Positions 1 through 64,000 of a stretch of DNA of 64,000 nt are shown piece after piece. A program made the position numbers and the translations under genes. Within the stretch, counting starts at the first letter, position 1; each line of letters begins with the position of its first letter. The notes beneath the pieces were generated by a model that saw only the letters and a program-made list of their open reading frames with translations, was not told the origin of the DNA and ran no database searches. Source of the DNA: Chthonomonas sp. (GTDB taxonomy: Bacteria > Armatimonadota > Fimbriimonadia > Fimbriimonadales > Fimbriimonadaceae); NCBI GenBank assembly GCA_016788115.1, contig JAEURR010000007.1:1-64000 (forward strand), in the 5' to 3' direction.

Positions 1-2905
<2,905 letters not shown>

Positions 2906-3016
2906 TGTGTGTTCATGCTTGCTTAAACTGATGCGCGTTCCTACAGTTCTATATTCAACTATCAAGGTGCTTTCGCGTCGTCGCTTTTCGGTTTCTCCGT
3001 CCAGCGGCAAAGAGAA

Positions 3017-3045
3017 ACTATACCAGAGGGCTCTCCGGGTGTCAA
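3017..3045 (-). promoter_or_regulatory. Sigma-70 promoter of the 23S rRNA gene
   Basis: The minus strand has TTGACA (3040-3045), a 17-nt spacer and TATAGT (3017-3022), a near-perfect sigma-70 promoter. Transcription would begin near 3010, giving a leader of about 105 nt before the 23S 5' end. The leader can fold a 7-bp hairpin (GTTTCTC/GAGAAAC) directly after the start. An inverted repeat (GATTTTC/GAAAATC, 3058-3073) lies just upstream of the -35 box. This is direct evidence that the 23S is transcribed on its own rather than from a 16S-23S operon. Confidence 0.88.
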
Positions 3046-3164
3046 GGGGGATAGGGGGATTTTCTCGAAAATCGTCGCCCTCCCCCGAGCGCCCCCGCAA
3101 CCCCGCTAGTCTTCCTGCGCGAGGGGTGCAGAAACGTCCGGATCGACCGATAGTACGAATTGGA

Positions 3165-3794
3165 ATGAACCGAAGTCGGCCCCGCTTTAGCTCAGTGATT
3201 GTCGTTGGTGCAGCCTTGCTCTGCATCGCGGGCTTTGACTGTAACGACACGGGTTCCAGGACCAAGGGCAGCGCCGCCCCCGTTTCGGCTGGCCCCCCGG
3301 TCACCGTCAAGATCATCCGAGTCCCCAAAGGCCCGATCATCAAGGGGCTCATCCACCCGAGTAAGCTCTCCCGTGCCGCGCTCAGCATTCGAAACAACAC
3401 CACGCAGACGATCGCGGTCCCTGTGGATCAAGTCCATGGGCGACTGCTGCTCTACGAGGGCGGTGGTGACAGCCTCATCACCGACACGCTGAACTACGGT
3501 TCCGAGCATCAGGGTCCCGTTACTGTCGAGGACCTGGTTTTCATCCCACCCAAGAAATCCACCATCGTGACCGTTCCGCTCATCAACGTGGGCTCGGTCC
3601 TTGAGCCCGGTACCTACAGCCTCAAGGCGCAGATTCTGGGCATCGATGAGGACCAAGTTGGGGCGGAGCAATGGCGGGCGATCAAGAAGGTACTCAGGGC
3701 GCGAAACGCCCAAATCTTCCGCCGACCCCGAACCGAGTCCGCCGCAGTCAAGTGGAGCATCGTTCCCGAACGGGCCGCGGTTCGCAAGCAGTAA
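3165..3794 (+). CDS. Secreted or membrane-anchored protein of unknown function
   Basis: A 209-aa protein I do not recognise. The ATG at 3165 is preferred over an upstream extension because it starts directly with a signal-type N-terminus (basic MNRSRPR, then a hydrophobic run to about residue 24). A cysteine follows at about residue 26, but the preceding residues do not make a good lipobox. The rest is mostly beta-type sequence with one region (about 60-155) rich in V, T and I, which would fit an immunoglobulin-like fold; that is inference. It is divergent from the 23S promoter and ends just before a convergent transaldolase-like gene. The interval 2906-3164 upstream holds the 23S leader and promoter and no other gene that I can see. 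Confidence 0.7.
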   Translation: MNRSRPRFSSVIVVGAALLCIAGFDCNDTGSRTKGSAAPVSAGPPVTVKIIRVPKGPIIKGLIHPSKLSRAALSIRNNTTQTIAVPVDQVHGRLLLYEGGGDSLITDTLNYGSEHQGPVTVEDLVFIPPKKSTIVTVPLINVGSVLEPGTYSLKAQILGIDEDQVGAEQWRAIKKVLRARNAQIFRRPRTESAAVKWSIVPERAAVRKQ

Positions 3795-3798
3795 CGCC

Positions 3799-4470
3799 CT
3801 AGGCGCGCGCCGGTTCAAAAATCGACAGCCCGGCCTTCTGCCAGTCGGCCAAGAACCGCTCCAAGCCCGAATCCGTTAGCGGGTGCTTGAACATCATCTC
3901 AAGGATCTTGAGCGGCAGCGTTGCGACATGAGCGCCCGCCTGTACCGCCTGGACCATGTGTAGCGGATGGCGAATGCTCGCCGCAAGGACCTGACTCTCA
4001 AACCCAAATCGCTCGACCATCTCGACGGTATCCGCGACTGCGCGCATGCCCTCATCGCTGATGTCGTCCACGCGTCCGACGAAATTGCTGATGTACGTTG
4101 CCCCGGCCTTTGCCGCAAGCAGCGCCTGACTCACCGTGAAAACCAGCGTGACGTTCGTGCGGATGTCCCGGTCCGCGAGCGTCTTGACCAACCGAACGCC
4201 GGGCTCAATGAGCGGCACCTTGACGACAATGTTCGGGTGCCAGCTCGCGATTTCAAGCGCTTCCTTGAGCATCGTTTCGTAATCGGTCGCCACGACTTCG
4301 GCGCTGATGTCACCCTCTGGAAGGAGCTCGCACATGGCGAGGACGGTCTCTCGGAACCGCTTGCCCGACTTTGCGATGAGTGTTGGATTAGTCGTGACTC
4401 CGTCTAGCACCCCCCATTCCGCTGCGCGCTTCACTTCATCCAGTTCGCCGGTATCTACAAAGAGTTTCAT
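3799..4470 (-). CDS. Transaldolase / fructose-6-phosphate aldolase family protein
   Basis: A 223-aa TIM-barrel enzyme of the small transaldolase (TalC/FSA) family, cytosolic, acting on sugar phosphates in the non-oxidative pentose phosphate pathway. The N-terminal MKLFVDTG and GVTTNPTL blocks, the Schiff-base lysine K84 in VVKVP, and the ISNFVGRVDD block (phosphate-binding region) are all present. Length matches the short family (about 215-225 aa), not the 320-aa TalB type. Aldolase and transaldolase activities cannot be separated from sequence alone. A transketolase gene lies elsewhere in the window (53984-55954), so the pathway is represented but not as one operon. Confidence 0.92.
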   Translation of the reverse strand: MKLFVDTGELDEVKRAAEWGVLDGVTTNPTLIAKSGKRFRETVLAMCELLPEGDISAEVVATDYETMLKEALEIASWHPNIVVKVPLIEPGVRLVKTLADRDIRTNVTLVFTVSQALLAAKAGATYISNFVGRVDDISDEGMRAVADTVEMVERFGFESQVLAASIRHPLHMVQAVQAGAHVATLPLKILEMMFKHPLTDSGLERFLADWQKAGLSIFEPARA

Positions 4471-4560
4471 CGCCCATGATTGTATCCTCTCTCGCCGGGT
4501 AAACCTCTCGACGATGCTCGGCGACCCTTCTCACCATATCAGTCCCGTCTGGGGTTGCCG

Positions 4561-5859
4561 TTGACAGTTGACTTGGGGACGATCGCAGCGTGTATCACCG
4601 GCGCACAGCGCGCGGCGGTCGCGATTGTCCGCGTGTCGGGGCCACAGGCGTTCTCAGTGGCTCGGCAAGTGTTCCAGCCGCTCGCAGATCCCATCGTCCC
4701 TCGACACGCTTACTATGGGCGCTTTTCGCACGGGGACGATGGGCTGCTTATCGCCTTTGAACCCGGGCACAGTTACACCGGCGAAGCCACCATCGAGTGC
4801 AACATCCACGGCTCACCTGCGAGCGTGCGCGCTCTGCTAGCGGCGTGTTTTCGCGCTGGTTGCCGGCCCGCAGAGCCCGGAGAATTCACCCGGCGAGCTT
4901 TCATGAACGGCCGCATCGATCTTACGCAAGCCGAGTCTGTGCGCGACACGATCGAGGCGCTCACCGAAACGCAACTTCGAGCTGCCCAAAGGACTCGCGA
5001 CGGGCATCTGCACAAGCAACTTCGGCACATCGTGGATCGACTCTACGGGGTGCTCGCCGCCGTCGAGGCCACGACCGACTTCGCCGAAGAGATTGGCGAT
5101 CTGGATACAGACGCTTCCCTCGCCGTGCTCACCGAGACGCTGCAAGCGCTCGCCGCCCTGGAGGCAACCGCCGACCGCGGACGCGTGCTTCGCGACGGAT
5201 TCCGGGTCGTGATTCTAGGCAAGCCCAATGCTGGCAAGTCTTCGCTCCTGAACGCCCTGCTTGGCATTGACCGTGCAATCGTGACCCCGACGGCTGGGAC
5301 CACCCGCGACACCGTAGAGGAGTTGGTCGAGCTTGGATCGGTTCCCGTCAGACTTGTGGACACCGCAGGGCTCCGAGATTCCGACGACGAGGTCGAGCGC
5401 CTCGGCGTTGAGCGCTCCCGCCGGGAGGCGGAAGCCGCCGACCTGGTCATCGACCTCAAAGCAGCGGATGACCGTGGCGAATGGATGCATGGAGCCAAAG
5501 ACGCCCGGGTGTTGCGCGTCATCTCCAAGGCCGACTTGCTCAAGCATCCGGCCGTCGAGCTCGCAACGAGCGCGGTCACCGGAACAGGAATCGCCGAACT
5601 CACCGAGGAGATCGTCCGACGAGCAAATCTCCAAGAAGTCGAGGCAGAGATTTTCATCCAAGCCCGGCACGTTCCCTACCTAACCCAAGCGATGGCTTCG
5701 ACCCACACGGCGATCGAAACCTTGGAACGCGACCTGCCAACCGACCTAGTGTCCACCTGCTTGCGCGATGCCATTCACCAGATCGGGATAGTGACCGGCG
5801 AGACCTCGACGGTGGATATGGTGGACCGTATCTTCGCCGACTTCTGCATCGGCAAGTGA
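4561..5859 (+). CDS. mnmE: tRNA modification GTPase MnmE
   Basis: Works with MnmG to place the carboxymethylaminomethyl group on wobble uridine 34. The TTG at 4561 gives a 432-aa product starting MTVDLGTIAA, aligned with the usual MnmE N-terminus; an earlier TTG at 4480 would add 27 non-conserved residues. N-terminal formyl-THF-binding domain about 1-115, helical domain, G domain from about 215 with the P-loop GKPNAGKSS, the DTAGLRD switch II and an SKAD G4 motif, then the helical C-terminus ending in the conserved CIGK, whose cysteine is needed for modification. The G4 asparagine is replaced by serine, which is unusual. mnmG is not in the window. The stop lies 1 nt from the convergent thioesterase gene. 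Confidence 0.96.
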   Translation: MTVDLGTIAACITGAQRAAVAIVRVSGPQAFSVARQVFQPLADPIVPRHAYYGRFSHGDDGLLIAFEPGHSYTGEATIECNIHGSPASVRALLAACFRAGCRPAEPGEFTRRAFMNGRIDLTQAESVRDTIEALTETQLRAAQRTRDGHLHKQLRHIVDRLYGVLAAVEATTDFAEEIGDLDTDASLAVLTETLQALAALEATADRGRVLRDGFRVVILGKPNAGKSSLLNALLGIDRAIVTPTAGTTRDTVEELVELGSVPVRLVDTAGLRDSDDEVERLGVERSRREAEAADLVIDLKAADDRGEWMHGAKDARVLRVISKADLLKHPAVELATSAVTGTGIAELTEEIVRRANLQEVEAEIFIQARHVPYLTQAMASTHTAIETLERDLPTDLVSTCLRDAIHQIGIVTGETSTVDMVDRIFADFCIGK

Positions 5860-5860
5860 C

Positions 5861-6397
5861 CTACGCGCCGATGAGCGCGTCCAGTTCTGCGTCCGACATT
5901 CTGCTCAAGTCTTGCTTGATCTCCTCAAACTCGGCTCGATGCCGTACGCGACGATCCCTCCGCATCTTTCCTTCCAAGAATCGCAGCTTCTCTTCGCGGT
6001 TCTCGCAGACGAGGCGAGGGACCTCCGCAGGTTTGCCGTCCTTCAGGTAGACCATCGTCACCCGAGCGGTGTTGGTATGCCTGCGGGTGCCTTCCATCAG
6101 GTTGGTTGCGTAGATTTCGATCGTGACTTCCATCGAAGTTCGGCCCACGTAGGTGATGAGCCCTTCCATTTCAACAAGTTCACCCACTTCGATCGGCTCG
6201 TGGAAATCGACCCGGTCAAAGCTCGCGGTGACCGCGATGCCGCCCGCGTACTTGCTTGCCGTCGCATAGGCGCAAATGTCGATCTTAGCAAGGATTGCTG
6301 CGCCAAACGCCTTACCCAAGAAGTTGGCATCGGTGGGTTCAATGACGACCGCAATTCTGACACGCGATTCCGAAACCGTCTTGGTCCGAACGCTCAA
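5861..6397 (-). CDS. Acyl-CoA thioesterase, hotdog fold (YciA/BACH type)
   Basis: A 178-aa protein with one hotdog domain (about 10-125) that would hydrolyse acyl-CoA thioesters. The block GKAFGAAILAKIDICAYA followed by ASFDRVDFHEPI is typical of the BACH/YciA group, where the aspartate and neighbouring residues form the active site. The charged C-terminal helix (about 130-170) resembles the tails of longer family members. It is the second gene of a two-gene unit: its start overlaps the stop of the upstream lipoprotein gene by 4 nt. Substrate chain length cannot be predicted. Confidence 0.88.
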   Translation of the reverse strand: MSVRTKTVSESRVRIAVVIEPTDANFLGKAFGAAILAKIDICAYATASKYAGGIAVTASFDRVDFHEPIEVGELVEMEGLITYVGRTSMEVTIEIYATNLMEGTRRHTNTARVTMVYLKDGKPAEVPRLVCENREEKLRFLEGKMRRDRRVRHRAEFEEIKQDLSRMSDAELDALIGA

Positions 6398-6756
6398 CCG
6401 TTTGCTCCACCGCTCAACACTTCAGCACGGCTGGCCTCGACGTAGGGCGGCGTTTCGGTCAGGTACAGCGACGCTTCCCCGACGTCATCGATCTTGATCT
6501 GAAACTCAAACGAAGTCGTGGGCGACTTCCACGTGAGGGTGTACGTCCCGGGGGTGACTTTGCGGGTGATCACGACGTCGAACGCCGCCGGACTGTACTT
6601 CCACTCAGTGTTCTCACCCTTCAGGACCAGGTCTTTGATGTCGCGAGGGTTCTCGAACTTTAGGGTCAACGCAACCATGTCCGACTTTGGGGTGCACCCC
6701 GCGATGCCCCCGACGAAACACAGTGCAACTGTCATCAGGCTCAAAGTTCGTTTCAT
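6394..6756 (-). CDS. Small lipoprotein of unknown function
   Basis: A 120-aa protein with a type II signal peptide: basic MKR, a hydrophobic core, then a lipobox IAGC with the acylated cysteine at about residue 21. The mature part is about 100 residues of beta-type sequence (FENPRDIKDLVL, GTYTLTWKS), which could be a single small beta-sandwich. It is the first gene of a pair with the downstream thioesterase, sharing a 4-nt overlap, so the two are probably co-translated, though a joint function is not obvious. I recognise no family. Confidence 0.75.
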   Translation of the reverse strand: MKRTLSLMTVALCFVGGIAGCTPKSDMVALTLKFENPRDIKDLVLKGENTEWKYSPAAFDVVITRKVTPGTYTLTWKSPTTSFEFQIKIDDVGEASLYLTETPPYVEASRAEVLSGGANG

Positions 6757-6815
6757 CTTGCCAAGTCCCTAGCCTGACAAATGTACCTTAGGAGTCGGCT
6801 CGTTCATACTAGGGC

Positions 6816-7982
6816 ATGGCTCGCATCCGACCTGCTCTTTGGCTTGCGCTTGTTTCCGTCCTCGCAGGAGGGTGCTCGAATACCAAGTCGGCACCGATGC
6901 CAGCGGCGAAAGGCACGGAAGCAGGCGGCGCGACCACCGGCGCTGACCCCGCACAACCTGGCGCGGGTGCCCAGTCTTCGGGCGCTCCTGGCCAAACGCC
7001 CGTCGCATCCAACAACCAGCCCACCTTGCCCGATGGAACAAAAATCCCCCCCATCCCTGGCCGTGGGCCCGGGACCCCAGGCGCGACTACAAAGCGTAAC
7101 ACTTCCGACGCCAAGCCATTCAGGACGCTGACAGTTCGGGGCGTGTGCGATCTATCGGGCCCGGACGCAAAGTGCTGGGACTACACGGGCGCACTCTCGA
7201 TCGACCTCACTCAGGCGGTGAACGCGGCCATGGCCAAGTCACGATCCGTCAGCCCAAGCATCACTGAGGAAATGCCCAAGGAGTTCAAAAAGCGCTTCAT
7301 CGTGACCATGATCAAGGGCCGAGGCGCAGGGCGGTTCGTGAACATGATTCAGGCGGGTACCTCACTCGACCGTCGCCCTACGTTCCGAATGGACTCTGAA
7401 CAGCCCTACGACCGCCAGAACCCCGATAAGCTCTTCACCCTCTACGAGGTGCTCGGAGTCGTCGCCGGACGGTCTCAACGATCAACGTCCCTCTTCGCGT
7501 TGGATGTCGAGTTCCTTGAGGGAGTGGCTGAGATACCCGCCACCGCCGGCTCAACTGCAAAGCTCGGTGGCGCAACCGTGACTCTCTCGAGCGTAGAATC
7601 GGCCGCGAAAAGTGCACCCACGACGAGCAATGTCAGTAGCGCTTGGAAGCTTGGTTTCAGTCTGTCCGGAGAGGGCGCAAGCGAGACCGGGTTTGACTTG
7701 GAGTTGCTCGATGCATCGGGCAACGAGATCCGGTTTGCAGGGGCGAACGGAGCGATTGGAGACACGACTCCCCCCAATCCGGACCAGCTTCGCGAGAATC
7801 CGAAATTGCGCGAAAAGGGCATGTTCAACCGGCCCGCAATCCCCGGCTACCAAGACCGACAATTGGGCGATCGCACCGTGTTCATCACCGTGGATCCGAA
7901 GAACATCGCCAAACTCCGGCTGAAGCCGTACGTCGGCAAGCGCATCGAAGTGAAGAACATTCCGCTCGACCCGCGCGGCTAG
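6816..7982 (+). CDS. Lipoprotein of unknown function
   Basis: A 388-aa protein. The signal peptide ends in LAGGC, placing the lipidated cysteine at about residue 20. A low-complexity Pro/Gly/Ala/Thr linker (about 24-95) follows, as in proteins that reach away from a membrane. The body contains regions with repeated beta propensity, and GVCDLSGPDAKCWDY (about 110-124) holds two cysteines that might pair. I recognise no domain. It is divergent from the 6394-6756 lipoprotein, with both starts within 60 nt. Its TAG stop shares a CTAG palindrome (7979-7982) with the stop of the convergent GNAT gene. Confidence 0.78.
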   Translation: MARIRPALWLALVSVLAGGCSNTKSAPMPAAKGTEAGGATTGADPAQPGAGAQSSGAPGQTPVASNNQPTLPDGTKIPPIPGRGPGTPGATTKRNTSDAKPFRTLTVRGVCDLSGPDAKCWDYTGALSIDLTQAVNAAMAKSRSVSPSITEEMPKEFKKRFIVTMIKGRGAGRFVNMIQAGTSLDRRPTFRMDSEQPYDRQNPDKLFTLYEVLGVVAGRSQRSTSLFALDVEFLEGVAEIPATAGSTAKLGGATVTLSSVESAAKSAPTTSNVSSAWKLGFSLSGEGASETGFDLELLDASGNEIRFAGANGAIGDTTPPNPDQLRENPKLREKGMFNRPAIPGYQDRQLGDRTVFITVDPKNIAKLRLKPYVGKRIEVKNIPLDPRG

Positions 7983-9010
7983 AGCGGCTTGATCATCACC
8001 CAGCTCAGATAGTTCGTGACTGGTTGCCAGTCGACTTCTGCGACGATGGTAAATCCCTCGCGCTCGTAAAAGGCGATGAGCCCCGTCGCAGGTTGGGCGG
8101 TGTCCAGAGCGAGGTATTGAGCTCCCTGAGCTCTAGCCTCCTCCTCCACGACCCTAAGCATCCTGCTCCCCAAACCCAATCGCTGGTACTCGGGGTCGAT
8201 GGCAAACTGGCCGAACCAACACGTTGGGGCGGGCGGCTTATACCCGTCGGTCGAATAAGTTCTGCACGGATGCAACGTCACCGTTCCGATGAGACTTCCG
8301 TGGCACTCGGCAACCCATGTGGCAACCCCACCTTCAATTCGCTCGCGAGTCACCTCGGACGTCTGGTGCGAAGCCAAGAATCGCAAACCTTCGCGCTCGG
8401 CGACCTGCCCGTAGGCGGCATGCAGCACCTCGGTGATCCGCTCCAAATCGTCTGTAGCGGATAGCCCTCGAATAGACACGGGAGCGAGCCGATGGTGCAA
8501 AGCGCTGAGATCGTCGAACACAAATCGCTGATCGGGATAGGGGACGCCATCCACCGTGAAAACCCCTTCTCCATAGTCCTGCCCGCCCCAGCCAGAATAG
8601 ATTGTTCGCGCGCGCGAATTGGCCGAAAACGAGCAGATGACGCAGCCGCGCTCGCCGTCCCGCAGCAGATCCCGCACGAACGCCGCGGTCAGCTGAGCCC
8701 CGATTTTTCTCCCTTGCACATCGGGATGCACGTACAGCGCGCCGAGTTCTTGCTGATGCGGCATTTCCGGATAGCCAGTTCGCTTGCGGATCGCGTAACC
8801 GACCACCGTTCCCTCCAGCACCGCCACCCATGTTGGGAGCTTGGCGACAGTCGATTCCCAGAGCTGGACCGCACCTGCGGTGGTCATGGCAGAAAGGTAT
8901 TCGGCGGGCAAAATGTCTGCGTACTGCTGACGCCAAGCGGCCAACTTGACGCGCGCGACGCCCGGTCCGTCACTTGCCTGCCCCCTTCGAATCTCCACGC
9001 CCTCACGCAT
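7979..9010 (-). CDS. Tandem GNAT-domain acetyltransferase
   Basis: A 343-aa cytosolic protein made of two GCN5-related N-acetyltransferase domains. The first (about 5-160) contains an acetyl-CoA loop region LYVHPDVQGRKIGAQL; the second (about 175-343) contains FAIDPEYQRLGLGSRML and a terminal FYEREGF motif typical of the fold. The ATG at 9010 is chosen because the sequence upstream runs into the divergent peptidase gene and does not look conserved. The second domain has the better Q/RxxGxG/A loop and is likely the active one. The acceptor substrate is unknown. Confidence 0.88.
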   Translation of the reverse strand: MREGVEIRRGQASDGPGVARVKLAAWRQQYADILPAEYLSAMTTAGAVQLWESTVAKLPTWVAVLEGTVVGYAIRKRTGYPEMPHQQELGALYVHPDVQGRKIGAQLTAAFVRDLLRDGERGCVICSFSANSRARTIYSGWGGQDYGEGVFTVDGVPYPDQRFVFDDLSALHHRLAPVSIRGLSATDDLERITEVLHAAYGQVAEREGLRFLASHQTSEVTRERIEGGVATWVAECHGSLIGTVTLHPCRTYSTDGYKPPAPTCWFGQFAIDPEYQRLGLGSRMLRVVEEEARAQGAQYLALDTAQPATGLIAFYEREGFTIVAEVDWQPVTNYLSWVMIKPL

Positions 9011-9044
9011 CTCGCAAGTATACGGACTCAGGTAAAAACCCGGG

Positions 9045-10406
9045 ATGCTTGTACCGGCGCTTGCACTCCTGACCGCGGCCCAGCCGCTGACGATCCAACA
9101 AGAGATCACGACGCTGCTTGCCGATCCAGCGCTCAAGGGTGCATCCATCTCCGCGCTCGCGGTCGATTCGACGGGTCGCGTGATCTTCGATCGTGACTCG
9201 GAACGACGGATGGTCCCGGCCAGTAATCAGAAACTCATTTCATCCCTCTTCGCTCTCAACAAACTTGGGTTTAGCTACACGCCGATGACCCTGTTCTGGC
9301 GCGAGGGGGACACGATAATCATCAATGCGCCTGGCGATCCAACCCTGAAGTGGTCTCAACTGCAAGAGGTCGCGACCAAGCTGGGACGGGCCAAATACGT
9401 GTATGTCCAGCAGGCGTACAACCCGGGTATTCACGGCGAATGGGAAGTCGGAGATCTGCCAAACCGATACGCCGCTCCTGTGAGCGCATTCACGTTTGAC
9501 CGCGGGAGCTTCGAGGTTTGGGCCGAGAACGGCAAAATCCGCCCGATGCCCAAGGAGTACGGGCTGAGCATTGGCTACGGCAGCCCAAAAGGTGCGGCCA
9601 AAGCGAGCTACAACTACTGGACCGGGAAGCTAACGCTCTCTGGAAAACTCCCCACGGTCCCCACGATGATCGAGGCGTTTGCACTGCGCGATCCCTCCGC
9701 CGTGGCATCAAAGCTCTTTGGCGACATTGCGATCGGCTACGCCGTGATCCCCAAACGAAACCCGGACGCCGCCATCATTGGACCCCGGCTGATTGAGACC
9801 GTCGAGGACTGTCTCGTCCGGAGCGACAACCTCTATGCGGAAAGTCTGCTGCTCATGGGTGCGGCACCGAACCGGAACAAACAGGTCGAGAACATCTATT
9901 CCGATGCAACTCAGCAGGCCGAGCGGTTCCTTTTCGATACGGTCGGTTGGAAAGAACCGCTAGCGAACGTCGTCGATGGCAGCGGACTGGCTCGGCAAAA
10001 CTTGGTCACGGCGCGGGGGCTGACGAGTCTGCTTCAATGGAGCAAGACACAGCCGTGGTGGATGATGTACAGCGATGCGCTTGCCTCCCCGGGTCGCGGC
10101 ACCCTTGAGGGCCGCCTCGCGGGATCAAGCTTCCGGGGCAAGACGGGAACCCTCACCGGAGTAGTCTCGCTCTCCGGATTCATCAAGAACGTGTCTGGCG
10201 AAGAGATCATCGTCAGCATGATCGTGAACAACGCGCCCGCAAACTCGCAAAAAGTCCGTTCTATTCTGGACTCCGTGGTTGTAAAGTTGGAGCAAGGTTC
10301 TCTCTATGGCACGGCTTTTGACGTTGGCACGCAACATGGCGCAATCAGTGCACGCAACATTCCCAACGCGAGCGTTGTATCTCCTGCTCGGAATTGGGTT
10401 CGTTGA
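9045..10406 (+). CDS. dacB: D-alanyl-D-alanine carboxypeptidase/endopeptidase, PBP4 (S13) family
   Basis: A 453-aa exported penicillin-binding protein that trims or cleaves peptidoglycan cross-links. A short N-terminal hydrophobic stretch (MLVPALALLTAAQ) serves as signal. Catalytic motifs are in order: S60-x-x-K63 (ASNQK), the SxG/N-type motif in DGSGLARQN (about 310-318), and KTG in GKTGTL (about 366). The long insert between the first and second motifs is characteristic of S13 peptidases. The 3' end overlaps the next gene by about 100 nt in another frame. Confidence 0.92.
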   Translation: MLVPALALLTAAQPLTIQQEITTLLADPALKGASISALAVDSTGRVIFDRDSERRMVPASNQKLISSLFALNKLGFSYTPMTLFWREGDTIIINAPGDPTLKWSQLQEVATKLGRAKYVYVQQAYNPGIHGEWEVGDLPNRYAAPVSAFTFDRGSFEVWAENGKIRPMPKEYGLSIGYGSPKGAAKASYNYWTGKLTLSGKLPTVPTMIEAFALRDPSAVASKLFGDIAIGYAVIPKRNPDAAIIGPRLIETVEDCLVRSDNLYAESLLLMGAAPNRNKQVENIYSDATQQAERFLFDTVGWKEPLANVVDGSGLARQNLVTARGLTSLLQWSKTQPWWMMYSDALASPGRGTLEGRLAGSSFRGKTGTLTGVVSLSGFIKNVSGEEIIVSMIVNNAPANSQKVRSILDSVVVKLEQGSLYGTAFDVGTQHGAISARNIPNASVVSPARNWVR

Positions 10407-10650
10407 CCTCGTCGCAACCGCGGTTCTTCACCAGCAGGGCCAGATCGTCGAACTGAATCCGATCATGCGGCCGGTCATTGAAACTAGCGAGTGGCTCTTT
10501 GCTTTCGTCAAGGGCGCAACGCTCGTCATCGCTTGGCTTTTCCTCGCCAAATACGGACACGCGCACAAGGAGTTCTGCCGCCGAGCCTGCCTCATCGGCA
10601 GTGCTGCCTACATTCTCATTTGGTGCTCTTGGTTCTTCGCGGCTGCCTAA
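10306..10650 (+). CDS. Small membrane protein, DUF5658-like
   Basis: A 114-aa protein with three predicted membrane segments (about 24-43, 62-82, 93-113). The pattern D-L-x-A-T at the end of the first segment and ELNPIMRP before the second is what DUF5658-type proteins show. The start at 10306 (or the ATG at 10339) lies within the 3' part of the PBP4 gene in another frame, so translation is probably coupled. A strong hairpin (10673-10708) follows, consistent with the end of this unit. Function unknown. Confidence 0.72.
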   Translation: MARLLTLARNMAQSVHATFPTRALYLLLGIGFVDLVATAVLHQQGQIVELNPIMRPVIETSEWLFAFVKGATLVIAWLFLAKYGHAHKEFCRRACLIGSAAYILIWCSWFFAAA

Positions 10651-10672
10651 TTCGGTACCCGAATCCATCCAA

Positions 10673-10708
10673 AATACAGGCATCGGAACTCGTTCCGATG
10701 CCTGTATT
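10673..10708 (+). terminator. Perfect 17-bp hairpin, probable terminator
   Basis: AATACAGGCATCGGAAC at 10673-10689 is matched exactly by its reverse complement at 10692-10708 with only TC between. The flanks are A-rich on the left (AAA) and T-rich on the right (ATTT). It closes the dacB/small-membrane-protein unit and separates it from clpB. Both strands could use it. Confidence 0.75.
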
Positions 10709-10785
10709 ATTTCGAGCCCGGTTGGAACGGATTTCGATCATAAGTCGTTTTTTGTAATGTCACTTGATAGTGAGACACTAAAGCC

Positions 10786-13404
10786 ATGAGATTTGACAAA
10801 CTGACTCTGAAGGCACAAGACGCCCTAAAAGCGGCTCAATCGATTGCGGAGCTCAAGCAGCACGCAACGATTGACGTGGAGCATATGCTCTTTGGCCTTC
10901 TGGAACTTGATGGTGGGATTGCGAAATCGCTCTTTGACAAGGTCGGTGCCAATTCTGCAACCGCGCTGCACGAGTTGTTTGCTGAGCTGGACCGCCAACC
11001 AAAGGTCCAAGGCGGCGCGTCCGGCTTTGGCGGCAACATGTCCGGTCGGCTTCAAACGGTTTTCAACGACGCGTTTCGAATCGCCGACACCATGGACGAC
11101 GACTTCGTCTCGTCGGAGCACGTCCTGCTCGCAATCTCTGAGGAGAAGGGCCGTGCGGGGACGATCATGCGCAGTTTGAGCGCGACGCGCGAAGCACTAG
11201 CAGCCGCGATGGAGCAAATCCGGGGGGGCAAGAAAGTCACCGACGCCAGCGCCGAGGACCGCTACCAGGCGCTCGAGAAGTACGGGATCGACCTCACCGC
11301 CCGAGCACGTGCAGGCAAACTGGACCCCGTGATCGGCCGGGACGATGAGATCCGCCGCGTGATTCAGGTCCTCAGCCGCCGCACGAAGAACAATCCGGTG
11401 CTCATCGGCGAGCCGGGAGTCGGCAAAACCGCCATCGTCGAAGGTCTCGCGCAACGTATCGTGAACGGTGACGTCCCTGAGAGTCTTCGCGAAAAGAGCG
11501 TGATCGCCCTCGACCTCGGGGCAATGGTCGCTGGAGCAAAGTACCGCGGCGAGTTCGAGGATCGCCTGAAGTCGGTGCTTGACGAGATCAAGCAGTCCGA
11601 CGGTCGAATCATCCTCTTCATCGATGAGCTTCACACGCTCGTCGGCGCGGGCAAGGCAGAAGGCTCGCTGGACGCGGCGAACATGCTCAAGCCGATGCTG
11701 GCACGGGGCGAACTCCGTTGCGTGGGCGCGACGACCCTGAACGAATACCGACTCCATGTGGAGAAGGACGCTGCCCTGGAGCGCCGATTCCAAACCGTCC
11801 TCGCCGATGAGCCTACGGTCGAAGAGACGATTTCGATCTTACGCGGGCTGAAGGGCCGCTACGAGATCCACCACGGCGTGCGGATTACCGACTCGGCGCT
11901 CGTCGCCGCGGCGACGTTGAGCCACCGTTACATCTCGGACCGGTTCTTGCCCGACAAGGCGATCGACCTCATCGACGAATCGGCGAGCAAGCTGAAGATG
12001 GAGATCGACAGCGTTCCCGGCGAGATCGACGTCGTCCGGCGCCAGATCATGCAGCTCAAAATCGACGAGGCGAGCTTGGTGAAGGAGCCCGATAAGGCCA
12101 GCCAGGAGCGCCTTGATGTGACGCGCCGCAAAATTTCCGAGTTAACCGATCAAGAAAACGAACTCAGCGGACGGTGGCAAGTCGAGAAAAGCAAGATTGA
12201 ATCGCTCCGGACGCTCAAGCAGCAATTGGACGAACTGACGGTTCAGCTTGAAGCTGCCAACCGCGATTACGACTATGCGCGTGCGGCAGAGATCAAGAAT
12301 GGCCGTCTGCCCGAGATTCAAGCGAAGCTTGATGAAGAGACTCGGACGTTGGAGGCGCTCCAATCCGAAGACAAGATGCTGAAGGAAGAGGTCGACAGCG
12401 AGGACGTCGCCGAGATCGTCAGCAAGTGGACCGGCATCCCCGTGAGCAAGCTCCTGCAAGGCGAGATGGCCAAGCTGCTGACGCTGGAATCGCACCTCGA
12501 AAAACGCGTTGTCGGCCAAGGCACTGCGCTCCGAGTCATCAGCGACGCGATTCGTCGCTCCCGGGCGGGTATTGCCGACCCAAACCGGCCGATCGGTTCG
12601 TTCCTGTTCCTTGGACCCACGGGCGTCGGCAAGACCGAAACCGCACGCGCCCTCGCTGAGTTCATGTTCGACGATGAGCGCGCCTTGGTGCGCATCGACA
12701 TGAGCGAGTACTCGGAGAGGCATACGGTGGCGCGATTGCTCGGTGCACCTCCAGGGTACGTAGGGTACGACGAGGGCGGACAGCTGACCGAGGCGGTCCG
12801 GCGTCGACCTTACAGCGTCATCCTCCTCGATGAAGTCGAGAAGGCGCACCCAGAGGTCTTCAACGTCCTCCTGCAGCTCTTGGACGATGGACGGCTGACC
12901 GACGGTCAGGGGCGCACGGTCGATTTCCGCAACACGGTAATCATCATGACGAGCAATCTAGGGAGTCACCACTATGGCGACCCGATGACGAATCCTGATA
13001 GCTTCGAAGAGATTGCAGAGCGGGTGATCGCCGAAGCAAGGACGTTCTTCCGGCCAGAGTTCGTGAACCGGCTTGACGACATGATCGTTTTCCGACCGCT
13101 GGGGATGGGCGAGATTCGACGCATCGTCGAGATTCAGCTAGCCCTGCTTTCGGACAGGCTCGCGGAGCGCAAGATCACTCTGACGCTCACCGATGCGGCA
13201 GCACTTCACTTGGCAAGCAGCGGGTTTGACCCGGTGTACGGCGCGCGCCCGCTCAAGCGGCAGATTCAGCAGTCGATCCTGAATCCGCTTGCAACCAAGT
13301 TGCTCGCGGGCGAGATCACGGACGGCGCGAGCATTGCGGTGGACTGGGCCCAGGGGCAGTTCCAATTCACCGCGGTGCCCGACACCGAGGTCAGCCTTTC
13401 GTAA
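10786..13404 (+). CDS. clpB: ATP-dependent disaggregase ClpB
   Basis: An 872-aa hexameric AAA+ chaperone that, with DnaK, pulls proteins out of aggregates. N-terminal Clp repeats about 1-145. AAA1 has Walker A GEPGVGKT (about 207) and Walker [10 protein letters not shown]-type residues. The coiled-coil middle domain, which distinguishes ClpB from ClpA and ClpC, spans about 400-525. AAA2 has GPTGVGKT (about 610) and LLDEVEKAH. Length is typical of the family. The 77 nt upstream hold no convincing CIRCE or HAIR operator; only an imperfect TGTCACT/AGTGA repeat is seen. It is transcribed alone and convergent with the pilin-like operon. Confidence 0.97.
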
Positions 13405-14986
13405 AGGTGTTGACGACCTTGCCCGCTTTGTCTAGTTCAACCCACTCGGTCATCCGGGTCGCGTTGAACGGACTTCGCACGCCATTGATCTCGTAAGTCA
13501 CGTCGATCTTCTCGAGGTCACCGGCGGCTATGTCTCCTGGGATGGCGGCTTCGGGGGTGTAAATCAGCTTGAACTTGCCCGTCTTCGACATCTTGATGTC
13601 GATCCCACCATCGTTTCCGGAACCGCCGGAAACGAGCAGCCCACTGATCTGCTTGGAGTCCGCGTCGATGTCGATCCCACCGCGCATCGCATAGATCAAC
13701 CCTGAAGTCGTAGTCGCGCCGCTTTGGATCCTCACCGCATCCTTCCCTTCGCCAAGGACGAGGAGACCACTGTTCTGGAGAACACGGGTCTGGTTTGAGA
13801 AAATGCTGCCCGCAGTGGCCACTCCGTACGAGCCGCTCGCCGACTCGGAGTACTTGTCCACGACGACAATCTTCACCCCGAGATTCTGAAGCGCCCCTGC
13901 ATTGGTGACCTTGCCGTTCACATAGATGATGTTTCTTGAAGGGTTGGTACTCGTGGGCTTCAGTTTCAGGATGTCCCCGGAATTGATCGTGAGGTCGCCT
14001 TCGATGTAAGACGGTGCCTCAATCACCTTGTTGCCACTCGCATCCGGCGTCATCGAGGAGGTGCTCACGCTGGTTGGGGTGACCTTCACGGAAGCGGTGG
14101 TTCTCCACCGGGTCTGCCAAGTGGACACGACTCCGGAGTCCGCGAACGCGATGCGCGAACCCGAATAGAGGATGGTGTTGTCGGGCATCGACGCCGCCGC
14201 TGAATCGGTCGTGTAGTTCTTCTCTCCGTTGCCATTGCCGAGGCCGTTCGAGCTGACAGTGAAATCGTACGCATCTCTGGCGACTGCGATTTGTCCCTGC
14301 ACTTTCAGGACGGCCGCAGATCCAAACGTCTCCTTGGCCGAGCCGTGCGGATCCCATTTCATTCCATCGTTCGCCAAAAGGTGGGCCTGACCACCGGGGG
14401 CACCGACTTCCATTCCCGCCGAATTCTGTATATTGAGCTGTCCATTCGTGGACATGGCCGCCTTCGGATAGTAGATTTGAGCTGGCGCATCGCCAATTTT
14501 TGTAGTGGTCGTGATCTTCTTCAGATTGAAGTCAACTTGCCCCGTAAACTTCGTGCGAACCTTGCTTGCGATTCCGGTTACCGACGTACCCAAACCTTCT
14601 ATCTCAAACTTGTAGGTGACGCGACGGACGCGGCCGTCGTAGTTCACGTCCTCGGTACTGTTGCTCCAGTTCACGACGCGCGCCGAGTACGTGCCTGCGC
14701 TGTGCCCCGCCACTTGGTTGTGGTCGAGCTCAACTGAGTCCAGCGTGAACGGAAAGTCGCCGGAGGTCTGCATTTGTCGCCGAATTCGGTTGTACAGGTC
14801 CTGAACTCCTGCTTCGGCTAGTGCAGTCGCCTGGTACTTTTCCGCAGAGCGGTTGGAATTCTGGTACGCCGACATCGTGAGCGTCATTGCTCCCACGCCG
14901 ACGGCTAAGACCCCAAGCACGACCACGACGAGGACGGTGCTACCGAACCCTCGCTGACGTCGACTTCTAGTTACGTACTGTTTCAT
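13391..14986 (-). CDS. PilX-like pilus assembly / secreted surface protein
   Basis: A 531-aa protein, last of three overlapping genes for pilin-like products. The N-terminus (basic, [25 protein letters not shown]) resembles PilX-type proteins, which carry a membrane helix but a poorly conserved prepilin cleavage site. A helical part (about 35-75, with [18 protein letters not shown]) continues the pilin-like helix. The remaining 450 residues are beta-rich and glycine/serine-rich, far longer than usual PilX, and could form a surface-exposed beta-solenoid or adhesin-like part (inference). The start overlaps the stop of the upstream gene by 4 nt, indicating coupled translation. Confidence 0.8.
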
Positions 14987-15810
14987 CGGTTCTTCAACTC
15001 CGCGCTCATCTGCAATTTCACTGAATGGCTTCTGTCTTTGTAGCTGGTGGTCCTGTGCACGGCCTTGGTTCCGATCTCTAGCCGGACCATGGTTGCCGCC
15101 GAGGCACCGTTCGGGAGGGTGCTCGTGCCGGGATCGACGTCGTAGACCACATCAATCGGAATTCCCCAACGCGGCGGTCTTTCGAACTCCACCGAGCTAT
15201 CGGCAAACCTCGCCATCGCCGTGCCATTCCAGTCCTTGGAACCCATATAGATCTTCTGGTTCGTCGTACCAACCGGACGGCCGCTTAGACCCCACGAGGT
15301 CTGCGAGTCGTTGCCCATGAAACTTTCTGTCGCTTGGTAGGCGATCTGGAAGTCTGAGATCGAGCGCAAAACTGTCCGGTCGGTCACCATGTCACCTTCG
15401 GCGCCATTGCGAACGCGCGCAGTCGACCTGACCACCGGCCCCGAGCCATCGTCCGACGGAGTCCATACGTACGCCACCACGTCGTAGTCGGTGAGCGACA
15501 TGGTTCCGTCGGTTTCGAACCGGGGGACCTGCACGACAATGGAGCGATTGGTGTTGCTCGTCGCAACCGGATCGCCCGTCGCCGGGTAACGGCTCAGGAT
15601 CCGCGACCCAATCCTAATGTCCGAAATCAGTGCCGCCATGCCGGTTCGCACCTGAATGGCGGACTGCGCTTCGTTCTCCACTTTGACCGCCATTCGCGAC
15701 GTCTGTAGCGTCGCCGCGAACAGTGTGCCGAGGAGCAAGACCATGATCATCATCGCCACCAGGATCTCAATCAGCGTGAATGCTCGTTGTTTGCTACGCA
15801 CTAGCCCCAC
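14983..15810 (-). CDS. Minor pseudopilin, PilW-like
   Basis: A 275-aa prepilin. The N-terminus QRAFTLIEILVAMMIMVLL is a type IV prepilin signal: cleavage would fall before F, in a non-canonical AF rather than GF context, with the conserved glutamate five residues later. A hydrophobic helix (about 10-32) and a long amphipathic helix follow, then a beta-rich globular head of about 200 residues. It is the middle gene of the pilin-like operon, overlapping the upstream gene by 10 nt and the downstream gene by 4 nt. It probably acts as a minor pilin in a type IV pilus or type II secretion pseudopilus. No assembly ATPase or prepilin peptidase gene is in the window. Confidence 0.88.
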   Translation of the reverse strand: MGLVRSKQRAFTLIEILVAMMIMVLLLGTLFAATLQTSRMAVKVENEAQSAIQVRTGMAALISDIRIGSRILSRYPATGDPVATSNTNRSIVVQVPRFETDGTMSLTDYDVVAYVWTPSDDGSGPVVRSTARVRNGAEGDMVTDRTVLRSISDFQIAYQATESFMGNDSQTSWGLSGRPVGTTNQKIYMGSKDWNGTAMARFADSSVEFERPPRWGIPIDVVYDVDPGTSTLPNGASAATMVRLEIGTKAVHRTTSYKDRSHSVKLQMSAELKNR

Positions 15811-16562
15811 ATTCCTCCATAGTCAATCGGAAGCTCCAAGCTCGGGCCGCCTCCGGTGGATCCGCCGGAATCGCCTCCAGAATTGCCCCCCGAGTCGCCT
15901 CCGCCCGAATCGCCTCCGCCCGTGTTGCCGCCCGAACTATCGTCGTCGTCGGTGGGGGGAGGAGGAGGAGGTTCGACCCATCCTGTGCTGCCGCCAGAAC
16001 TACTGCCGCCGGAACTACCCGGGTCAGAAACGATAATGGGCGGAAGTGGGTCAGGCGGGGGCGGTGGCGGGACAAAGACATCGTTCTCGGTATCGCCGAT
16101 GGATGCGCCGTTCAGCTCGTATCGATCGGCCACCATGCTGGAGATCTCAACGGCCAACGGCTTCGACGTCGACGCGCTCGCACTGCGCCACTGAACTCGG
16201 ACGGTCAGCTGCTGGAGTCCAGGTTGTCCGGCGACCTCTTTGATGCTATAGGAGCCCGCCAACCGCAGATTGTTCAGTTCGGGAAACTGCTCGGCTATGC
16301 GCGCATCGATTGCGAAAGACTGGTCGTTGATGAGCTCGCGCGCCCCGTTGGTGGTCGAGCAGAGCTCTTCCATCTTCTGGTTGGCAATCCACATCGCGGC
16401 GGTGCGGGCATCGGTACGGCTGTTGATTTTCATCGACGCACCCATGATCCCAAACATTGCGCCGCACAGAATCACCACGCAGAACATCCCGATCATCACT
16501 TCGATGAGCGTCATTCCGCGGAGCAGTTTGCACCGTTGACTCAGATACCGCTTCGAGTTCAT
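15801..16562 (-). CDS. Minor pseudopilin, PilV-like, with Gly/Ser/Pro-rich tail
   Basis: A 253-aa prepilin. The ATG at 16562 follows GGAGGGG by a short spacing and gives KLLRGMTLIEVMIGMF, a standard prepilin motif (cleavage after G, glutamate at +5). The helix and globular part span about 20-155. From about residue 163 the protein turns into low complexity: two runs of six prolines, an Asp run and many SGG/DSGGG repeats, ending in LPIDYGGMWG. Such a tail is unusual in a minor pilin and may be a flexible surface spacer or an adhesive. It is the first gene of the operon. The repeat makes long open frames on the opposite strand, which are not genes. Confidence 0.86.
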   Translation of the reverse strand: MNSKRYLSQRCKLLRGMTLIEVMIGMFCVVILCGAMFGIMGASMKINSRTDARTAAMWIANQKMEELCSTTNGARELINDQSFAIDARIAEQFPELNNLRLAGSYSIKEVAGQPGLQQLTVRVQWRSASASTSKPLAVEISSMVADRYELNGASIGDTENDVFVPPPPPPDPLPPIIVSDPGSSGGSSSGGSTGWVEPPPPPPTDDDDSSGGNTGGGDSGGGDSGGNSGGDSGGSTGGGPSLELPIDYGGMWG

Positions 16563-16816
16563 TTCCCCTCCATTTCTAGCCCTGGACGCACGCTGCGCCG
16601 GCTGCTGTCGATCGTCATCGAGAACATCTAAGAATCTCATTCCACAGTTCGCCCCCGAAATTTGGCCCAGATTTGCACTTAAGGGAATCTTGCGGGGGTG
16701 TGCCCACGTTCTTATGGCATCGCGATGTCTCGTGCGGATCGCTTGTGTCCAAGGCCTGCGAACTGGCTAAACTGGAACATTCCCAAACGGGCCATTAATC
16801 GAGGAGATCTGTTCCA

Positions 16817-19657
16817 TTGAAAAGCCGACTCTCATTGCTTGCCTTAGTCGCTGCCTTGACCATCGCGGTCGAGCCGGCATTCGCCCAGACCGCGCCCGCT
16901 GCTGGCGCAAAGCCACCCGCCGATGCGAAGGCTCCCGAGGCCAAGAAGCCTGAGGAGAAAAAGCCCGACGAGAAGAAGAAGGACCCGAAGACCGCCGAGT
17001 ACGAGAAGGCGATCAAGGATTTGCCGAAGTACGACGGTGCGTTCGCCCTCTACGTCAAAAAGAAGGACATCCTTCTGGAGATCCCCGAATCGGCGCTGAA
17101 CAAAAACATCTACTTCCAGGCTTCGTTCAACACGGGCGGAAGCACGGCGGCGCAGTTCGGTCTGCCCATCAACGACATTGATGTCTTCCAGTTTCGAAAG
17201 TTTGGCGACGACCGAATTCACTTGGTCCGCCCGAACACCAAGTTCCGGTGGTCCGACTCCTCGCCCTGGGCGAACGCGAGCAAGAACGCATTTCCCGAGG
17301 CCATCGTAGCCGAGCTGCGCATCGAGCAGACGGACCCCGAAGCCAAGCGCATGCTGGTGAACGCGTCCTCGCTATTCACTGGGGACCTGGTGCGATTGGG
17401 TGAGATGATGCAGATGGCGCTCGGGTCGCCGTTCGCGCTCGACCGTGAGAAGACCGGCATCGATAAGATCGTGGCCGACAAGGATGCGACTAGCGTCCGA
17501 ATGGCCCAGCACTACATCGGTGCACGAGGCGGCGGAGGAGGAGGCATCTTCGAGCTGCTCGCGATGCTCGGTATGGGGGGCAATAACCTTGAGGAGAGCC
17601 GAAGCGCACCCATCAAGGTGACCTTCACGATGTACTGGCCTAAAGACACCGGTTACCAGCCGCGCATCTCGGATCCGCGCATCGGTTACTTCACCACGAA
17701 CTTCCGAGACCTTGATCGCAAGTACGTATCCGACGACCAGGATACGCGATACATCACGCGATGGAACTTTGGCGGAAAGAAGAACCCTTCGGAGAAGCTC
17801 AGCGAGCCCAATCGCCCGATGGTCTGGGTCATCGACAGCACCGTCCCCGCGGAGTATCGCGACGCCGCCAAGCAGGGCATCCTCTCTTGGAACGGGCCGC
17901 TGGAAAAGCTCGGTTACAAGAATGCGATTCAGGTCATCGACGCTCCGGCAGACGAGAACTACGACCACGCAGACGGCCGATTCAACGTCTACCGCTGGAC
18001 GATCACCAACGGATTCGATGGCGCGATCGCGCTCTTCCGCTCCGACCCATTCACGAGCGAGATTCGCAACGCGTCCATCAACTTCGACGCATCGTTCGTC
18101 ATCTTCGGCACTAACGAGTACGACCGGGACTTCATTCCCGCGGGTCGCGCACGCCAGTTGGCTCGGTACATGGTCAACGACTGCGGCACTGCCGCCCACG
18201 ATCACGCTCCGATCTCGGGTACCGATGCCTTCAACTACATGTTCAAGCTGAAGAACCCAGCTGAGGATCTCTTCCGCAAAGCTGCCGCCAAGTTCGGTTG
18301 GGATCAATTCGGTTGCAACTACGGTTCAGAAGCGGGCAGGCGGGTCAGCTACGACCTCGCCGCGCTGGATGCCTCGGCTGGCGGCAAGATCGCCAAGGAC
18401 GAGTACATCAAGCAGTTCGTCACCAACGTAACCGCCCATGAGATGGGCCACTGTTTGGGTCTTCGACACAACTTCGTGGCCTCGACCAATCTCGCCGCCG
18501 CAGACCTGACCGATGATCAGCTGGTGCGCTCACAAGGCGTAGCCGCGTCGCTCATGGACTACACACCGGTGAACAACCAGGCGCTGCTCCGTGGTTCCGG
18601 CATCTTCTACGACGAAGGGCCTGGCATCTACGACTACCTAGCCATCGAGTATGGTTACCGCGACATCATGGCCAGTTCGCCTGAGTCGGAATTGCCCCAG
18701 TTGAAGCGACTGGCGAGCAACGCCGCCAAGCGCGGCCTTGAGTTCATGTCCGATGAAGACGCGGACGGTCCAGACCCGTTCGTTCGACGTTGGGACCTTG
18801 GTCGAGACCCGGTGGCCTATTCCGCATCCGAGTTCCAAATCGCCAAGAACCTCCGACGCTACGCCCTCACCAAACTGCCCAAGCCAGGTGAGAGTCTCGA
18901 TCTTCGCAACCGGCTCTTGATCAGTTCGGTCACCCGGACGTTCCGCTCGGCGGCCGCATTGACCCCGTTCATCGGAGGTGTTCAGGCGAGTCGCGCGTTC
19001 TCCACGGACCCCATCGGTCGCAACACCTTGCGTCCCGTGGACGCAAATCTGCAGCGCTCCGCGATGCAAACGATCCTGCGCGAGGCGCTCTCTATGAAGT
19101 CGATTGACGTACCTGAAGCGGTTCTACAATCGATGAATCTGAGCTACGAGACGGGAGCGGGTCACTCGAATACAATGCCGCTTCGAAGCATGATCTCAGG
19201 TCAGCTCATCGGTCTCGCCGGCGGACTAATGTCCAACGGCACCGCCGAGATGATCTTGGAGAATGAGTTCAAAACGCGATCGACCGCCCCATACACGCTG
19301 CAAGAGCACTACGGCCAGATCTTGGCCAAGGTGTTTGAGGAAGTGGGCACCAACGTTGAGATTCAGCCGGTGCGACGCGACTTACAAGAGTTCGTCGTCC
19401 AGGCCCTGCTCGACCAGGCAGTCAACGATAATCTGTCGTCCGATCTGCGCAACATCGCTGCGACTTCGGTCACGCGACTGCGCGATCGATTCAATGCCGC
19501 GGCGACCGCTCGCAAGCAAGACGATGCGACACGAACGCATCTCCGCGCTCTGGCCGATCTAATCGTTCGGTACCAGAACCGCGTCCGCGTCGAGGGTAAC
19601 TTCGGCGCCGGTGGTGGCGGCGGTTTCGACCTGAACTCGCTGTTCGGTCGCCCGTAA
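16817..19657 (+). CDS. Secreted zinc metalloprotease, DUF4953/DUF5117 type
   Basis: A 946-aa exported protein. The TTG start at 16817 is preceded by GAGGAG at good distance. A signal peptide (MKSRLSLLALVAALTIAVEP, ending around AFAQ) and a charged Lys/Glu/Pro linker (about 28-62) follow. The catalytic motif HEMGHCLGLRH (about 541-551) fits HEXXHXXGXXH, with a possible Met-turn in ASLMDYTP about 40 residues later, so it is metzincin-like. The N-terminal region matches the DUF5117/DUF5118 layout (DVFQFRKFGDDRIHLVRPN) seen in large secreted proteases of Bacteroidota and related phyla. It stands alone, divergent from the pilin-like operon, with a strong terminator after it. The interval 16563-16816 upstream holds both promoter regions and no other gene I can see. 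Confidence 0.9.
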   Translation: MKSRLSLLALVAALTIAVEPAFAQTAPAAGAKPPADAKAPEAKKPEEKKPDEKKKDPKTAEYEKAIKDLPKYDGAFALYVKKKDILLEIPESALNKNIYFQASFNTGGSTAAQFGLPINDIDVFQFRKFGDDRIHLVRPNTKFRWSDSSPWANASKNAFPEAIVAELRIEQTDPEAKRMLVNASSLFTGDLVRLGEMMQMALGSPFALDREKTGIDKIVADKDATSVRMAQHYIGARGGGGGGIFELLAMLGMGGNNLEESRSAPIKVTFTMYWPKDTGYQPRISDPRIGYFTTNFRDLDRKYVSDDQDTRYITRWNFGGKKNPSEKLSEPNRPMVWVIDSTVPAEYRDAAKQGILSWNGPLEKLGYKNAIQVIDAPADENYDHADGRFNVYRWTITNGFDGAIALFRSDPFTSEIRNASINFDASFVIFGTNEYDRDFIPAGRARQLARYMVNDCGTAAHDHAPISGTDAFNYMFKLKNPAEDLFRKAAAKFGWDQFGCNYGSEAGRRVSYDLAALDASAGGKIAKDEYIKQFVTNVTAHEMGHCLGLRHNFVASTNLAAADLTDDQLVRSQGVAASLMDYTPVNNQALLRGSGIFYDEGPGIYDYLAIEYGYRDIMASSPESELPQLKRLASNAAKRGLEFMSDEDADGPDPFVRRWDLGRDPVAYSASEFQIAKNLRRYALTKLPKPGESLDLRNRLLISSVTRTFRSAAALTPFIGGVQASRAFSTDPIGRNTLRPVDANLQRSAMQTILREALSMKSIDVPEAVLQSMNLSYETGAGHSNTMPLRSMISGQLIGLAGGLMSNGTAEMILENEFKTRSTAPYTLQEHYGQILAKVFEEVGTNVEIQPVRRDLQEFVVQALLDQAVNDNLSSDLRNIAATSVTRLRDRFNAAATARKQDDATRTHLRALADLIVRYQNRVRVEGNFGAGGGGGFDLNSLFGRP

Positions 19658-19676
19658 GGACGTCTCGCTCAATCAA

Positions 19677-19709
19677 CGCGGGGAGCTTGCCATCGGCGAG
19701 CTCCCCGCG
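19677..19709 (+). terminator. Rho-independent terminator
   Basis: A 15-bp stem with one G-T wobble, arms 19677-19691 and 19695-19709, loop ATC, followed by TCTTT. It sits 20 nt after the metalloprotease stop, so it ends that transcript. Confidence 0.85.
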
Positions 19710-19761
19710 TCTTTGATCGGCCGGGAGTCGAACGCCCGGGTACGATCAACCGTACATCAAG

Positions 19762-20760
19762 ATGGTGACCCACCAGCAGTCCGCCGAAGCTTTGCGCGAA
19801 GAGCTCCAGGTCTGGATCGACCGAGAAGTCGAACGACTTGGGACCTCTGAGGCGGTCGATATGGGCCACCGGGTGGAGTTCCATTGGCCACCGCGCCCCG
19901 TGAGCCTGGATTACCATGTGCACGGCGACCAATTCGTCGATGCGGTGATCGCGGACTTTGACGGCGAGCCATTCACAGTTCGGTTTGCGCACACCAGCCA
20001 GGGCGTCTTCGGTCGCGTCGAGCGACTTTGGCACGAGGCGAAGGGCGAAAGCCGGGCGGCGGTGCTCACGAGTCTGAGAAACGCGGCACAGCCGCTCTTC
20101 TCCCGCCAGCGCCAAATCGCCACTCTGCTCGGTATGCCTGGACGATACTGCGGGTCGATAAGCGAACTGAAACCGCTCGACCTAATCAAACTCCTCTTCG
20201 CCGCCAACCGAGACATTGGCCGCGAAGCTGCGGTCGTCATCGAGACCCACGCCAGCACCCACCTTTTCGGTTCCTGCCTGATAGAGATTCTCAAGAACCG
20301 AACGCACCCCTATCGTCGCGCGGCCCACTGGCAAGTGCTCGACTTGTTCGAGGACCTCCCCAGTTTCTGCGGCACGGTCGACGTTCAACGTGAAGCCGTC
20401 TTGGCCGTGCGGAATTTGATCCTGGATGCCACCGACGACATTTGCCGCTCCATCTACAAAGCAGGCGTCGTCTTGGGCGGCCATATCTGTACCGAGGACG
20501 CAGCAGCAGCCCTGTTGGAGTGTTTTGACTCTTCCGACCGGATCGGACGCCGCGCCGCCTATCATGCCAGCTTCCATCTGGCGGAATGGCTCCCCGCCTG
20601 GCGCGACAGAATCGTCACTAAGCTACAGCTTGCAGCCGAATCGGACCCCGAGCCCACCTTGGCGATCTACTGTCGGCATATGGCCCGGGACGTCGCGAAT
20701 GAAGATATCGATCATGTAGCAGACCCCGTCTTCGAAGACGAGCGATCCGCGATCGACTAG
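19762..20760 (+). CDS. HEAT-like helical protein of unknown function
   Basis: A 332-aa protein without signal peptide or membrane segments. The N-terminal third mixes helix and strand (about 1-100, with DFDGEPFTVRFAHTSQGVFGRVE). The rest is mainly helical, with blocks such as NRDIGREAAVVIETHAS, HPYRRAAHWQVLDLFEDL and SDRIGRRAAYHASFHLAEWL spaced like HEAT or armadillo repeats, which usually bind other proteins. No catalytic motif is visible. It converges with scpB, with a 4-nt overlap of the stop codons. I cannot name a family. Confidence 0.75.
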   Translation: MVTHQQSAEALREELQVWIDREVERLGTSEAVDMGHRVEFHWPPRPVSLDYHVHGDQFVDAVIADFDGEPFTVRFAHTSQGVFGRVERLWHEAKGESRAAVLTSLRNAAQPLFSRQRQIATLLGMPGRYCGSISELKPLDLIKLLFAANRDIGREAAVVIETHASTHLFGSCLIEILKNRTHPYRRAAHWQVLDLFEDLPSFCGTVDVQREAVLAVRNLILDATDDICRSIYKAGVVLGGHICTEDAAAALLECFDSSDRIGRRAAYHASFHLAEWLPAWRDRIVTKLQLAAESDPEPTLAIYCRHMARDVANEDIDHVADPVFEDERSAID

Positions 20761-21317
20761 AGCCCTGGCAAAGCAGGCGGTTCGTTGGGCTTTGGCGCGG
20801 GGAGCTCGCCCGGATGACTCTTCCCTACGCTCAGTTGCAGGATCGGCAAGTCATCAAGTGCCTGCATGTTGAACTGGTGCAGGAACTGCTGCGTGGTTCC
20901 GTACAGCACCGGCCGACCGGGACTTTGCCTACGCCCCACTTCTCGGACGAGCCTCCGCTCCAGGAGCTGTCTCAACCCGTAGTCGCTGTGGAGGCCGCGG
21001 ACCGCCTCGATCTCGGCCAAAGTGATCGGCTGCTGATAGGCCACGATCGCGAGCACCTCCATGATGCTCCTGGAGAGCCGCTGTTTCTGCGGCTTGAGGT
21101 ACGTCGCGACGAGTTCTGCGAACTCGGGCTTGGTGCAAAGCTGAAATCCACCCGCGATCTGGACGACCTGCAGTGAACCAGAGGATCGAAGCCGCGCACT
21201 GAGCTGATCGACCGCCTCCCGCACTTGCGGCTCAGCCGCGCCGATCGCCTCGCACAGCGCGCTCAGGCTTGCGGGCTTGTCCGAGACGAAGAGGATCGCC
21301 TCAACCTTCTCCACCAA
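20757..21317 (-). CDS. scpB: Segregation and condensation protein B
   Basis: A 186-aa partner of ScpA and SMC in the bacterial condensin. The N-terminal winged helix (KVEAILFVSDKPASLSAL) and the second winged helix (SRSIMEVLAIVAYQQPIT followed by LLERRLVREVGRR) are clear ScpB signatures. The C-terminal 25 residues are a Pro-rich tail. It follows scpA at a distance of 2 nt, the standard order, so the two form one unit. smc is not in the window. Confidence 0.96.
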   Translation of the reverse strand: MVEKVEAILFVSDKPASLSALCEAIGAAEPQVREAVDQLSARLRSSGSLQVVQIAGGFQLCTKPEFAELVATYLKPQKQRLSRSIMEVLAIVAYQQPITLAEIEAVRGLHSDYGLRQLLERRLVREVGRRQSPGRPVLYGTTQQFLHQFNMQALDDLPILQLSVGKSHPGELPAPKPNEPPALPGL

Positions 21318-21319
21318 GT

Positions 21320-22144
21320 TCAGGAGGGCAACTCCCCGGCCGCGAACAGCACGTCCTCGCCCAGCAGTTGGACTCGCGCCTGGCCCAGACGAATCAGCTC
21401 AAGCAGCGCCAAGAACCACCACACGGCCTCGGTCCGGGTGAACTCGCCGACGACGATCTCGTCCAGAGGCCTGAACTCCTTGGGGAGGACCTTGGCCACC
21501 TCGACCATTTGCTGGGCAAGCGACCGCCGAGGCTTGTTGAGGATCTCCGGGCGCTCGGGGACCGCGCGCTTAAGCAGCCGCTCAAGCGCGCGCGACAGAT
21601 CGCCTGCCGTGACCGCACCCATTTCGTACGGGACCTCGTAGAGCGTTTCATCGCCGCCCGTGCGGAAGAACCGCTGCTCGCGATCCTGATACCAGAGGCT
21701 CAGGCACTCGACTGCGTCTGCATATTCATGCACGCTTGCTTCGTATTCGAAGTCCGATCCCTCTTCCAGATCCTCAGTGGCCAAAGTTGGCACCGGGATC
21801 AGTCGCCACGCCTTCCGCTCCACCAGGAAGCTCAGAGCGACGAGCGCAGACCCCGCCTCCTCCAAATCTTGATCGTGATCGGCCCGACCCAGGAGGTAAG
21901 AGAAGTACGCCTCACATATCGGGAGTAGCGGGACACCCAGCAGGTCCACCCGCTGGTTCCGCACGCTATTCAGCAGCATGCCCAGCGACCCGGAAAACGC
22001 TTCGCACTCGACCGTTATCGGCGGCTCGGAAGCAAATCCCAGCCGAGTCAGCTTTTGGATGTGGGTGGATTCAGAACTCACGTTGTTCTGTAAAGACGAT
22101 CCGCACGGGCCTTGTAGCGCGGGAAAATTGCGCCCGATGTGCAC
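21320..22144 (-). CDS. scpA: Segregation and condensation protein A
   Basis: The kleisin subunit of the SMC-ScpAB complex, bridging SMC heads and binding ScpB. The block ITVECEAFSGSLGMLLNSV followed by NQRVDLLGVPLLPICEAYFSYL is the conserved ScpA N-terminus. The acidic middle and the C-terminal helix (VGEFTRTEAVWWFLALLELIRLGQ) follow in order. The start is uncertain: GTG at 22144 gives 274 aa, but the first 35 residues look unconserved and GTG at 22081 gives 253 aa, closer to the family's usual length; neither has a clear Shine-Dalgarno. The 185-nt gap to the tRNA-Cys terminator (22145-22330) is relatively A+T-rich and holds no gene. Confidence 0.92.
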   Translation of the reverse strand: MHIGRNFPALQGPCGSSLQNNVSSESTHIQKLTRLGFASEPPITVECEAFSGSLGMLLNSVRNQRVDLLGVPLLPICEAYFSYLLGRADHDQDLEEAGSALVALSFLVERKAWRLIPVPTLATEDLEEGSDFEYEASVHEYADAVECLSLWYQDREQRFFRTGGDETLYEVPYEMGAVTAGDLSRALERLLKRAVPERPEILNKPRRSLAQQMVEVAKVLPKEFRPLDEIVVGEFTRTEAVWWFLALLELIRLGQARVQLLGEDVLFAAGELPS

Positions 22145-22330
22145 GTTAGAGTGTATAGGTTTCAGTATCTATTCATGCAGCTTGCTGGACAAGCGACATG
22201 TTAGCTCGTTGTTTCATGACGCTAGATCTGAGCGCTCTGCGCCCTTGCAAGACTTGTACTTTGAGATGTGCATCCACACGACTAAGTGCAAGTTATTATC
22301 CAAAATTACGCCTGTGCTGCATCGACGCAG

Positions 22331-22365
22331 ACAAAAAAGAAAGCTGATCCGAAATCGGACCAGCT
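22331..22365 (-). terminator. Terminator of the tRNA-Cys transcript
   Basis: On the minus strand an 11-bp stem (arms 22355-22365 and 22342-22352, one G-U wobble) is followed by TTCTTTTTTG. It lies 20 nt past the tRNA 3' end. Confidence 0.88.
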
Positions 22366-22384
22366 CTTGAAAGGAACAAACTTT

Positions 22385-22460
22385 TGGAGGCGCCGAGCGG
22401 ATTCGAACCGCTGGATAAAGGTTTTGCAGACCTTCCCCTTAACCACTTGGGTACGGCGCC
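22385..22460 (-). tRNA. tRNA-Cys (anticodon GCA)
   Basis: A full cloverleaf on the minus strand. The acceptor stem GGCGCCG (22454-22460) pairs with CGGCGCC (22389-22395), the discriminator is U as expected for tRNA-Cys, and the CCA end is encoded (22385-22387). The anticodon loop reads CTGCAAA, giving GCA. The T arm contains GGTTCGAATCC. It is transcribed alone with its own terminator. Confidence 0.97.
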
Positions 22461-22469
22461 AGGAGCCCA

Positions 22470-22499
22470 GTTATACCGCATTGGGTCGGGTATCGTCAG
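22470..22499 (-). promoter_or_regulatory. Possible promoter of tRNA-Cys
   Basis: CTGACG (22494-22499), an 18-nt spacer and TATAAC (22470-22475) precede the tRNA by about 10 nt. The -10 is a good match, the -35 a partial one. Confidence 0.45.
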
Positions 22500-22508
22500 G
22501 GCACGCAC

Positions 22509-22886
22509 ATGTCTAAAGCTGAAGTCTGGCTAGCATTCCTCACCGAACGGCAGTTCTCACCCGAGAGCCTGCCGGGTGGCGAGATTCGGTTCACCGTCGA
22601 TGAGAATGTCTTCGTCTTACACCCGGAGCCAGACGATGCGAGCTACTTCAAGCTGAGCTTTTACCACGTGTGGGACAAGGACCAGCCTGCGGCGTCGCAC
22701 GAGCTCCTAGAGGAGCTCAACATGAAGGTCAAATGCGTGAAGCTATGGGTGCAAGCGGACGTGCTGTGCGTCACGTGCGAAGCATTTTATGCAGATGCGA
22801 CGCAAGCGACGGCGATGTTCGACCGGTACATGACCCAGATCTACGGGGCAGTACAGGTCATCCAAGCTGGCCACTTTCCCGACTAG
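22509..22886 (+). CDS. Small cytosolic protein, YbjN-like
   Basis: A 125-aa protein without signal or membrane segment. The alternating strand/helix order (EIRFTVDENVFVLHPE, then SYFKLSFYHVW, VKLWVQADVLCVTCEAFY, and a C-terminal helix) resembles the YbjN / type III chaperone-like fold, but no diagnostic motif makes this certain. It is divergent from tRNA-Cys and its stop overlaps the convergent peptidase stop by 4 nt. Function unknown. Confidence 0.7.
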   Translation: MSKAEVWLAFLTERQFSPESLPGGEIRFTVDENVFVLHPEPDDASYFKLSFYHVWDKDQPAASHELLEELNMKVKCVKLWVQADVLCVTCEAFYADATQATAMFDRYMTQIYGAVQVIQAGHFPD

Positions 22887-24394
22887 TGCTCGTGATCGTG
22901 CTCGTCCTCAGGCGCGATGCCGCCGGAGCGTGGAGCCGGCTCAGCCGGTAGGGGCCACTTCTCTGGCCTCCACAGCTTCTCGGGGGCACAAGCCACGTTG
23001 TAAGCCAGCAGAGCCGTATTCACCGACATCTGCCTCAATCCGGGAAGGAATGCGTTCGTATAGCGGTCGTTAGCCGTGTGCCAGATGAACCGGTACGTCT
23101 GTGGACCAGTCTTGCCCCACGCGAACGCGGGGATCCCCTGGGCCAAGTAGGAAGCGTGGTCACTTCCCCCGCCTCGCATCCACTGACCGCCCGCGTCGCT
23201 CACCACAATGGGCTGCTCCGGAAACGCCTTGGCGTAGTCCGACAGGGCGCGCTCGATGATGGGCCTCCAAGCAGGCATCACGCTGAGCGAGGACTGGTAG
23301 TTCGAACCCGAATCCTCGTTGAAGACGGCCACAAGCTTCTGCCGATCCCACTTCTTTGCATCGGCGGCGCTGCCATACAGGCCCTGCTCTTCCCCGCTCC
23401 AGAGGATGATCCGCATCGACCGGACGGGCTTCGCTTTGGCCATCGCGATCAGGCGCGCAGCCTCCAGGCTCACGCTCGAGCCGGTTCCATTGTCGCTGGT
23501 CCCCTGCGATCCCGGGCCGTCCCAGCTGTCGAAGTGCCCCCCAAACATCACCCATTCGTCCGCCTTCGAACTGCCGGGCCAATCGGCCACCAGATTGTAC
23601 TGGGGCACGGGCTTGGTCCCAATGTACTGATCGAGGTTGAACTCGAGCTCCACCGGACGGCCGGCCTCGGTCATGCGTCGGATCCACCGGAAGTCTCCGA
23701 ATCGGATGTTGACGCGCGTGTCCTTCGGGGCGTTGCCAGCGACCAATGGTGCCCACGAACCACTCGTGTGCACCCAGTTCTGTTTGTCCGCCCCGCCGAA
23801 GACCTTGCCAGCAATGCCGAGCTTGTCCAGTGCCGCTTCGACGTCCTCAAGCGCAGCGAGCGCAGGGTTCTTGGTGCGAAGCTCTGGCGTCAGCGGTACC
23901 AGCGGCCGGGAGCCGCGCATCGTCGCCGCCGTCTCCATGAGAATCCACTTCCCCTTCAGCTGGTCCTTGCGGAGCTCAAACTCGGCCATGGACTTCGGTT
24001 GGATGGCCGTCAGGGCTTTGCGCGGGCCGTCAGTGCCGGGCATCCAGGCGGCGCTGCTGAACATGAGGTCCCACCGCACCGGTTGGTTCATTCGGCCAAA
24101 CGAAGACGGTCCGCGGTCGAAGCCAAAAGGGACCTCCCCCCACTTCTCCAGGCGCACGTTTTGCCAACCCCAGCTGCGCAGCTTCTGCATCGCCCATTGC
24201 TGACCGCGGGCCAGGTTTTTCGAGCCAGTGAGGCGCGGGCCAATGTCGTAGGAGAGCTCCTTCAGAAGGACGGCCGCTTGGTTACGATCCATCCCCTCGC
24301 TGAGAATGACCTTGATGGTCCCCGGATCTCCCTGAGCCCACACTTGGGCCGCGCACAGGAGTGCACAAGACGAAAGCCAGCGTCGAAGCCTCAT
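22883..24394 (-). CDS. Secreted zinc peptidase, M28 family (carboxypeptidase Q-like)
   Basis: A 503-aa exported amino- or carboxypeptidase. A signal peptide (MRLRRWLSSCALLCAAQVWA) is followed by an N-terminal segment and a PA-type insertion (about 110-260). The M28 domain follows: GGHFDSWDGPGSQGTSDNGTG with the histidine and bridging aspartate, SGEEQGLYGS with the catalytic Glu pair, NEDSG, and the last zinc histidine in WHTANDRYT. The C-terminus ends in the acidic, histidine-rich EDEHDHEH, which could hold metal. It lies 15 nt downstream of the first dockerin-tailed gene on the same strand, so it may share that transcript. Confidence 0.92.
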   Translation of the reverse strand: MRLRRWLSSCALLCAAQVWAQGDPGTIKVILSEGMDRNQAAVLLKELSYDIGPRLTGSKNLARGQQWAMQKLRSWGWQNVRLEKWGEVPFGFDRGPSSFGRMNQPVRWDLMFSSAAWMPGTDGPRKALTAIQPKSMAEFELRKDQLKGKWILMETAATMRGSRPLVPLTPELRTKNPALAALEDVEAALDKLGIAGKVFGGADKQNWVHTSGSWAPLVAGNAPKDTRVNIRFGDFRWIRRMTEAGRPVELEFNLDQYIGTKPVPQYNLVADWPGSSKADEWVMFGGHFDSWDGPGSQGTSDNGTGSSVSLEAARLIAMAKAKPVRSMRIILWSGEEQGLYGSAADAKKWDRQKLVAVFNEDSGSNYQSSLSVMPAWRPIIERALSDYAKAFPEQPIVVSDAGGQWMRGGGSDHASYLAQGIPAFAWGKTGPQTYRFIWHTANDRYTNAFLPGLRQMSVNTALLAYNVACAPEKLWRPEKWPLPAEPAPRSGGIAPEDEHDHEH

Positions 24395-24408
24395 CCCGCT
24401 ACTTTACA

Positions 24409-25803
24409 TCAAAGTACGGGGTCGCCCGACTTCTCGTACGAATCCGAAAGCAACAGGTAGTCGAAGAAGTCGACTTCGCCGTCCCGGTTCAGGTCAGCTC
24501 CCGCGATGTAGCCTGGGCCACCCGAGCTGGTTTCGTACGCCCCGCTCAAGATCAGGTAGTCGAAGAAGTCGACGTTGTCGTCCCCATTGCAGTCGCCGTT
24601 TGTAAGATCGATCGTGCCTAGGTTGACCGAACCAGCAGACGTTGAGTAGGCAACGTTCTTCCGGAGCCAGGTGTCCACCTTCACCGAGAACGTGCTTGGA
24701 CCACCGGGAGCGCCGGGGGTAATGTCCTTCACGACAAAGCTGCCGTCCGCCTGGACGGTTGCCACGGCATCATGCACGGTGAAGAACCGCTTGAGGGTCA
24801 CCGTCACCGTCTTGGGGGCCGTGCCGGGAGCGATCGGGCCGAAGTTCAGCTTGCCTGAAACGGTCCGTCCTGAGGTATCGACAAAGAGCCCGATCGCCGG
24901 ATGATAGATGCCGTCTGCCGAAGACGACCGGTCCAGATCGACTCGCTCCGAATAGGTGAAGGGGCCACCCGCAGTGTTGGTCAGGTCCTGGAAGATGTAA
25001 TCTGGCGCGTTCACGCTCAGCCCCGAGCTGGCCTTGCTCGAATCGATCCACGCCCACTTGCTGCTCTTCGAGGGATTCGTGCCCGGATACACCGGATCAC
25101 CCGGCGATCTCATGGGAACGAGTGCAAGCTGGAAACTCTCGGTCGTCAGCGGAACAACCGTGCTAGAACTGACCGTCGTTGCGACGGACAGTTCCACTGC
25201 GCCACCGACTCCAGGAAGCGCCCAGCCTTGACTGACTTGCGAAAGGTCAATGACGCCCGAAATGAACCCCGCGGTGAGGTTACGGTAGACCAATGCGATC
25301 GACGTCAGGGGTTGCGAAGCAAACGGACCGGCTGAGCTGGTCCCAGCACCCAGATAGGTTGTGACGGTGACCACCAGGTCCTTCATCCCGGACGCCGTCG
25401 GAGTTCCGGCAGGATTCCATAACCCAAAGAAGGAGGCGGCAGAGGCGACCTTGAACTGCGTACCCGATGCCAGGGTCATATCGTCGGCATAGCGGTACGC
25501 ACGGTAGGTGTCGGCCTCCAGGTCGGCAGGGACCGACCCGCCATAAACCGATGAAAAGAGAGCCGATGGGTTGGGCAAACTGCCAAGATTCGCGTGCGTC
25601 GCATCGTACGCGGCAGCAAAGGTGACGGCGTCACGTTGGCCCTGCGCAGCGGCGGGCATGGGATTCCAGCCACCGACCGGGTTCCCGTTCAAATCCAGCA
25701 CCGCGTAGGCATCTGGCGTAATTGACCGGAAGCTCTTGTCGCTCGCGGCAGCATAGGCGCTACAAAGCACCGCCAGCAATGCGATCCCGTATTTCACTCT
25801 CAT
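24409..25803 (-). CDS. Secreted protein with C-terminal dockerin-like tail (paralogue 1)
   Basis: A 464-aa exported protein of unknown function. The ATG at 25803 follows AGAGGGGAG and opens a signal peptide (MRVKYGIALLAVLCSAYAAA). The body is beta-rich with no enzyme motif I recognise. The last 61 residues (404-464) contain two dockerin-type calcium loops of the form D-x-N-x-D-x6-D: DCNGDDNVDFFDYL and DLNRDGEVDFFDYL, each followed by LSxxYE. Three more genes downstream in coordinate order have the same plan. Dockerins normally bind cohesins, but no cohesin is in the window, so the tail may anchor or sort the protein. Confidence 0.85.
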   Translation of the reverse strand: MRVKYGIALLAVLCSAYAAASDKSFRSITPDAYAVLDLNGNPVGGWNPMPAAAQGQRDAVTFAAAYDATHANLGSLPNPSALFSSVYGGSVPADLEADTYRAYRYADDMTLASGTQFKVASAASFFGLWNPAGTPTASGMKDLVVTVTTYLGAGTSSAGPFASQPLTSIALVYRNLTAGFISGVIDLSQVSQGWALPGVGGAVELSVATTVSSSTVVPLTTESFQLALVPMRSPGDPVYPGTNPSKSSKWAWIDSSKASSGLSVNAPDYIFQDLTNTAGGPFTYSERVDLDRSSSADGIYHPAIGLFVDTSGRTVSGKLNFGPIAPGTAPKTVTVTLKRFFTVHDAVATVQADGSFVVKDITPGAPGGPSTFSVKVDTWLRKNVAYSTSAGSVNLGTIDLTNGDCNGDDNVDFFDYLILSGAYETSSGGPGYIAGADLNRDGEVDFFDYLLLSDSYEKSGDPVL

Positions 25804-25867
25804 TTTGACTTCGACTCCCCTCTGCCGTCTGGCAAGGCATGACAAATCGCCCCGCACAGCGTTACTT

Positions 25868-25896
25868 ACTCTATCACGAAAAAGCCCTGGGAACAA
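25868..25896 (-). promoter_or_regulatory. Possible promoter of dockerin-tailed gene 1
   Basis: TTGTTC (25891-25896), 17-nt spacer, TAGAGT (25868-25873) on the minus strand, about 65 nt upstream of the start codon. The -35 box lies in the T-rich end of the preceding terminator. The segment GTGATAGAG resembles GTGATAGGA in the promoter of paralogue 3. Confidence 0.45.
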
Positions 25897-25929
25897 GAAA
25901 GAAACCCCGCGGCGGCCAACGCCGCGGGG
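25893..25929 (-). terminator. Terminator after dockerin-tailed gene 2
   Basis: A 10-bp G+C stem (arms 25920-25929 and 25905-25914) is followed on the minus strand by TTTCTTTCTTG. It stands 25 nt after the stop of the 25954-27468 gene. Confidence 0.88.
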
Positions 25930-25953
25930 CATTCCAGTACGAACCAAGTATCT

Positions 25954-26064
25954 TTACGGAAGCTCGGGATCGTCTTCCAACTCGTAGCTGTCGTTCAGCA
26001 ACAGGAAGTCGAAGAAGTCGATCGTCCCGTCGCGGGTGAAGTCAGCCGTGAAGTTGTCAATGTA
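25954..26064. repeat. 111-bp direct repeat, copy A (3' end of paralogue 2)
   Basis: Identical base for base to 27660-27770. It encodes the second calcium loop and the C-terminal LEDDPELP. Similarity continues with few differences to about 26190, including another identical run of about 80 bp around the first calcium loop. Confidence 0.95.
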
Positions 26065-27468
26065 GGCGGCATCCGGGAACGCCGACTCGTACCCTGCCGA
26101 GACGATCAGATAGTCGAAGAAGTCGACCGTCGTGTCGTCGTTGGCTTCGCCGTTCGGAAGGACCAGGTTCGCATTCGTCACGCTGCCGGCGGTAGTATTC
26201 ACCGTCAGGTTGCGTCGAAGGAAGCCTGGAACTTTGACCGAGAGGTTGCGAACGCCGCCTGCTCCAGTCTGTGTCTTGTCAACGAGGTAGTACTTGTAGG
26301 TATCGCCCGAGACGTGGACAAGAGGCACGGCGCGATCATCCGCCTTCGCGTCGAACTGGATGACTGCAGCGGGCTCAGGGATGAGCGCTACCGAAGGATC
26401 AACCATGCCGGTCAGCTTCACCGTGCCCGAGATCACACGTGCATTGGTGTCTGCCCAAAAGCTCATCGCATGGTGAAGTTGGGTCCCAGCACGGACTCCC
26501 GGATTCGAGAGAATGAGGCTCGCATCGTTCGGAACGAGTTCAGACCAAGAGTTATCGCCCAAGGCGTCCGTCGTAAAGAAGTCGTCGTGCTGGTAGTCCG
26601 AGTCGTTCACGAAGTTGGCACCGACTCCGTCCCAAGTCGCATCCACAACGTCTTCCCACGCGTCATTGTCGCTGCCCGCGGGGTTGGTACCAACCGGCAG
26701 ATCACCGGTGGTGCTCCAGTTCAGCTGGTAGCCGACCGCGATGCCTGCGGTGGATGACACTTCACGGAAGTTCGTGCGGCTCGCGCCCGATCCATCGTAA
26801 GTGAGGAAGGTGAGCGACATACCGCCGCCCGTGTCCGGCATGTTGAACTGCAAGCTCGACGTCGTGAGGTTGCTGCTCAGAGCGTATCCTCCAGCTGCAA
26901 GACCGTCGTAGAAGAGCGCGACGCTTTCATTCGTTGAGAGCGAGTTCGGGCCTACTCCCGTGATGTCCACGACATTCTCCGAAGAGATGACGATGGCCAG
27001 ATTGTTCGAGTCGCCTGAGCCTGGAGCCCAGCGGGCTGCGAGCCAAAGAGCGCGAACCGGTTGACCGGCCGCCGCGGCTGGCAATCGCATGTCGTCCATC
27101 GAGAAGGCGTTCTGATAGCCCGTGAACAACGTCAGAGGCACGTTCGTCGGCCAGCCCGATGGAGCGACGCCACCCGGGGCGTACTTGTACGTCGGGAACG
27201 GATTTGTCGTCAACGTGTTGGCGTTGACTCCTGCGCCGTTGTACAGGTCCACGAAGACTGGCGCATCACGCCAGAATCCCTGATTGGCCAGTTCCTGGGC
27301 TGCGCCAGAAATCCGACCATGCTTGTACGCGGCGACAGCAGAGGCTTGGCGCGGAGTGAGCTTGGACGAGTCCACTTCCGTCCGCACAGGGCGGGCGAAT
27401 GCAGAAACGCCGAAGAGAGCGAGTGCAGTGAGGGCGAACCCTCGAGTAAGCGTATTTGTGTTGTTCAA
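25954..27468 (-). CDS. Secreted protein with dockerin-like tail (paralogue 2)
   Basis: A 504-aa exported protein. The likely start is TTG at 27468, seven bases after a perfect GGAGGA; the product then opens with a signal peptide (LNNTNTLTRGFALTALALF, ending around SAFA). The body shares its plan with paralogue 3: YKYAPGGVAPSGWP and GYQNAFSMDDMR near the N-terminus, and SDYQHDDFFTTDALG in the middle. The dockerin-like tail has ANDDTTVDFFDYL and DFTRDGTIDFFDFL; in the first loop the leading aspartate is replaced by glutamate. The last 111 nt are identical to those of paralogue 3. Function unknown; conserved secreted family by inference. Confidence 0.85.
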   Translation of the reverse strand: MNNTNTLTRGFALTALALFGVSAFARPVRTEVDSSKLTPRQASAVAAYKHGRISGAAQELANQGFWRDAPVFVDLYNGAGVNANTLTTNPFPTYKYAPGGVAPSGWPTNVPLTLFTGYQNAFSMDDMRLPAAAAGQPVRALWLAARWAPGSGDSNNLAIVISSENVVDITGVGPNSLSTNESVALFYDGLAAGGYALSSNLTTSSLQFNMPDTGGGMSLTFLTYDGSGASRTNFREVSSTAGIAVGYQLNWSTTGDLPVGTNPAGSDNDAWEDVVDATWDGVGANFVNDSDYQHDDFFTTDALGDNSWSELVPNDASLILSNPGVRAGTQLHHAMSFWADTNARVISGTVKLTGMVDPSVALIPEPAAVIQFDAKADDRAVPLVHVSGDTYKYYLVDKTQTGAGGVRNLSVKVPGFLRRNLTVNTTAGSVTNANLVLPNGEANDDTTVDFFDYLIVSAGYESAFPDAAYIDNFTADFTRDGTIDFFDFLLLNDSYELEDDPELP

Positions 27469-27611
27469 AACAAAGTCCTCCAAATTTCTTTGCGGGACCC
27501 GTTCTGTAATCGACGTTCTGAAGCAATAGAAGAAAAAGCAGTCTGTGACTGTGGTCTATCTTACAACGGAAAATCCGAAATGGAGCAAGAAATCTCCAGA
27601 ACAAAAGGAAG

Positions 27612-27638
27612 AACCCGCGCCACAGAGTGGCGCGGGTT
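27612..27638 (-). terminator. Terminator after dockerin-tailed gene 3
   Basis: A 12-bp stem (arms 27627-27638 and 27612-27623, three-base loop) is followed on the minus strand by CTTCCTTTTG. It lies 22 nt after the stop of the 27660-29192 gene. Confidence 0.85.
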
Positions 27639-27659
27639 CCTTGGATAACCCAGGTTTCC

Positions 27660-27770
27660 TTACGGAAGCTCGGGATCGTCTTCCAACTCGTAGCTGTCGT
27701 TCAGCAACAGGAAGTCGAAGAAGTCGATCGTCCCGTCGCGGGTGAAGTCAGCCGTGAAGTTGTCAATGTA
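27660..27770. repeat. 111-bp direct repeat, copy B (3' end of paralogue 3)
   Basis: Partner of 25954-26064, offset 1706 bp, with identical sequence across 111 bp. The identity starts exactly at the stop codon, so selection on the tail plus recent duplication or gene conversion is likely. Confidence 0.95.
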
Positions 27771-29192
27771 CGCGGTGTCCGGAAACGCGGACTCGTACCC
27801 TGCCGAGACGATCAGATAGTCGAAGAAGTCGACCGTCGTGTCGTCGTTGGCTTCGCCGTTCGGAAGGACCACGTTTGCATTCGTCACGCTACCACCGGTG
27901 GTGTTCACCGAGATGTTGCGTCGAAGGAAGCCAGGAACCTTGAACGAGAGGTCGCGAACGCCACCTGCGCCAGTCGGGGTCAGGTCGACCAACTCGTACG
28001 AGTAGACGTCGCCGCTCACGTGCACCAACGGCACTGTTCGGTCGTCAGCCTTAGCATTCACCTGGACTCCGGTCGAGAACTCAGGAATGAGCGCCAAAGC
28101 CGGATCGACCATACCAGTCAGCTTGACAGTTCCCTTGATCGTGCGCAGGTTGCTGTCACCGAAAACGGTCCAGCAGTGCACAAGGTCGGTACCGGCGTAC
28201 GGAGCCGAAGTCAGAGGCGAGACATAGATCTCAGCCCATGCATTCGCGCCCAGTGACTGCGTGGTGAACAGATCATCGTGCTGATAGTCCGATCGGTTGA
28301 CGTAGTTGGCAACCACGCCGTCCCAGGTCGATTCGGTGTCATCTTCCCACGCTGGCTTGGCCGAGCTGGCGGTATTGGTACCGACCGGGTTCGTGCCGCC
28401 AGTGGCGCTGAAGTTGAACGTCCAGGCTGGGTATGCAATACCTGTGGCACTAATCTCTCGAACGTTCGTCGGTGCTGAAGACGGGCCATCAAAGGTGAAA
28501 GCCGTCATTGCCAGACCGCCACCGTTCGCAGGCATGTTGAGCTGCAGACCGCTGGCCGACAGATCGCTTCGGAGTCCGTAGAATCCACCAAAGGTCGTGA
28601 TGCTGTAGAACAGCGCGACGCCATCGTTCTCCGAAACGAATGATGGACCGTTGCCGGTCAGGTCAACGTCATTCGTCGAGGAGATGAGCAGAATCAGGTT
28701 CCAGCGGGTCGTGTCGGTTGCGTCACCGTCACCTAGGCCAGGGGTGTACCGGTAAGCAGTCCAGAAGCCGCGGATCGGCTTGCCTGCCATGCCAGTCATC
28801 GCATTGACGTCGTCCATGGCGAAGCAGTTCTGGTAGGCCGACGTGCCATAGGTGAACAGCGGAGGCGAGGCCGGGTAACCGGCAGGTGCGACGCCGCCCG
28901 GAGCGAACTTGTACGACCGCGAAATGCTAGCTGGGAACACTGCTGGGTTCAACTGAGCGTTGTTGTAGATCTCAGTGAAGACAGGTGCGTCCTTTGCCAA
29001 CGGGTTGCTGGTGAGTGGAATGATCGGGCCCACAATCTTACCGTTGACGACTCGCGCCGCGGCTTCAGCCGAGTAGTTGATCATCTTGCTCGTATCGGCG
29101 ACGACCAGCGGGGTCGTCGGACGAGCGAACGAAGACGCCGCAACCGCCAGGGCTGCGATCGTCAGAGTTGCATGCTTGTACGAAAGAATCAT
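27660..29192 (-). CDS. Secreted protein with dockerin-like tail (paralogue 3)
   Basis: A 510-aa exported protein. The ATG at 29192 lies after TTGGAGGACTT, the same ribosome-binding sequence as in paralogue 2. Signal peptide: MILSYKHATLTIAALAVAAS, ending around SFA. The body is clearly homologous to paralogue 2 (YKFAPGGVAPAGYP, AYQNCFAMDDVN, SDYQHDDLFTTQSLG, KLTGMVDPALALIPE), with no catalytic motif that I can identify. The C-terminal tail has the two VDFFDYL/IDFFDFL calcium loops and ends in DDPELP. It has its own promoter (29294-29322) and terminator, so the paralogues are separate transcripts. Confidence 0.86.
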   Translation of the reverse strand: MILSYKHATLTIAALAVAASSFARPTTPLVVADTSKMINYSAEAAARVVNGKIVGPIIPLTSNPLAKDAPVFTEIYNNAQLNPAVFPASISRSYKFAPGGVAPAGYPASPPLFTYGTSAYQNCFAMDDVNAMTGMAGKPIRGFWTAYRYTPGLGDGDATDTTRWNLILLISSTNDVDLTGNGPSFVSENDGVALFYSITTFGGFYGLRSDLSASGLQLNMPANGGGLAMTAFTFDGPSSAPTNVREISATGIAYPAWTFNFSATGGTNPVGTNTASSAKPAWEDDTESTWDGVVANYVNRSDYQHDDLFTTQSLGANAWAEIYVSPLTSAPYAGTDLVHCWTVFGDSNLRTIKGTVKLTGMVDPALALIPEFSTGVQVNAKADDRTVPLVHVSGDVYSYELVDLTPTGAGGVRDLSFKVPGFLRRNISVNTTGGSVTNANVVLPNGEANDDTTVDFFDYLIVSAGYESAFPDTAYIDNFTADFTRDGTIDFFDFLLLNDSYELEDDPELP

Positions 29193-29293
29193 TGAATCTA
29201 AGTCCTCCAAGAGACGTTACAGGTTCAAGGCCACCCGCAGCCTCCGCGACCCCCAGTTCGTCATTGACCAGGCAGCGCGTTTAAGCTTGGGTT

Positions 29294-29322
29294 ATCCTAT
29301 CACAGCCGGAACCTAATGCCAA
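29294..29322 (-). promoter_or_regulatory. Promoter of dockerin-tailed gene 3
   Basis: TTGGCA (29317-29322), 17-nt spacer, TAGGAT (29294-29299) on the minus strand, about 100 nt upstream of the start codon. Both boxes fit sigma-70 well. Confidence 0.65.
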
Positions 29323-29370
29323 GAGGTTTTCGTACAATTTTCTCGGACTAGATTCTTGAACCCAGCATCA

Positions 29371-30831
29371 TTACGGGGTGTCGCCCTCAAGCTCATAGTT
29401 TGAACTGAGGATGAGGTAATCGAAGAAGTCGACGATCAAGTCGCCATTCAAGTCCCCGTCCGCGGTGCGAACCCCGCTTTCTGCCGGATAGTCCCAGCCA
29501 GGAACGCTCGAATCGAGTTCGTAGACGCCGCTCATGACCAGATAATCAAACAGATCGACCATGTTGTCGTGGTTGCAATCGCCATTGGTGAGCACCGCAT
29601 TGCGGCCCGAAACGTTCAAACCGCCAGTGGTATTGGCTGTGAACGATTTTTGCAGCCAGTGTGAAGCCTTTACGTAGACCACGTAGTTGCCCCCGGTGCC
29701 CTGCTGGGGGTCCATGATCGTGTAAGCACCGGCCGAACTCACACCGACCGTCTGAGTGCTGATGACCTGCCCCGTTGCAACTGATTTGACTTGGAAGATC
29801 GCAGAACTTGGCTTCGCGGCAGAGGCTACAAGCCCGGAGAACGAGAGCTGGCCCGAGATGGTCGTCACGTTCGTATCGACAAAGATCGCGGCTGCACACT
29901 GCAATATGCCGCGCGTGGCATCCGTGTAGTCGTACTGCTCGGCAAATGGAAACGCTTCCGAGGCCGTATTCGTGAAGTCTTGGAGCACATAATCCGGACT
30001 GCCGAAGCCGAAGGCCACGTCGCCGTCGTCGTCCCACTGCCAGCTACTCGAGCTCGAAGTGTTCGTACCCGGGAAGAGCGGCTCGCCGGGCGAGAGCATA
30101 TTGCTCAGCAGTGGCTGGATCGATGAAGGGAAGACGAGCTTCGTGTACTGCCCCACCCCGTCTGGCTTCCCCACTTCGATGCGCAGAGCACCGTTCTGTC
30201 GTGGAATGGGGACCGAGGTTGCCGTGCTCGCCAGGTCGATGGTTAAGATGTGGTTACCCGCAGCGAGGCCATTGAATCGCGCGGCAATGCCGGTCAGCTC
30301 ATGGTCGGCGGCGGGGCCATTACCCGTGTCATCGAACTTGGCAGCGGTGGAGATCTTAAAAATGTAGTCGGCCGTACCGGCGCCAGTCGTCCCACCATTT
30401 GGATTCACATAGACCCCAAGCTTTAGGTAGCGCCCAAATCGTCCCAGGGTCGAAGGCACAAAGTTCGCGTCGTTGACCCACAGGTACTCACGATACGAGT
30501 CGTTGTTGATCCGCTTCGGTCCCGGATGTGCGCCGTAGACGCCCTGGGTGAATGCAGCAAGCGTGGTCGGGCTGGTGCTCATGGAGTCCCAGGCCATGAC
30601 GAGGTTCGGGGCGTTCTTCACGTTCGGAGTAGACTCGATTTGACTCCACTGGCCGATTCGGCCACTCGCGTAGAGGGGTGCAACCGCGCTTGCGACCGAG
30701 GATTTGAGCGACTTCACGGGCACATCGGCCAACGGGAATCGCATCCCTTGTGCGAACGCAGAGCTTGCACTTGCGATCAACCCGCACGCGATAAGGCTCG
30801 CGCCAACGTAAGAAATTCTTCCCTTCATCAT
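29371..30831 (-). CDS. Secreted protein with dockerin-like tail (paralogue 4)
   Basis: A 486-aa exported protein starting at the ATG at 30831 (the next codon is also ATG). Signal peptide: MMKGRISYVGASLIACGLIA, ending around AFA. The body differs from paralogues 2 and 3 and is closer in plan to paralogue 1 (PGEPLFPGTNTSSSSSWQWDD against PGDPVYPGTNPSKSSKWAWID; DYVLQDFTNTA against DYIFQDLTNTA). The tail has DCNHDNMVDLFDYL and DLNGDLIVDFFDYL with a longer linker between them. Thus the cluster contains two subtypes (1 with 4, 2 with 3) sharing one kind of tail. Function unknown. Confidence 0.84.
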   Translation of the reverse strand: MMKGRISYVGASLIACGLIASASSAFAQGMRFPLADVPVKSLKSSVASAVAPLYASGRIGQWSQIESTPNVKNAPNLVMAWDSMSTSPTTLAAFTQGVYGAHPGPKRINNDSYREYLWVNDANFVPSTLGRFGRYLKLGVYVNPNGGTTGAGTADYIFKISTAAKFDDTGNGPAADHELTGIAARFNGLAAGNHILTIDLASTATSVPIPRQNGALRIEVGKPDGVGQYTKLVFPSSIQPLLSNMLSPGEPLFPGTNTSSSSSWQWDDDGDVAFGFGSPDYVLQDFTNTASEAFPFAEQYDYTDATRGILQCAAAIFVDTNVTTISGQLSFSGLVASAAKPSSAIFQVKSVATGQVISTQTVGVSSAGAYTIMDPQQGTGGNYVVYVKASHWLQKSFTANTTGGLNVSGRNAVLTNGDCNHDNMVDLFDYLVMSGVYELDSSVPGWDYPAESGVRTADGDLNGDLIVDFFDYLILSSNYELEGDTP

Positions 30832-30947
30832 AATACAAACTCGAGTCACTCCAGTTTACTAGACCGGTGTGCAGGGGACTATGCGCGAATTACCGGGTTC
30901 GCCCTACGTAAGCAGACTACGGTCCCGACCAAAAGGTTCACTAACGT

Positions 30948-31862
30948 TCACTCGTACGTGATCAAGCCGTGCGAACTTACGAGCTCTTCTAGCCACTCGT
31001 AGCACTCCGAATCGTCACGCGGAGGCACCACATCCGGGATCAAGTACCACGATTCCCAGTGGACGGTTGACTCGCCCGGTGCGAGAGTCACCAGTCCACC
31101 CAGCGACTCAATTTCGAGCATGTCCGTCCGAGTGAACGTCTCGAAGTTACTCCCGAAATCGGGGTAGTTCGCGTCGTCGTGGTAGGCAAATCGCTTTAGG
31201 AAGAGGTTCTCATTGTTGGCATAGGCTGCGTATCCTTGGCTTACACATGCGCCAACCTTCTGATTGTCGCCCTCGATGTTGTGGCGTAGCCGGACCACCC
31301 GGTCACCCCACGTCCAGCGCGGATCCTGCATTTTGGTGTAATGCCACATCACCAGCGGCCTGGCTGGAAGAAGCGCTTCGGTATGCGGACGGGGCGGAGC
31401 CTGCGGGAAGATGCACTCTCCCCCCGGGGCCATGACGGTCACACCCCAAGGAGCGAGCTTGACGCTCTCGCACGTTGAATTGAGCAGCGCGTGGCGGATG
31501 GTGAACCCGTCGAGCGAGTCGATCGGCCGAATGGAAAGGGTCTTCTGGATTCCCACCGGCCCGACCGGTGCGCGGAACGAAGTCCAACCGTCTTCTTCGA
31601 GGATCTCAACCGGCTCATTGTCCGGCTCATAGGTCACGGACGCCCGCTCGGGCGCGACCCACAGCCGGTGCCCCCCGTAGCTGCGATACTGATCACCGCC
31701 CGTCATTCCGCGATGCCGCTCGTACTCCACAAACTCATTAGGGCCTCCGACCCGGCCAAACCGGATAACGCGTGGACCCACTTCGAGCGTGACGACCGCA
31801 TCGACGTCGCCCGAAACGAGCCGAGCACATCGGGACCACCCACCGTAGGGGATGATTTCCAT
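30948..31862 (-). CDS. Galactose mutarotase-like protein (DUF4380-like)
   Basis: A 304-aa soluble protein with the long beta-sandwich character of aldose epimerase-like folds: VTLEVGPRVIRFGRVGGPNEF near the N-terminus, YGGHRLWVAPE, and the C-terminal LAPGESTVHWESWYLIPDV. This combination matches DUF4380-type proteins, which are believed to bind carbohydrates; a catalytic histidine pair as in true GalM is not evident. No signal peptide. The 116 nt between it and the dockerin-tailed gene 4 carry a direct repeat GTTCACT (about 30928-30946) but no clear terminator. Confidence 0.78.
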   Translation of the reverse strand: MEIIPYGGWSRCARLVSGDVDAVVTLEVGPRVIRFGRVGGPNEFVEYERHRGMTGGDQYRSYGGHRLWVAPERASVTYEPDNEPVEILEEDGWTSFRAPVGPVGIQKTLSIRPIDSLDGFTIRHALLNSTCESVKLAPWGVTVMAPGGECIFPQAPPRPHTEALLPARPLVMWHYTKMQDPRWTWGDRVVRLRHNIEGDNQKVGACVSQGYAAYANNENLFLKRFAYHDDANYPDFGSNFETFTRTDMLEIESLGGLVTLAPGESTVHWESWYLIPDVVPPRDDSECYEWLEELVSSHGLITYE

Positions 31863-31894
31863 CAGGCGTGCAGTTTACACATGAGCTGGGTCCA

Positions 31895-32512
31895 TCACTG
31901 CTGGTTTGGACCTTTGAAGCGGACGGAAGCCGGGATCTCGACCGGCATGCCGACCTTTGCCCCTATCTTTTTGAGCGTCCCGGCTTTGAATTCGATGGCA
32001 TAGAGCACCTCTCCATTCGACCGAACAGAGGTCTCATCGTGCGCCTTCATCGTGCGGATCGTTCGAATCGTCTTATCCTCCTTGATGTAGGCGATATCGA
32101 GGTCGATGAGCGTGTTGCGCATCCAGAATCCTAGATCTTGCGGCTCGGGAAACACGAAGATGAAGCACTCCGTATCCTTCACGTCCGAGTCCTTGAGGTA
32201 CATCATGCCTTCCGCCATCTTCATTTCGGTGTCGGTGACGAATGCGGTGAACGTCTTGCCAGCGAGCTTCACCTTCACCGTTTCCAAGTCGTCCATCTGG
32301 AAGATGCGTTCGGTGACAACCCGTCGCCCGGACTTGGTGGTGGTCGCCGGGGGAGTGGCGGGTTTCTCTTGCTTGATCGCGACTGGGGGCGCAGGTGCGG
32401 GTTCAGTTGTTTTCGCAGCGGGCTCGGGTTTCGCCGCGACAGGCGCAATCTCGGGCTCAGTCTGACAACCGGAGGCCAGAACGGCGACGACGAAAGGCAA
32501 CAAAAATTTCAT
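31895..32512 (-). CDS. DUF192 lipoprotein
   Basis: A 205-aa protein with a lipobox LASGC (cysteine about residue 16) and a Pro/Ala/Lys linker to about residue 65. The rest is a DUF192 domain: VKLAGKTFTAFVTDTEMKMAEGMMYLKD, FVFPEPQDLGFWMRNTLIDLDIAYI and VLYAIEFKAGTLKKIGAKVG are its three hallmark blocks. Biochemical role unknown in the family; cell-envelope location inferred from the lipobox. Its start overlaps the leuD stop by 4 nt, so it is the downstream gene of that pair. Confidence 0.9.
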   Translation of the reverse strand: MKFLLPFVVAVLASGCQTEPEIAPVAAKPEPAAKTTEPAPAPPVAIKQEKPATPPATTTKSGRRVVTERIFQMDDLETVKVKLAGKTFTAFVTDTEMKMAEGMMYLKDSDVKDTECFIFVFPEPQDLGFWMRNTLIDLDIAYIKEDKTIRTIRTMKAHDETSVRSNGEVLYAIEFKAGTLKKIGAKVGMPVEIPASVRFKGPNQQ

Positions 32513-33111
32513 ACGAGCGATTCCTTAGCGGGGACAAAAGTCACCATGTTCTTCTCAAACGCATCGATAGCGGCACCATGTTCCAGCGTCGTACCAATGA
32601 GGTCCAATCCGCGAATGATCTGTAGTCGTGTCGCCTCCAAGACCCGGAAGGGGATGGTCTCGCTCCCAAGCTCAATCCTGCAATTCTCAAGGTCCACGGT
32701 CGAGGTTGCGCCTGAGCCTGCTGCAACGAACTTTGCATGTGGCGATTCGTCGAGCTCAAGCAACAGCAAGCCGCAATTGGCTGCGTTCTGACGGAAGATG
32801 TCGCTGTAGCCAGCGGTCTCGGAGGTCGTACGGGCGATGATCACACTGAACCCCGCCTGCTGGATCGCCCAGACGGCGTGCTCGCGGGAGGATCCGCAGC
32901 CGAAGTTGGTGCCAACCACGAGGATCGATGCTCCCAGCGCCTCGGGCTGGTCCAAGGCGAAGTCCCCGCCCCGCACGTCCGCAAACGCCAGTTCGCCGTA
33001 GCCCGCCTTCGAGACTTTGCTGAGGAATCGGGCCGGAATGATTCGGTCGGTGTCGACATGATCACCAGGCAGGACTGCCAAGGTGCCCGTGTGCGTGCTA
33101 AACCCGCTCAT
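32509..33111 (-). CDS. leuD: 3-isopropylmalate dehydratase, small subunit
   Basis: A 200-aa swivel-domain subunit that with LeuC isomerises isopropylmalate in leucine synthesis. The ATG at 33111 gives MSGFSTHTGTLAVLPGDHVDTDRIIP, a standard start for the family. GTNFGCGSSREHA (about residue 70) is the conserved substrate-loop motif, and NCGLLLLEL follows. leuC is not adjacent: upstream lies sepF, downstream a DUF192 gene. Homoaconitase small subunits share these motifs, but length and start fit LeuD. Confidence 0.92.
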   Translation of the reverse strand: MSGFSTHTGTLAVLPGDHVDTDRIIPARFLSKVSKAGYGELAFADVRGGDFALDQPEALGASILVVGTNFGCGSSREHAVWAIQQAGFSVIIARTTSETAGYSDIFRQNAANCGLLLLELDESPHAKFVAAGSGATSTVDLENCRIELGSETIPFRVLEATRLQIIRGLDLIGTTLEHGAAIDAFEKNMVTFVPAKESLV

Positions 33112-33215
33112 AAGTTCATTGTGGCACGGTTGTTGCTGGCTCCCCGCCCAGAGGCGCCTACACTCCCCAGTTCGGCCTCTTCTCCATTCCATCCACTACG
33201 CTGAAAAACAATGAA

Positions 33216-33244
33216 GCCTCGCCCAATGGGCGAGGCGTTTTTTT
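33216..33244 (-). terminator. Terminator after the yggS-sepF unit
   Basis: A 9-bp stem (GCCTCGCCC at 33216-33224, GGGCGAGGC at 33228-33236) with TTCATTGTTTTT following on the minus strand. Seven T also follow on the plus strand, so it could stop either direction, though only minus-strand genes flank it. Confidence 0.82.
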
Positions 33245-33273
33245 GGTGTCAGAGAGAGGTACTCGAATGAAAC

Positions 33274-33681
33274 TTAGTTTCGGACCGCTGCCATTCGGGG
33301 CGACGCCGGTGCGACCTCGACTGTCGCGTGGGGTGGGCATAGCAAGAAAATGTTGTCGCCCAACTCTTCCCAGGTCCCTTCCTCGGCATAGTTCACGCCG
33401 CACATAAAGTCCTTAATTTTCTCGCGCAAAGCGGTATCGGCCGCCGTCAGATTCAGCACTTGCTGCTCGCCGCGCTTGAGACCATCCGCGGCGGCTACGG
33501 CATCTTGGAAAGAGATGATCTGGCGACGCACAGTCACAGCGTATTTGTAGTTCGTGTGCAGGGCGATGCGTCGAGGAGCGAGATCCATTTCTGCGACGTC
33601 TTCGATTGGCTCTTCGCCCATCAGTTTCTCGCGCAGTCGGCCAAAAAAGCCCGGTCGCTCATGCAGTTCCAACTCTTCCAT
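33274..33681 (-). CDS. sepF: Cell division protein SepF
   Basis: A 135-aa FtsZ-binding membrane anchor. The N-terminal amphipathic segment (GFFGRLREKLM) is preceded by an acidic stretch. The SepF core covers about 45-125, with ISFQDAVAAADGLKRGEQQVLNL, then IKDFMCGVNYAEEGTWEELGDNIFLLCPP, matching the family pattern of DF-x-x-G-x-x-Y/A and FLL-x-P. SepF is typical of Actinobacteria, Firmicutes, Cyanobacteria and some others, and argues against Proteobacteria. It follows yggS directly on the same strand, as in the ylmE-ylmF order. Confidence 0.9.
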   Translation of the reverse strand: MEELELHERPGFFGRLREKLMGEEPIEDVAEMDLAPRRIALHTNYKYAVTVRRQIISFQDAVAAADGLKRGEQQVLNLTAADTALREKIKDFMCGVNYAEEGTWEELGDNIFLLCPPHATVEVAPASPRMAAVRN

Positions 33682-33714
33682 GTGTTGCTTCCTCCATCCT
33701 TGGACCTTGATTGC

Positions 33715-34401
33715 TCAAGGGCGCCGGCCGAAAAGTGCTGACCCCACTCTGATGTGCGTCGAACCTTCTTCGATCGCCACCTCAAAGTCTTGACTCATCC
33801 CCATGCTTAGCCACTGCAACTGCGGGTGCCCTTCCCTGAGCACATTCATCAACCGAAACCACGGTCGAGATTCCTCCGCAGTCCGCGTGGAGGGTCCGAT
33901 GGTCATCAATCCCTTCAGACAGACTTCATTGCATTCTAGGACCTTATCGATGAACCTGTCAAGGGCCTCCGGAAAAATGCCTGATTTTTGCGGCTCACTT
34001 GCTACGTTAACTTCGATCAAAACATCGCATTTGGTTTCGCGTTTTTCCAGTTCCACGAGCGCAGATTCGCTTCCCAAGGAGTGAATAACCGAGGCGCCGT
34101 CCGCGATTCGCCGCGCCTTGTTCGATTGCAGATGACCCACAAAATGCCACCGAATGTCGGTCGGTAAAGCCGCACGCTTCTGCTCCCACTCCTGCAACCT
34201 ACTCTCCCCGAAGTCGCGTTGCCCAGCCCGGTAAAGCTCTAAGATCGCTTCGGCTGGAAACGTCTTGCTGACCGCGATGAGAGTGACTTCATCGGAGTCG
34301 CGACCCGCACGCAACGCCGCTCGCCGCGTGCGTCCACGAATCTCATCCAGTCGTGCCGATGCGTCCACTTGAGCCAGTGTACCGACGCCCCTGTCCGCCA
34401 T
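33715..34401 (-). CDS. yggS: YggS-family PLP homeostasis protein
   Basis: A 228-aa PLP-binding TIM barrel that buffers pyridoxal phosphate. The Schiff-base lysine is K46 in LIAVSKTFP. HFVGHLQSNKAR, VNVASEPQKSG, LMTIGPST and LSMGMSQDFEVAIEEGSTHIRVGSALFG are all family signatures. The start is ambiguous: the ATG at 34401 lies only 11 nt from the divergent trpE start, and a GTG twelve codons later would leave room for promoters. It is cotranscribed with sepF, as in Gram-positive division clusters. Confidence 0.94.
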   Translation of the reverse strand: MADRGVGTLAQVDASARLDEIRGRTRRAALRAGRDSDEVTLIAVSKTFPAEAILELYRAGQRDFGESRLQEWEQKRAALPTDIRWHFVGHLQSNKARRIADGASVIHSLGSESALVELEKRETKCDVLIEVNVASEPQKSGIFPEALDRFIDKVLECNEVCLKGLMTIGPSTRTAEESRPWFRLMNVLREGHPQLQWLSMGMSQDFEVAIEEGSTHIRVGSALFGRRP

Positions 34402-34412
34402 AATCGACGGAG

Positions 34413-35885
34413 ATGGTCACCCCAAACCGCGAGAAGTTCCTGGAGCTAAGCGCACAGAATCGGCCCATTCCTATCGTGGCCGACATGCTAGCCGACATGG
34501 AAACGCCGCTCAGCACCTACTGGAAACTCGCGCACGATGCCATTCACAGTTTTCTCTTGGAGAGCGTCACAGGCGGCGAGCAAGTCGCGCGCTACTCGTT
34601 CATTGGCGCGCGTCCGAAGTCGGTCCTTCGCAGCAAGAACGGCCAACTGACTACCAAAACCCCGACGAGTTCGGTCACTACGGCGCTGGAGCTGGGGCAG
34701 GACCCGCTTCACGCGCTTGCGCACGCGATGCCACCCCCTGCCGTGGCAATGGAAGGACTCCCGAAGCTGATCGGCGGCGCAGTTGGGTTCCTAGCGTACG
34801 ACTTCATCCGCTATCTCGAAGAGATCGGCGACAGTACGGTGGACGACTTGCAAATGGACGACATGGCAATGATGCTGTGCGACGAAGTCGTCGCCTTCGA
34901 CCACGCCAAGAACCTTTTGCGCATCATTGTCCTTGCCGACCCAACGCCAGGTGGATACGATATCGCCATCGCTAGGATCGAAGCGACCAAGGCAAGAATC
35001 TCATCGACCCCTCCACCGCTTCCCAGCCTAAGCACAACCGCTGCGCCGGTGACCGCGAACATGACTCAGGCTCAATTCGAGGCCAATGTGTCCCGCGCGA
35101 TTGAGTACATCTCGCAAGGAGACGGCGTCCAGATGGTCCCAAGCCAGCGTTTCGAAACATCCAACCAGGCACACCCGGTCACGCTATACCGATGCCTGCG
35201 CAGTCTCAACCCCTCGCCGTATATGTTCATCTACCGGTTCGGCGATTTCGATGTCGTCGGCGCATCACCCGAGTTGCAGGTCGGCCTTGAGGGCCGGGTG
35301 GCCCGAGTACGACCGATTGCTGGTACCCGCTGGCGCGGAGCCGACGCGGCCGAGGACCAACGCCTTGCGGAGGAACTCCTCGCGGACGAGAAGGAGCGCG
35401 CTGAGCACGTGATGCTCGTGGACCTCGGGAGGAACGATCTGGGCCGGGTGTGCGAATACGGCAGCGTCAAGGTCGGCGAGCTCATGGTGGTCGAGCGCTA
35501 CAGCCACGTGATGCACATCGTCAGCGAAGTTACCGGGACCCTGCGGCCCGATCTCGACGCTTTCGACCTCATCCGCGCGACCTTTCCGGCTGGCACCGTC
35601 TCCGGAGCTCCCAAGATTCGCGCCATGCAGGTGATCGAAGAGCTCGAACCCACCCGGCGCGGGCTTTACGCAGGCGCGGTCGGCTACATCTCCGCAACGG
35701 GGGACTTGGATACCGCGATTGCGCTGCGCACGGTCCTACTCAAGAACGGCAAGGCGTACGTGCAAGCGGGTGGCGGCGTCGTTGTGGACTCCGACACCAC
35801 CTACGAGTACAACGAATCGTGCAACAAAGCCCGAGCCGCTTTGCGAGCGATTGAGATGGCCCACACCGGCGAGTTGTTTGCTTAG
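34413..35885 (+). CDS. trpE: Anthranilate synthase component I
   Basis: A 490-aa chorismate-utilising enzyme that with the glutaminase TrpG starts tryptophan synthesis. N-terminal domain: PIVADMLADMETPLSTYWKL and SFLLESVTGGEQVARYSFIG. The chorismate-binding domain follows about 220-480, with GDGVQMVPSQRFE, the GTRWRG loop, LVDLGRNDLGRV, SHVMHIVSEVTG and the catalytic GTVSGAPKIRAM (about 395). The LLES block with the S-T-Y pattern is the tryptophan feedback site, so it is probably inhibited by tryptophan. It stands alone, without trpG or other trp genes, and converges with a GHL10 gene (4-nt overlap). Confidence 0.95.
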   Translation: MVTPNREKFLELSAQNRPIPIVADMLADMETPLSTYWKLAHDAIHSFLLESVTGGEQVARYSFIGARPKSVLRSKNGQLTTKTPTSSVTTALELGQDPLHALAHAMPPPAVAMEGLPKLIGGAVGFLAYDFIRYLEEIGDSTVDDLQMDDMAMMLCDEVVAFDHAKNLLRIIVLADPTPGGYDIAIARIEATKARISSTPPPLPSLSTTAAPVTANMTQAQFEANVSRAIEYISQGDGVQMVPSQRFETSNQAHPVTLYRCLRSLNPSPYMFIYRFGDFDVVGASPELQVGLEGRVARVRPIAGTRWRGADAAEDQRLAEELLADEKERAEHVMLVDLGRNDLGRVCEYGSVKVGELMVVERYSHVMHIVSEVTGTLRPDLDAFDLIRATFPAGTVSGAPKIRAMQVIEELEPTRRGLYAGAVGYISATGDLDTAIALRTVLLKNGKAYVQAGGGVVVDSDTTYEYNESCNKARAALRAIEMAHTGELFA

Positions 35886-37468
35886 TCGCGGATCGACGTA
35901 CCGATCACGGTCGGATCAAGGATGCGCTGCGACCAGGTGCTGGAGTTGCCAGCCCGATCCACACTCGCAACACCAAAGGCGCGGAGGGCTTTCCCCGAAC
36001 TCTTCAGCGGAAGAAGAATGCTCGTGGTGGTTGCGGGGACGATCCGCTTGGTCCAGGTCGTCCCAACCAGATAAGCCACCGTGTACCAGTTGGCGGCTTC
36101 GCTGCCGAACGGGGTCCAGGCGATTGTCTGTGTGCCGAGGCCGGTGTTTTGCGTGAGGGATACCAATGGCGGCAAAGGCGGAACGCCATCGATCCAGGTG
36201 TACGCCGGGATCAAAGCAGGCTCCTTGTACGTGTTGTTGGTGAACTCGTTGCGAAGCGTCGCCGTGTCTTGGACCGAGGAGATTCGGTAGTGGATGTTGC
36301 CCGTGACGCCAGCGTTCGAACGCGCCAGGTTAATCTGGTTGACCAACTCGGTCACGCTCCATGAGCCCGAGGCTACACTGCTCGCAGCATTGGCCACGTA
36401 CACGTGACGCCCGGCGGTGTTCTGCTGAACCCACCAGTTCATGATCGTGCCGTGAGGCTGGTTGGTGCTGCCAATCGACCAGTAGATTTGCGGGGCAATG
36501 AAATCAATCCAGCCGCTCTGCATCCACTTTAAAGAGTCGGCGTACAACTCATCCACGGCGTTCAGGCCGATCACGGGCGATGGCATGCGCGGACGACCGT
36601 CCCCGGTGATGCCGTTGCTGCTGCGATAGATGCCGAACGGTGAAATCCCGAACTTCATGTGGGGCTTGATCTGCTTGATCGACAGATTGACTGACTGGAC
36701 AAGATCGTTGACGTTTTTGATCCGCCACTCTTTCTTGGAAAGGGTCCCACCCGCGCCTTGGTACGCCGCGTAGGCGTCGGAGTCTGGGTAGTCCACGCTG
36801 TTGTAGGGGTACGGATAGAAGTAGTCGTCGAAGATCACTCCATCGATGTCGTACCGCGTGACGACATCGTTGATGACGTCCTTCGTTTGCTGCGCACCCG
36901 GACCGCTCGGATCGATCCAAACTGAGTTCGCAGTGGCACTCGTCGGGTAGAGGTCCGTGTATCCGGCCTTCTTCGAGATGTGGTTGGCTGGCGTGGTGGA
37001 GGTGCTGCTGCTGAGCGCGCGGTAAGGGTTGATCCACGCATACACCTGAATACCGCGGGCCTTGGCCTGGGTGATCCAATAGGTCAACGGATCGTACAGT
37101 GGGTTGGGCGCGGTCCCAAACGTGCCCCGCAGCATGGGCCCCCAAGGTTCGATCGTGCTGGAGTACAGCGAGTCGGCTTGGCTACGAACCTGGACGCAGA
37201 CCGTGTTCACATTCATGGCCGCGCACATGTCGAGCATGTCGATCGCCTCCTGCTGCTGCTGCGCGGTTGTTCGCGTCGTGTTCGAAGGCCAGTCGAGGTT
37301 GAAAACGGTGGTGACCCACATGCCCCGCATTTCGCGGCTGAAGGTGGGCATCACATTGGTCGAAGACTGAAACACGCTGTCGTTGTTCTTCGAGGTCCCG
37401 GACTGGGCCCACGACGAAACAGCGGTTGCGGCGGCAACCGAGAGCAATGCAAAAGCGCGCTTGATCAT
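35882..37468 (-). CDS. Secreted GHL10-family glycosidase-like protein (copy A)
   Basis: A 528-aa exported protein. The ATG at 37468 overlaps the stop of the upstream paralogue as TGATG. Signal peptide MIKRAFALLSVAAATAVSSW. A TIM-barrel domain of the glycosyl-hydrolase-like 10 family (DUF187) runs about 50-400: REMRGMWVTTVFNLDWPS, VNTVCVQVRSQADSLY, YAWINPYRA, DIDGVIFDDYFYPYP and FGISPFGIYRS. The YFYPYP block with the preceding Asp pair is the likely active-site loop. A C-terminal fibronectin-like domain follows (about 420-528). The carbohydrate substrate is unknown; peptidoglycan or exopolysaccharide is plausible. Confidence 0.9.
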   Translation of the reverse strand: MIKRAFALLSVAAATAVSSWAQSGTSKNNDSVFQSSTNVMPTFSREMRGMWVTTVFNLDWPSNTTRTTAQQQQEAIDMLDMCAAMNVNTVCVQVRSQADSLYSSTIEPWGPMLRGTFGTAPNPLYDPLTYWITQAKARGIQVYAWINPYRALSSSTSTTPANHISKKAGYTDLYPTSATANSVWIDPSGPGAQQTKDVINDVVTRYDIDGVIFDDYFYPYPYNSVDYPDSDAYAAYQGAGGTLSKKEWRIKNVNDLVQSVNLSIKQIKPHMKFGISPFGIYRSSNGITGDGRPRMPSPVIGLNAVDELYADSLKWMQSGWIDFIAPQIYWSIGSTNQPHGTIMNWWVQQNTAGRHVYVANAASSVASGSWSVTELVNQINLARSNAGVTGNIHYRISSVQDTATLRNEFTNNTYKEPALIPAYTWIDGVPPLPPLVSLTQNTGLGTQTIAWTPFGSEAANWYTVAYLVGTTWTKRIVPATTTSILLPLKSSGKALRAFGVASVDRAGNSSTWSQRILDPTVIGTSIRD

Positions 37469-38952
37469 CAGTCTTTCCAAGAAACACGCACCCACGGGCC
37501 GAGCACATTGGCTCGGTCTGTCAGTGCGACTCGAAGTGATTGTACGTCAACTTTCGGGGAACCTAGCCTTTGCACGGTCAATTCCGGTGAGGAGGCGGGG
37601 ACAACACCCAGAATTCTGTCCCGTCCGTCCTTCGTCTCCACCAAAACCAACGATTTCAGACCAGCGATCCGCGGCGTGCCGTACTTGATCGTGATCGAGC
37701 CGTCCGCGTTAACACGCCCATTCACGCCCACCGGCGCAGGTACCGCCCCGCCGCTCAGCCACGGCGATGCCGGAGGCAAGGCTCGGTCTGCGTACTTGCC
37801 GGACCTGAGGGCATCGTTCACGCCCTTTGCGTTGCGCGTGAAAACCTTCATGCTGAAGTGGATGTTCCCTTCGGCCCCAGCCTTACGGGTGAGATCAATC
37901 TGGTTCTCGATCTCTGAGACGGGCCAACTCGCATCGGATCCGATTTGCCCAGTATAATTACCTGGAATCAGGTGACGTCCCTTGGTATTGTTCTCCAACC
38001 ACCATTTCAGCAGCACCGGGTAGCTCTGCAGCTTCTGACCGATGGGCCAGTACAACTGCGGGGTCATGTAGTCCATCCAGCCGTTCTGAAGCCACTTGAG
38101 ACAGTCTGCGTAGAGCGCGTCGTACTGGTCAATCCCTGCCGAGGTGCCTTCGGGAACCCCTGGTCGATAGATACCAAACGGGCTGATCCCAAACTGCACG
38201 TGACGCTTGGTCTTGTGGATCCCTGTGTACAGGCGCTGGATGAAGTCGTCCACCTGCTTTCGACGCCAGTCACCCTTGTTGAGCTTGCCGCCACTCGATT
38301 GGTACGCATCGAAGTTTTTCGCGTCGGGAAAGTCCACGAGCTTCTTGTCCGCATCGCGTACAGGGTACGGATAGAAGTAGTCGTCGATGTGAATGCCGTC
38401 GACGTCGTAGCGCTTCACCACATCGATCATCACGTCGTATGAGCGCTGCTGGACGAACGGCTCGCTCGGGTCCATCCACATGAAGGTCCCGTAGTCGCGG
38501 ACTACCTCGGGGTGCATCTTGGCGATGTGCCCGGCGCTCGGATCGGCCTTGGCGGCTGGATGCCACGCGCGGTAAGGGTTGAACCAGGCGTGAAGCTCCA
38601 TGCCCCGCTTGTGGCATTCGGCGATGATGAACTCAAGGGGATCCCAAGCTGGGTTCGGTGCCTTCCCGTCGGCACCGTTCAAATAGATGCTCCACGGTTC
38701 TAGAGCGGACTTGTACATGGCATCGGCGCTGGGGCGGACCTGGAAGACAATGGCGTTGAGCCGGAGGTTGTAGGCGGTCTCGACGATCTTGAGCAACTCG
38801 GCCTTTTGGTCTGCTGTGCTCAGGCCGCGCTTCGTGGGCCAGTCGATGTTGTCGACCGTAGCAACCCACACTCCGCGAAACTCGCGCGGGATCGTTGGCT
38901 CCGGGGTCTGCGAAACCATCATGGCTAATCCTCCGAGAATCCCTAACATCAT
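37468..38952 (-). CDS. Secreted GHL10-family glycosidase-like protein (copy B)
   Basis: A 494-aa paralogue of the next gene, first of the pair. N-terminus MMLGILGGLAMMVSQ is short for a signal peptide but hydrophobic. The barrel shows REFRGVWVATVDNIDWPT, LNAIVFQVRPSADAMY, HAWFNPYRAW, DVDGIHIDDYFYPYP and FGISPFGIYRPG, parallel to copy A. The C-terminal 90 residues are a different beta domain (VNADGSITIKYGTPRIAGL). A ribosome-binding site AAGGGAG precedes the start. The two genes share TGATG at 37466-37470, so copy A is translated by re-initiation. Divergent from the DUF2993 gene, with 42 nt between starts. Confidence 0.9.
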   Translation of the reverse strand: MMLGILGGLAMMVSQTPEPTIPREFRGVWVATVDNIDWPTKRGLSTADQKAELLKIVETAYNLRLNAIVFQVRPSADAMYKSALEPWSIYLNGADGKAPNPAWDPLEFIIAECHKRGMELHAWFNPYRAWHPAAKADPSAGHIAKMHPEVVRDYGTFMWMDPSEPFVQQRSYDVMIDVVKRYDVDGIHIDDYFYPYPVRDADKKLVDFPDAKNFDAYQSSGGKLNKGDWRRKQVDDFIQRLYTGIHKTKRHVQFGISPFGIYRPGVPEGTSAGIDQYDALYADCLKWLQNGWMDYMTPQLYWPIGQKLQSYPVLLKWWLENNTKGRHLIPGNYTGQIGSDASWPVSEIENQIDLTRKAGAEGNIHFSMKVFTRNAKGVNDALRSGKYADRALPPASPWLSGGAVPAPVGVNGRVNADGSITIKYGTPRIAGLKSLVLVETKDGRDRILGVVPASSPELTVQRLGSPKVDVQSLRVALTDRANVLGPWVRVSWKD

Positions 38953-38994
38953 CGTTCTATGCTCCCTTCAGCCTGGCGGGTATCGTTCAACCCA

Positions 38995-39510
38995 ATGGAG
39001 AACGCGATCGCCGTCGGCCACGTTTCACTGAATCTTACTGAATTGACGCTACCGAATGGATTGCGCGTGGACCAGATTGAGGCAAATGCTGCAGGAATGC
39101 GGATATCGACGAACCCAGTGAGCGCAGAGACTCCCGAACCCGGACAGATCACCGCGCGGGTGAAAGAAGCCACCCTCAGCGAATTCCTCTCTACCCAACT
39201 TCCCTCCGCGGTACGGCAAGTCGACGTCCAGTGCGTGGGCGGTCGAATCCAAGTCGCGGTCATCGCCAAGGTCGTTTTCGAGATCAAAGCGTTGGCGATG
39301 TGCCGACTGGAGATCGTCGACGAGCAGCAGATTTTCGTGCGAGTGGAGTCTATTGACCCAGGCGGACCCATCGCCACACTCGTCGAAGGTCAGGTCGATC
39401 GGGTCAACCCCGTTTTCGATGCCCGCGACCTTCCGGTACCGACCCGGCTCTTGCGCGCCGAGAGTACGGAAGGCGAATTGCGTGTGTTCGGGGAGTTCCA
39501 GCTGAGCTAA
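38995..39510 (+). CDS. DUF2993 (LmeA-like) lipid-binding domain protein
   Basis: A 171-aa protein with the fold signs of DUF2993: ATLSEFLSTQLPSAVRQVDVQCVGGRIQVAVIAKVV is a good example of the helix plus repeated strands, and the C-terminal PVPTRLLRAESTEGELRVFGEF closes the domain. Family members bind phospholipid in the cell envelope, but no signal peptide is seen here from the chosen ATG (38995); an earlier ATG at 38959 adds 12 residues without making one. Its stop is 3 nt before trmD, so it heads the trmD-rplS-lepB unit where rimM is often found. Confidence 0.75.
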   Translation: MENAIAVGHVSLNLTELTLPNGLRVDQIEANAAGMRISTNPVSAETPEPGQITARVKEATLSEFLSTQLPSAVRQVDVQCVGGRIQVAVIAKVVFEIKALAMCRLEIVDEQQIFVRVESIDPGGPIATLVEGQVDRVNPVFDARDLPVPTRLLRAESTEGELRVFGEFQLS

Positions 39511-39513
39511 GCC

Positions 39514-40227
39514 ATGCCGCTTCAACTCGATTTCGTGACGCTCTTCCCTGAAATGATCGGCCCGGTGCTGGAAACAAGCATCGTCGGGCGAGCCGTTCGC
39601 CGGGGGGATGTGGCATACGGAACCGTGAACCCGCGGGACTTCGCAACCGACACGCACCGCACGGTTGACGATCGTCCCTTCGGCGGGGGTCCGGGCATGC
39701 TCCTACGTGCGCCAGAAATGATGGCCGCCATCCGCTCCATTCCCTCGGCGGAAGGACGGCGCATCGTGTTCTTCGAGCCCAGTGGCACGATGTTTCGGCA
39801 GGCCGATGCCCTACGACTGGCCAAGAGTTCGGCGATCACGTTCGTCTGCGGCCACTATGAGGGAATCGATCAGAGGGTGCTTGACCTGTGCGCGACCGAC
39901 GTCTTCAGCATGGGCGACTTCATTCTCACCGGCGGAGAGCTCCCTGCCCTTTTGATCGCGGACGCGGTCGTTCGAACCCTTCCCAATGCGCTCGGCTCGG
40001 CAGAAAGTCTCGTCGCCGACTCCCACTCGGATGGGCTCCTCTCGGCACCGCAGTACACGCGGCCCGAGGAGTTTGAAGGGATGCGCGTACCGGAGGTCTT
40101 GCTCAGCGGCGATCACGGCAAGATCGCCCGGTGGCGCAGGCAAATGCAGCTTCGGACGACCCGCGAACGGCGACCCGATCTATTTTCGACCGCGCCCCTT
40201 TCGCGCGATGACTTGGATTTGCTATAA
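39514..40227 (+). CDS. trmD: tRNA (guanine-37-N1)-methyltransferase
   Basis: A 237-aa SPOUT methyltransferase making m1G37, needed for reading-frame maintenance. FDFVTLFPEM-type start (LDFVTLFPEMIG), GGGPGMLLR (about 58-66), FVCGHYEGIDQRV (110-122) and FSMGDFILTGGELPALLIAD (knot and AdoMet site, 131 on) are all present, followed by PQYTRPEEFEG. Length is typical. Gene order trmD-rplS is classical. The stop codon overlaps the -10 box of an internal promoter for rplS. Confidence 0.97.
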   Translation: MPLQLDFVTLFPEMIGPVLETSIVGRAVRRGDVAYGTVNPRDFATDTHRTVDDRPFGGGPGMLLRAPEMMAAIRSIPSAEGRRIVFFEPSGTMFRQADALRLAKSSAITFVCGHYEGIDQRVLDLCATDVFSMGDFILTGGELPALLIADAVVRTLPNALGSAESLVADSHSDGLLSAPQYTRPEEFEGMRVPEVLLSGDHGKIARWRRQMQLRTTRERRPDLFSTAPLSRDDLDLL

Positions 40228-40228
40228 T
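40220..40228 (+). promoter_or_regulatory. Extended -10 promoter in front of rplS
   Basis: TGC-TATAAT at 40220-40228 is a perfect extended -10 element. It lies over the trmD stop (TAA at 40225-40227). A TTCGCG hexamer 17 nt upstream is a weak -35. It would give an rplS-lepB transcript with a leader of about 45 nt, allowing L19 to be made in excess of TrmD. Confidence 0.7.
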
Positions 40229-40281
40229 CTGTGTTCGCGCCCGGCTATTGGACCACATCGGGCACCACAAGGATTCAAGAC

Positions 40282-40632
40282 ATGTCTAAGCAGCTACTAC
40301 TCCGAAGCGTCGCCGAGCAGCACATCAAGAGCGACCTGCCCGCCATCAACCCAGGCGACACTGTTCGAGCCCACACCAAGGTTCGTGAAGGCGGCAAGGA
40401 GCGGATTCAGATTTTTGAAGGCGTTTGCATTGCTCGCAAGAACGGCGGCATCGCCGAGAACATCACCCTCCGCAAGATCAGCAACGGCGTGGGTGTCGAG
40501 CGAACGTTCCCGCTCCACTCGCCGCTCGTCGCAAAATTCGAAGTGACCCGACGAGGCCGAGTGCGACGCGCCAAGCTTTACTACCTGCGCGATAAGGTTG
40601 GTAAGGACGCACGCATCAAGGAAAAGCGCTAA
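40282..40632 (+). CDS. rplS: 50S ribosomal protein L19
   Basis: A 116-aa ribosomal protein at the 30S-50S interface. The ATG at 40282 is preceded by AAGGA at good distance; an upstream in-frame start would add 17 foreign residues. [28 protein letters not shown], the FPLHSPLV block and [14 protein letters not shown] are standard. It sits between trmD and lepB. Confidence 0.97.
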
Positions 40633-40635
40633 ACA

Positions 40636-41553
40636 GTGAACTTCTCGCTGCTGCTGGCTCAGCAGACCATCCCTCAGCAAGAGGGAGTACTCGGAATCAT
40701 CGATAAAGTCGCTCGCACACAGCTGAGCGTGGTGGTCATGTTCATGGCCGTCTGTACGGTGATCCGGCTGGCGGCGCACTTCATTCTGCTCAAGCCCGTA
40801 CCGGTGTACCTTCGCGGCGGGGGACACCGTCTCGGCACGATCATCAACGAGATCACCGATGCGATCATCTATGCGGGCATCTTCGTCTTCCTCGTGATCC
40901 GGCCGTTCGTGATCCAAACCTTCGTGATCCCATCCGGATCGATGGTCAAGACACTCTTGGTGCACGACTACATCGTCGCTAACAAGATGATCTACCGGTA
41001 CAGCGAGCCCCAACACGGCGACATCATCGTCTTCAAGCCACCACAGGCCGCAGTCGGAGATGGCGATCGCGATGCTACCGACTTCATCAAGCGGCTCATC
41101 GGCATGCCCGGTGACACCATCGAAGTCAAGAATAACATCCTCTACCGCAACGGGCAGAAGGTCGAAGAGCCGTACAAGTTCTTCAGCCGCTCGCTCGACT
41201 CGAAGGGAGCAACGTTTGAGGAACTGACGCCGGAGGGGATCGACGCGGTCATGTGGCCCGATTTCAAGCTGGTGGAGTACAACGGCAAGCCGTTCCCAGT
41301 CAACGTTTCGGGCATGATGGTCAATGATAAAGGGATGTTTGCGCCGCAGTACCAGGCCACCTCCTTAGACGAAGCCGCCAAGCTCCGCTCACTGCCGCCG
41401 ATGAAGATCCCGCCTGGCTATTACTTCATGATGGGCGACAACCGCTTCGGCTCACTCGATAGCCGGTTCTGGGGGCTCATTCAGCGCGACGACATCATCG
41501 GTCGCGCCGAATGCATCTGGTTCCCATTCAACCGCTGGCGATTCGTCCGCTAA
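40636..41553 (+). CDS. lepB: Signal peptidase I
   Basis: A 305-aa membrane protease removing signal peptides. The GTG at 40636 lies 3 nt after the rplS stop. Two N-terminal membrane helices (about 30-52 and 74-92) precede the periplasmic catalytic domain. The serine is S102 in IPSGSM and the general-base lysine K152 in DFIKRLIGMPGD. The C-terminal MMGDNRFGSLDSRFWGLI is box E. An insert of about 70 residues between the lysine and box E is longer than in the Bacillus type. It serves the many exported proteins encoded around it. Confidence 0.96.
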   Translation: MNFSLLLAQQTIPQQEGVLGIIDKVARTQLSVVVMFMAVCTVIRLAAHFILLKPVPVYLRGGGHRLGTIINEITDAIIYAGIFVFLVIRPFVIQTFVIPSGSMVKTLLVHDYIVANKMIYRYSEPQHGDIIVFKPPQAAVGDGDRDATDFIKRLIGMPGDTIEVKNNILYRNGQKVEEPYKFFSRSLDSKGATFEELTPEGIDAVMWPDFKLVEYNGKPFPVNVSGMMVNDKGMFAPQYQATSLDEAAKLRSLPPMKIPPGYYFMMGDNRFGSLDSRFWGLIQRDDIIGRAECIWFPFNRWRFVR

Positions 41554-41554
41554 G

Positions 41555-42523
41555 TTAGCGTGCCTTTCGGCGTCGCGCGATCAGCACAAGCCCCGCGCCC
41601 ATGGCTAGCCAGGTGCCTGGCTCGGGGGCCAGAATCGTCGAGACGCCCGCCACCTTTCCGCCAGACCAACCGAATCCACCGACAAGTTCGACCGTGTTGG
41701 TCTGCGGCTCGATGAAATACACCGCCCGAGCGGAAGAGCTGATGCTCTGGAAGTCTTGAACGTTCACCCACCGCCCGGAGTGAGTCCGCGCGGAATTGCT
41801 ACTGATGAACGCTTCATCGGAACCGAGCGCGCTGCTAGTGATGTTGGAGCTTGTCAGTGCTACGGTTGAACTAACTCGCTTGAAAGATCCCGCCGCGTAG
41901 GCGGACTGGGTCTTGCCCCATACGATCAGGTCACTTCCGTCGAGCCCCACTCCAACGTACTCGTTTGCGGCTGAGACGCCAACCTGGAACTGGCTCGAGA
42001 TATTCAAAAGCCCGGAAGCAGTATGGAGGTTCCGATAGTAGGTACGCCCCGCTATGTACGAGAAGGAGGCGAATGACAAATCCGGAAGTTGAACTGCTCC
42101 AACAGGGGTATCGCCGGCAACCAGGACTACATTAGTAACCAGCGTTCCTGTCGTGGGGTTGAACACACCGATTGTCGTGGCGTCGGTCACAAGGATATTC
42201 CCGTTGGCCATCGGACTTAGCTGTTTGATCCCGCTCTTCCCAGACGCAAAGGAGCCCAGATACTCGCCGGTGAAGTGGTTAAAGCGGTGAATACGGCCAA
42301 ACGAGTCGCTGGCGTAGGTCCGGTTGGCACTCGCGATGGAAGTCATCGAGGTGACGTTCTTGCACTGGAAGTTTGAAAACGTACCCAGCGAGATTCGGTT
42401 CTCCAGGTCGTACCGGTAGAAAGTCCCCGACGTACTCGCCGTGATGAGCATCTCGTACGAGGCATGCGCTCCAGCCGCACCGAACGCAACACAACCAACA
42501 ATCAACCAATGCCGTCCAAACAT
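41555..42523 (-). CDS. PEP-CTERM sorting domain protein
   Basis: A 322-aa exported protein. Signal peptide MFGRHWLIVGCVAFGAAGA, cleaved around HAS. The body contains repeated short beta blades (GRIHRFNHFTGEYLGSFASG, MANGNILVTDATTIGVFNP) suggesting a beta-propeller. The C-terminus is a textbook PEP-CTERM: APEPGTWLAMGAGLVLIARRRKAR has the PEP motif, a membrane helix and the basic end, recognised by exosortase (EpsH). No exosortase gene is in the window. Its stop lies 1 nt from the convergent lepB stop. Confidence 0.9.
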   Translation of the reverse strand: MFGRHWLIVGCVAFGAAGAHASYEMLITASTSGTFYRYDLENRISLGTFSNFQCKNVTSMTSIASANRTYASDSFGRIHRFNHFTGEYLGSFASGKSGIKQLSPMANGNILVTDATTIGVFNPTTGTLVTNVVLVAGDTPVGAVQLPDLSFASFSYIAGRTYYRNLHTASGLLNISSQFQVGVSAANEYVGVGLDGSDLIVWGKTQSAYAAGSFKRVSSTVALTSSNITSSALGSDEAFISSNSARTHSGRWVNVQDFQSISSSARAVYFIEPQTNTVELVGGFGWSGGKVAGVSTILAPEPGTWLAMGAGLVLIARRRKAR

Positions 42524-42597
42524 GAACCTATTCTATGGCAAGTTGGACGAATTGAAGACTGAATTTTGCGAGTTTTCCGTCAACAGTGGGGTTGCAG

Positions 42598-42673
42598 TGG
42601 TGGGCAGTGAGGGGCTCGAACCCCCGACATCCTCGGTGTAAGCGAGGCGCTCTACCAACTGAGCTAACTGCCC
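42598..42673 (-). tRNA. tRNA-Val (anticodon TAC)
   Basis: A cloverleaf on the minus strand with acceptor GGGCAGT (42667-42673) and ACTGCCC (42602-42608), discriminator A and encoded CCA (42598-42600). The anticodon stem-loop CTCGCTTACACCGAG gives TAC. The T arm has GGTTCGAGCC. It sits alone between two divergent protein genes. Confidence 0.97.
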
Positions 42674-42768
42674 GATGCGCCGATAATTTACCTGAATCCC
42701 TGACATTCCGCGCCTCAGGCGACGTTACTGGTAGTAATGACGGCCCCACGCAAAGGTATAACGGCCCT

Positions 42769-44544
42769 ATGAAGCAGATGCTGCTTGCACTGGCTCCATG
42801 GATGGCGATGATTGCAGCAGCGCAGGACAGCGGTCCAGTGTCGGTGGCGTACACCCATTACGGCACTTTTGAGCGGGGACTTACCCGCGTCAAGGACGAC
42901 GTACTTGCGACTGAAACCGCGCTCGAACAGTGGGGCTGGAAGGTTGACCTCCACCGTAACGACGCGACGGTGTCCGCCGAGTCGCGCCGACTCCAGGTGC
43001 CGCTCATTCAAGTCGATGGCACCGCACTCATCTCGCTGAAGGACTGCCTGAAGCAACTTGGCGCAAACGGCGAGTGGATCGACGGGACGAACCAGTTCGT
43101 GGTCACCGCCGCCGTCCGCAACATCACCCTCGCCAACGGCAAACTTTCGCTTGACACGACCCTGGACGTCTGGCCAAAACTCGGTCGACTGTCGAACCCC
43201 AGCCGCCTCGTGATCGACCTGGAAGGGGCATCGTACTCTTCTGGCAACCCCTATCGGTTTGAACTTCCCCAAGGTGTGCGGATCGCGCAATACCGACGCA
43301 ACACATTCCGGATCGTCATTGAGGACCCTAAGACGGCCTCCGCGCCCGAACCTCGGTTAACGCCCGGTCGAAGCTTTGACATTGATCTGCGGCCGCTCGG
43401 GGTGGCCAACAACCCGACGACCATCATCACCCGGGACGCGCAGCCGGTCAAGCCGGTCGAGGACGGCAGTTCCAGTGCAACTGACAAGCCCGCCGAATCG
43501 GCGGTGAGCGGCTTCCCCGGGGTGCTCCCCAAGAACGATCCGAAGCCGCCAGTCAAATCGAACGACCCCGTCGTCAATCCCGATAGTTTCGACCCAAATG
43601 GGAAGCAGGCAGCGATTCCCATGCCCGTCGTGCAGCCGGTCACCATCTCCAAACCGCGATTGGTGCCGCAAAAGAGTGGCGATCTACTCGTGGTCTTCCC
43701 TATCTCGCGACGGCTGCAGAACCCAGCAAGCAGCAAGTACGCCGATTTGACCCAGATCGAAATTCTGGTACCCAACTCCGTCCCCGGGTCCCCGGTGATG
43801 AGCCGCAACCTCGCAGAGAGTCTGAAAGGGCTGGAACTGAGCGCGGCTGGAGTCAGCGACAGTCGCATATCGTTGACCACGTCCCGACCCATGGGCGTAC
43901 GGGTCAGCAACACCGCGACTGAACTGAGCATCTTGCTCGTCCGGCCCAAAGTTTCGAACTCGCGACTGGCGGGCAAGACCATCGTCGTCGATGCGGGCCA
44001 CGGTGGGACCGACTCGGGTGCAGTTAGCCCCGACGGCAAAGTCTACGAGAAGAACATCACGCTCAAGGTAGCAAAGTTCCTTGCCGAGGAACTGACCGAT
44101 GAGGGCGCACAGGCTGTCATGACGCGCATCGACGACGTCAAGATTGCCCTCGGAGAGCGCAGCGCGATCGCGAATCGCTTGACGGCCGACCTGTTCATCA
44201 GTATTCATGTCAACTCGAACAAGGTGAACAACTCGCGTTCCGGGTGCTACATCTTCCACCACAAGCAGGACCCGCTCGGTATCCTGCTGGCAGAGTGCAT
44301 CGCACGCGAGATCGCCAAAGTCAGCAATCTTCCCAACCTGGGCGCGATCAGCGACGGACGCATCTACTCCAGCGGATTCGCCGTGCTGCGAAATTCGACA
44401 ATGCCCGGAGTGCTCTGCGAACTCGGATTTATCAACCACTCTACGGATCGAGCCCGGCTCATTCAGGAAGAGTATCAAACCGCGGTGGCCAAGGCCATCG
44501 TAAAAGGAATCAAGGTCTATCTAGGCGATGCCCAAAGCAACTAA
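42769..44544 (+). CDS. N-acetylmuramoyl-L-alanine amidase with AMIN domain
   Basis: A 591-aa exported cell-wall hydrolase. Signal peptide MKQMLLALAPWMAMIAAA. Region 60-125 (VPLIQVDGTALISLKDCLKQLGA) resembles the copper-amine-oxidase N-terminal-like stalk domain. An AMIN domain follows (about 130-225, SNPSRLVIDLEGA), which recruits such enzymes to the envelope. A Pro-rich linker (about 225-300) leads to a second AMIN-like segment. The amidase_3 domain begins about 400: zinc ligands in DAGHGGTDSG, YEKNITL and SIHVNSN, and the catalytic glutamate in CELGFINH (about 550). The ATG at 42769 is chosen because the longer frame runs through tRNA-Val. Confidence 0.93.
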   Translation: MKQMLLALAPWMAMIAAAQDSGPVSVAYTHYGTFERGLTRVKDDVLATETALEQWGWKVDLHRNDATVSAESRRLQVPLIQVDGTALISLKDCLKQLGANGEWIDGTNQFVVTAAVRNITLANGKLSLDTTLDVWPKLGRLSNPSRLVIDLEGASYSSGNPYRFELPQGVRIAQYRRNTFRIVIEDPKTASAPEPRLTPGRSFDIDLRPLGVANNPTTIITRDAQPVKPVEDGSSSATDKPAESAVSGFPGVLPKNDPKPPVKSNDPVVNPDSFDPNGKQAAIPMPVVQPVTISKPRLVPQKSGDLLVVFPISRRLQNPASSKYADLTQIEILVPNSVPGSPVMSRNLAESLKGLELSAAGVSDSRISLTTSRPMGVRVSNTATELSILLVRPKVSNSRLAGKTIVVDAGHGGTDSGAVSPDGKVYEKNITLKVAKFLAEELTDEGAQAVMTRIDDVKIALGERSAIANRLTADLFISIHVNSNKVNNSRSGCYIFHHKQDPLGILLAECIAREIAKVSNLPNLGAISDGRIYSSGFAVLRNSTMPGVLCELGFINHSTDRARLIQEEYQTAVAKAIVKGIKVYLGDAQSN

Positions 44545-45103
44545 GTCTCGTCGTTCTGGAATGCGCCCCGCGACCGTGCTCACCTTGTTGGGACTTGGCG
44601 GGCTCGCGGCGACCTTCGCGTACGTCAAACTTGCGCCCGCGGACCGGGTGCCCGAAGCTCAGTTGCGCACCGACTCAGCGGCTCCGGCCAAGAACGTCCC
44701 CGCTGCGACGGATCGCCCCATCGTCGAGAGCAAGAGCGTACGCGTCCTGCGGCCGGTCTACGAGAACGACACGCTGAAGTTTGTGAAATCTGACCGATCG
44801 ATCAAGAAGGATGAGAACCCTTACCTGGTCGCGGTCAACGGATTCCTAGAGGCAGCCAAGGTGGCTCCGCGCGACGCCGTGGCCAAGAGCGCGACCAAGA
44901 GCGGCAATGTGCTTGTGATCGATTTCACCACGTCATTTGAGCAAACCTACGGCACTGAGGACGAGAACACGCTGCTCAATGGGTTGCGAGAGACCGCCAA
45001 ACAATTTCCCGGGGTCGAGCGGATTCGCATTACGGTCGATGGCCACGCCATCGAGACCTTGGGCAATGTCGATCTGACTCAGGACATCTTGGTCAACGAC
45101 TGA
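44528..45103 (+). CDS. GerMN-domain membrane protein
   Basis: A 191-aa protein with one N-terminal membrane segment (about 14-34) and a GerMN domain (about 90-190): NPYLVAVNGFLEAAK, LVIDFTTSFEQTYGTEDENTLLNGLRETAKQFPGVERIRITVDG. GerMN occurs in spore-germination and cell-wall proteins and may help place peptidoglycan enzymes; no other sporulation gene is seen. The start overlaps the amidase gene by 17 nt, the usual amidase-GerMN pairing. Confidence 0.85.
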   Translation: MPKATKSRRSGMRPATVLTLLGLGGLAATFAYVKLAPADRVPEAQLRTDSAAPAKNVPAATDRPIVESKSVRVLRPVYENDTLKFVKSDRSIKKDENPYLVAVNGFLEAAKVAPRDAVAKSATKSGNVLVIDFTTSFEQTYGTEDENTLLNGLRETAKQFPGVERIRITVDGHAIETLGNVDLTQDILVND

Positions 45104-45633
45104 TCGTGCGGTCGCTTGCGCGGCCATCGCAGGTCGACCAATCGGATCAGCAGCCAAGCCGCGCCACATCCGGTCGCCCATCCGAGCAACACTTGCGAGG
45201 GGTAATGCGCCCCTACGTAGATCCTGCTGAGTCCCGTCAAGAGCGCGACAACAACCCACGGCCAACCCCACCGACCAAAGTACGCCACAAAGGCAAACGC
45301 CACGAACGCCATGTTCGCGCTGTGGGCACTGGCGGTGCCCATGCTTTGGCTCATGCCGACACGAACAACCGCATCGGCAAGCTCATTTCCTGGGCGTGCG
45401 AACGGGATCATCTTCCAGAGGTCGGTGAGGAAGTTCGCGAAGATCCACCCCAACCCTGCCACGAGTCCTCCGACTCGGGTCGCCGGTCGCCAAACGAGCC
45501 ACACCAACAGCACCGCCAAGATGATCTTCATTACGAACCCGTCGGTCCCCTTGCTCAGGAACAGCATTAGGGGTTCCAACCCATCTGGCCAGCGGTTGAT
45601 CCAGTGGAAGAGTGCGCGATCCAACCCGTTCAC
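45079..45633 (-). CDS. PAP2-family membrane phosphatase, divergent active site
   Basis: A 184-aa protein with five or six membrane segments and the PAP2 layout, a group that dephosphorylates lipids such as undecaprenyl pyrophosphate or phosphatidic acid. Motif 1 is KMIPFARP (K74 to R80-P81), one residue shorter than the classical K-x6-RP. Motif 2 has SAHS with H104. Motif 3 is SRIYVGAHYPSQ: R137 and H143 are in place but the usual aspartate is Q147. The nucleophile histidine and general acid are kept, so it may still be active with altered properties. Convergent with the GerMN gene, overlapping by 25 nt. Confidence 0.84.
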   Translation of the reverse strand: MNGLDRALFHWINRWPDGLEPLMLFLSKGTDGFVMKIILAVLLVWLVWRPATRVGGLVAGLGWIFANFLTDLWKMIPFARPGNELADAVVRVGMSQSMGTASAHSANMAFVAFAFVAYFGRWGWPWVVVALLTGLSRIYVGAHYPSQVLLGWATGCGAAWLLIRLVDLRWPRKRPHDQSLTKMS

Positions 45634-45684
45634 GTGCGCCAGTGTACTTAGGACCGCTTTGCAGTTTCTGGTACAACCGGGCCC

Positions 45685-47538
45685 ATGAATGAAGCGAATG
45701 TGTCGGCCTTATGGGGTGCACTGGCGGGGGCAACTCTCAGCGCCCCGCTTCGCGGTCGCGCCGCCTTTCGGTCGCTCCGATTCTACGAGCCGATTCCCAC
45801 CCGGATTGCGCCGCATGACGTACTCGACGTGTGGCTCGCTTGGGCTGAGCACTTCTCTTCGGGCCGATCGCCAGAGGATCTATGCGACACGTGGCGCTTC
45901 CACCTTCGCCTCAACGGTCCCGAGTCTGCGTACGGGACGCGCAACCTCGCGTTGGGTTTCCGCGCGCCATTGAGCGGCGGGCTATCGAATCCGCTGCCGC
46001 TGGGTGCGGAGGCGCTCGCACGATCCGCCCTCTGGGGCGTGCTTGCGGACGACAGCGCGAACGCCGCAATTTGGGCCAGCTACGATGCCGCCCTCGACCA
46101 CGCTGACGAAGGTGTCGCATTGAGCATGGCGGTAGCCGCCGCGATCTCCATGGCGCGTCCGGGCCTCACTCCTTTGGACATTGTTGCTGGCGTAGCGCCG
46201 TGCTGGAACCGCTGTCCGCAAACGAACCTCCTGGTGTCGTTGGTACAGCGAGAAGTTACGGCCGGCGGCGACCCTTCAACGATCCTCCCCAAAATCGACT
46301 CCGCGATGCCGTCACGAGATCCCTTCGATGTACGGCGAGCGTTTGCCTGTCTGGTGTTGGCGTTGCTGGCTGGAGCAGGTGAGTTTGACCGCACCGTTCG
46401 GATCGCGGCAGGATGCGGGGGCGCAAGCGACGCCGCGACCATCCCCGCTGCCATGATCGTCGCCAAGCTCGCTGGGGGCGTCCCGGCCGAATGGACCGAA
46501 GTTCTTGGAACGGCATACATTTCGGGCGGAGCGCTCACCGCGATGGACGTGCCTATCACTTTGAAGGAGTGGGTGACGAAGATCGCTGGAGCGTCGGCCG
46601 CGGAAGAGCCTGAGCCTCAGGTCTTCGAACTCGCCGGTGGTCAGCTGCGGCTTGACGACGAAGGGCAGCAGGACACGCCGACCGATGTGATCGCGGCAAC
46701 GCCAGCGTGGGCACCGACCTTTCTCGATTCGCGCGAGTTGCACTTCCGGGTAGGTAGCATCGGTGTCGCATGCCGATTTGTGTCGCCCCCGATCCAGAAC
46801 GGCGAGCGCGGCATCGAGGCGGAGTTGACGTTCCGCAACCTCGGCGCTTCGCAGGTGTCCATCGATCCAAAGTTGACGATCTCCGAAGGCTGGAGGCTTG
46901 CGACCAAGCTCACCTCCGCGCGAGTGGACCCAGGCCAAAGCGTCAAGTTTGCGTTTGTGGTCGCTGGACCCAAAGAACCCCTCTCTCCGACGCTTCAACT
47001 GCATCTAGACCAGGTGACGATGAACTTCCCTATCCTCGTGGCGGAGACGTGGTTCGGCGCAGGCCCATTTGCAAATGTTGGCGAAGAAGGCTACGACAAG
47101 GTTTATCGCTGCGAAGACGTCTTCAACATGGAAGAAGTCTTTAGTGGAAGATCCCAAATGGGTGTCCGTTGGCAGCCGGTGCTCTGGGCCCCGGGGCCGT
47201 TCGATACCGAGAGTGCGCTTGTTCATAGCGAGGGCGTTTACTACCTGGCCGCGCGAATACGTTTCGCTCACGCAGGAACAGTGCGCGTCGTCGCGGCGGG
47301 ATCGCCAGGGGTGGTCGTTAGTGTCGATCGGCAACGGCTCGTCCGGTATCAGCAGGAGCACGTGCCCATCCCGCGGTTGTCCGTGCCCTACGTGGGCGAG
47401 TTCCAAGCCGAAGGTACGCATCTCATTATGATCAAGCTCATTCGCAATCGCCAGCCCGCCGCTCCGTTCACGCTGAGCTTCTTCAGCGACACGGGGGAAG
47501 TCGTGCGCCCGAGCGAATTTCTGCCACTAGAAGGGTGA
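45685..47538 (+). CDS. Degenerate ADP-ribosylglycohydrolase fused to beta domains
   Basis: A 617-aa cytosolic protein. The first 320 residues have the all-helical ADP-ribosylglycohydrolase plan: VSALWGALAGATLSAPL at the N-terminus, SNPLPLGAEALARSALWGVLA, and near 250 the block AAGCGGASDAATIPAAMIVAKLAGG. In active members the first block carries GD and the last GGDTDT for two metal ions; here they read AT and GGASDAAT, so metal binding is likely lost or changed. The remaining 300 residues are beta-rich (LRFNLGASQVSIDPKLTIS-like blade pattern and a C-terminal jelly-roll-like region), with no family I can name. Confidence 0.75.
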   Translation: MNEANVSALWGALAGATLSAPLRGRAAFRSLRFYEPIPTRIAPHDVLDVWLAWAEHFSSGRSPEDLCDTWRFHLRLNGPESAYGTRNLALGFRAPLSGGLSNPLPLGAEALARSALWGVLADDSANAAIWASYDAALDHADEGVALSMAVAAAISMARPGLTPLDIVAGVAPCWNRCPQTNLLVSLVQREVTAGGDPSTILPKIDSAMPSRDPFDVRRAFACLVLALLAGAGEFDRTVRIAAGCGGASDAATIPAAMIVAKLAGGVPAEWTEVLGTAYISGGALTAMDVPITLKEWVTKIAGASAAEEPEPQVFELAGGQLRLDDEGQQDTPTDVIAATPAWAPTFLDSRELHFRVGSIGVACRFVSPPIQNGERGIEAELTFRNLGASQVSIDPKLTISEGWRLATKLTSARVDPGQSVKFAFVVAGPKEPLSPTLQLHLDQVTMNFPILVAETWFGAGPFANVGEEGYDKVYRCEDVFNMEEVFSGRSQMGVRWQPVLWAPGPFDTESALVHSEGVYYLAARIRFAHAGTVRVVAAGSPGVVVSVDRQRLVRYQQEHVPIPRLSVPYVGEFQAEGTHLIMIKLIRNRQPAAPFTLSFFSDTGEVVRPSEFLPLEG

Positions 47539-47541
47539 TCG

Positions 47542-47841
47542 TTGGCAACGAAGCTCGCGCGTTGGTTGTGGTGGTTGATCCTCAGCTCGATGAGGCGCCC
47601 AAGCGTTCGTCTGCTGCAACTCCGGATGCTCCAGCTTCTCCCTGAGCGCCGACAGATGATCGCTCTTGACAATATCCACCGCCAAAACCGTTGGGCAAGG
47701 CGCTACGGGCTTCCGGTTCTCGTTGTCACCATCCGGCTCTGCCTCATCAGCATCATGTTCTCGGTGACGTTTCAGCTAGTGATTCTCGCGGTCGAGCGAG
47801 GAGCGCTCACCATCCCCGATGCCTCGATGGTTACCCGGTGA
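47542..47841 (+). CDS. Small membrane protein, hypothetical
   Basis: A 99-aa frame starting with TTG at 47542, 3 nt after the preceding stop, so probably cotranslated. Highly basic N-terminal half (RRPSVRLLQLRMLQLLPERRQM) and one strong hydrophobic segment (about 59-84, LPVLVVTIRLCLISIMFSVTF). It could be an inner-membrane protein with a basic cytosolic part. No family recognised. Overlaps the convergent gene by 11 nt. Confidence 0.55.
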   Translation: MATKLARWLWWLILSSMRRPSVRLLQLRMLQLLPERRQMIALDNIHRQNRWARRYGLPVLVVTIRLCLISIMFSVTFQLVILAVERGALTIPDASMVTR

Positions 47842-48745
47842 CACGAGCGATCAGCTCTTTGGCCAAGGTCGGAATGATGTCGGTCTGCGCCGCGACGCCC
47901 TCTGTGAAGATGACGATCACCAGCATTTCTCCGCTCGGCAGCTCGACGTAGGCGCAATCGTGTCGCGCGGTGCTTGTCCAGCCCGCTTTGCTCCAGAGCT
48001 TCGCTCCTTTGGGTAGTGCACCGCCGATGTAGTTCTTCGCCTGACCGTCGGCATCAGCAAAGTCGGCAGGATTCTTGCGCGAGAGCTTGGCCAGCATCCA
48101 TGTCGTCCACTTCTCATCGGCGATCGCGCCGTGCTTGACCTCGAGCATCAAGCGCGCGGTCGCATTGGTGGTGAGCTTGTTGCGGTTCTCGTAGCTTGCA
48201 CCGTAGCTCTGTCGCTCGCGGCCGTAGGGACCGCTATACCAAGTCTTTTGGCACGCGTAGATGCCCTGATAGCCGCGGCTTGCGAACCATTTGTTGACGA
48301 CTTGCCGCCTGTCGGACCACTCCTGGAACGCCTTCGGGGCCAATTCGGGGCCGCTCGTGGTCCCCGTCAATAGATCGACCACCGCGCCAGTCGCATCGTT
48401 GTCGCTCTCCACAATCATGTCCGTGAATTGCCGCTCAATCTCGGGCGTGAGTTTGATCTTCCCGGCCTGCAATTGGTGCGCTCCGTACGCCAGGTAGCAC
48501 AGCTTCACGACGCTCGCTGGATAGATCGATACATCGCCGCGAACGGAAGCGGTGAGGCACTGAGAATCCGACGCAACGCGGACCACCGTCAAGGCGAGCT
48601 TGTCGGTGACCAGTCCATCTCCCTGAAACTTATCCATGACCGCACGAACCGCCTTCTCACATTGGACCTGGAGCGATGCGCTTGGGACGAGTTTGGGTTC
48701 GGCGGGTCTGTTCATGGTCATGCAGAGGGCGAGCGCGGCCAACAT
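47831..48745 (-). CDS. Class A beta-lactamase-fold serine hydrolase
   Basis: A 304-aa protein. The N-terminus MLAALALCMTMN is a short exported-type segment. Catalytic motifs of the serine beta-lactamase/PBP fold: SVVK (S-x-x-K) in YPASVVKL (about 78), SDN in VESDNDATG (about 115), and a K-x-G in SKAGWT near 260. The canonical KTG is KAG, and no typical omega-loop glutamate (E-x-x-L-N) is visible. It is therefore probably not a resistance enzyme but a peptidase- or esterase-like relative. It follows mutY after 9 nt on the same strand. Confidence 0.8.
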   Translation of the reverse strand: MLAALALCMTMNRPAEPKLVPSASLQVQCEKAVRAVMDKFQGDGLVTDKLALTVVRVASDSQCLTASVRGDVSIYPASVVKLCYLAYGAHQLQAGKIKLTPEIERQFTDMIVESDNDATGAVVDLLTGTTSGPELAPKAFQEWSDRRQVVNKWFASRGYQGIYACQKTWYSGPYGRERQSYGASYENRNKLTTNATARLMLEVKHGAIADEKWTTWMLAKLSRKNPADFADADGQAKNYIGGALPKGAKLWSKAGWTSTARHDCAYVELPSGEMLVIVIFTEGVAAQTDIIPTLAKELIARVTG

Positions 48746-48754
48746 GCGCCAAGC

Positions 48755-49744
48755 TTACCGTTGCGTCAGGACTTCCAAGGCTCGCTTGAGGAGCTTTCGC
48801 TGCGGCGCAGGCATGGGGAGAGCGTCGAGCGCTTCGGGATCAAACCACTGCAGCCCTTCTTCCTCTTTTGCCAGTTTCCACAGTTCGGCGCGAAGTGTGA
48901 TCCGATGCTTCGTGATGGCATGGGTCAGCATGCCTAGATCCCAGCGCACCAGGGGATCGAAAGGCGGTCGGTCGCCGCGGCAGAACTGCCACATTCCCTC
49001 CCACCATTCCCCTGCCGGGATTTGGCGCAAACCAAACCTCTCGCCGCACACGCAAACAACCACGCAGTCTTTGAGCAAAACAGTTTGCGCCCGCTCTTTG
49101 GGACGCGGGAATCGCTCGGGCTCCCCCACCGAGTAGGCCTCACACCAGCGAGAGACGGGGCACGATTCGCACGCGGGTCGAGCCGGCGTGCAAACCGTCG
49201 CACCCAGCTCCATGACAGCCTGATTCCAGTCGCCAGGCTTGTCCGTTGGAACCTGCTCGCTCGCCCACGCCCATGCGGCTCGGTGGAGCGCGGCGCGATC
49301 GTCCGAGTTCGCCGTGAGTCGAGCAAAGACCCTCTCCACGTTGCCGTCCACCACCGGCACCGACTCTCCCAGTGTGATGCTGGCAATGGCCCCCGCCGTG
49401 TAGGCACCCACCCCGGGCACCGCCCGCCACTCCTTGGCTGAACCGGGAAATCCCGTTTTCACCACAAGCTTGGCCCCCGAGTGCAGCATGCGCGCCCGGC
49501 GATAGTAGCCCAGACCCTCCCAGCGCGAGAGCACTTCGGGCTCAGTTGCATCGGCCAGAGCCTGGACCGTCGGAAACTGCTTCATGAAACGCTCGTAATA
49601 CGGAATCACGGTCCCGACCTGAGTCTGCTGGCACATGATTTCACTCACCCACACCGAGTATGGATCCCGCGTGGCTCGCCATGGGAGTGCGCGACCATGC
49701 TTGGCGTACCACGCTCGCAGAGCGCGCTGAAACGGAGTGAGCAC
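48755..49744 (-). CDS. mutY: A/G-specific adenine DNA glycosylase
   Basis: A 329-aa repair enzyme removing adenine opposite 8-oxoguanine. The GTG at 49744 follows the pyrF stop by 2 nt and gives VLTPFQRALRAWYAKHGR, the usual N-terminus. Catalytic glutamate E36 in VSEIMCQQTQV, helix-hairpin-helix VPGVGAYTAGAI, catalytic aspartate D133 in VVDGNVERV, and the iron-sulfur cluster cysteines 185, 192, 195, 201 (C-x6-C-x2-C-x5-C). A NUDIX-like 8-oxoG recognition domain covers about 215-329. Second gene of a pyrF-mutY unit. Confidence 0.95.
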   Translation of the reverse strand: MLTPFQRALRAWYAKHGRALPWRATRDPYSVWVSEIMCQQTQVGTVIPYYERFMKQFPTVQALADATEPEVLSRWEGLGYYRRARMLHSGAKLVVKTGFPGSAKEWRAVPGVGAYTAGAIASITLGESVPVVDGNVERVFARLTANSDDRAALHRAAWAWASEQVPTDKPGDWNQAVMELGATVCTPARPACESCPVSRWCEAYSVGEPERFPRPKERAQTVLLKDCVVVCVCGERFGLRQIPAGEWWEGMWQFCRGDRPPFDPLVRWDLGMLTHAITKHRITLRAELWKLAKEEEGLQWFDPEALDALPMPAPQRKLLKRALEVLTQR

Positions 49745-49746
49745 GC

Positions 49747-50436
49747 TCAGACTGTCCCGAGCAATCCGAATTCGGCGAGCGCTTTTTCGGGGCTCTGTGC
49801 TTCCAAGAGCGCGCGACCCATGACCAGGTACGTCGCCCCGTCGGAGAGCGATTCCGACGCGCTTCCGACCCGCACTTGATCGTGGGTTGGGCCGCCTGGC
49901 GCACGAATCCCCGGCACGACCAGCCATGCCTCGGGGCCCAGGGCTTGCCGCAGCAGCTTGACCTCGCGCGGTGAGCACACGACACCGCTCAGACCCGCGG
50001 CTATGGCTTGCTCGGAGAGCCTCAGCATATGGTCTTCAATCGACCTTGCAACTCCGAGTTCGGTCGCCAGCATTTCGGGGTCCATACTGGTCAGCACCGA
50101 GACTCCGACCACGTGGGTGCGTCCTTCGGCGGCATCGACCGCCGCCCGCATCATGTCACTTCCCCCAGTTGTGTGGACTGTGGTCATCCACACGTCCCTT
50201 TGGGCAGCTTCGCGCACGGCGAGCGCAACACTGTTCGGGATGTCGTGGAACTTCAGATCGAGAAAGATCCGCTCTGCTCCGGCGGCGCGCAACGCATCGA
50301 TCGCGCTCAGCCCGTGCTGCAACGTAAGTGCGTGACCCACCTTGTACTTCGATATCCAGGGTGAAACGCGCTTCACCAACTCCACACAATGAGCCAAGTT
50401 CGAGTTGTCTAGCGCACAGATCACAGGAGGTTGCAT
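49747..50436 (-). CDS. pyrF: Orotidine 5'-phosphate decarboxylase
   Basis: A 229-aa TIM barrel making UMP. The ATG at 50436 gives MQPPVICALDNSN, the proper beta-1 strand. Catalytic D60-x-K62-x-x-D65 in DLKFHDIPNSV. TTVHTTGGSDMM, and VVPGIRAPGGPTHDQVRVGS (phosphate-binding loop) follow. It is the group I (short) form. Upstream, the start is 30 nt from the divergent dehydrogenase start. Confidence 0.95.
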   Translation of the reverse strand: MQPPVICALDNSNLAHCVELVKRVSPWISKYKVGHALTLQHGLSAIDALRAAGAERIFLDLKFHDIPNSVALAVREAAQRDVWMTTVHTTGGSDMMRAAVDAAEGRTHVVGVSVLTSMDPEMLATELGVARSIEDHMLRLSEQAIAAGLSGVVCSPREVKLLRQALGPEAWLVVPGIRAPGGPTHDQVRVGSASESLSDGATYLVMGRALLEAQSPEKALAEFGLLGTV

Positions 50437-50466
50437 ACTCGCAATAGTGTACGCGGAAGCCACCGG

Positions 50467-51903
50467 ATGATTCATCGTGAGCTCTTGATCAATGGCGTAT
50501 TCATTGGCGGTCCGTGTGACCAGTCAGTGTCCAAGCAGGTCGTCCGGAGCCCATGGGATGGAACCGTGATCGGTACTGCCGCCGAAGCGAGCGGCGCGGA
50601 AGCGTTTGCTGCCATCGCGTGCGCGCAGCAAACCTTCCCCGTATGGCGCGAAACGCCGATTGCCGAGCGTCAAGCCCTGATGCACCGAGTCAGTGAAGCA
50701 ATCGGCGAGCGACGGCAAGAATTGGCCGAGCTCCTTTGCTTGGAAGTTGGCAAACCCATCCGTTGGGCCGAAGGCGAGGTCGAACGCGCCCGGATCACCT
50801 TTCTGCTGTCGGCCACGACGCAGCTTGACTCTTCCCCGTTAGACCTTTCGGCAGACCCTCGCGGCGCGCAGTACGACGGCTCGATTCGGAATGAACCTCG
50901 CGGCGTGGTGCTCGCGATCGCGCCCTACAACTGGCCACTCAACTTAGCGGCGCACAAACTCGGCCCGGCGCTGGTCACGGGCAACACCGTCGTCCTGAAA
51001 GGGTCAAACTTGGCTTCCCTGAGCACCTTGACGCTGGCGCGGATCATCCACGAAGCGGGCTGCCCACCGGGAGTTTTGAACGCCGTCCAGACGATGGACC
51101 GGGACGCCCAGCGCATGACCGATGCCGACGCGGTTCAAGTGATCAGCTTCACTGGGTCTGAGCGGGTTGGCTGGTCGATCCGTGAACGGCATCCGGACAA
51201 GCATGTGCTACTCGAACTCGGAGGGAATGCCGCTGCCATCATCGCCGCCGATGCGGCCTTGGATCGCGTCGTTGAGACCTTAGTACCAAGCGCGTTCGGT
51301 TTCGCGGGTCAAGTGTGCATCAGCGCGCAGCACGTATTCGCGCATCGATCGGTCTACGATGAAGTCGTAGACCGGCTCACCGAGGCGGCCCGGCAAGTCC
51401 AGGTTGGCGATCCTCGCTCAACACAGACGCTGCTTGGGCCGATGATCTCTGGCGAGGCGGCAGCCAAGGCGCTTGCGATGGTCACCTCGTCCGGCGGCGA
51501 AGTGCTTGCGGGTGGCAGGGCCGACGGCAATCGCATGGAGGCAACGCTCGTCGTGCTTCCCGACTTTGCTGCTGCGCAAGCGGCGCAAGCGGCGCTCGCA
51601 ACCCAGGAGGTATTCGCGCCCGTGCTCACGGCCTCGCCATTCGACGACCTGGAGGATGCCCTGGGCTGGATCAATCGGGGCCACGCCGCAATCCACGCAT
51701 CCCTCTACACCCAGGACGAGACGCTCATCCGCTTAGCCGAGTCGGTCCTGGAGGTGAGTGGTCTGATCGTCAACGACGCTCCAACCGTCCGATTCGACTC
51801 GATGCCTTACGGCGGCGAGCGCCGCGCGGGGATCGGGCGTGAGGGGGTTGCCTACGCCATGCGCGAGTTCACGACCCCTCGGGTCACCCTGCGCAGAAAA
51901 TAA
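50467..51903 (+). CDS. Aldehyde dehydrogenase (NAD(P)+-dependent)
   Basis: A 478-aa soluble enzyme oxidising an aldehyde to acid. The ATG at 50467 is chosen, since the part before it would overlap pyrF. Coenzyme-binding features: NEPRGVVLAIAPYNWPLNLAAHKLGPAL and TGNTVVLKGSNLASLS, and FTGSERVGWSI. The catalytic glutamate is about E250 (LELGGN) and cysteine about C284 (GQVCISAQ). These motifs fit the broad succinate-semialdehyde/phosphonoacetaldehyde/GapN side of the family, but the natural substrate cannot be assigned. Convergent with glnA. Confidence 0.9.
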   Translation: MIHRELLINGVFIGGPCDQSVSKQVVRSPWDGTVIGTAAEASGAEAFAAIACAQQTFPVWRETPIAERQALMHRVSEAIGERRQELAELLCLEVGKPIRWAEGEVERARITFLLSATTQLDSSPLDLSADPRGAQYDGSIRNEPRGVVLAIAPYNWPLNLAAHKLGPALVTGNTVVLKGSNLASLSTLTLARIIHEAGCPPGVLNAVQTMDRDAQRMTDADAVQVISFTGSERVGWSIRERHPDKHVLLELGGNAAAIIAADAALDRVVETLVPSAFGFAGQVCISAQHVFAHRSVYDEVVDRLTEAARQVQVGDPRSTQTLLGPMISGEAAAKALAMVTSSGGEVLAGGRADGNRMEATLVVLPDFAAAQAAQAALATQEVFAPVLTASPFDDLEDALGWINRGHAAIHASLYTQDETLIRLAESVLEVSGLIVNDAPTVRFDSMPYGGERRAGIGREGVAYAMREFTTPRVTLRRK

Positions 51904-51905
51904 AA

Positions 51906-51932
51906 CGCGCGGATGCAAGCTGCATCCGCGCG
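51906..51932 (-). terminator. Terminator of glnA
   Basis: A perfect 12-bp stem (CGCGCGGATGCA at 51906-51917, its complement at 51921-51932, loop AGC). The minus strand continues with TTTTATTTT, so it ends glnA; the plus strand lacks a T run but the hairpin may also serve the dehydrogenase gene. Confidence 0.88.
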
Positions 51933-51951
51933 TACCGATTCGCGATCCGAC

Positions 51952-53361
51952 TTAGACGTCGGAGTACATGAAGAACTCGTATGGATGCGGCCGGAGGTCC
52001 AGCGCATCGCACTCATTCTTGAGCTTGTACTCGATGTACGTCTCGATCAGGTCCTTGGTAAAGACATCGCCCTTGAGCAGGAACTCATGGTCGTCGGCGA
52101 GCGCGGCCAGCGTTGCGCGCAGCGAACCAGGCGTCTGAGGAATGCCGGCCTTCTCCTCTGCCGGGAGCTCGTAGAGGTCCTTGTCCAGCGGCTTGGGTGG
52201 CTCGATCCGGTTTTGAATACCGTCGAGACCGGCCATCAAGCATGCCGGGAAGGCTAGGTACGGGTTGGCTGTGGGGTCTGGAGCGCGGAACTCAATGCGC
52301 TTTGCCTTTGGCGACTTGCTAAGCATCGGGATGCGGACGCAGGCCGACCGATTTCGCGAGCTATAGACCAAGTTGATCGGAGCTTCGTAGCCGGGAACCA
52401 ATCGCCGGTAGCTGTTGGTCGTCGGGGCGCACAATGCAAGTAGCGCAGGAGCGTGCTTGAGGATGCCGCCGATGTACCATCGCGAAACATCCGACAGACC
52501 GGCGTAACCTGCTTCGTCGTGCATGAGCGTCTCGCCGTTCTTCCACAGCGACATGTGGACGTGCATTCCGCTGCCGTTGTCGCCGAAGATCGGCTTCGGC
52601 ATGAACGTCGCGGTCAACCCGTACTGCTGCGCGACGTTGCGGACGACGTACTTGTACATCTGGATTTGATCCGCCATGCGCAGAAGCGTATTGAACTTCA
52701 TGTCAATCTCGCACTGACCTGCCGAGGCGACCTCGTGGTGGTGCATTTCCACGTCGATTCCCAGCTCGATCATGCGCATCATCATGTCGCTGCGAACGTC
52801 TTGGAGCTTGTCGTTGGGCGAGACCGGGTAGTAGCCGCCCTTCGGTCGGAGCGTATAGCCCAGCGAGTCTTCCTTGTTGCTGTTCCAAAACGCCTCTTCG
52901 GCATCCAGGCTGTACGATGCCCCTTGCGGGTTGTTCTCGTAGCGCATCTTGTCGAAGAGGAAGAACTCCGCTTCGGGCCCGAAGAAGGCGGTATCGGCGA
53001 TGCCCGTGCTCTTCAGGTACTGCTCGGCCTTCTTTGCCACGTAACGCGGGTCTCGGTCGTACCGCTCGCGGGTGATCGGGTCCTCAATGTCGCAGATGAT
53101 GACCGCAGTCTTGAAGTCGCTGAATGGATCGATGAAGACGGTATTGGGATCCGGGATCAGCAGCATGTCCGATTCATTGATGGACTTGAAACCGCGGATC
53201 GAAGAGCCGTCAAATCCCAGTCCCTCTTCGAAAGTGTCGGTCGTGAAGTGGGTCGTTGGGATCGTGAAATGTTGCCATTGCCCGAAGAGGTCGGTAAATC
53301 GGATATCGATGAGCTGGACGTCGCTATCCGTGATGAGATGCATCGCTTCTTGAACTGTCAT
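51952..53361 (-). CDS. glnA: Glutamine synthetase type I
   Basis: A 469-aa dodecameric enzyme making glutamine from glutamate and ammonia. GFDGSSIRGF near the N-terminus (beta-grasp), AEFFLFD metal site, NGSGMHVHMSLW, VYSSRNRSACVRIP and RIEFRAPDPTANPYL are all in place. DLYELP carries Tyr397, exactly at the adenylylation position of the GS-I-beta class, so control by adenylyltransferase is likely. The ATG at 53361 is preceded by AGAGGGTGA. A strong imperfect palindrome (53390-53416) sits 29 nt upstream. Confidence 0.97.
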   Translation of the reverse strand: MTVQEAMHLITDSDVQLIDIRFTDLFGQWQHFTIPTTHFTTDTFEEGLGFDGSSIRGFKSINESDMLLIPDPNTVFIDPFSDFKTAVIICDIEDPITRERYDRDPRYVAKKAEQYLKSTGIADTAFFGPEAEFFLFDKMRYENNPQGASYSLDAEEAFWNSNKEDSLGYTLRPKGGYYPVSPNDKLQDVRSDMMMRMIELGIDVEMHHHEVASAGQCEIDMKFNTLLRMADQIQMYKYVVRNVAQQYGLTATFMPKPIFGDNGSGMHVHMSLWKNGETLMHDEAGYAGLSDVSRWYIGGILKHAPALLALCAPTTNSYRRLVPGYEAPINLVYSSRNRSACVRIPMLSKSPKAKRIEFRAPDPTANPYLAFPACLMAGLDGIQNRIEPPKPLDKDLYELPAEEKAGIPQTPGSLRATLAALADDHEFLLKGDVFTKDLIETYIEYKLKNECDALDLRPHPYEFFMYSDV

Positions 53362-53389
53362 TCGAATTTCACCCTCTGAGTCATAAACT

Positions 53390-53416
53390 CGCCGGTCGGT
53401 GAGTCACCCACCGGCG
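53390..53416 (-). promoter_or_regulatory. Imperfect palindrome in glnA leader
   Basis: Arms CGCCGGT/ACCGGCG and GGTGA/TCACC with single mismatched bases between them form a symmetric 27-bp element directly upstream of the glnA ribosome-binding site. It could be an operator for a nitrogen regulator or an RNA hairpin affecting translation. It does not match the glutamine riboswitch consensus. Confidence 0.55.
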
Positions 53417-53531
53417 GAATCCAAAAGACGCCCGTCAGTCTTTCAACGATGATCCTTTCGAGCTCTTCCTTCCGATTAACTCGCGCCCTTGCGATGGACT
53501 ATTATGGCAAATCTGACAGGTCCAATTGCCG

Positions 53532-53987
53532 CTAGTCGCCCAAGCCCGTCAGATCATTCAGCACGACCTCTCGGTCCTCTTCGGAGGTCACCATGGCCGC
53601 CTCTGCCCGCCCCAACTCGACGTGTCTCCGCCGACTGTCCCCGTCGTTTTGAACCCCGTACGCCCGTGCGAGAGCCTCATGCGCATAGGCTCGATAGAAC
53701 GGCTCTGCATTGGCCGCATGGCGCAGACACAACTCGCCATAGCGGAGAGATTCTTGCGCATTTCCAGCAAGCGCATAGACCCGGGAGGCTTGCCAAAAGC
53801 CGATGCTGCGCTTCTCGTCGTTTTGATCTTCGCGGAACCGCCAGTGGTGCATCGACGCCAGGCACGACTCGATCATGGCCTGCGTTTCGTCCGGAGTCCG
53901 TCCCGGGTTGTCCATGTAGGTCCACGTCCGGTTGTAGCAATCCGCCGCGAACCAGCGATGGGCCTTGGATTTCTCTTCGTCGGTCAT
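53532..53987 (-). CDS. TPR-like small protein of unknown function
   Basis: A 151-aa soluble, wholly helical protein. Segments [32 protein letters not shown] and [26 protein letters not shown] look like two tetratricopeptide-type helix pairs. Its start overlaps the transketolase stop by 4 nt, so the two are co-translated; whether they work together is unknown. The interval 53362-53531 before it holds the glnA leader. Confidence 0.75.
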
Positions 53988-55954
53988 CTTTGCCTCGAGT
54001 TAACTAGATCATGAGCCTGAGCGACCACGTTTTCGACGGAGAAGCCAAATTTCTCCATCACGAGCGGGCCAGGCGCAGACGCCCCGAAAGTGTCGATGCC
54101 GATCGTGCGGTCCGCATATCGCGACCACCCCATCGTCGATCCTGCCTCAACGCTCATCGTGGGTAGCGACCGGTCCAGAATCGTGTTGCGCTCCGAGGCA
54201 TCCAGCCGGTCGAAGTCGTGCCACGACACCAGGTTGATCACGCGGGTGGGAATGCCCTCGCTGGCGAGAGTTTCCGCAGCCTTGAGCGCGAGGCTCACTT
54301 CGCTGCCGCTCGCCACGAGGTTGAGCCGTGGCGTCGCGGTTGGCTCGTGAATCACGTATGCGCCCTTGCGGCTCGGGTGATCTTGGCCCGGGGCGGGAGT
54401 AACGATGGGCAGCGCCTGACGCGACGTCGCAATGAGTGACGGGGTGTGCGTCTCCTCAAATGCGCGCATCCAGCACGCTACGGTCTCATTGGCGTCGGCC
54501 GGGCGCATGACATTCAAGCCGGGAATCGCGCGCAGCATCGCCAGTTGCTCGATCGGCTGGTGGGTCGGACCGTCCTCGCCTAGTCCGATCGAATCGTGCG
54601 AGAACGTGAACAGGGTGGGGCACTGCATGAGGGCGGCAAGCCGGATCGACGGTTTGCAGTAATCGCTGAAGATGAGGAAAGTTCCGCAGACGGCCTTGCA
54701 TCCCCCGTGTAGGGTGATGCCATTCGCGGCCGCGGCCATCGCATGCTCGCGCACACCGTAAGCTACGTTCCGCCCTTTGCGGTCCTCCGGCGCAAACCGA
54801 CCCGCCCCTTTGAGCGTGGTGAAGACGTTATTGCTCAGGTCTGCCGATCCGGAGAGCAGGTTCAGCGTCCCGGGCAGGATCGCATTCAGCGCCGCTCCGG
54901 TGGCGTTGCGCGTGGCGATGGGGTCGGTGAACGCAGGGAGCGAGATCTTGCTCGGGTCAACGAGTTTGTCAAAATCGATGCCGGACTGGGCCACCCTGGC
55001 GTCCCACTCGCGGACTAGTTCCTCTCCTCGTTTGACGGCTCCGCGCATCTCAGCCAGCGCATCATTCGGCAGGTAGAAATCCTCGTCGGCAGGGAGTCCC
55101 AGAGCGAGCTTCGTCAGGCGAACCTCTTCCACTCCAAGCGGCGATCCATGCGATTTCTCACTGCCAGCAAAGGTTGGACTGCCAAAGCCGATTGTGGTCG
55201 GGCAGATGATGAGGCTGGGACGTTCGGAGTCGCGCTGCGCTTCTCGAATTGCCGCATCGATCTGCTCGACATCCATGCCGTCGCTGACGCGAATGACTTG
55301 CCAGCCCATGGCCGCGAACTTCACCCCGGTATCTTCCGTGAACGCGATCTCGGTGCTGCCGTCAATCGAAATCTTGTTATCGTCGTAGAGCCAGATCAGC
55401 TTTCCAAGTTGTAGGTGACCCGCGAGCGAAGCCGCCTCTTGCGCCACGCCCTCCATGAGGTCACCGTCCGAGCAAAGCACGTAGGTGTAATGATCGATGA
55501 TGCCGGTGTGAGCGGCTAGCGATGCCTCGGCGATGGCCATCCCAACGCTGGTGGCAACGCCTTGCCCGAGCGCGCCTGTGGCCATCTCGACCCCTGGTGT
55601 CAAATGGTTCTCGGGATGACCCGGTGTCTTGCTTCCCCACTGTCGGAAGTTCTTCAGCTCTTCGAGTGAAAGGTCATAGCCGGTCACATGGAGCAGCGCG
55701 TAGAGCAGCATTGAGCCATGACCAGCGGACAGAATGAACCGATCGCGGTTGATCCACGTCGGCCTAGTGGGCGCGTGTCGCAAGTGCCGAGACCACACGG
55801 TGTAGGCCATGGGCATCGCTCCCAATGGCAGGCCCGGGTGCCCCGAATTTGCCCGTTGGACGGCGTCGATGCAAAGCCCTCGCAAGACGTTGATGCAGGT
55901 CAGATCGAGGGAAGAAGTGGTGGTCGCGCTCACGGGCAAAAGGGTACCAGACAC
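53984..55954 (-). CDS. tkt: Transketolase
   Basis: A 656-aa thiamine-diphosphate enzyme of the pentose phosphate pathway. N-terminal [35 protein letters not shown] and GALGQG, and the thiamine-diphosphate/magnesium motif [17 protein letters not shown] (about 155-175). The central pyrimidine domain shows [19 protein letters not shown], and [22 protein letters not shown] (about 445-465). GTG at 55954 or at 55933 may be the start; neither has a Shine-Dalgarno. It works in the same pathway as the transaldolase-like gene at 3799. Confidence 0.95.
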
Positions 55955-55978
55955 GCCGTCGGAGGTAGATTCAACGCA

Positions 55979-58294
55979 ATGTCAGTCTCGCTCATTGGAG
56001 CTCTCGTCGCCTGCACCCAGGCGCTTCTCGCCCCAAGTTGGTCGGTGAACCCCTCGCGCACCATGCTCTGGGGTGGTGCGCCGTACATCCCGGTCGGCGT
56101 GCGAATTCCCGGTTCCCCCGACGCCATCCTCCGTGCGCACGATGCCGGGCTGCGAGATGTCATCGTCGAGATGCCCGCGGACGGCTCGAGCTGGGTCGAC
56201 ACAATCAAGCTTCTGGAAGCGAACGAGATGCGGTACTTCGTCGCCATCTCGAACAAGGCGGCGAACGCGAATGTCATCGCGGTAGAGCCCGAGGGGTACC
56301 GGATACCGGGCATCACCGGGGAGCGAATCCTTAACCTACGAATTGCGGGGGCAAGCCGCGCCCTCATGGCCGTCATCACGCAGCGCGATGCGGCGATCCA
56401 AGAGCTTCGACCGGTCACGCTCCAAAGCGGGTCGCTGCGCGAGCGGGTCGATACTCGGTCGACGCTGGAGCACGTGGTCCTTCTGTACCCGGAGCTTGAA
56501 AACCAGGGCATGCTGGACTACTGGGAGGGATGGGACCGACACCGCGACCAACTCTTGCGGACGATTCAGGCAAATCCAACGCCTCCCGGATTGCGTGGAC
56601 TCGTGAACCCGATTGGGTCAGTCACCGAATTCCCCGGACCCGACACGCGGCTTATCCCAACCAGCCGAATGTTCCGACTCGAGTTCGAGGCGTACTTGCG
56701 CGCAAAGTACACCAGCGTCTTGACCGCAAGTCGCGCATGGGCCCTGCGCGCCGTAGACATCGACCAGTTCCAGGACCTGGCCCGGCTTGTGCCCCTCTGG
56801 ACCGATGCACGCGGAGTCCCCAAGATGTGGGACGCAGGCACCGACAAGATTTACGACGCCGACTACAAGCGAAGTACCTTCTGGCGAGACTTCCGCGCGG
56901 CCCTCTCGGACACAGCGACGAATCGTTACGAGCGGCTTGTGCAGAGCATCCAGTCCGTGTGGAATGTGCCCGTGGTCCAGGAATGGACAGGATGGAATGC
57001 CCCCTATGCGAGTTCGACGACGGCGGTGTCTGGGCTCGGATTCGTGGGCGACGCCCAGAGTCGTACTGAGCTCATCGACGGAGCGGCTGAAGTAGTTTCC
57101 GTCGCCACTTCGCGTGGCAAAGCCATGCTCTCCATCGCCACAGATCTGAGCGATACGACCGATGTGAATCGCATTGTCAACGACCTCAAGAACTTGGGCG
57201 TGCGCGGGTTCTATTTCCGCTCCTCGGACCCTGAGGCCATGAAGACCATCGCCGCCGCACAGACCGCGCTCAACGCCGATCGCTCGCTGTCGCAGTGGAG
57301 TATCGCCCCAGTCTACTTCCCGGCTGCCTGCCAAAATCCCGCGACGAGCGGCTTGCTCGCGGGCGGACGTTACTGGGTTCCCGCGCTTGGCGAAGGCGAG
57401 CGGGTGGACTACGGCCCGAACTTCGGTTGCTACCGATACGTCGGATACGGCCGCTCCTACTACGCCCTCTGGCGAACCGACCAGATGAAGCGCACCAAGA
57501 TCCGGATGGCCGACGCCAAGACAGCGACGTTTGTGAGCTCGGACGGCAACGACGTCGGAGCAAAAGCGTTCAAGGGTGGCATCGAGATCACGCTCGGGTC
57601 ATCGCCGGTGCTCATTTCCGGTTTGAACGAGCCGCCCGCCCCCGAAGAAGTCCTGGGCGAAACAACGAATGCCATGGGTGCGTTCTTCGCGACAGCGGGC
57701 AACTCGATTCCCGATGCGGACCAAGAAGCGCTTTTGCTCAAGGACTTGTTGCGCGACTACGAGACGCGTCCCGGTGCAGCGCTGGTCGAGATGCGTAGGA
57801 TGCTACGACGCGTTCAAGTTTCGATGTCGAAGTACGTCTGGATCGAGGCCGAGTCGTCACGGAATCACACCTTTGGAGACGTTTTTCCGCTGAAGGGCGC
57901 ATCGCGAGACAACGTCTTGCGACTTAGGACGCGGATTCCGAGCGATGTCGCTCCGCTTCGAGCCAACTTCACTTTCCGGCCGAGGCAGCTCGGGCAACAC
58001 GAGTTCTGGCTCGCGGCGAGGATCCCCGCCGGGTTACGAGACCGCGTTTCGGTCCAGCTGGGCGACCTAGTTTTCAAGCTCGATGCGCCGCCCGTGAGCC
58101 TTTACTCCGGTGGATTTGGCTGGTACAAACTCGGCACCGCGAACCTCGCCGATGGCGAAGCGGAGATTGCGGTGTTTGTGGACTCAGACGACGGGGCCTC
58201 CATGGAGCTTGATGCACTCATGATCAGCCCAATGACTTTCCGCCCCGATGGGATCACGCCGCCCCTAATCTTGCCTCAGATTCCGTCACGATGA
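55979..58294 (+). CDS. Large secreted protein, possible TIM barrel plus carbohydrate-binding module
   Basis: A 771-aa protein. The ATG at 55979 follows GGAGGT by 12 nt and opens with a hydrophobic segment ([18 protein letters not shown]). The first 500 residues show barrel-like strands with glycosidase-like turns ([46 protein letters not shown]), reminiscent of GH42/GH5 folds, but without a convincing catalytic glutamate pair. The C-terminal about 140 residues ([38 protein letters not shown]) look like a carbohydrate-binding module. Family not recognised. Converges with the HD-GYP gene (19-nt overlap). Confidence 0.78.
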
Positions 58295-58887
58295 AGTGAG
58301 ACGGGCTGGATAATCGGCTGAACCTTACCGAATGCCTCGACCACGTCCGGGTCGAACTGCTTGCCCGCATTGCGATGGATTTCGGCGAGGGCCTCACCTG
58401 CGCTGATGGGATCACGCCAACCGGACTCCTGGGTCATCTGATCGAACGCCTCGGCAACGGCGATGATGCGAGCGCCGAGCGGGATTCGCTCGCCCTGGAG
58501 TCCATCGGGGTAGCCCTGGCCGTCCCAGCGCTCGTGGTGGTGGCGAATCATCGCCAGCGCAGGAACCATCCATGGCAGCTCTTCCAACATCGTCTCAGCC
58601 AGGTGTGAGTGCGCTTTGATCACCTTGAAATCCTCATCCGTGAGTTCTCCCAGTTTGGTGAGTATCTCACGATCCACTTGGATCTTGCCGATGTCGTGCA
58701 GCATGGCCCCCCGGCGTATGTCGGCAAGCTCCGATTCATCGAGTCCGAGGGCATGCGCGGTAGCGACCGCGTAGACCGCGACCCTCTGCGCATGATCGGC
58801 CTCGCCAGGAACGTGGATGTCCAGCGCGCCGAGCAGGGCCTGGACGGCGTCCCGCTGTGTTGCATGTAAGATGCTCGATAGGTCCAT
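58276..58887 (-). CDS. HD-GYP domain phosphodiesterase-like protein
   Basis: A 203-aa protein consisting of a single HD-GYP domain. H64-D65 in MLHDIGK are the metal pair; AHSHLAETML, RHHHERWDGQGYPDGLQGERIPLGARIIAVAEAFD carries the HHE and GYP signatures. Such domains hydrolyse cyclic di-GMP or related dinucleotides. No receiver or PAS domain is attached, so it may act as a stand-alone enzyme or be recruited by a partner. The ATG at 58887 is chosen; the longer frame lacks similarity and would overlap the divergent gene. Confidence 0.9.
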   Translation of the reverse strand: MDLSSILHATQRDAVQALLGALDIHVPGEADHAQRVAVYAVATAHALGLDESELADIRRGAMLHDIGKIQVDREILTKLGELTDEDFKVIKAHSHLAETMLEELPWMVPALAMIRHHHERWDGQGYPDGLQGERIPLGARIIAVAEAFDQMTQESGWRDPISAGEALAEIHRNAGKQFDPDVVEAFGKVQPIIQPVSLHRDGI

Positions 58888-58957
58888 AGTCCGCCTAGGG
58901 CAACAACCTACCCCAAGACGCATCCTTTTGCGGTTCCAGACCGTACCCAATAGCGTG

Positions 58958-59644
58958 ATGCCGCAATCGCCCCCCGCTAGGTCCGACAACACGGCCCTCA
59001 AAGTCGTGTTGGTGGTCCTCGTTTTCGTGCTCGTGCCATGCATAGTTCTCAGCTTCATCGGATACAACTTCTTGAAGAAGGGAGTGAGCGCAATGAGCGA
59101 ATCCATCATGCCAACCGCGGCATGCGCCGCGAATTTCGAGTACGTCCGGGACTCGGCCCTGGCTTACGCGGGCGATCATAACGGCGCACTCCCTCCCTCA
59201 AAGGACTGGCAGGCAGCGCTAGAGCCGTACTATCGTAAATTGAGCGCTAGGCTTGGGGAGAGCAAAGAGTTCATGGGGACCAAGTTTGAGATCAAACCGC
59301 TGCCGAAGGACAAGCCGTGGTCGTGTGAAACCGGGCCAAAAACGCCGAACACCGGCATCACATTTAACCTTGACGTTGCGGGCAAGAAGCTCTCGGACAT
59401 CACCAACCCCGAATCGACCGTGCTCTTCTTCGAGACACCAGAGGTCAGGCTGAACGCCGCGACCCCCTACGTTCCCCAGCCTAAGTCGACGGCACCGAAG
59501 ATCATTGCCGGCGAGGCCCGCGACTGGTTCGTCGTGAACATCAAGGGCGAGATGAAGATGGATGATTCAAAGATTCGGTTCCGTACGGGCCCGGAATCCA
59601 AAACCGGAGTTCGAATTGAGACCGGTACGTCGAATGGGCGCTGA
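58958..59644 (+). CDS. Membrane-anchored protein, pilin-processing-associated (DUF1559-like)
   Basis: A 228-aa protein. The N-terminus has one membrane segment (about 14-40, LKVVLVVLVFVLVPCIVLSFIGYNF), then NFEYVRDSALAYAGDHNGALPP, and late in the chain TVLFFETPE and ARDWFVVNIKGEMKM. This order (helix, aligned date-like loop, D/G-rich end) recalls the soluble parts of H-X9-DG pilin-like proteins, but no prepilin cleavage site is present. Function unknown. Divergent from the HD-GYP gene. Confidence 0.68.
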   Translation: MPQSPPARSDNTALKVVLVVLVFVLVPCIVLSFIGYNFLKKGVSAMSESIMPTAACAANFEYVRDSALAYAGDHNGALPPSKDWQAALEPYYRKLSARLGESKEFMGTKFEIKPLPKDKPWSCETGPKTPNTGITFNLDVAGKKLSDITNPESTVLFFETPEVRLNAATPYVPQPKSTAPKIIAGEARDWFVVNIKGEMKMDDSKIRFRTGPESKTGVRIETGTSNGR

Positions 59645-59698
59645 GCTGGCTCTTTCCGGGTCCCGATAAACGTAGTATCCTTTAGGCACGGTAACTGA

Positions 59699-59896
59699 AT
59701 GACGATTTTCCTTTCATCTAGCTTGGCTCTCTTTGGCGGCGGCTCCGAATGGCTGATCGTCGGTCTCGTCGTGCTGCTGTTGTTCGGTGGCTCCAAGATC
59801 CCGCAACTCATGCGCGGCATCGGCCAGGGCGCGGGAGAGTTCCAACGCGGGATTCGCGAAGGACGCAAGCCCGAAGACGAGAAGAAGGAGTCGTAA
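59699..59896 (+). CDS. tatA: Twin-arginine translocase subunit TatA (copy 1)
   Basis: A 65-aa protein: N-terminal membrane helix (about 16-32), the FGGSKIPQL hinge, then an amphipathic helix ([20 protein letters not shown]) and a charged tail, the complete TatA/E plan. It forms the pore-like oligomer for folded, cofactor-bearing substrates. A second tatA starts 4 nt after its stop. tatC is not in the window. Confidence 0.92.
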
Positions 59897-59900
59897 CCAC

Positions 59901-60155
59901 ATGTTTGGTGGCGTGCCAGAGTGGCTAATCCTTCTCATGGTCGTGCTGCTGCTTTTTGGCGGCAAGCAGATCCCCCAGATGATGCGCGGCATCGGCAAAG
60001 GTCTAGGCGAACTTCAAAAAGGAGTCGAGGACAGCAAGCGGATGCTGAATGAAGCGGCCATGGAGGCGAACGAGCCTGCACCCGCAAAGCCAACTCCCGC
60101 AGTGCTGCCTACCCCCGAGGCTTCGACCGAAGCGAAGAGCGAGCCCTCTCCGTAG
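59901..60155 (+). CDS. tatA: Twin-arginine translocase subunit TatA (copy 2)
   Basis: An 84-aa paralogue starting at ATG 59901: membrane helix ([15 protein letters not shown]), [10 protein letters not shown] hinge, amphipathic helix [23 protein letters not shown], then an Ala/Pro/Glu-rich tail longer than in copy 1. The two share VPEWL/SEWL, LLLFGG and xMRGIG blocks, so they arose by duplication. One of the pair may act as the TatB-like partner, but neither has the TatB tail signature; that is inference. Confidence 0.9.
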
Positions 60156-60164
60156 GCCGCGGGT

Positions 60165-61058
60165 ATGGCGGATGGCGAAATCCCACAGACCAGTCTGAGC
60201 GTCCTCATTGTCAATTGGAACACCCGCGAATGGCTCGTGCGGTGTATCGATTCCATCCATCGCTTTCCTCCCGGCGTCCCGTACGAGATCATCGTCGTCG
60301 ATAACGCCAGCAGCGATGGCAGCGCCGAAGCCGTCCGTGAGATGGGCATCACGCTGCGTGCCGAGCAAACGAACCACGGCTACGCGCGCGGCAACAACCT
60401 CGCCTTCCAGGTGGCGCGCGGCGACTGGCTCCTGACACTCAATCCCGATACTGAGGTGACAGAGGGAGCGCTGGATACCGCACTCGAACGGTTGCGGAAC
60501 CATCCCAAGCACGCGTGCCTGGGCGCCAAGCTCATCGATCCCGAACCTCCCTATGCGTCTCAGCGATCCGTCCGAGGTTTTCCCAGCGTGCTGGGGATTC
60601 TCGGCATGCTGACCGGGCTGGACAAGCGCTTCCCACGGGGCACCTTGGGTTCATACTCGCTCCCCGGATTCGACTATGAGCTGGAGCAGAACGCACCCCA
60701 ACCGATGGGGACTTTCTTACTCTTCCGGCGCGCGGCGCTGGCGACGATCGGCGATCCGACTTCCCCATTCGACGAGCGTTTTCCGATCTTCTTCAATGAA
60801 GTGGACCTCTTGGCGCGGCTGGCGAAGAACGGTTGGAGCACGCTCTACTGCCCCGAGGTCCAGATTGTCCATCTGGGGGGCGCGAGCACTCGGCAGGCTC
60901 GTCCGCAGATGATTTGGGAGTCTCATCGAAGCCTCATCCGGTATCTTGTGAAGCACACCCGGAGGACAGCGCGGCTTCTATTGCCTGGCCTGGCCCTGGT
61001 GATTTGGCTTGGCGCGTGGGTGCGCGCCCGGAGTTATCATCGCGGATTTAGAGCTTAG
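60165..61058 (+). CDS. Family 2 glycosyltransferase
   Basis: A 297-aa GT-A enzyme for surface polysaccharide assembly. SVLIVNWNTREWLVRCIDSI, IIVVDNASSDGSAEAV, NHGYARGNNLAF and the DxD-type NPDTEV (about 93-98) are the donor-site blocks of rhamnosyltransferase-like members. PMGTFLLFRRAAL and FFNEVDLLARLAKNGW carry the acceptor-side ED-like motif. A C-terminal hydrophobic segment (about 265-285) may tether it to the membrane. It lies 9 nt after tatA copy 2 and overlaps the next gene. Confidence 0.9.
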   Translation: MADGEIPQTSLSVLIVNWNTREWLVRCIDSIHRFPPGVPYEIIVVDNASSDGSAEAVREMGITLRAEQTNHGYARGNNLAFQVARGDWLLTLNPDTEVTEGALDTALERLRNHPKHACLGAKLIDPEPPYASQRSVRGFPSVLGILGMLTGLDKRFPRGTLGSYSLPGFDYELEQNAPQPMGTFLLFRRAALATIGDPTSPFDERFPIFFNEVDLLARLAKNGWSTLYCPEVQIVHLGGASTRQARPQMIWESHRSLIRYLVKHTRRTARLLLPGLALVIWLGAWVRARSYHRGFRA

Positions 61059-61938
61059 CATCACGATCTGTAGCTGGAATGCGCGCGAAGACTTGCGGGC
61101 ATGCCTCGCTTCCCTGCGAGACCGTGCCAACGAGGCGCGGTTTGAGACCATCGTCATCGAGAACAACTCGGAAGACGGCAGCGGCGACATGGTGGCTCAG
61201 GAATTCCCCGAGGTTCGGCTGTTCCGACAGGGGGTGAACCTTGGTTTCTGCGGCGGCCATAACGTTGGAGTCGGGCACATGCTCGGCAAACACTGGTTCT
61301 GCCTCAACTCCGATACGATCGTTCACGAAGGAGCGTTGCGGCGCATGATCGACTGCCTGGAAGCAAACTCCGAGATCGCGATCCTTGGCCCCAAACTCTT
61401 GAACACCGACGGCTCGCTCCAGTACAGCGTCCGACGTTTCCCGAACCCCGTGGCAGCCCTGTTCCGGAACACGTTGCTAGGCAGGCTGTGGCCTTCGAAC
61501 CCCTTCACGCGCACCTACCTGATGAAGGACTTCGACCACGATGCGCCGATCGACGCCGATTGGGTGAGTGGGGCGGCGTTCATGATGTCACGTCGCGCGC
61601 TCGACAGCGTCGGCACCTTTGACCCCGAGTACTACATGTTCTGCGAAGATGTTGACCTCTGCTTTCGTTGCCACCGAGCCGGATTTCGGGTCCACTACTT
61701 ACCAACCGCCCACGTGACCCACCACATTGGCCGCAGCACCGACAAGGCTCCGAACCGGATGATCGTCCGGTTTCACAAGTCGATGTATCTCTTTTTCAAA
61801 CGGAACCAGATCCGTGATTTTGCGCCGCTCGCACGACCGCTCATGCTGTTCGTCGCGGCGAGCGGACTGACCTTGCGGGCTAGCGCGTTCATCATCAAAA
61901 ACCTAATCGACCGGCTGGGCCGGAGGCTACGGCGATGA
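61009..61938 (+). CDS. Family 2 glycosyltransferase
   Basis: A 309-aa paralogue of the preceding enzyme. ITICSWNAREDLRACLASL, TIVIENNSEDGSGDM, NLGFCGGHNVGV and DxD in NSDTIV are in the same order; WVSGAAFMMSRRALDSVGTFDPEYYMFCEDVDLCFR is the full acceptor motif, with the catalytic aspartate expected in EDVDL. The only clear in-frame start is TTG at 61009, which lies 50 nt inside the upstream gene. Hydrophobic C-terminal segment (about 275-295). Confidence 0.88.
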   Translation: MARGCAPGVIIADLELSITICSWNAREDLRACLASLRDRANEARFETIVIENNSEDGSGDMVAQEFPEVRLFRQGVNLGFCGGHNVGVGHMLGKHWFCLNSDTIVHEGALRRMIDCLEANSEIAILGPKLLNTDGSLQYSVRRFPNPVAALFRNTLLGRLWPSNPFTRTYLMKDFDHDAPIDADWVSGAAFMMSRRALDSVGTFDPEYYMFCEDVDLCFRCHRAGFRVHYLPTAHVTHHIGRSTDKAPNRMIVRFHKSMYLFFKRNQIRDFAPLARPLMLFVAASGLTLRASAFIIKNLIDRLGRRLRR

Positions 61939-64000
61939 GCCAACGGATCCCGCTTGCCCTGCTCGCCGTCGTGCTCGCGCTCGCGACCGTCACGGGAGGT
62001 TTCATCACAGTTGAGCCCATGCCCGTAGTCTGGTCGGCAATTCTCGGCAGCCTACCACGGGTACCGGAACTGCCGACTACTGTGCACTTCATGCTCGGTC
62101 TCGTCCCTGTGAGCATCTTCGGGCTTGCCCTGGCGCGGCGACGTGTCACTCCGACCCCAAACCTTAAGGTCCTGGTGCCGCTCATGGTGCTCCTGGGGTT
62201 GCTGTTCATCTCGGTCATCGTTTCGGTCGCGCGTTACATCAGCTTCGTCTCGTTCTTGGAGTGGGCCACGGCGGCGACCATGCTCGGCGCGATCCTCGTC
62301 ACTGCTGGACGCGAACGTGGACCGCGGTTGCTGCTTGCGGCCATCGCCGTCGGCGGCGTGGCGGTGTCTCTCGTGGGCATTCAGGAGTACGCCGGCTCCC
62401 GCGCACTGGATCCGAACTGGCGCATCTTCGGTGGTTGGATCAATCAAAACGTCTACGCCGCGGTACTGAACTTGTGCTTCTTCTCCGCACTTGCCTGGTG
62501 CTGGACCGGCGAGCGGGTTGCTCGGCTGCTCGCGATTCTCGGCGCGGGCATCATCCTCTTCGCGCTGTATCTCACCCAATCCCGCGGTGGCGTGCTGTCG
62601 ATCGCTTGCGGACTACTGGTGTGCCTGCTGCTGCCGCTCAGGCGTCCGACCGTGCGCCAGATCGGCTCCTTCGTCGCTCCATTGATTGTCGCGGCAGTGC
62701 TCGTGGCGGGCGTGCTGGCCACCAAGCCAGGACCCAAGGGAGGCGGAACGACGGCGGGACCGCGTATTCTCGGCGGGGGCGCAGCCCCGTCGAACTCTGC
62801 CGACTTCCGCAAGCTCCTCTGGAAGAGTGCGATCACCCTGGCCAAGGAAAACCCCGCGGGTTCCGGCCTGAATACGTTTCAGTACGTCGGCACGAAGCCA
62901 GGGCTGGTAAGCAAGACCCAGCTCGCGCACTCTAGTTATCTGCAACTTGCCGCCGAAGCAACGCCCTTCGCCGCGGTGACATTCGTCGTCGTCCTCGTGG
63001 CAGTGATGCTCGAGCTTGGCCGTCGGTCGCACGGCGAACCCGAAGCAAACCAACTCATTCGCAGCGCAGTGCTCGGAGCCATCGTCGCGGCGGCGGTGCA
63101 CAACCAGTTCGACAGCCTGCTCTACCACTTCGAGTATCTTCTCCTGCTCTTCGGCATGATCGGGATCGGCCTCCAGGTGGCCGCAGACGGCTCATCGCCC
63201 GAAGTGATGCCAAAACCCGCGCGGATCGTGGCAGCCCTCGGTTGCGGGCTTCTCGTGGTCCTCTTAGGCAAGGCGGCGATGGGTGAGGTCCTGCGTGGCA
63301 CGGGCCTAGCGCAAATCTCGAGTCCCGAAGGAGCTGCAGCCATTCGTCAAGCGACGGCGCTGAACCCCGGCGACGGGATGGCCATGTACCTGGAGAGCGC
63401 ATTGCCGCCCACGGGCGCGGAGAATCGTCAGATTGAGTTACTCAGGCAGGCGGCAGCGGCGGAGCCCCGGATGCGCTACTATCGCGCGCTGTCCCAGGCT
63501 TACCTCGCGCGGTCCGAGCCGGAGAACGCGATGCTCGCTATTCGGGACGGCCTACGCCTGGACCCTTACAACCTCGACGCGCTGAACTCATTGCGAAAGA
63601 TCGCCATCAGTTCCGGCGACGACAGCGGAGCGCAAGAGGTGGCTCGACAGATGATCGAAGCTGAGAAGTCGACGACCTTCACTGTCCGTGCGATCCCCGA
63701 GATTGTCCCCACCGAGACCGCCGAGGCGCGGCAGTACCTTGCCGGTAGGAGCCTGATCGCCCACAAGCAGGCGGTGCTGTTGGAGCCCGCATGGCAGACC
63801 CTGGTTCAGTTCGCAACGGTGAGCGACCCGTTCGTCCGGAACGTGATCGGTGACGATTCGGAGGCGCGGTACGCCGGCGAATCGCTGGAAACGCTCAGCG
63901 AGAAACGGACCCTGGCCATTGAGATTGGTCGGCAGTTGGCGCGCGCGTATCGCGATCAGAATCTTGGTGGCAAGGCGGCGGAAGTTGAAGGGGTCCTGGG
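61935..64000 (+). CDS. O-antigen ligase/polymerase-like membrane protein, 3' end cut by window
   Basis: At least 688 codons, open at the right edge. The ATG at 61935 overlaps the previous stop as ATGA. About ten membrane segments in residues 5-420. The Wzy_C-type signature lies at about 210-330: LTQSRGGVLSI, then WKSAITLAKENPAGSGLNTFQY and QLAHSSYLQLAAEATP with the conserved histidine. Beyond residue 430 the sequence is helical with TPR-like units (MRYYRALSQAYLARSEPENAML). This combination is seen in ligases that join or polymerise surface glycans. Glycan type unknown. Confidence 0.9.
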   Translation, partial: MSQRIPLALLAVVLALATVTGGFITVEPMPVVWSAILGSLPRVPELPTTVHFMLGLVPVSIFGLALARRRVTPTPNLKVLVPLMVLLGLLFISVIVSVARYISFVSFLEWATAATMLGAILVTAGRERGPRLLLAAIAVGGVAVSLVGIQEYAGSRALDPNWRIFGGWINQNVYAAVLNLCFFSALAWCWTGERVARLLAILGAGIILFALYLTQSRGGVLSIACGLLVCLLLPLRRPTVRQIGSFVAPLIVAAVLVAGVLATKPGPKGGGTTAGPRILGGGAAPSNSADFRKLLWKSAITLAKENPAGSGLNTFQYVGTKPGLVSKTQLAHSSYLQLAAEATPFAAVTFVVVLVAVMLELGRRSHGEPEANQLIRSAVLGAIVAAAVHNQFDSLLYHFEYLLLLFGMIGIGLQVAADGSSPEVMPKPARIVAALGCGLLVVLLGKAAMGEVLRGTGLAQISSPEGAAAIRQATALNPGDGMAMYLESALPPTGAENRQIELLRQAAAAEPRMRYYRALSQAYLARSEPENAMLAIRDGLRLDPYNLDALNSLRKIAISSGDDSGAQEVARQMIEAEKSTTFTVRAIPEIVPTETAEARQYLAGRSLIAHKQAVLLEPAWQTLVQFATVSDPFVRNVIGDDSEARYAGESLETLSEKRTLAIEIGRQLARAYRDQNLGGKAAEVEGVL

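Follow-up and report, generated by a model that had tools for sequence, protein, structure and literature searches.

The window analysed here, the first 64,000 nucleotides of contig 7 in a 2.4-Mb Chthonomonas sp. genome, carries four tandem open reading frames of 512, 509, 516 and 492 residues, all on the minus strand (24409-30849) and referred to here as P1 to P4 (Table 1). Each of the four proteins begins with a signal sequence and closes with a double dockerin loop. The reading frame of P1 is open to 25947, and an in-frame ATG at 25803 lies ahead of the signal peptide. When each protein was scanned singly, Pfam Dockerin_1 was found on all four, with 33.3 bits for P1 and 19.7, 20.4 and 16.1 bits for the other three, one score being above the cut-off; the four adjacent exported proteins with a duplicated dockerin-like tail in the preliminary description of this DNA were thereby recovered. 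The cluster is flanked on one side by a secreted peptidase-like gene, presumably M28-like, and on the other by a gene for a 304-residue protein. Elsewhere in the window, an unrelated PEP-CTERM-like protein of 322 residues ending in APEPGTWLAMGAGLVLIARRRKAR is encoded at 41555-42523 on the minus strand.

Table 1. Features of the four-gene cluster and its flanks (positions in the window)
Feature	Position	Strand	Evidence
P1, exported protein with signal peptide, beta-rich body, predicted X-module and double dockerin	24409..25803	-	AlphaFold2 model, Pfam
P1 tail, end of the predicted X-module and two dockerin loops, NGDCNGDDNVDFFDYL / ADLNRDGEVDFFDYL	24421..24681	-	A2 profile E 1.1e-35; Dockerin_1 33.3 bits
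P1 X-module, predicted Ig-like beta-sandwich before the dockerin	24594..24876 (limits approximate, from the model)	-	AlphaFold2 and Foldseek
P2, paralogue of P1 with the tail in common	25954..27483	-	ORF list, BLASTP
P2 tail	25969..26232	-	A2 profile E 7.8e-31
P3, paralogue of P2, body 48% identical (amino acids)	27660..29210	-	ORF list, BLASTP
P3 tail	27675..27938	-	A2 profile E 4.8e-31
P4, paralogue of P1, body 28% identical (amino acids)	29371..30849	-	ORF list, BLASTP
P4 tail, codes LF / FF, with 7 extra residues in the linker	29380..29670	-	A2 profile E 1.4e-31; alignment
Flanking gene, secreted peptidase-like, syntenic marker in G001	22883..24394	-	52% identity to L298:14868-16445 (beside the G001 cluster)
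Flanking gene on the other side, 304 residues, syntenic marker	30948..31862	-	59% identity to L298:8814-9731

The bodies of the four proteins had been described as different, in two subtypes, but BLASTP connected five of the six pairs (5e-123 to 3e-8; P1/P3 was weak, 0.61), and by this measure they are a single paralogous family and not unrelated. The tail DNA of P2 and P3 is almost identical over about 230 bp (25954-26232 and 27660-27938) and the adjoining body DNA is clearly less alike, with 76% over the whole aligned DNA stretch of the two genes. This difference between tail and body suggests recent local gene conversion confined to the docking module.

A comparison of the tail with type I dockerins, as first made, did not hold. 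In a profile search of the PDB with the tail, type II dockerins and X-dockerins ranked first (2y3n_B, 2.3e-9; 5k39_B, 3.7e-9; 4wi0_B, 3.4e-8; 2b59_B, 2.3e-7), so that type II X-dockerins are the solved structures closest to it and a type I identity was ruled out. Structure prediction, which had been proposed for bodies and tails, was run on P1, and the AlphaFold2 model had a mean pLDDT of 80 and of 89-95 in the tail region. Foldseek matched this model to the X-module plus type II dockerin (XDoc) of the scaffoldins CipA (2b59_B; E 8.7e-9, TMt 0.76, rmsd 2.8) and ScaA (4wi0_B; TMt 0.75), and the match spans about 155 residues, which places an X-module directly upstream of the dockerin. The XDoc X-module is known to resemble the Ig-like domain of carboxypeptidase D (PMC5141474), and weak matches to CarboxypepD_reg were found in sibling tail proteins of the same genome. 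Two calcium-loop F-hand repeats are present, as judged from Dockerin_1 and the ligand positions. The aromatic FFDYL motif does not follow the calcium loop, as had been supposed, since its F-F-D occupies positions 10, 11 and 12 inside the loop. On sequence profile and predicted fold, the tail is an XDoc. In Clostridium thermocellum the XDoc pairs with type II cohesins and the complex is attached to the cell surface (PMC5141474).

The genome-wide search proposed for the tail found it on 35 proteins and not on four. Pfam Dockerin_1 occurs at 36 places in the genome and a tail profile built from 33 tails gave 35 matches (down to E 5e-38), numbers well above what chance would give and ruling out that the tail is confined to the four-gene cluster. 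A plausible export signal was found in 35 of 35 tail proteins by a simple hydrophobicity rule. All except one of them end no more than 6 residues after the tail (34 of 35, one of the 34 judged by separate reading and not by the script), and the remaining one has an internal dockerin. A scan of the bodies of 29 tail proteins encoded outside the window identified three subtilases, a trypsin, an M12B reprolysin, one GHL10 and BNR and Vps10 propellers, and many bodies had no assignment; among these 29 proteins the dockerins were not mainly on plant-cell-wall glycoside hydrolases, as they would be in a cellulosome-type set. Given that the tail closes almost every protein on which it occurs, that all of these proteins have signal peptides and that their bodies are functionally unrelated, it might be a C-terminal secretion or processing signal that is read by an export machine and not by a structural receptor. 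However, the proteins end without a cleavage motif or membrane segment, the tail is predicted to be a fully folded XDoc, and the symmetric code described below, which switches between congeners, would not be expected for a general export machine. We therefore consider such a signal very unlikely. Of the two roles suggested in the preliminary description, surface retention is the best reading of the tail, whereas a secretion signal is disfavoured by a predicted folded XDoc with a genome-specific code.

Dockerin loop positions 10-11 are established cohesin-recognition and specificity residues (PMC8063739), and in the tails of this genome they are FF or LF. We compared, in one alignment, 115 tails of five genomes from a single family, namely G000, which is the genome of the window, and G001, G002, G007 and G016, the tails from each of these other genomes being the best-scoring ones there. 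The mutual information between genome and residue peaked at loop positions 14, 11, 7, 21, 9, 10, 3 and 17 in both repeats and exceeded every label shuffle, and the calcium ligands at positions 1, 5 and 12 were nearly constant across the aligned tails. The positional information of repeat 1 correlated with that of repeat 2 (rank correlation 0.91). At nine code positions (3, 7, 9, 10, 11, 14, 17, 20 and 21), picked after seeing the mutual information, a choice that does not force the repeats to agree, the Jensen-Shannon distance between repeat 1 and repeat 2 was 0.08 when both came from the same genome and 0.54 when they came from different ones. No such contrast was seen at positions outside the code (0.30 within versus 0.34 between genomes). 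Across the five genomes, the code positions are thus nearly fixed within a genome, identical in both repeats and different between genomes. The code reads FF-DYL with E21 in G000, T-IF-DYL/I with D21 in G001 and G002, IG-DY/F-A with G21 in G016 and IA-DYS/T with A17 in G007. Since the codes of the congeners G001 and G002 are close (0.12-0.13 across genomes), the clear switch within the genus is that between G000 and the G001/G002 pair. A code that is symmetric, nearly fixed within a genome and different between genomes implies that the tails share a co-evolving partner. Other families of the order (L148-L157) mostly have a DDADLLxVLFxFG dockerin with DA at positions 10-11.

The G001 counterpart of the cluster has three genes and is bordered by homologues of the two genes that flank the cluster in the window (identities in Table 1). 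Proteins homologous to the window bodies occur in G001, G002, G007, G016, G023 and G004, each with the code of its own genome, and the more distant ones in G014, G018 and G028 are without the tail. Judged from synteny and homology, the code has changed at an orthologous locus between G000 and G001, and a code that differs at such a locus is evidence against mere descent or conversion and points to selection by a partner that the tails have in common. The uniformity within a genome could otherwise be neutral: if a surge of tail duplication or gene conversion had taken place separately in each genome, the tails would resemble each other by common descent and a partner would be unnecessary. Gene conversion does occur, as the near-identical tail DNA of P2 and P3 attests, and the tail numbers vary strongly between genomes (35, 79, 80, 96, 40 and 0). 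But the identity of tails of this genome to that of P1 is only 40-57% in the alignment, the non-code positions lack genome-specific agreement between repeats, and orthologous syntenic bodies bear different codes, which leaves neutral uniformity as a most improbable explanation.

The genome-wide cohesin search that had been proposed gave no standard cohesin matching the tails, and the earlier observation that no cohesin or scaffoldin is nearby was confirmed. The Pfam cohesin profile PF00963 gave no match in this genome even at E<=10, and no match over its cut-off in any of 41 genomes of the order (40 of them relatives), ruling out a standard cohesin as the tail partner. By the same profile, the genome contained neither a cohesin-bearing scaffoldin, as in a cellulosome, nor cohesin-bearing anchor or adaptor proteins, as in a planctosome.

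The partner had previously been left open, and we now propose a specific candidate receptor sorted by exosortase. The search for it relied on genomes with few tails and on what accompanies the tail gene there. In G010 and G021, the neighbour of the tail gene encodes a small PEP-CTERM protein, and these two proteins are homologous (E 5e-19). A profile built from the body of these proteins, with the signal and the sorting motif removed, matched 16 of 85 genomes of the family; all 16 are among the 39 with tails, and the 46 without tails gave no match (Fisher 4.8e-7). Within one genus the receptor was found in 6 of 10 tail-bearing versus 0 of 11 tail-less genomes (p 0.004). Both p-values overstate independence because the genomes are related. 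A larger receptor profile added G090 and G051, and at E<=0.1 it gave no match in 20 tail-less genomes used as controls. Weak A8 profile matches in G099 and G082 looked spurious, as they lack a PEP-CTERM end and one resembles a translation factor, and they were not counted. Receptor and tail genes are directly adjacent and co-directional in nine genomes from two genera (G010, G091, G092, G021, G051, G053, G050, G055 and G057), each of which carries only 1-3 tails, and in G062, with five tails, they are about 2 kb apart. The genome of the window has one receptor copy (G000:C6:217306-218115, minus strand), which adjoins no tail gene, and no match to the receptor profile was found in the body-cluster neighbourhoods. 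The C-terminus of this copy has a PEP motif, a hydrophobic stretch and a basic end (TIGR02595, 26.6 bits against a cut-off of 16), and the same genome encodes one exosortase (PF09721, E 5.9e-46). Both congeners have tandem triplets of the receptor beside a coaD-like gene (L336:6701-9725 and L337:6808-9800), compared with the one copy in G000; the triplet copies might have different specificities. In G004, the counted receptor match sits in a protein that itself ends in the tail (L355, G004:C36:68200-69165), and this chain with a receptor-like domain and a dockerin tail is possibly an adaptor.

The receptor domain was modelled as a beta-sandwich (pLDDT 88.8). Among the top 50 Foldseek matches of this model, about 12 were cohesin chains, the best of them with TMt 0.54, and several were CBM3 modules, at E 0.05-0.3; a GH123 enzyme stood at rank 1 and no match was below 1e-3. 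By sequence, the receptor had no match in the PDB and its profile-profile comparison with verified cohesins was not significant, so it was rejected as a cohesin homologue at this level; nor did the PEP-CTERM proteins of G010 and G021, when scanned, match PF00963. The small PEP-CTERM protein with a predicted beta-sandwich is our best candidate for the socket into which the tail would bind. The tail could instead be a real docking module whose genome-specific partner is another, undetected receptor, with the PEP-CTERM protein as a co-transcribed passenger or as cargo of the same surface structure. A convincing receptor homologue is absent in 21 tail-bearing genomes, some of them tail-rich (G087-G089, genus g22), the receptor gene is not beside most tail genes, and the protein shows no sequence homology to cohesin, all of which would fit this alternative. 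Against it, the PEP-CTERM protein is exclusive to tail-bearing genomes and is adjacent to the tail gene in the nine low-copy genomes, and its predicted fold has a weak likeness to cohesin and CBM3. On balance we find another receptor possible but unlikely.

Taken together, we propose that the tail is probably a surface-docking address, an XDoc by which diverse secreted proteins are attached non-covalently to a common PEP-CTERM receptor; the binding, its calcium dependence and the surface location are what we infer, and tail identity, genome-wide spread, the symmetric genome-specific code, its switch at an orthologous locus, the joint occurrence and the adjacency of receptor and tail, and the presence of an exosortase were computed directly. 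The cargo would comprise subtilases, trypsin, a reprolysin-type metalloprotease, beta-propellers and the body family of the cluster. The signal peptide would take these proteins out of the cell, and two calcium-loaded loops would fold against the X-module. The receptor, a small beta-sandwich PEP-CTERM protein sorted to the envelope by the exosortase of the genome, would then read positions 10-11 of the loop together with the nearby 9, 14, 17, 20 and 21, identical in both repeats. Because every tail in a cell would be read by one and the same receptor, the code would stay fixed in each genome, and between species it would have moved together in dozens of genes. It is fairly likely that a surface display system of two parts, not described before, operates here in a lineage that has no recognised cohesins. 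In it, an exosortase-sorted receptor, either cohesin-like or unrelated but functionally equivalent, would be combined with XDoc tails on many secreted proteins, and the code would switch genome-wide between sister species. No paper treating PEP-CTERM and dockerin together was found in the open-access literature searched, which is not the whole literature. Many dockerins in cohesin-less genomes had no assigned partner, and the PEP-CTERM protein is a concrete and testable candidate that would join two surface systems, PEP-CTERM sorting and dockerin docking. Docking pairs that are naturally orthogonal, with a specificity changed between close relatives, could be of use in studies of interface co-evolution and in protein display.

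Like the PEP-CTERM/exosortase surface proteins (PMC1569441), the candidate receptor has a signal peptide, a VPEP motif, a hydrophobic stretch and a basic end in a genome with an exosortase, but beyond the sorting tail it reached the cut-off of no described PEP-CTERM family. In the dockerin-rich Planctomycetota MAG REEB511 (JAGWZK01, L065-L138), about 100 tails carry FF at positions 10-11 in both repeats, and the loci examined there gave no receptor-profile or cohesin match. The REEB511 tails differ in a DYLDFVAAF helix (DFFDYLDFVAAFSxGC) and are bracketed by cysteines, and the FF code there and in this genome is probably convergent. The clostridial scaffoldin XDoc modules (CipA, ScaA and CipB; 2b59, 4wi0 and 5k39) have the same C-terminal X-module and type II dockerin with two F-hand loops (predicted fold TMt 0.69-0.76) and serve cell-surface attachment (PMC5141474), the role also proposed here. 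Here, however, the module is borne directly by about 35 separate secreted proteins and not by a scaffoldin, there is no Pfam cohesin, and both repeats have an identical symmetric code. The type II cohesin anchors (SdbA and similar SLH-anchored proteins) resemble the PEP-CTERM protein in its proposed role as a dockerin surface socket and perhaps in fold, its predicted beta-sandwich having a weak likeness to the nine-stranded jelly roll of cohesins, whereas the PEP-CTERM protein is a single domain of about 180-240 residues that would be sorted by exosortase and not by SLH, with no detectable sequence homology to them. The closest prior idea is the planctosome, a hypothetical peptidase complex of freshwater Planctomycetes (PMC6461901), which is likewise a non-cellulosomal dockerin system with M12B reprolysin and P-domain peptidases among its parts; it has recognisable cohesins and an adaptor, of which none were found here, where the PEP-CTERM protein is the candidate anchor.
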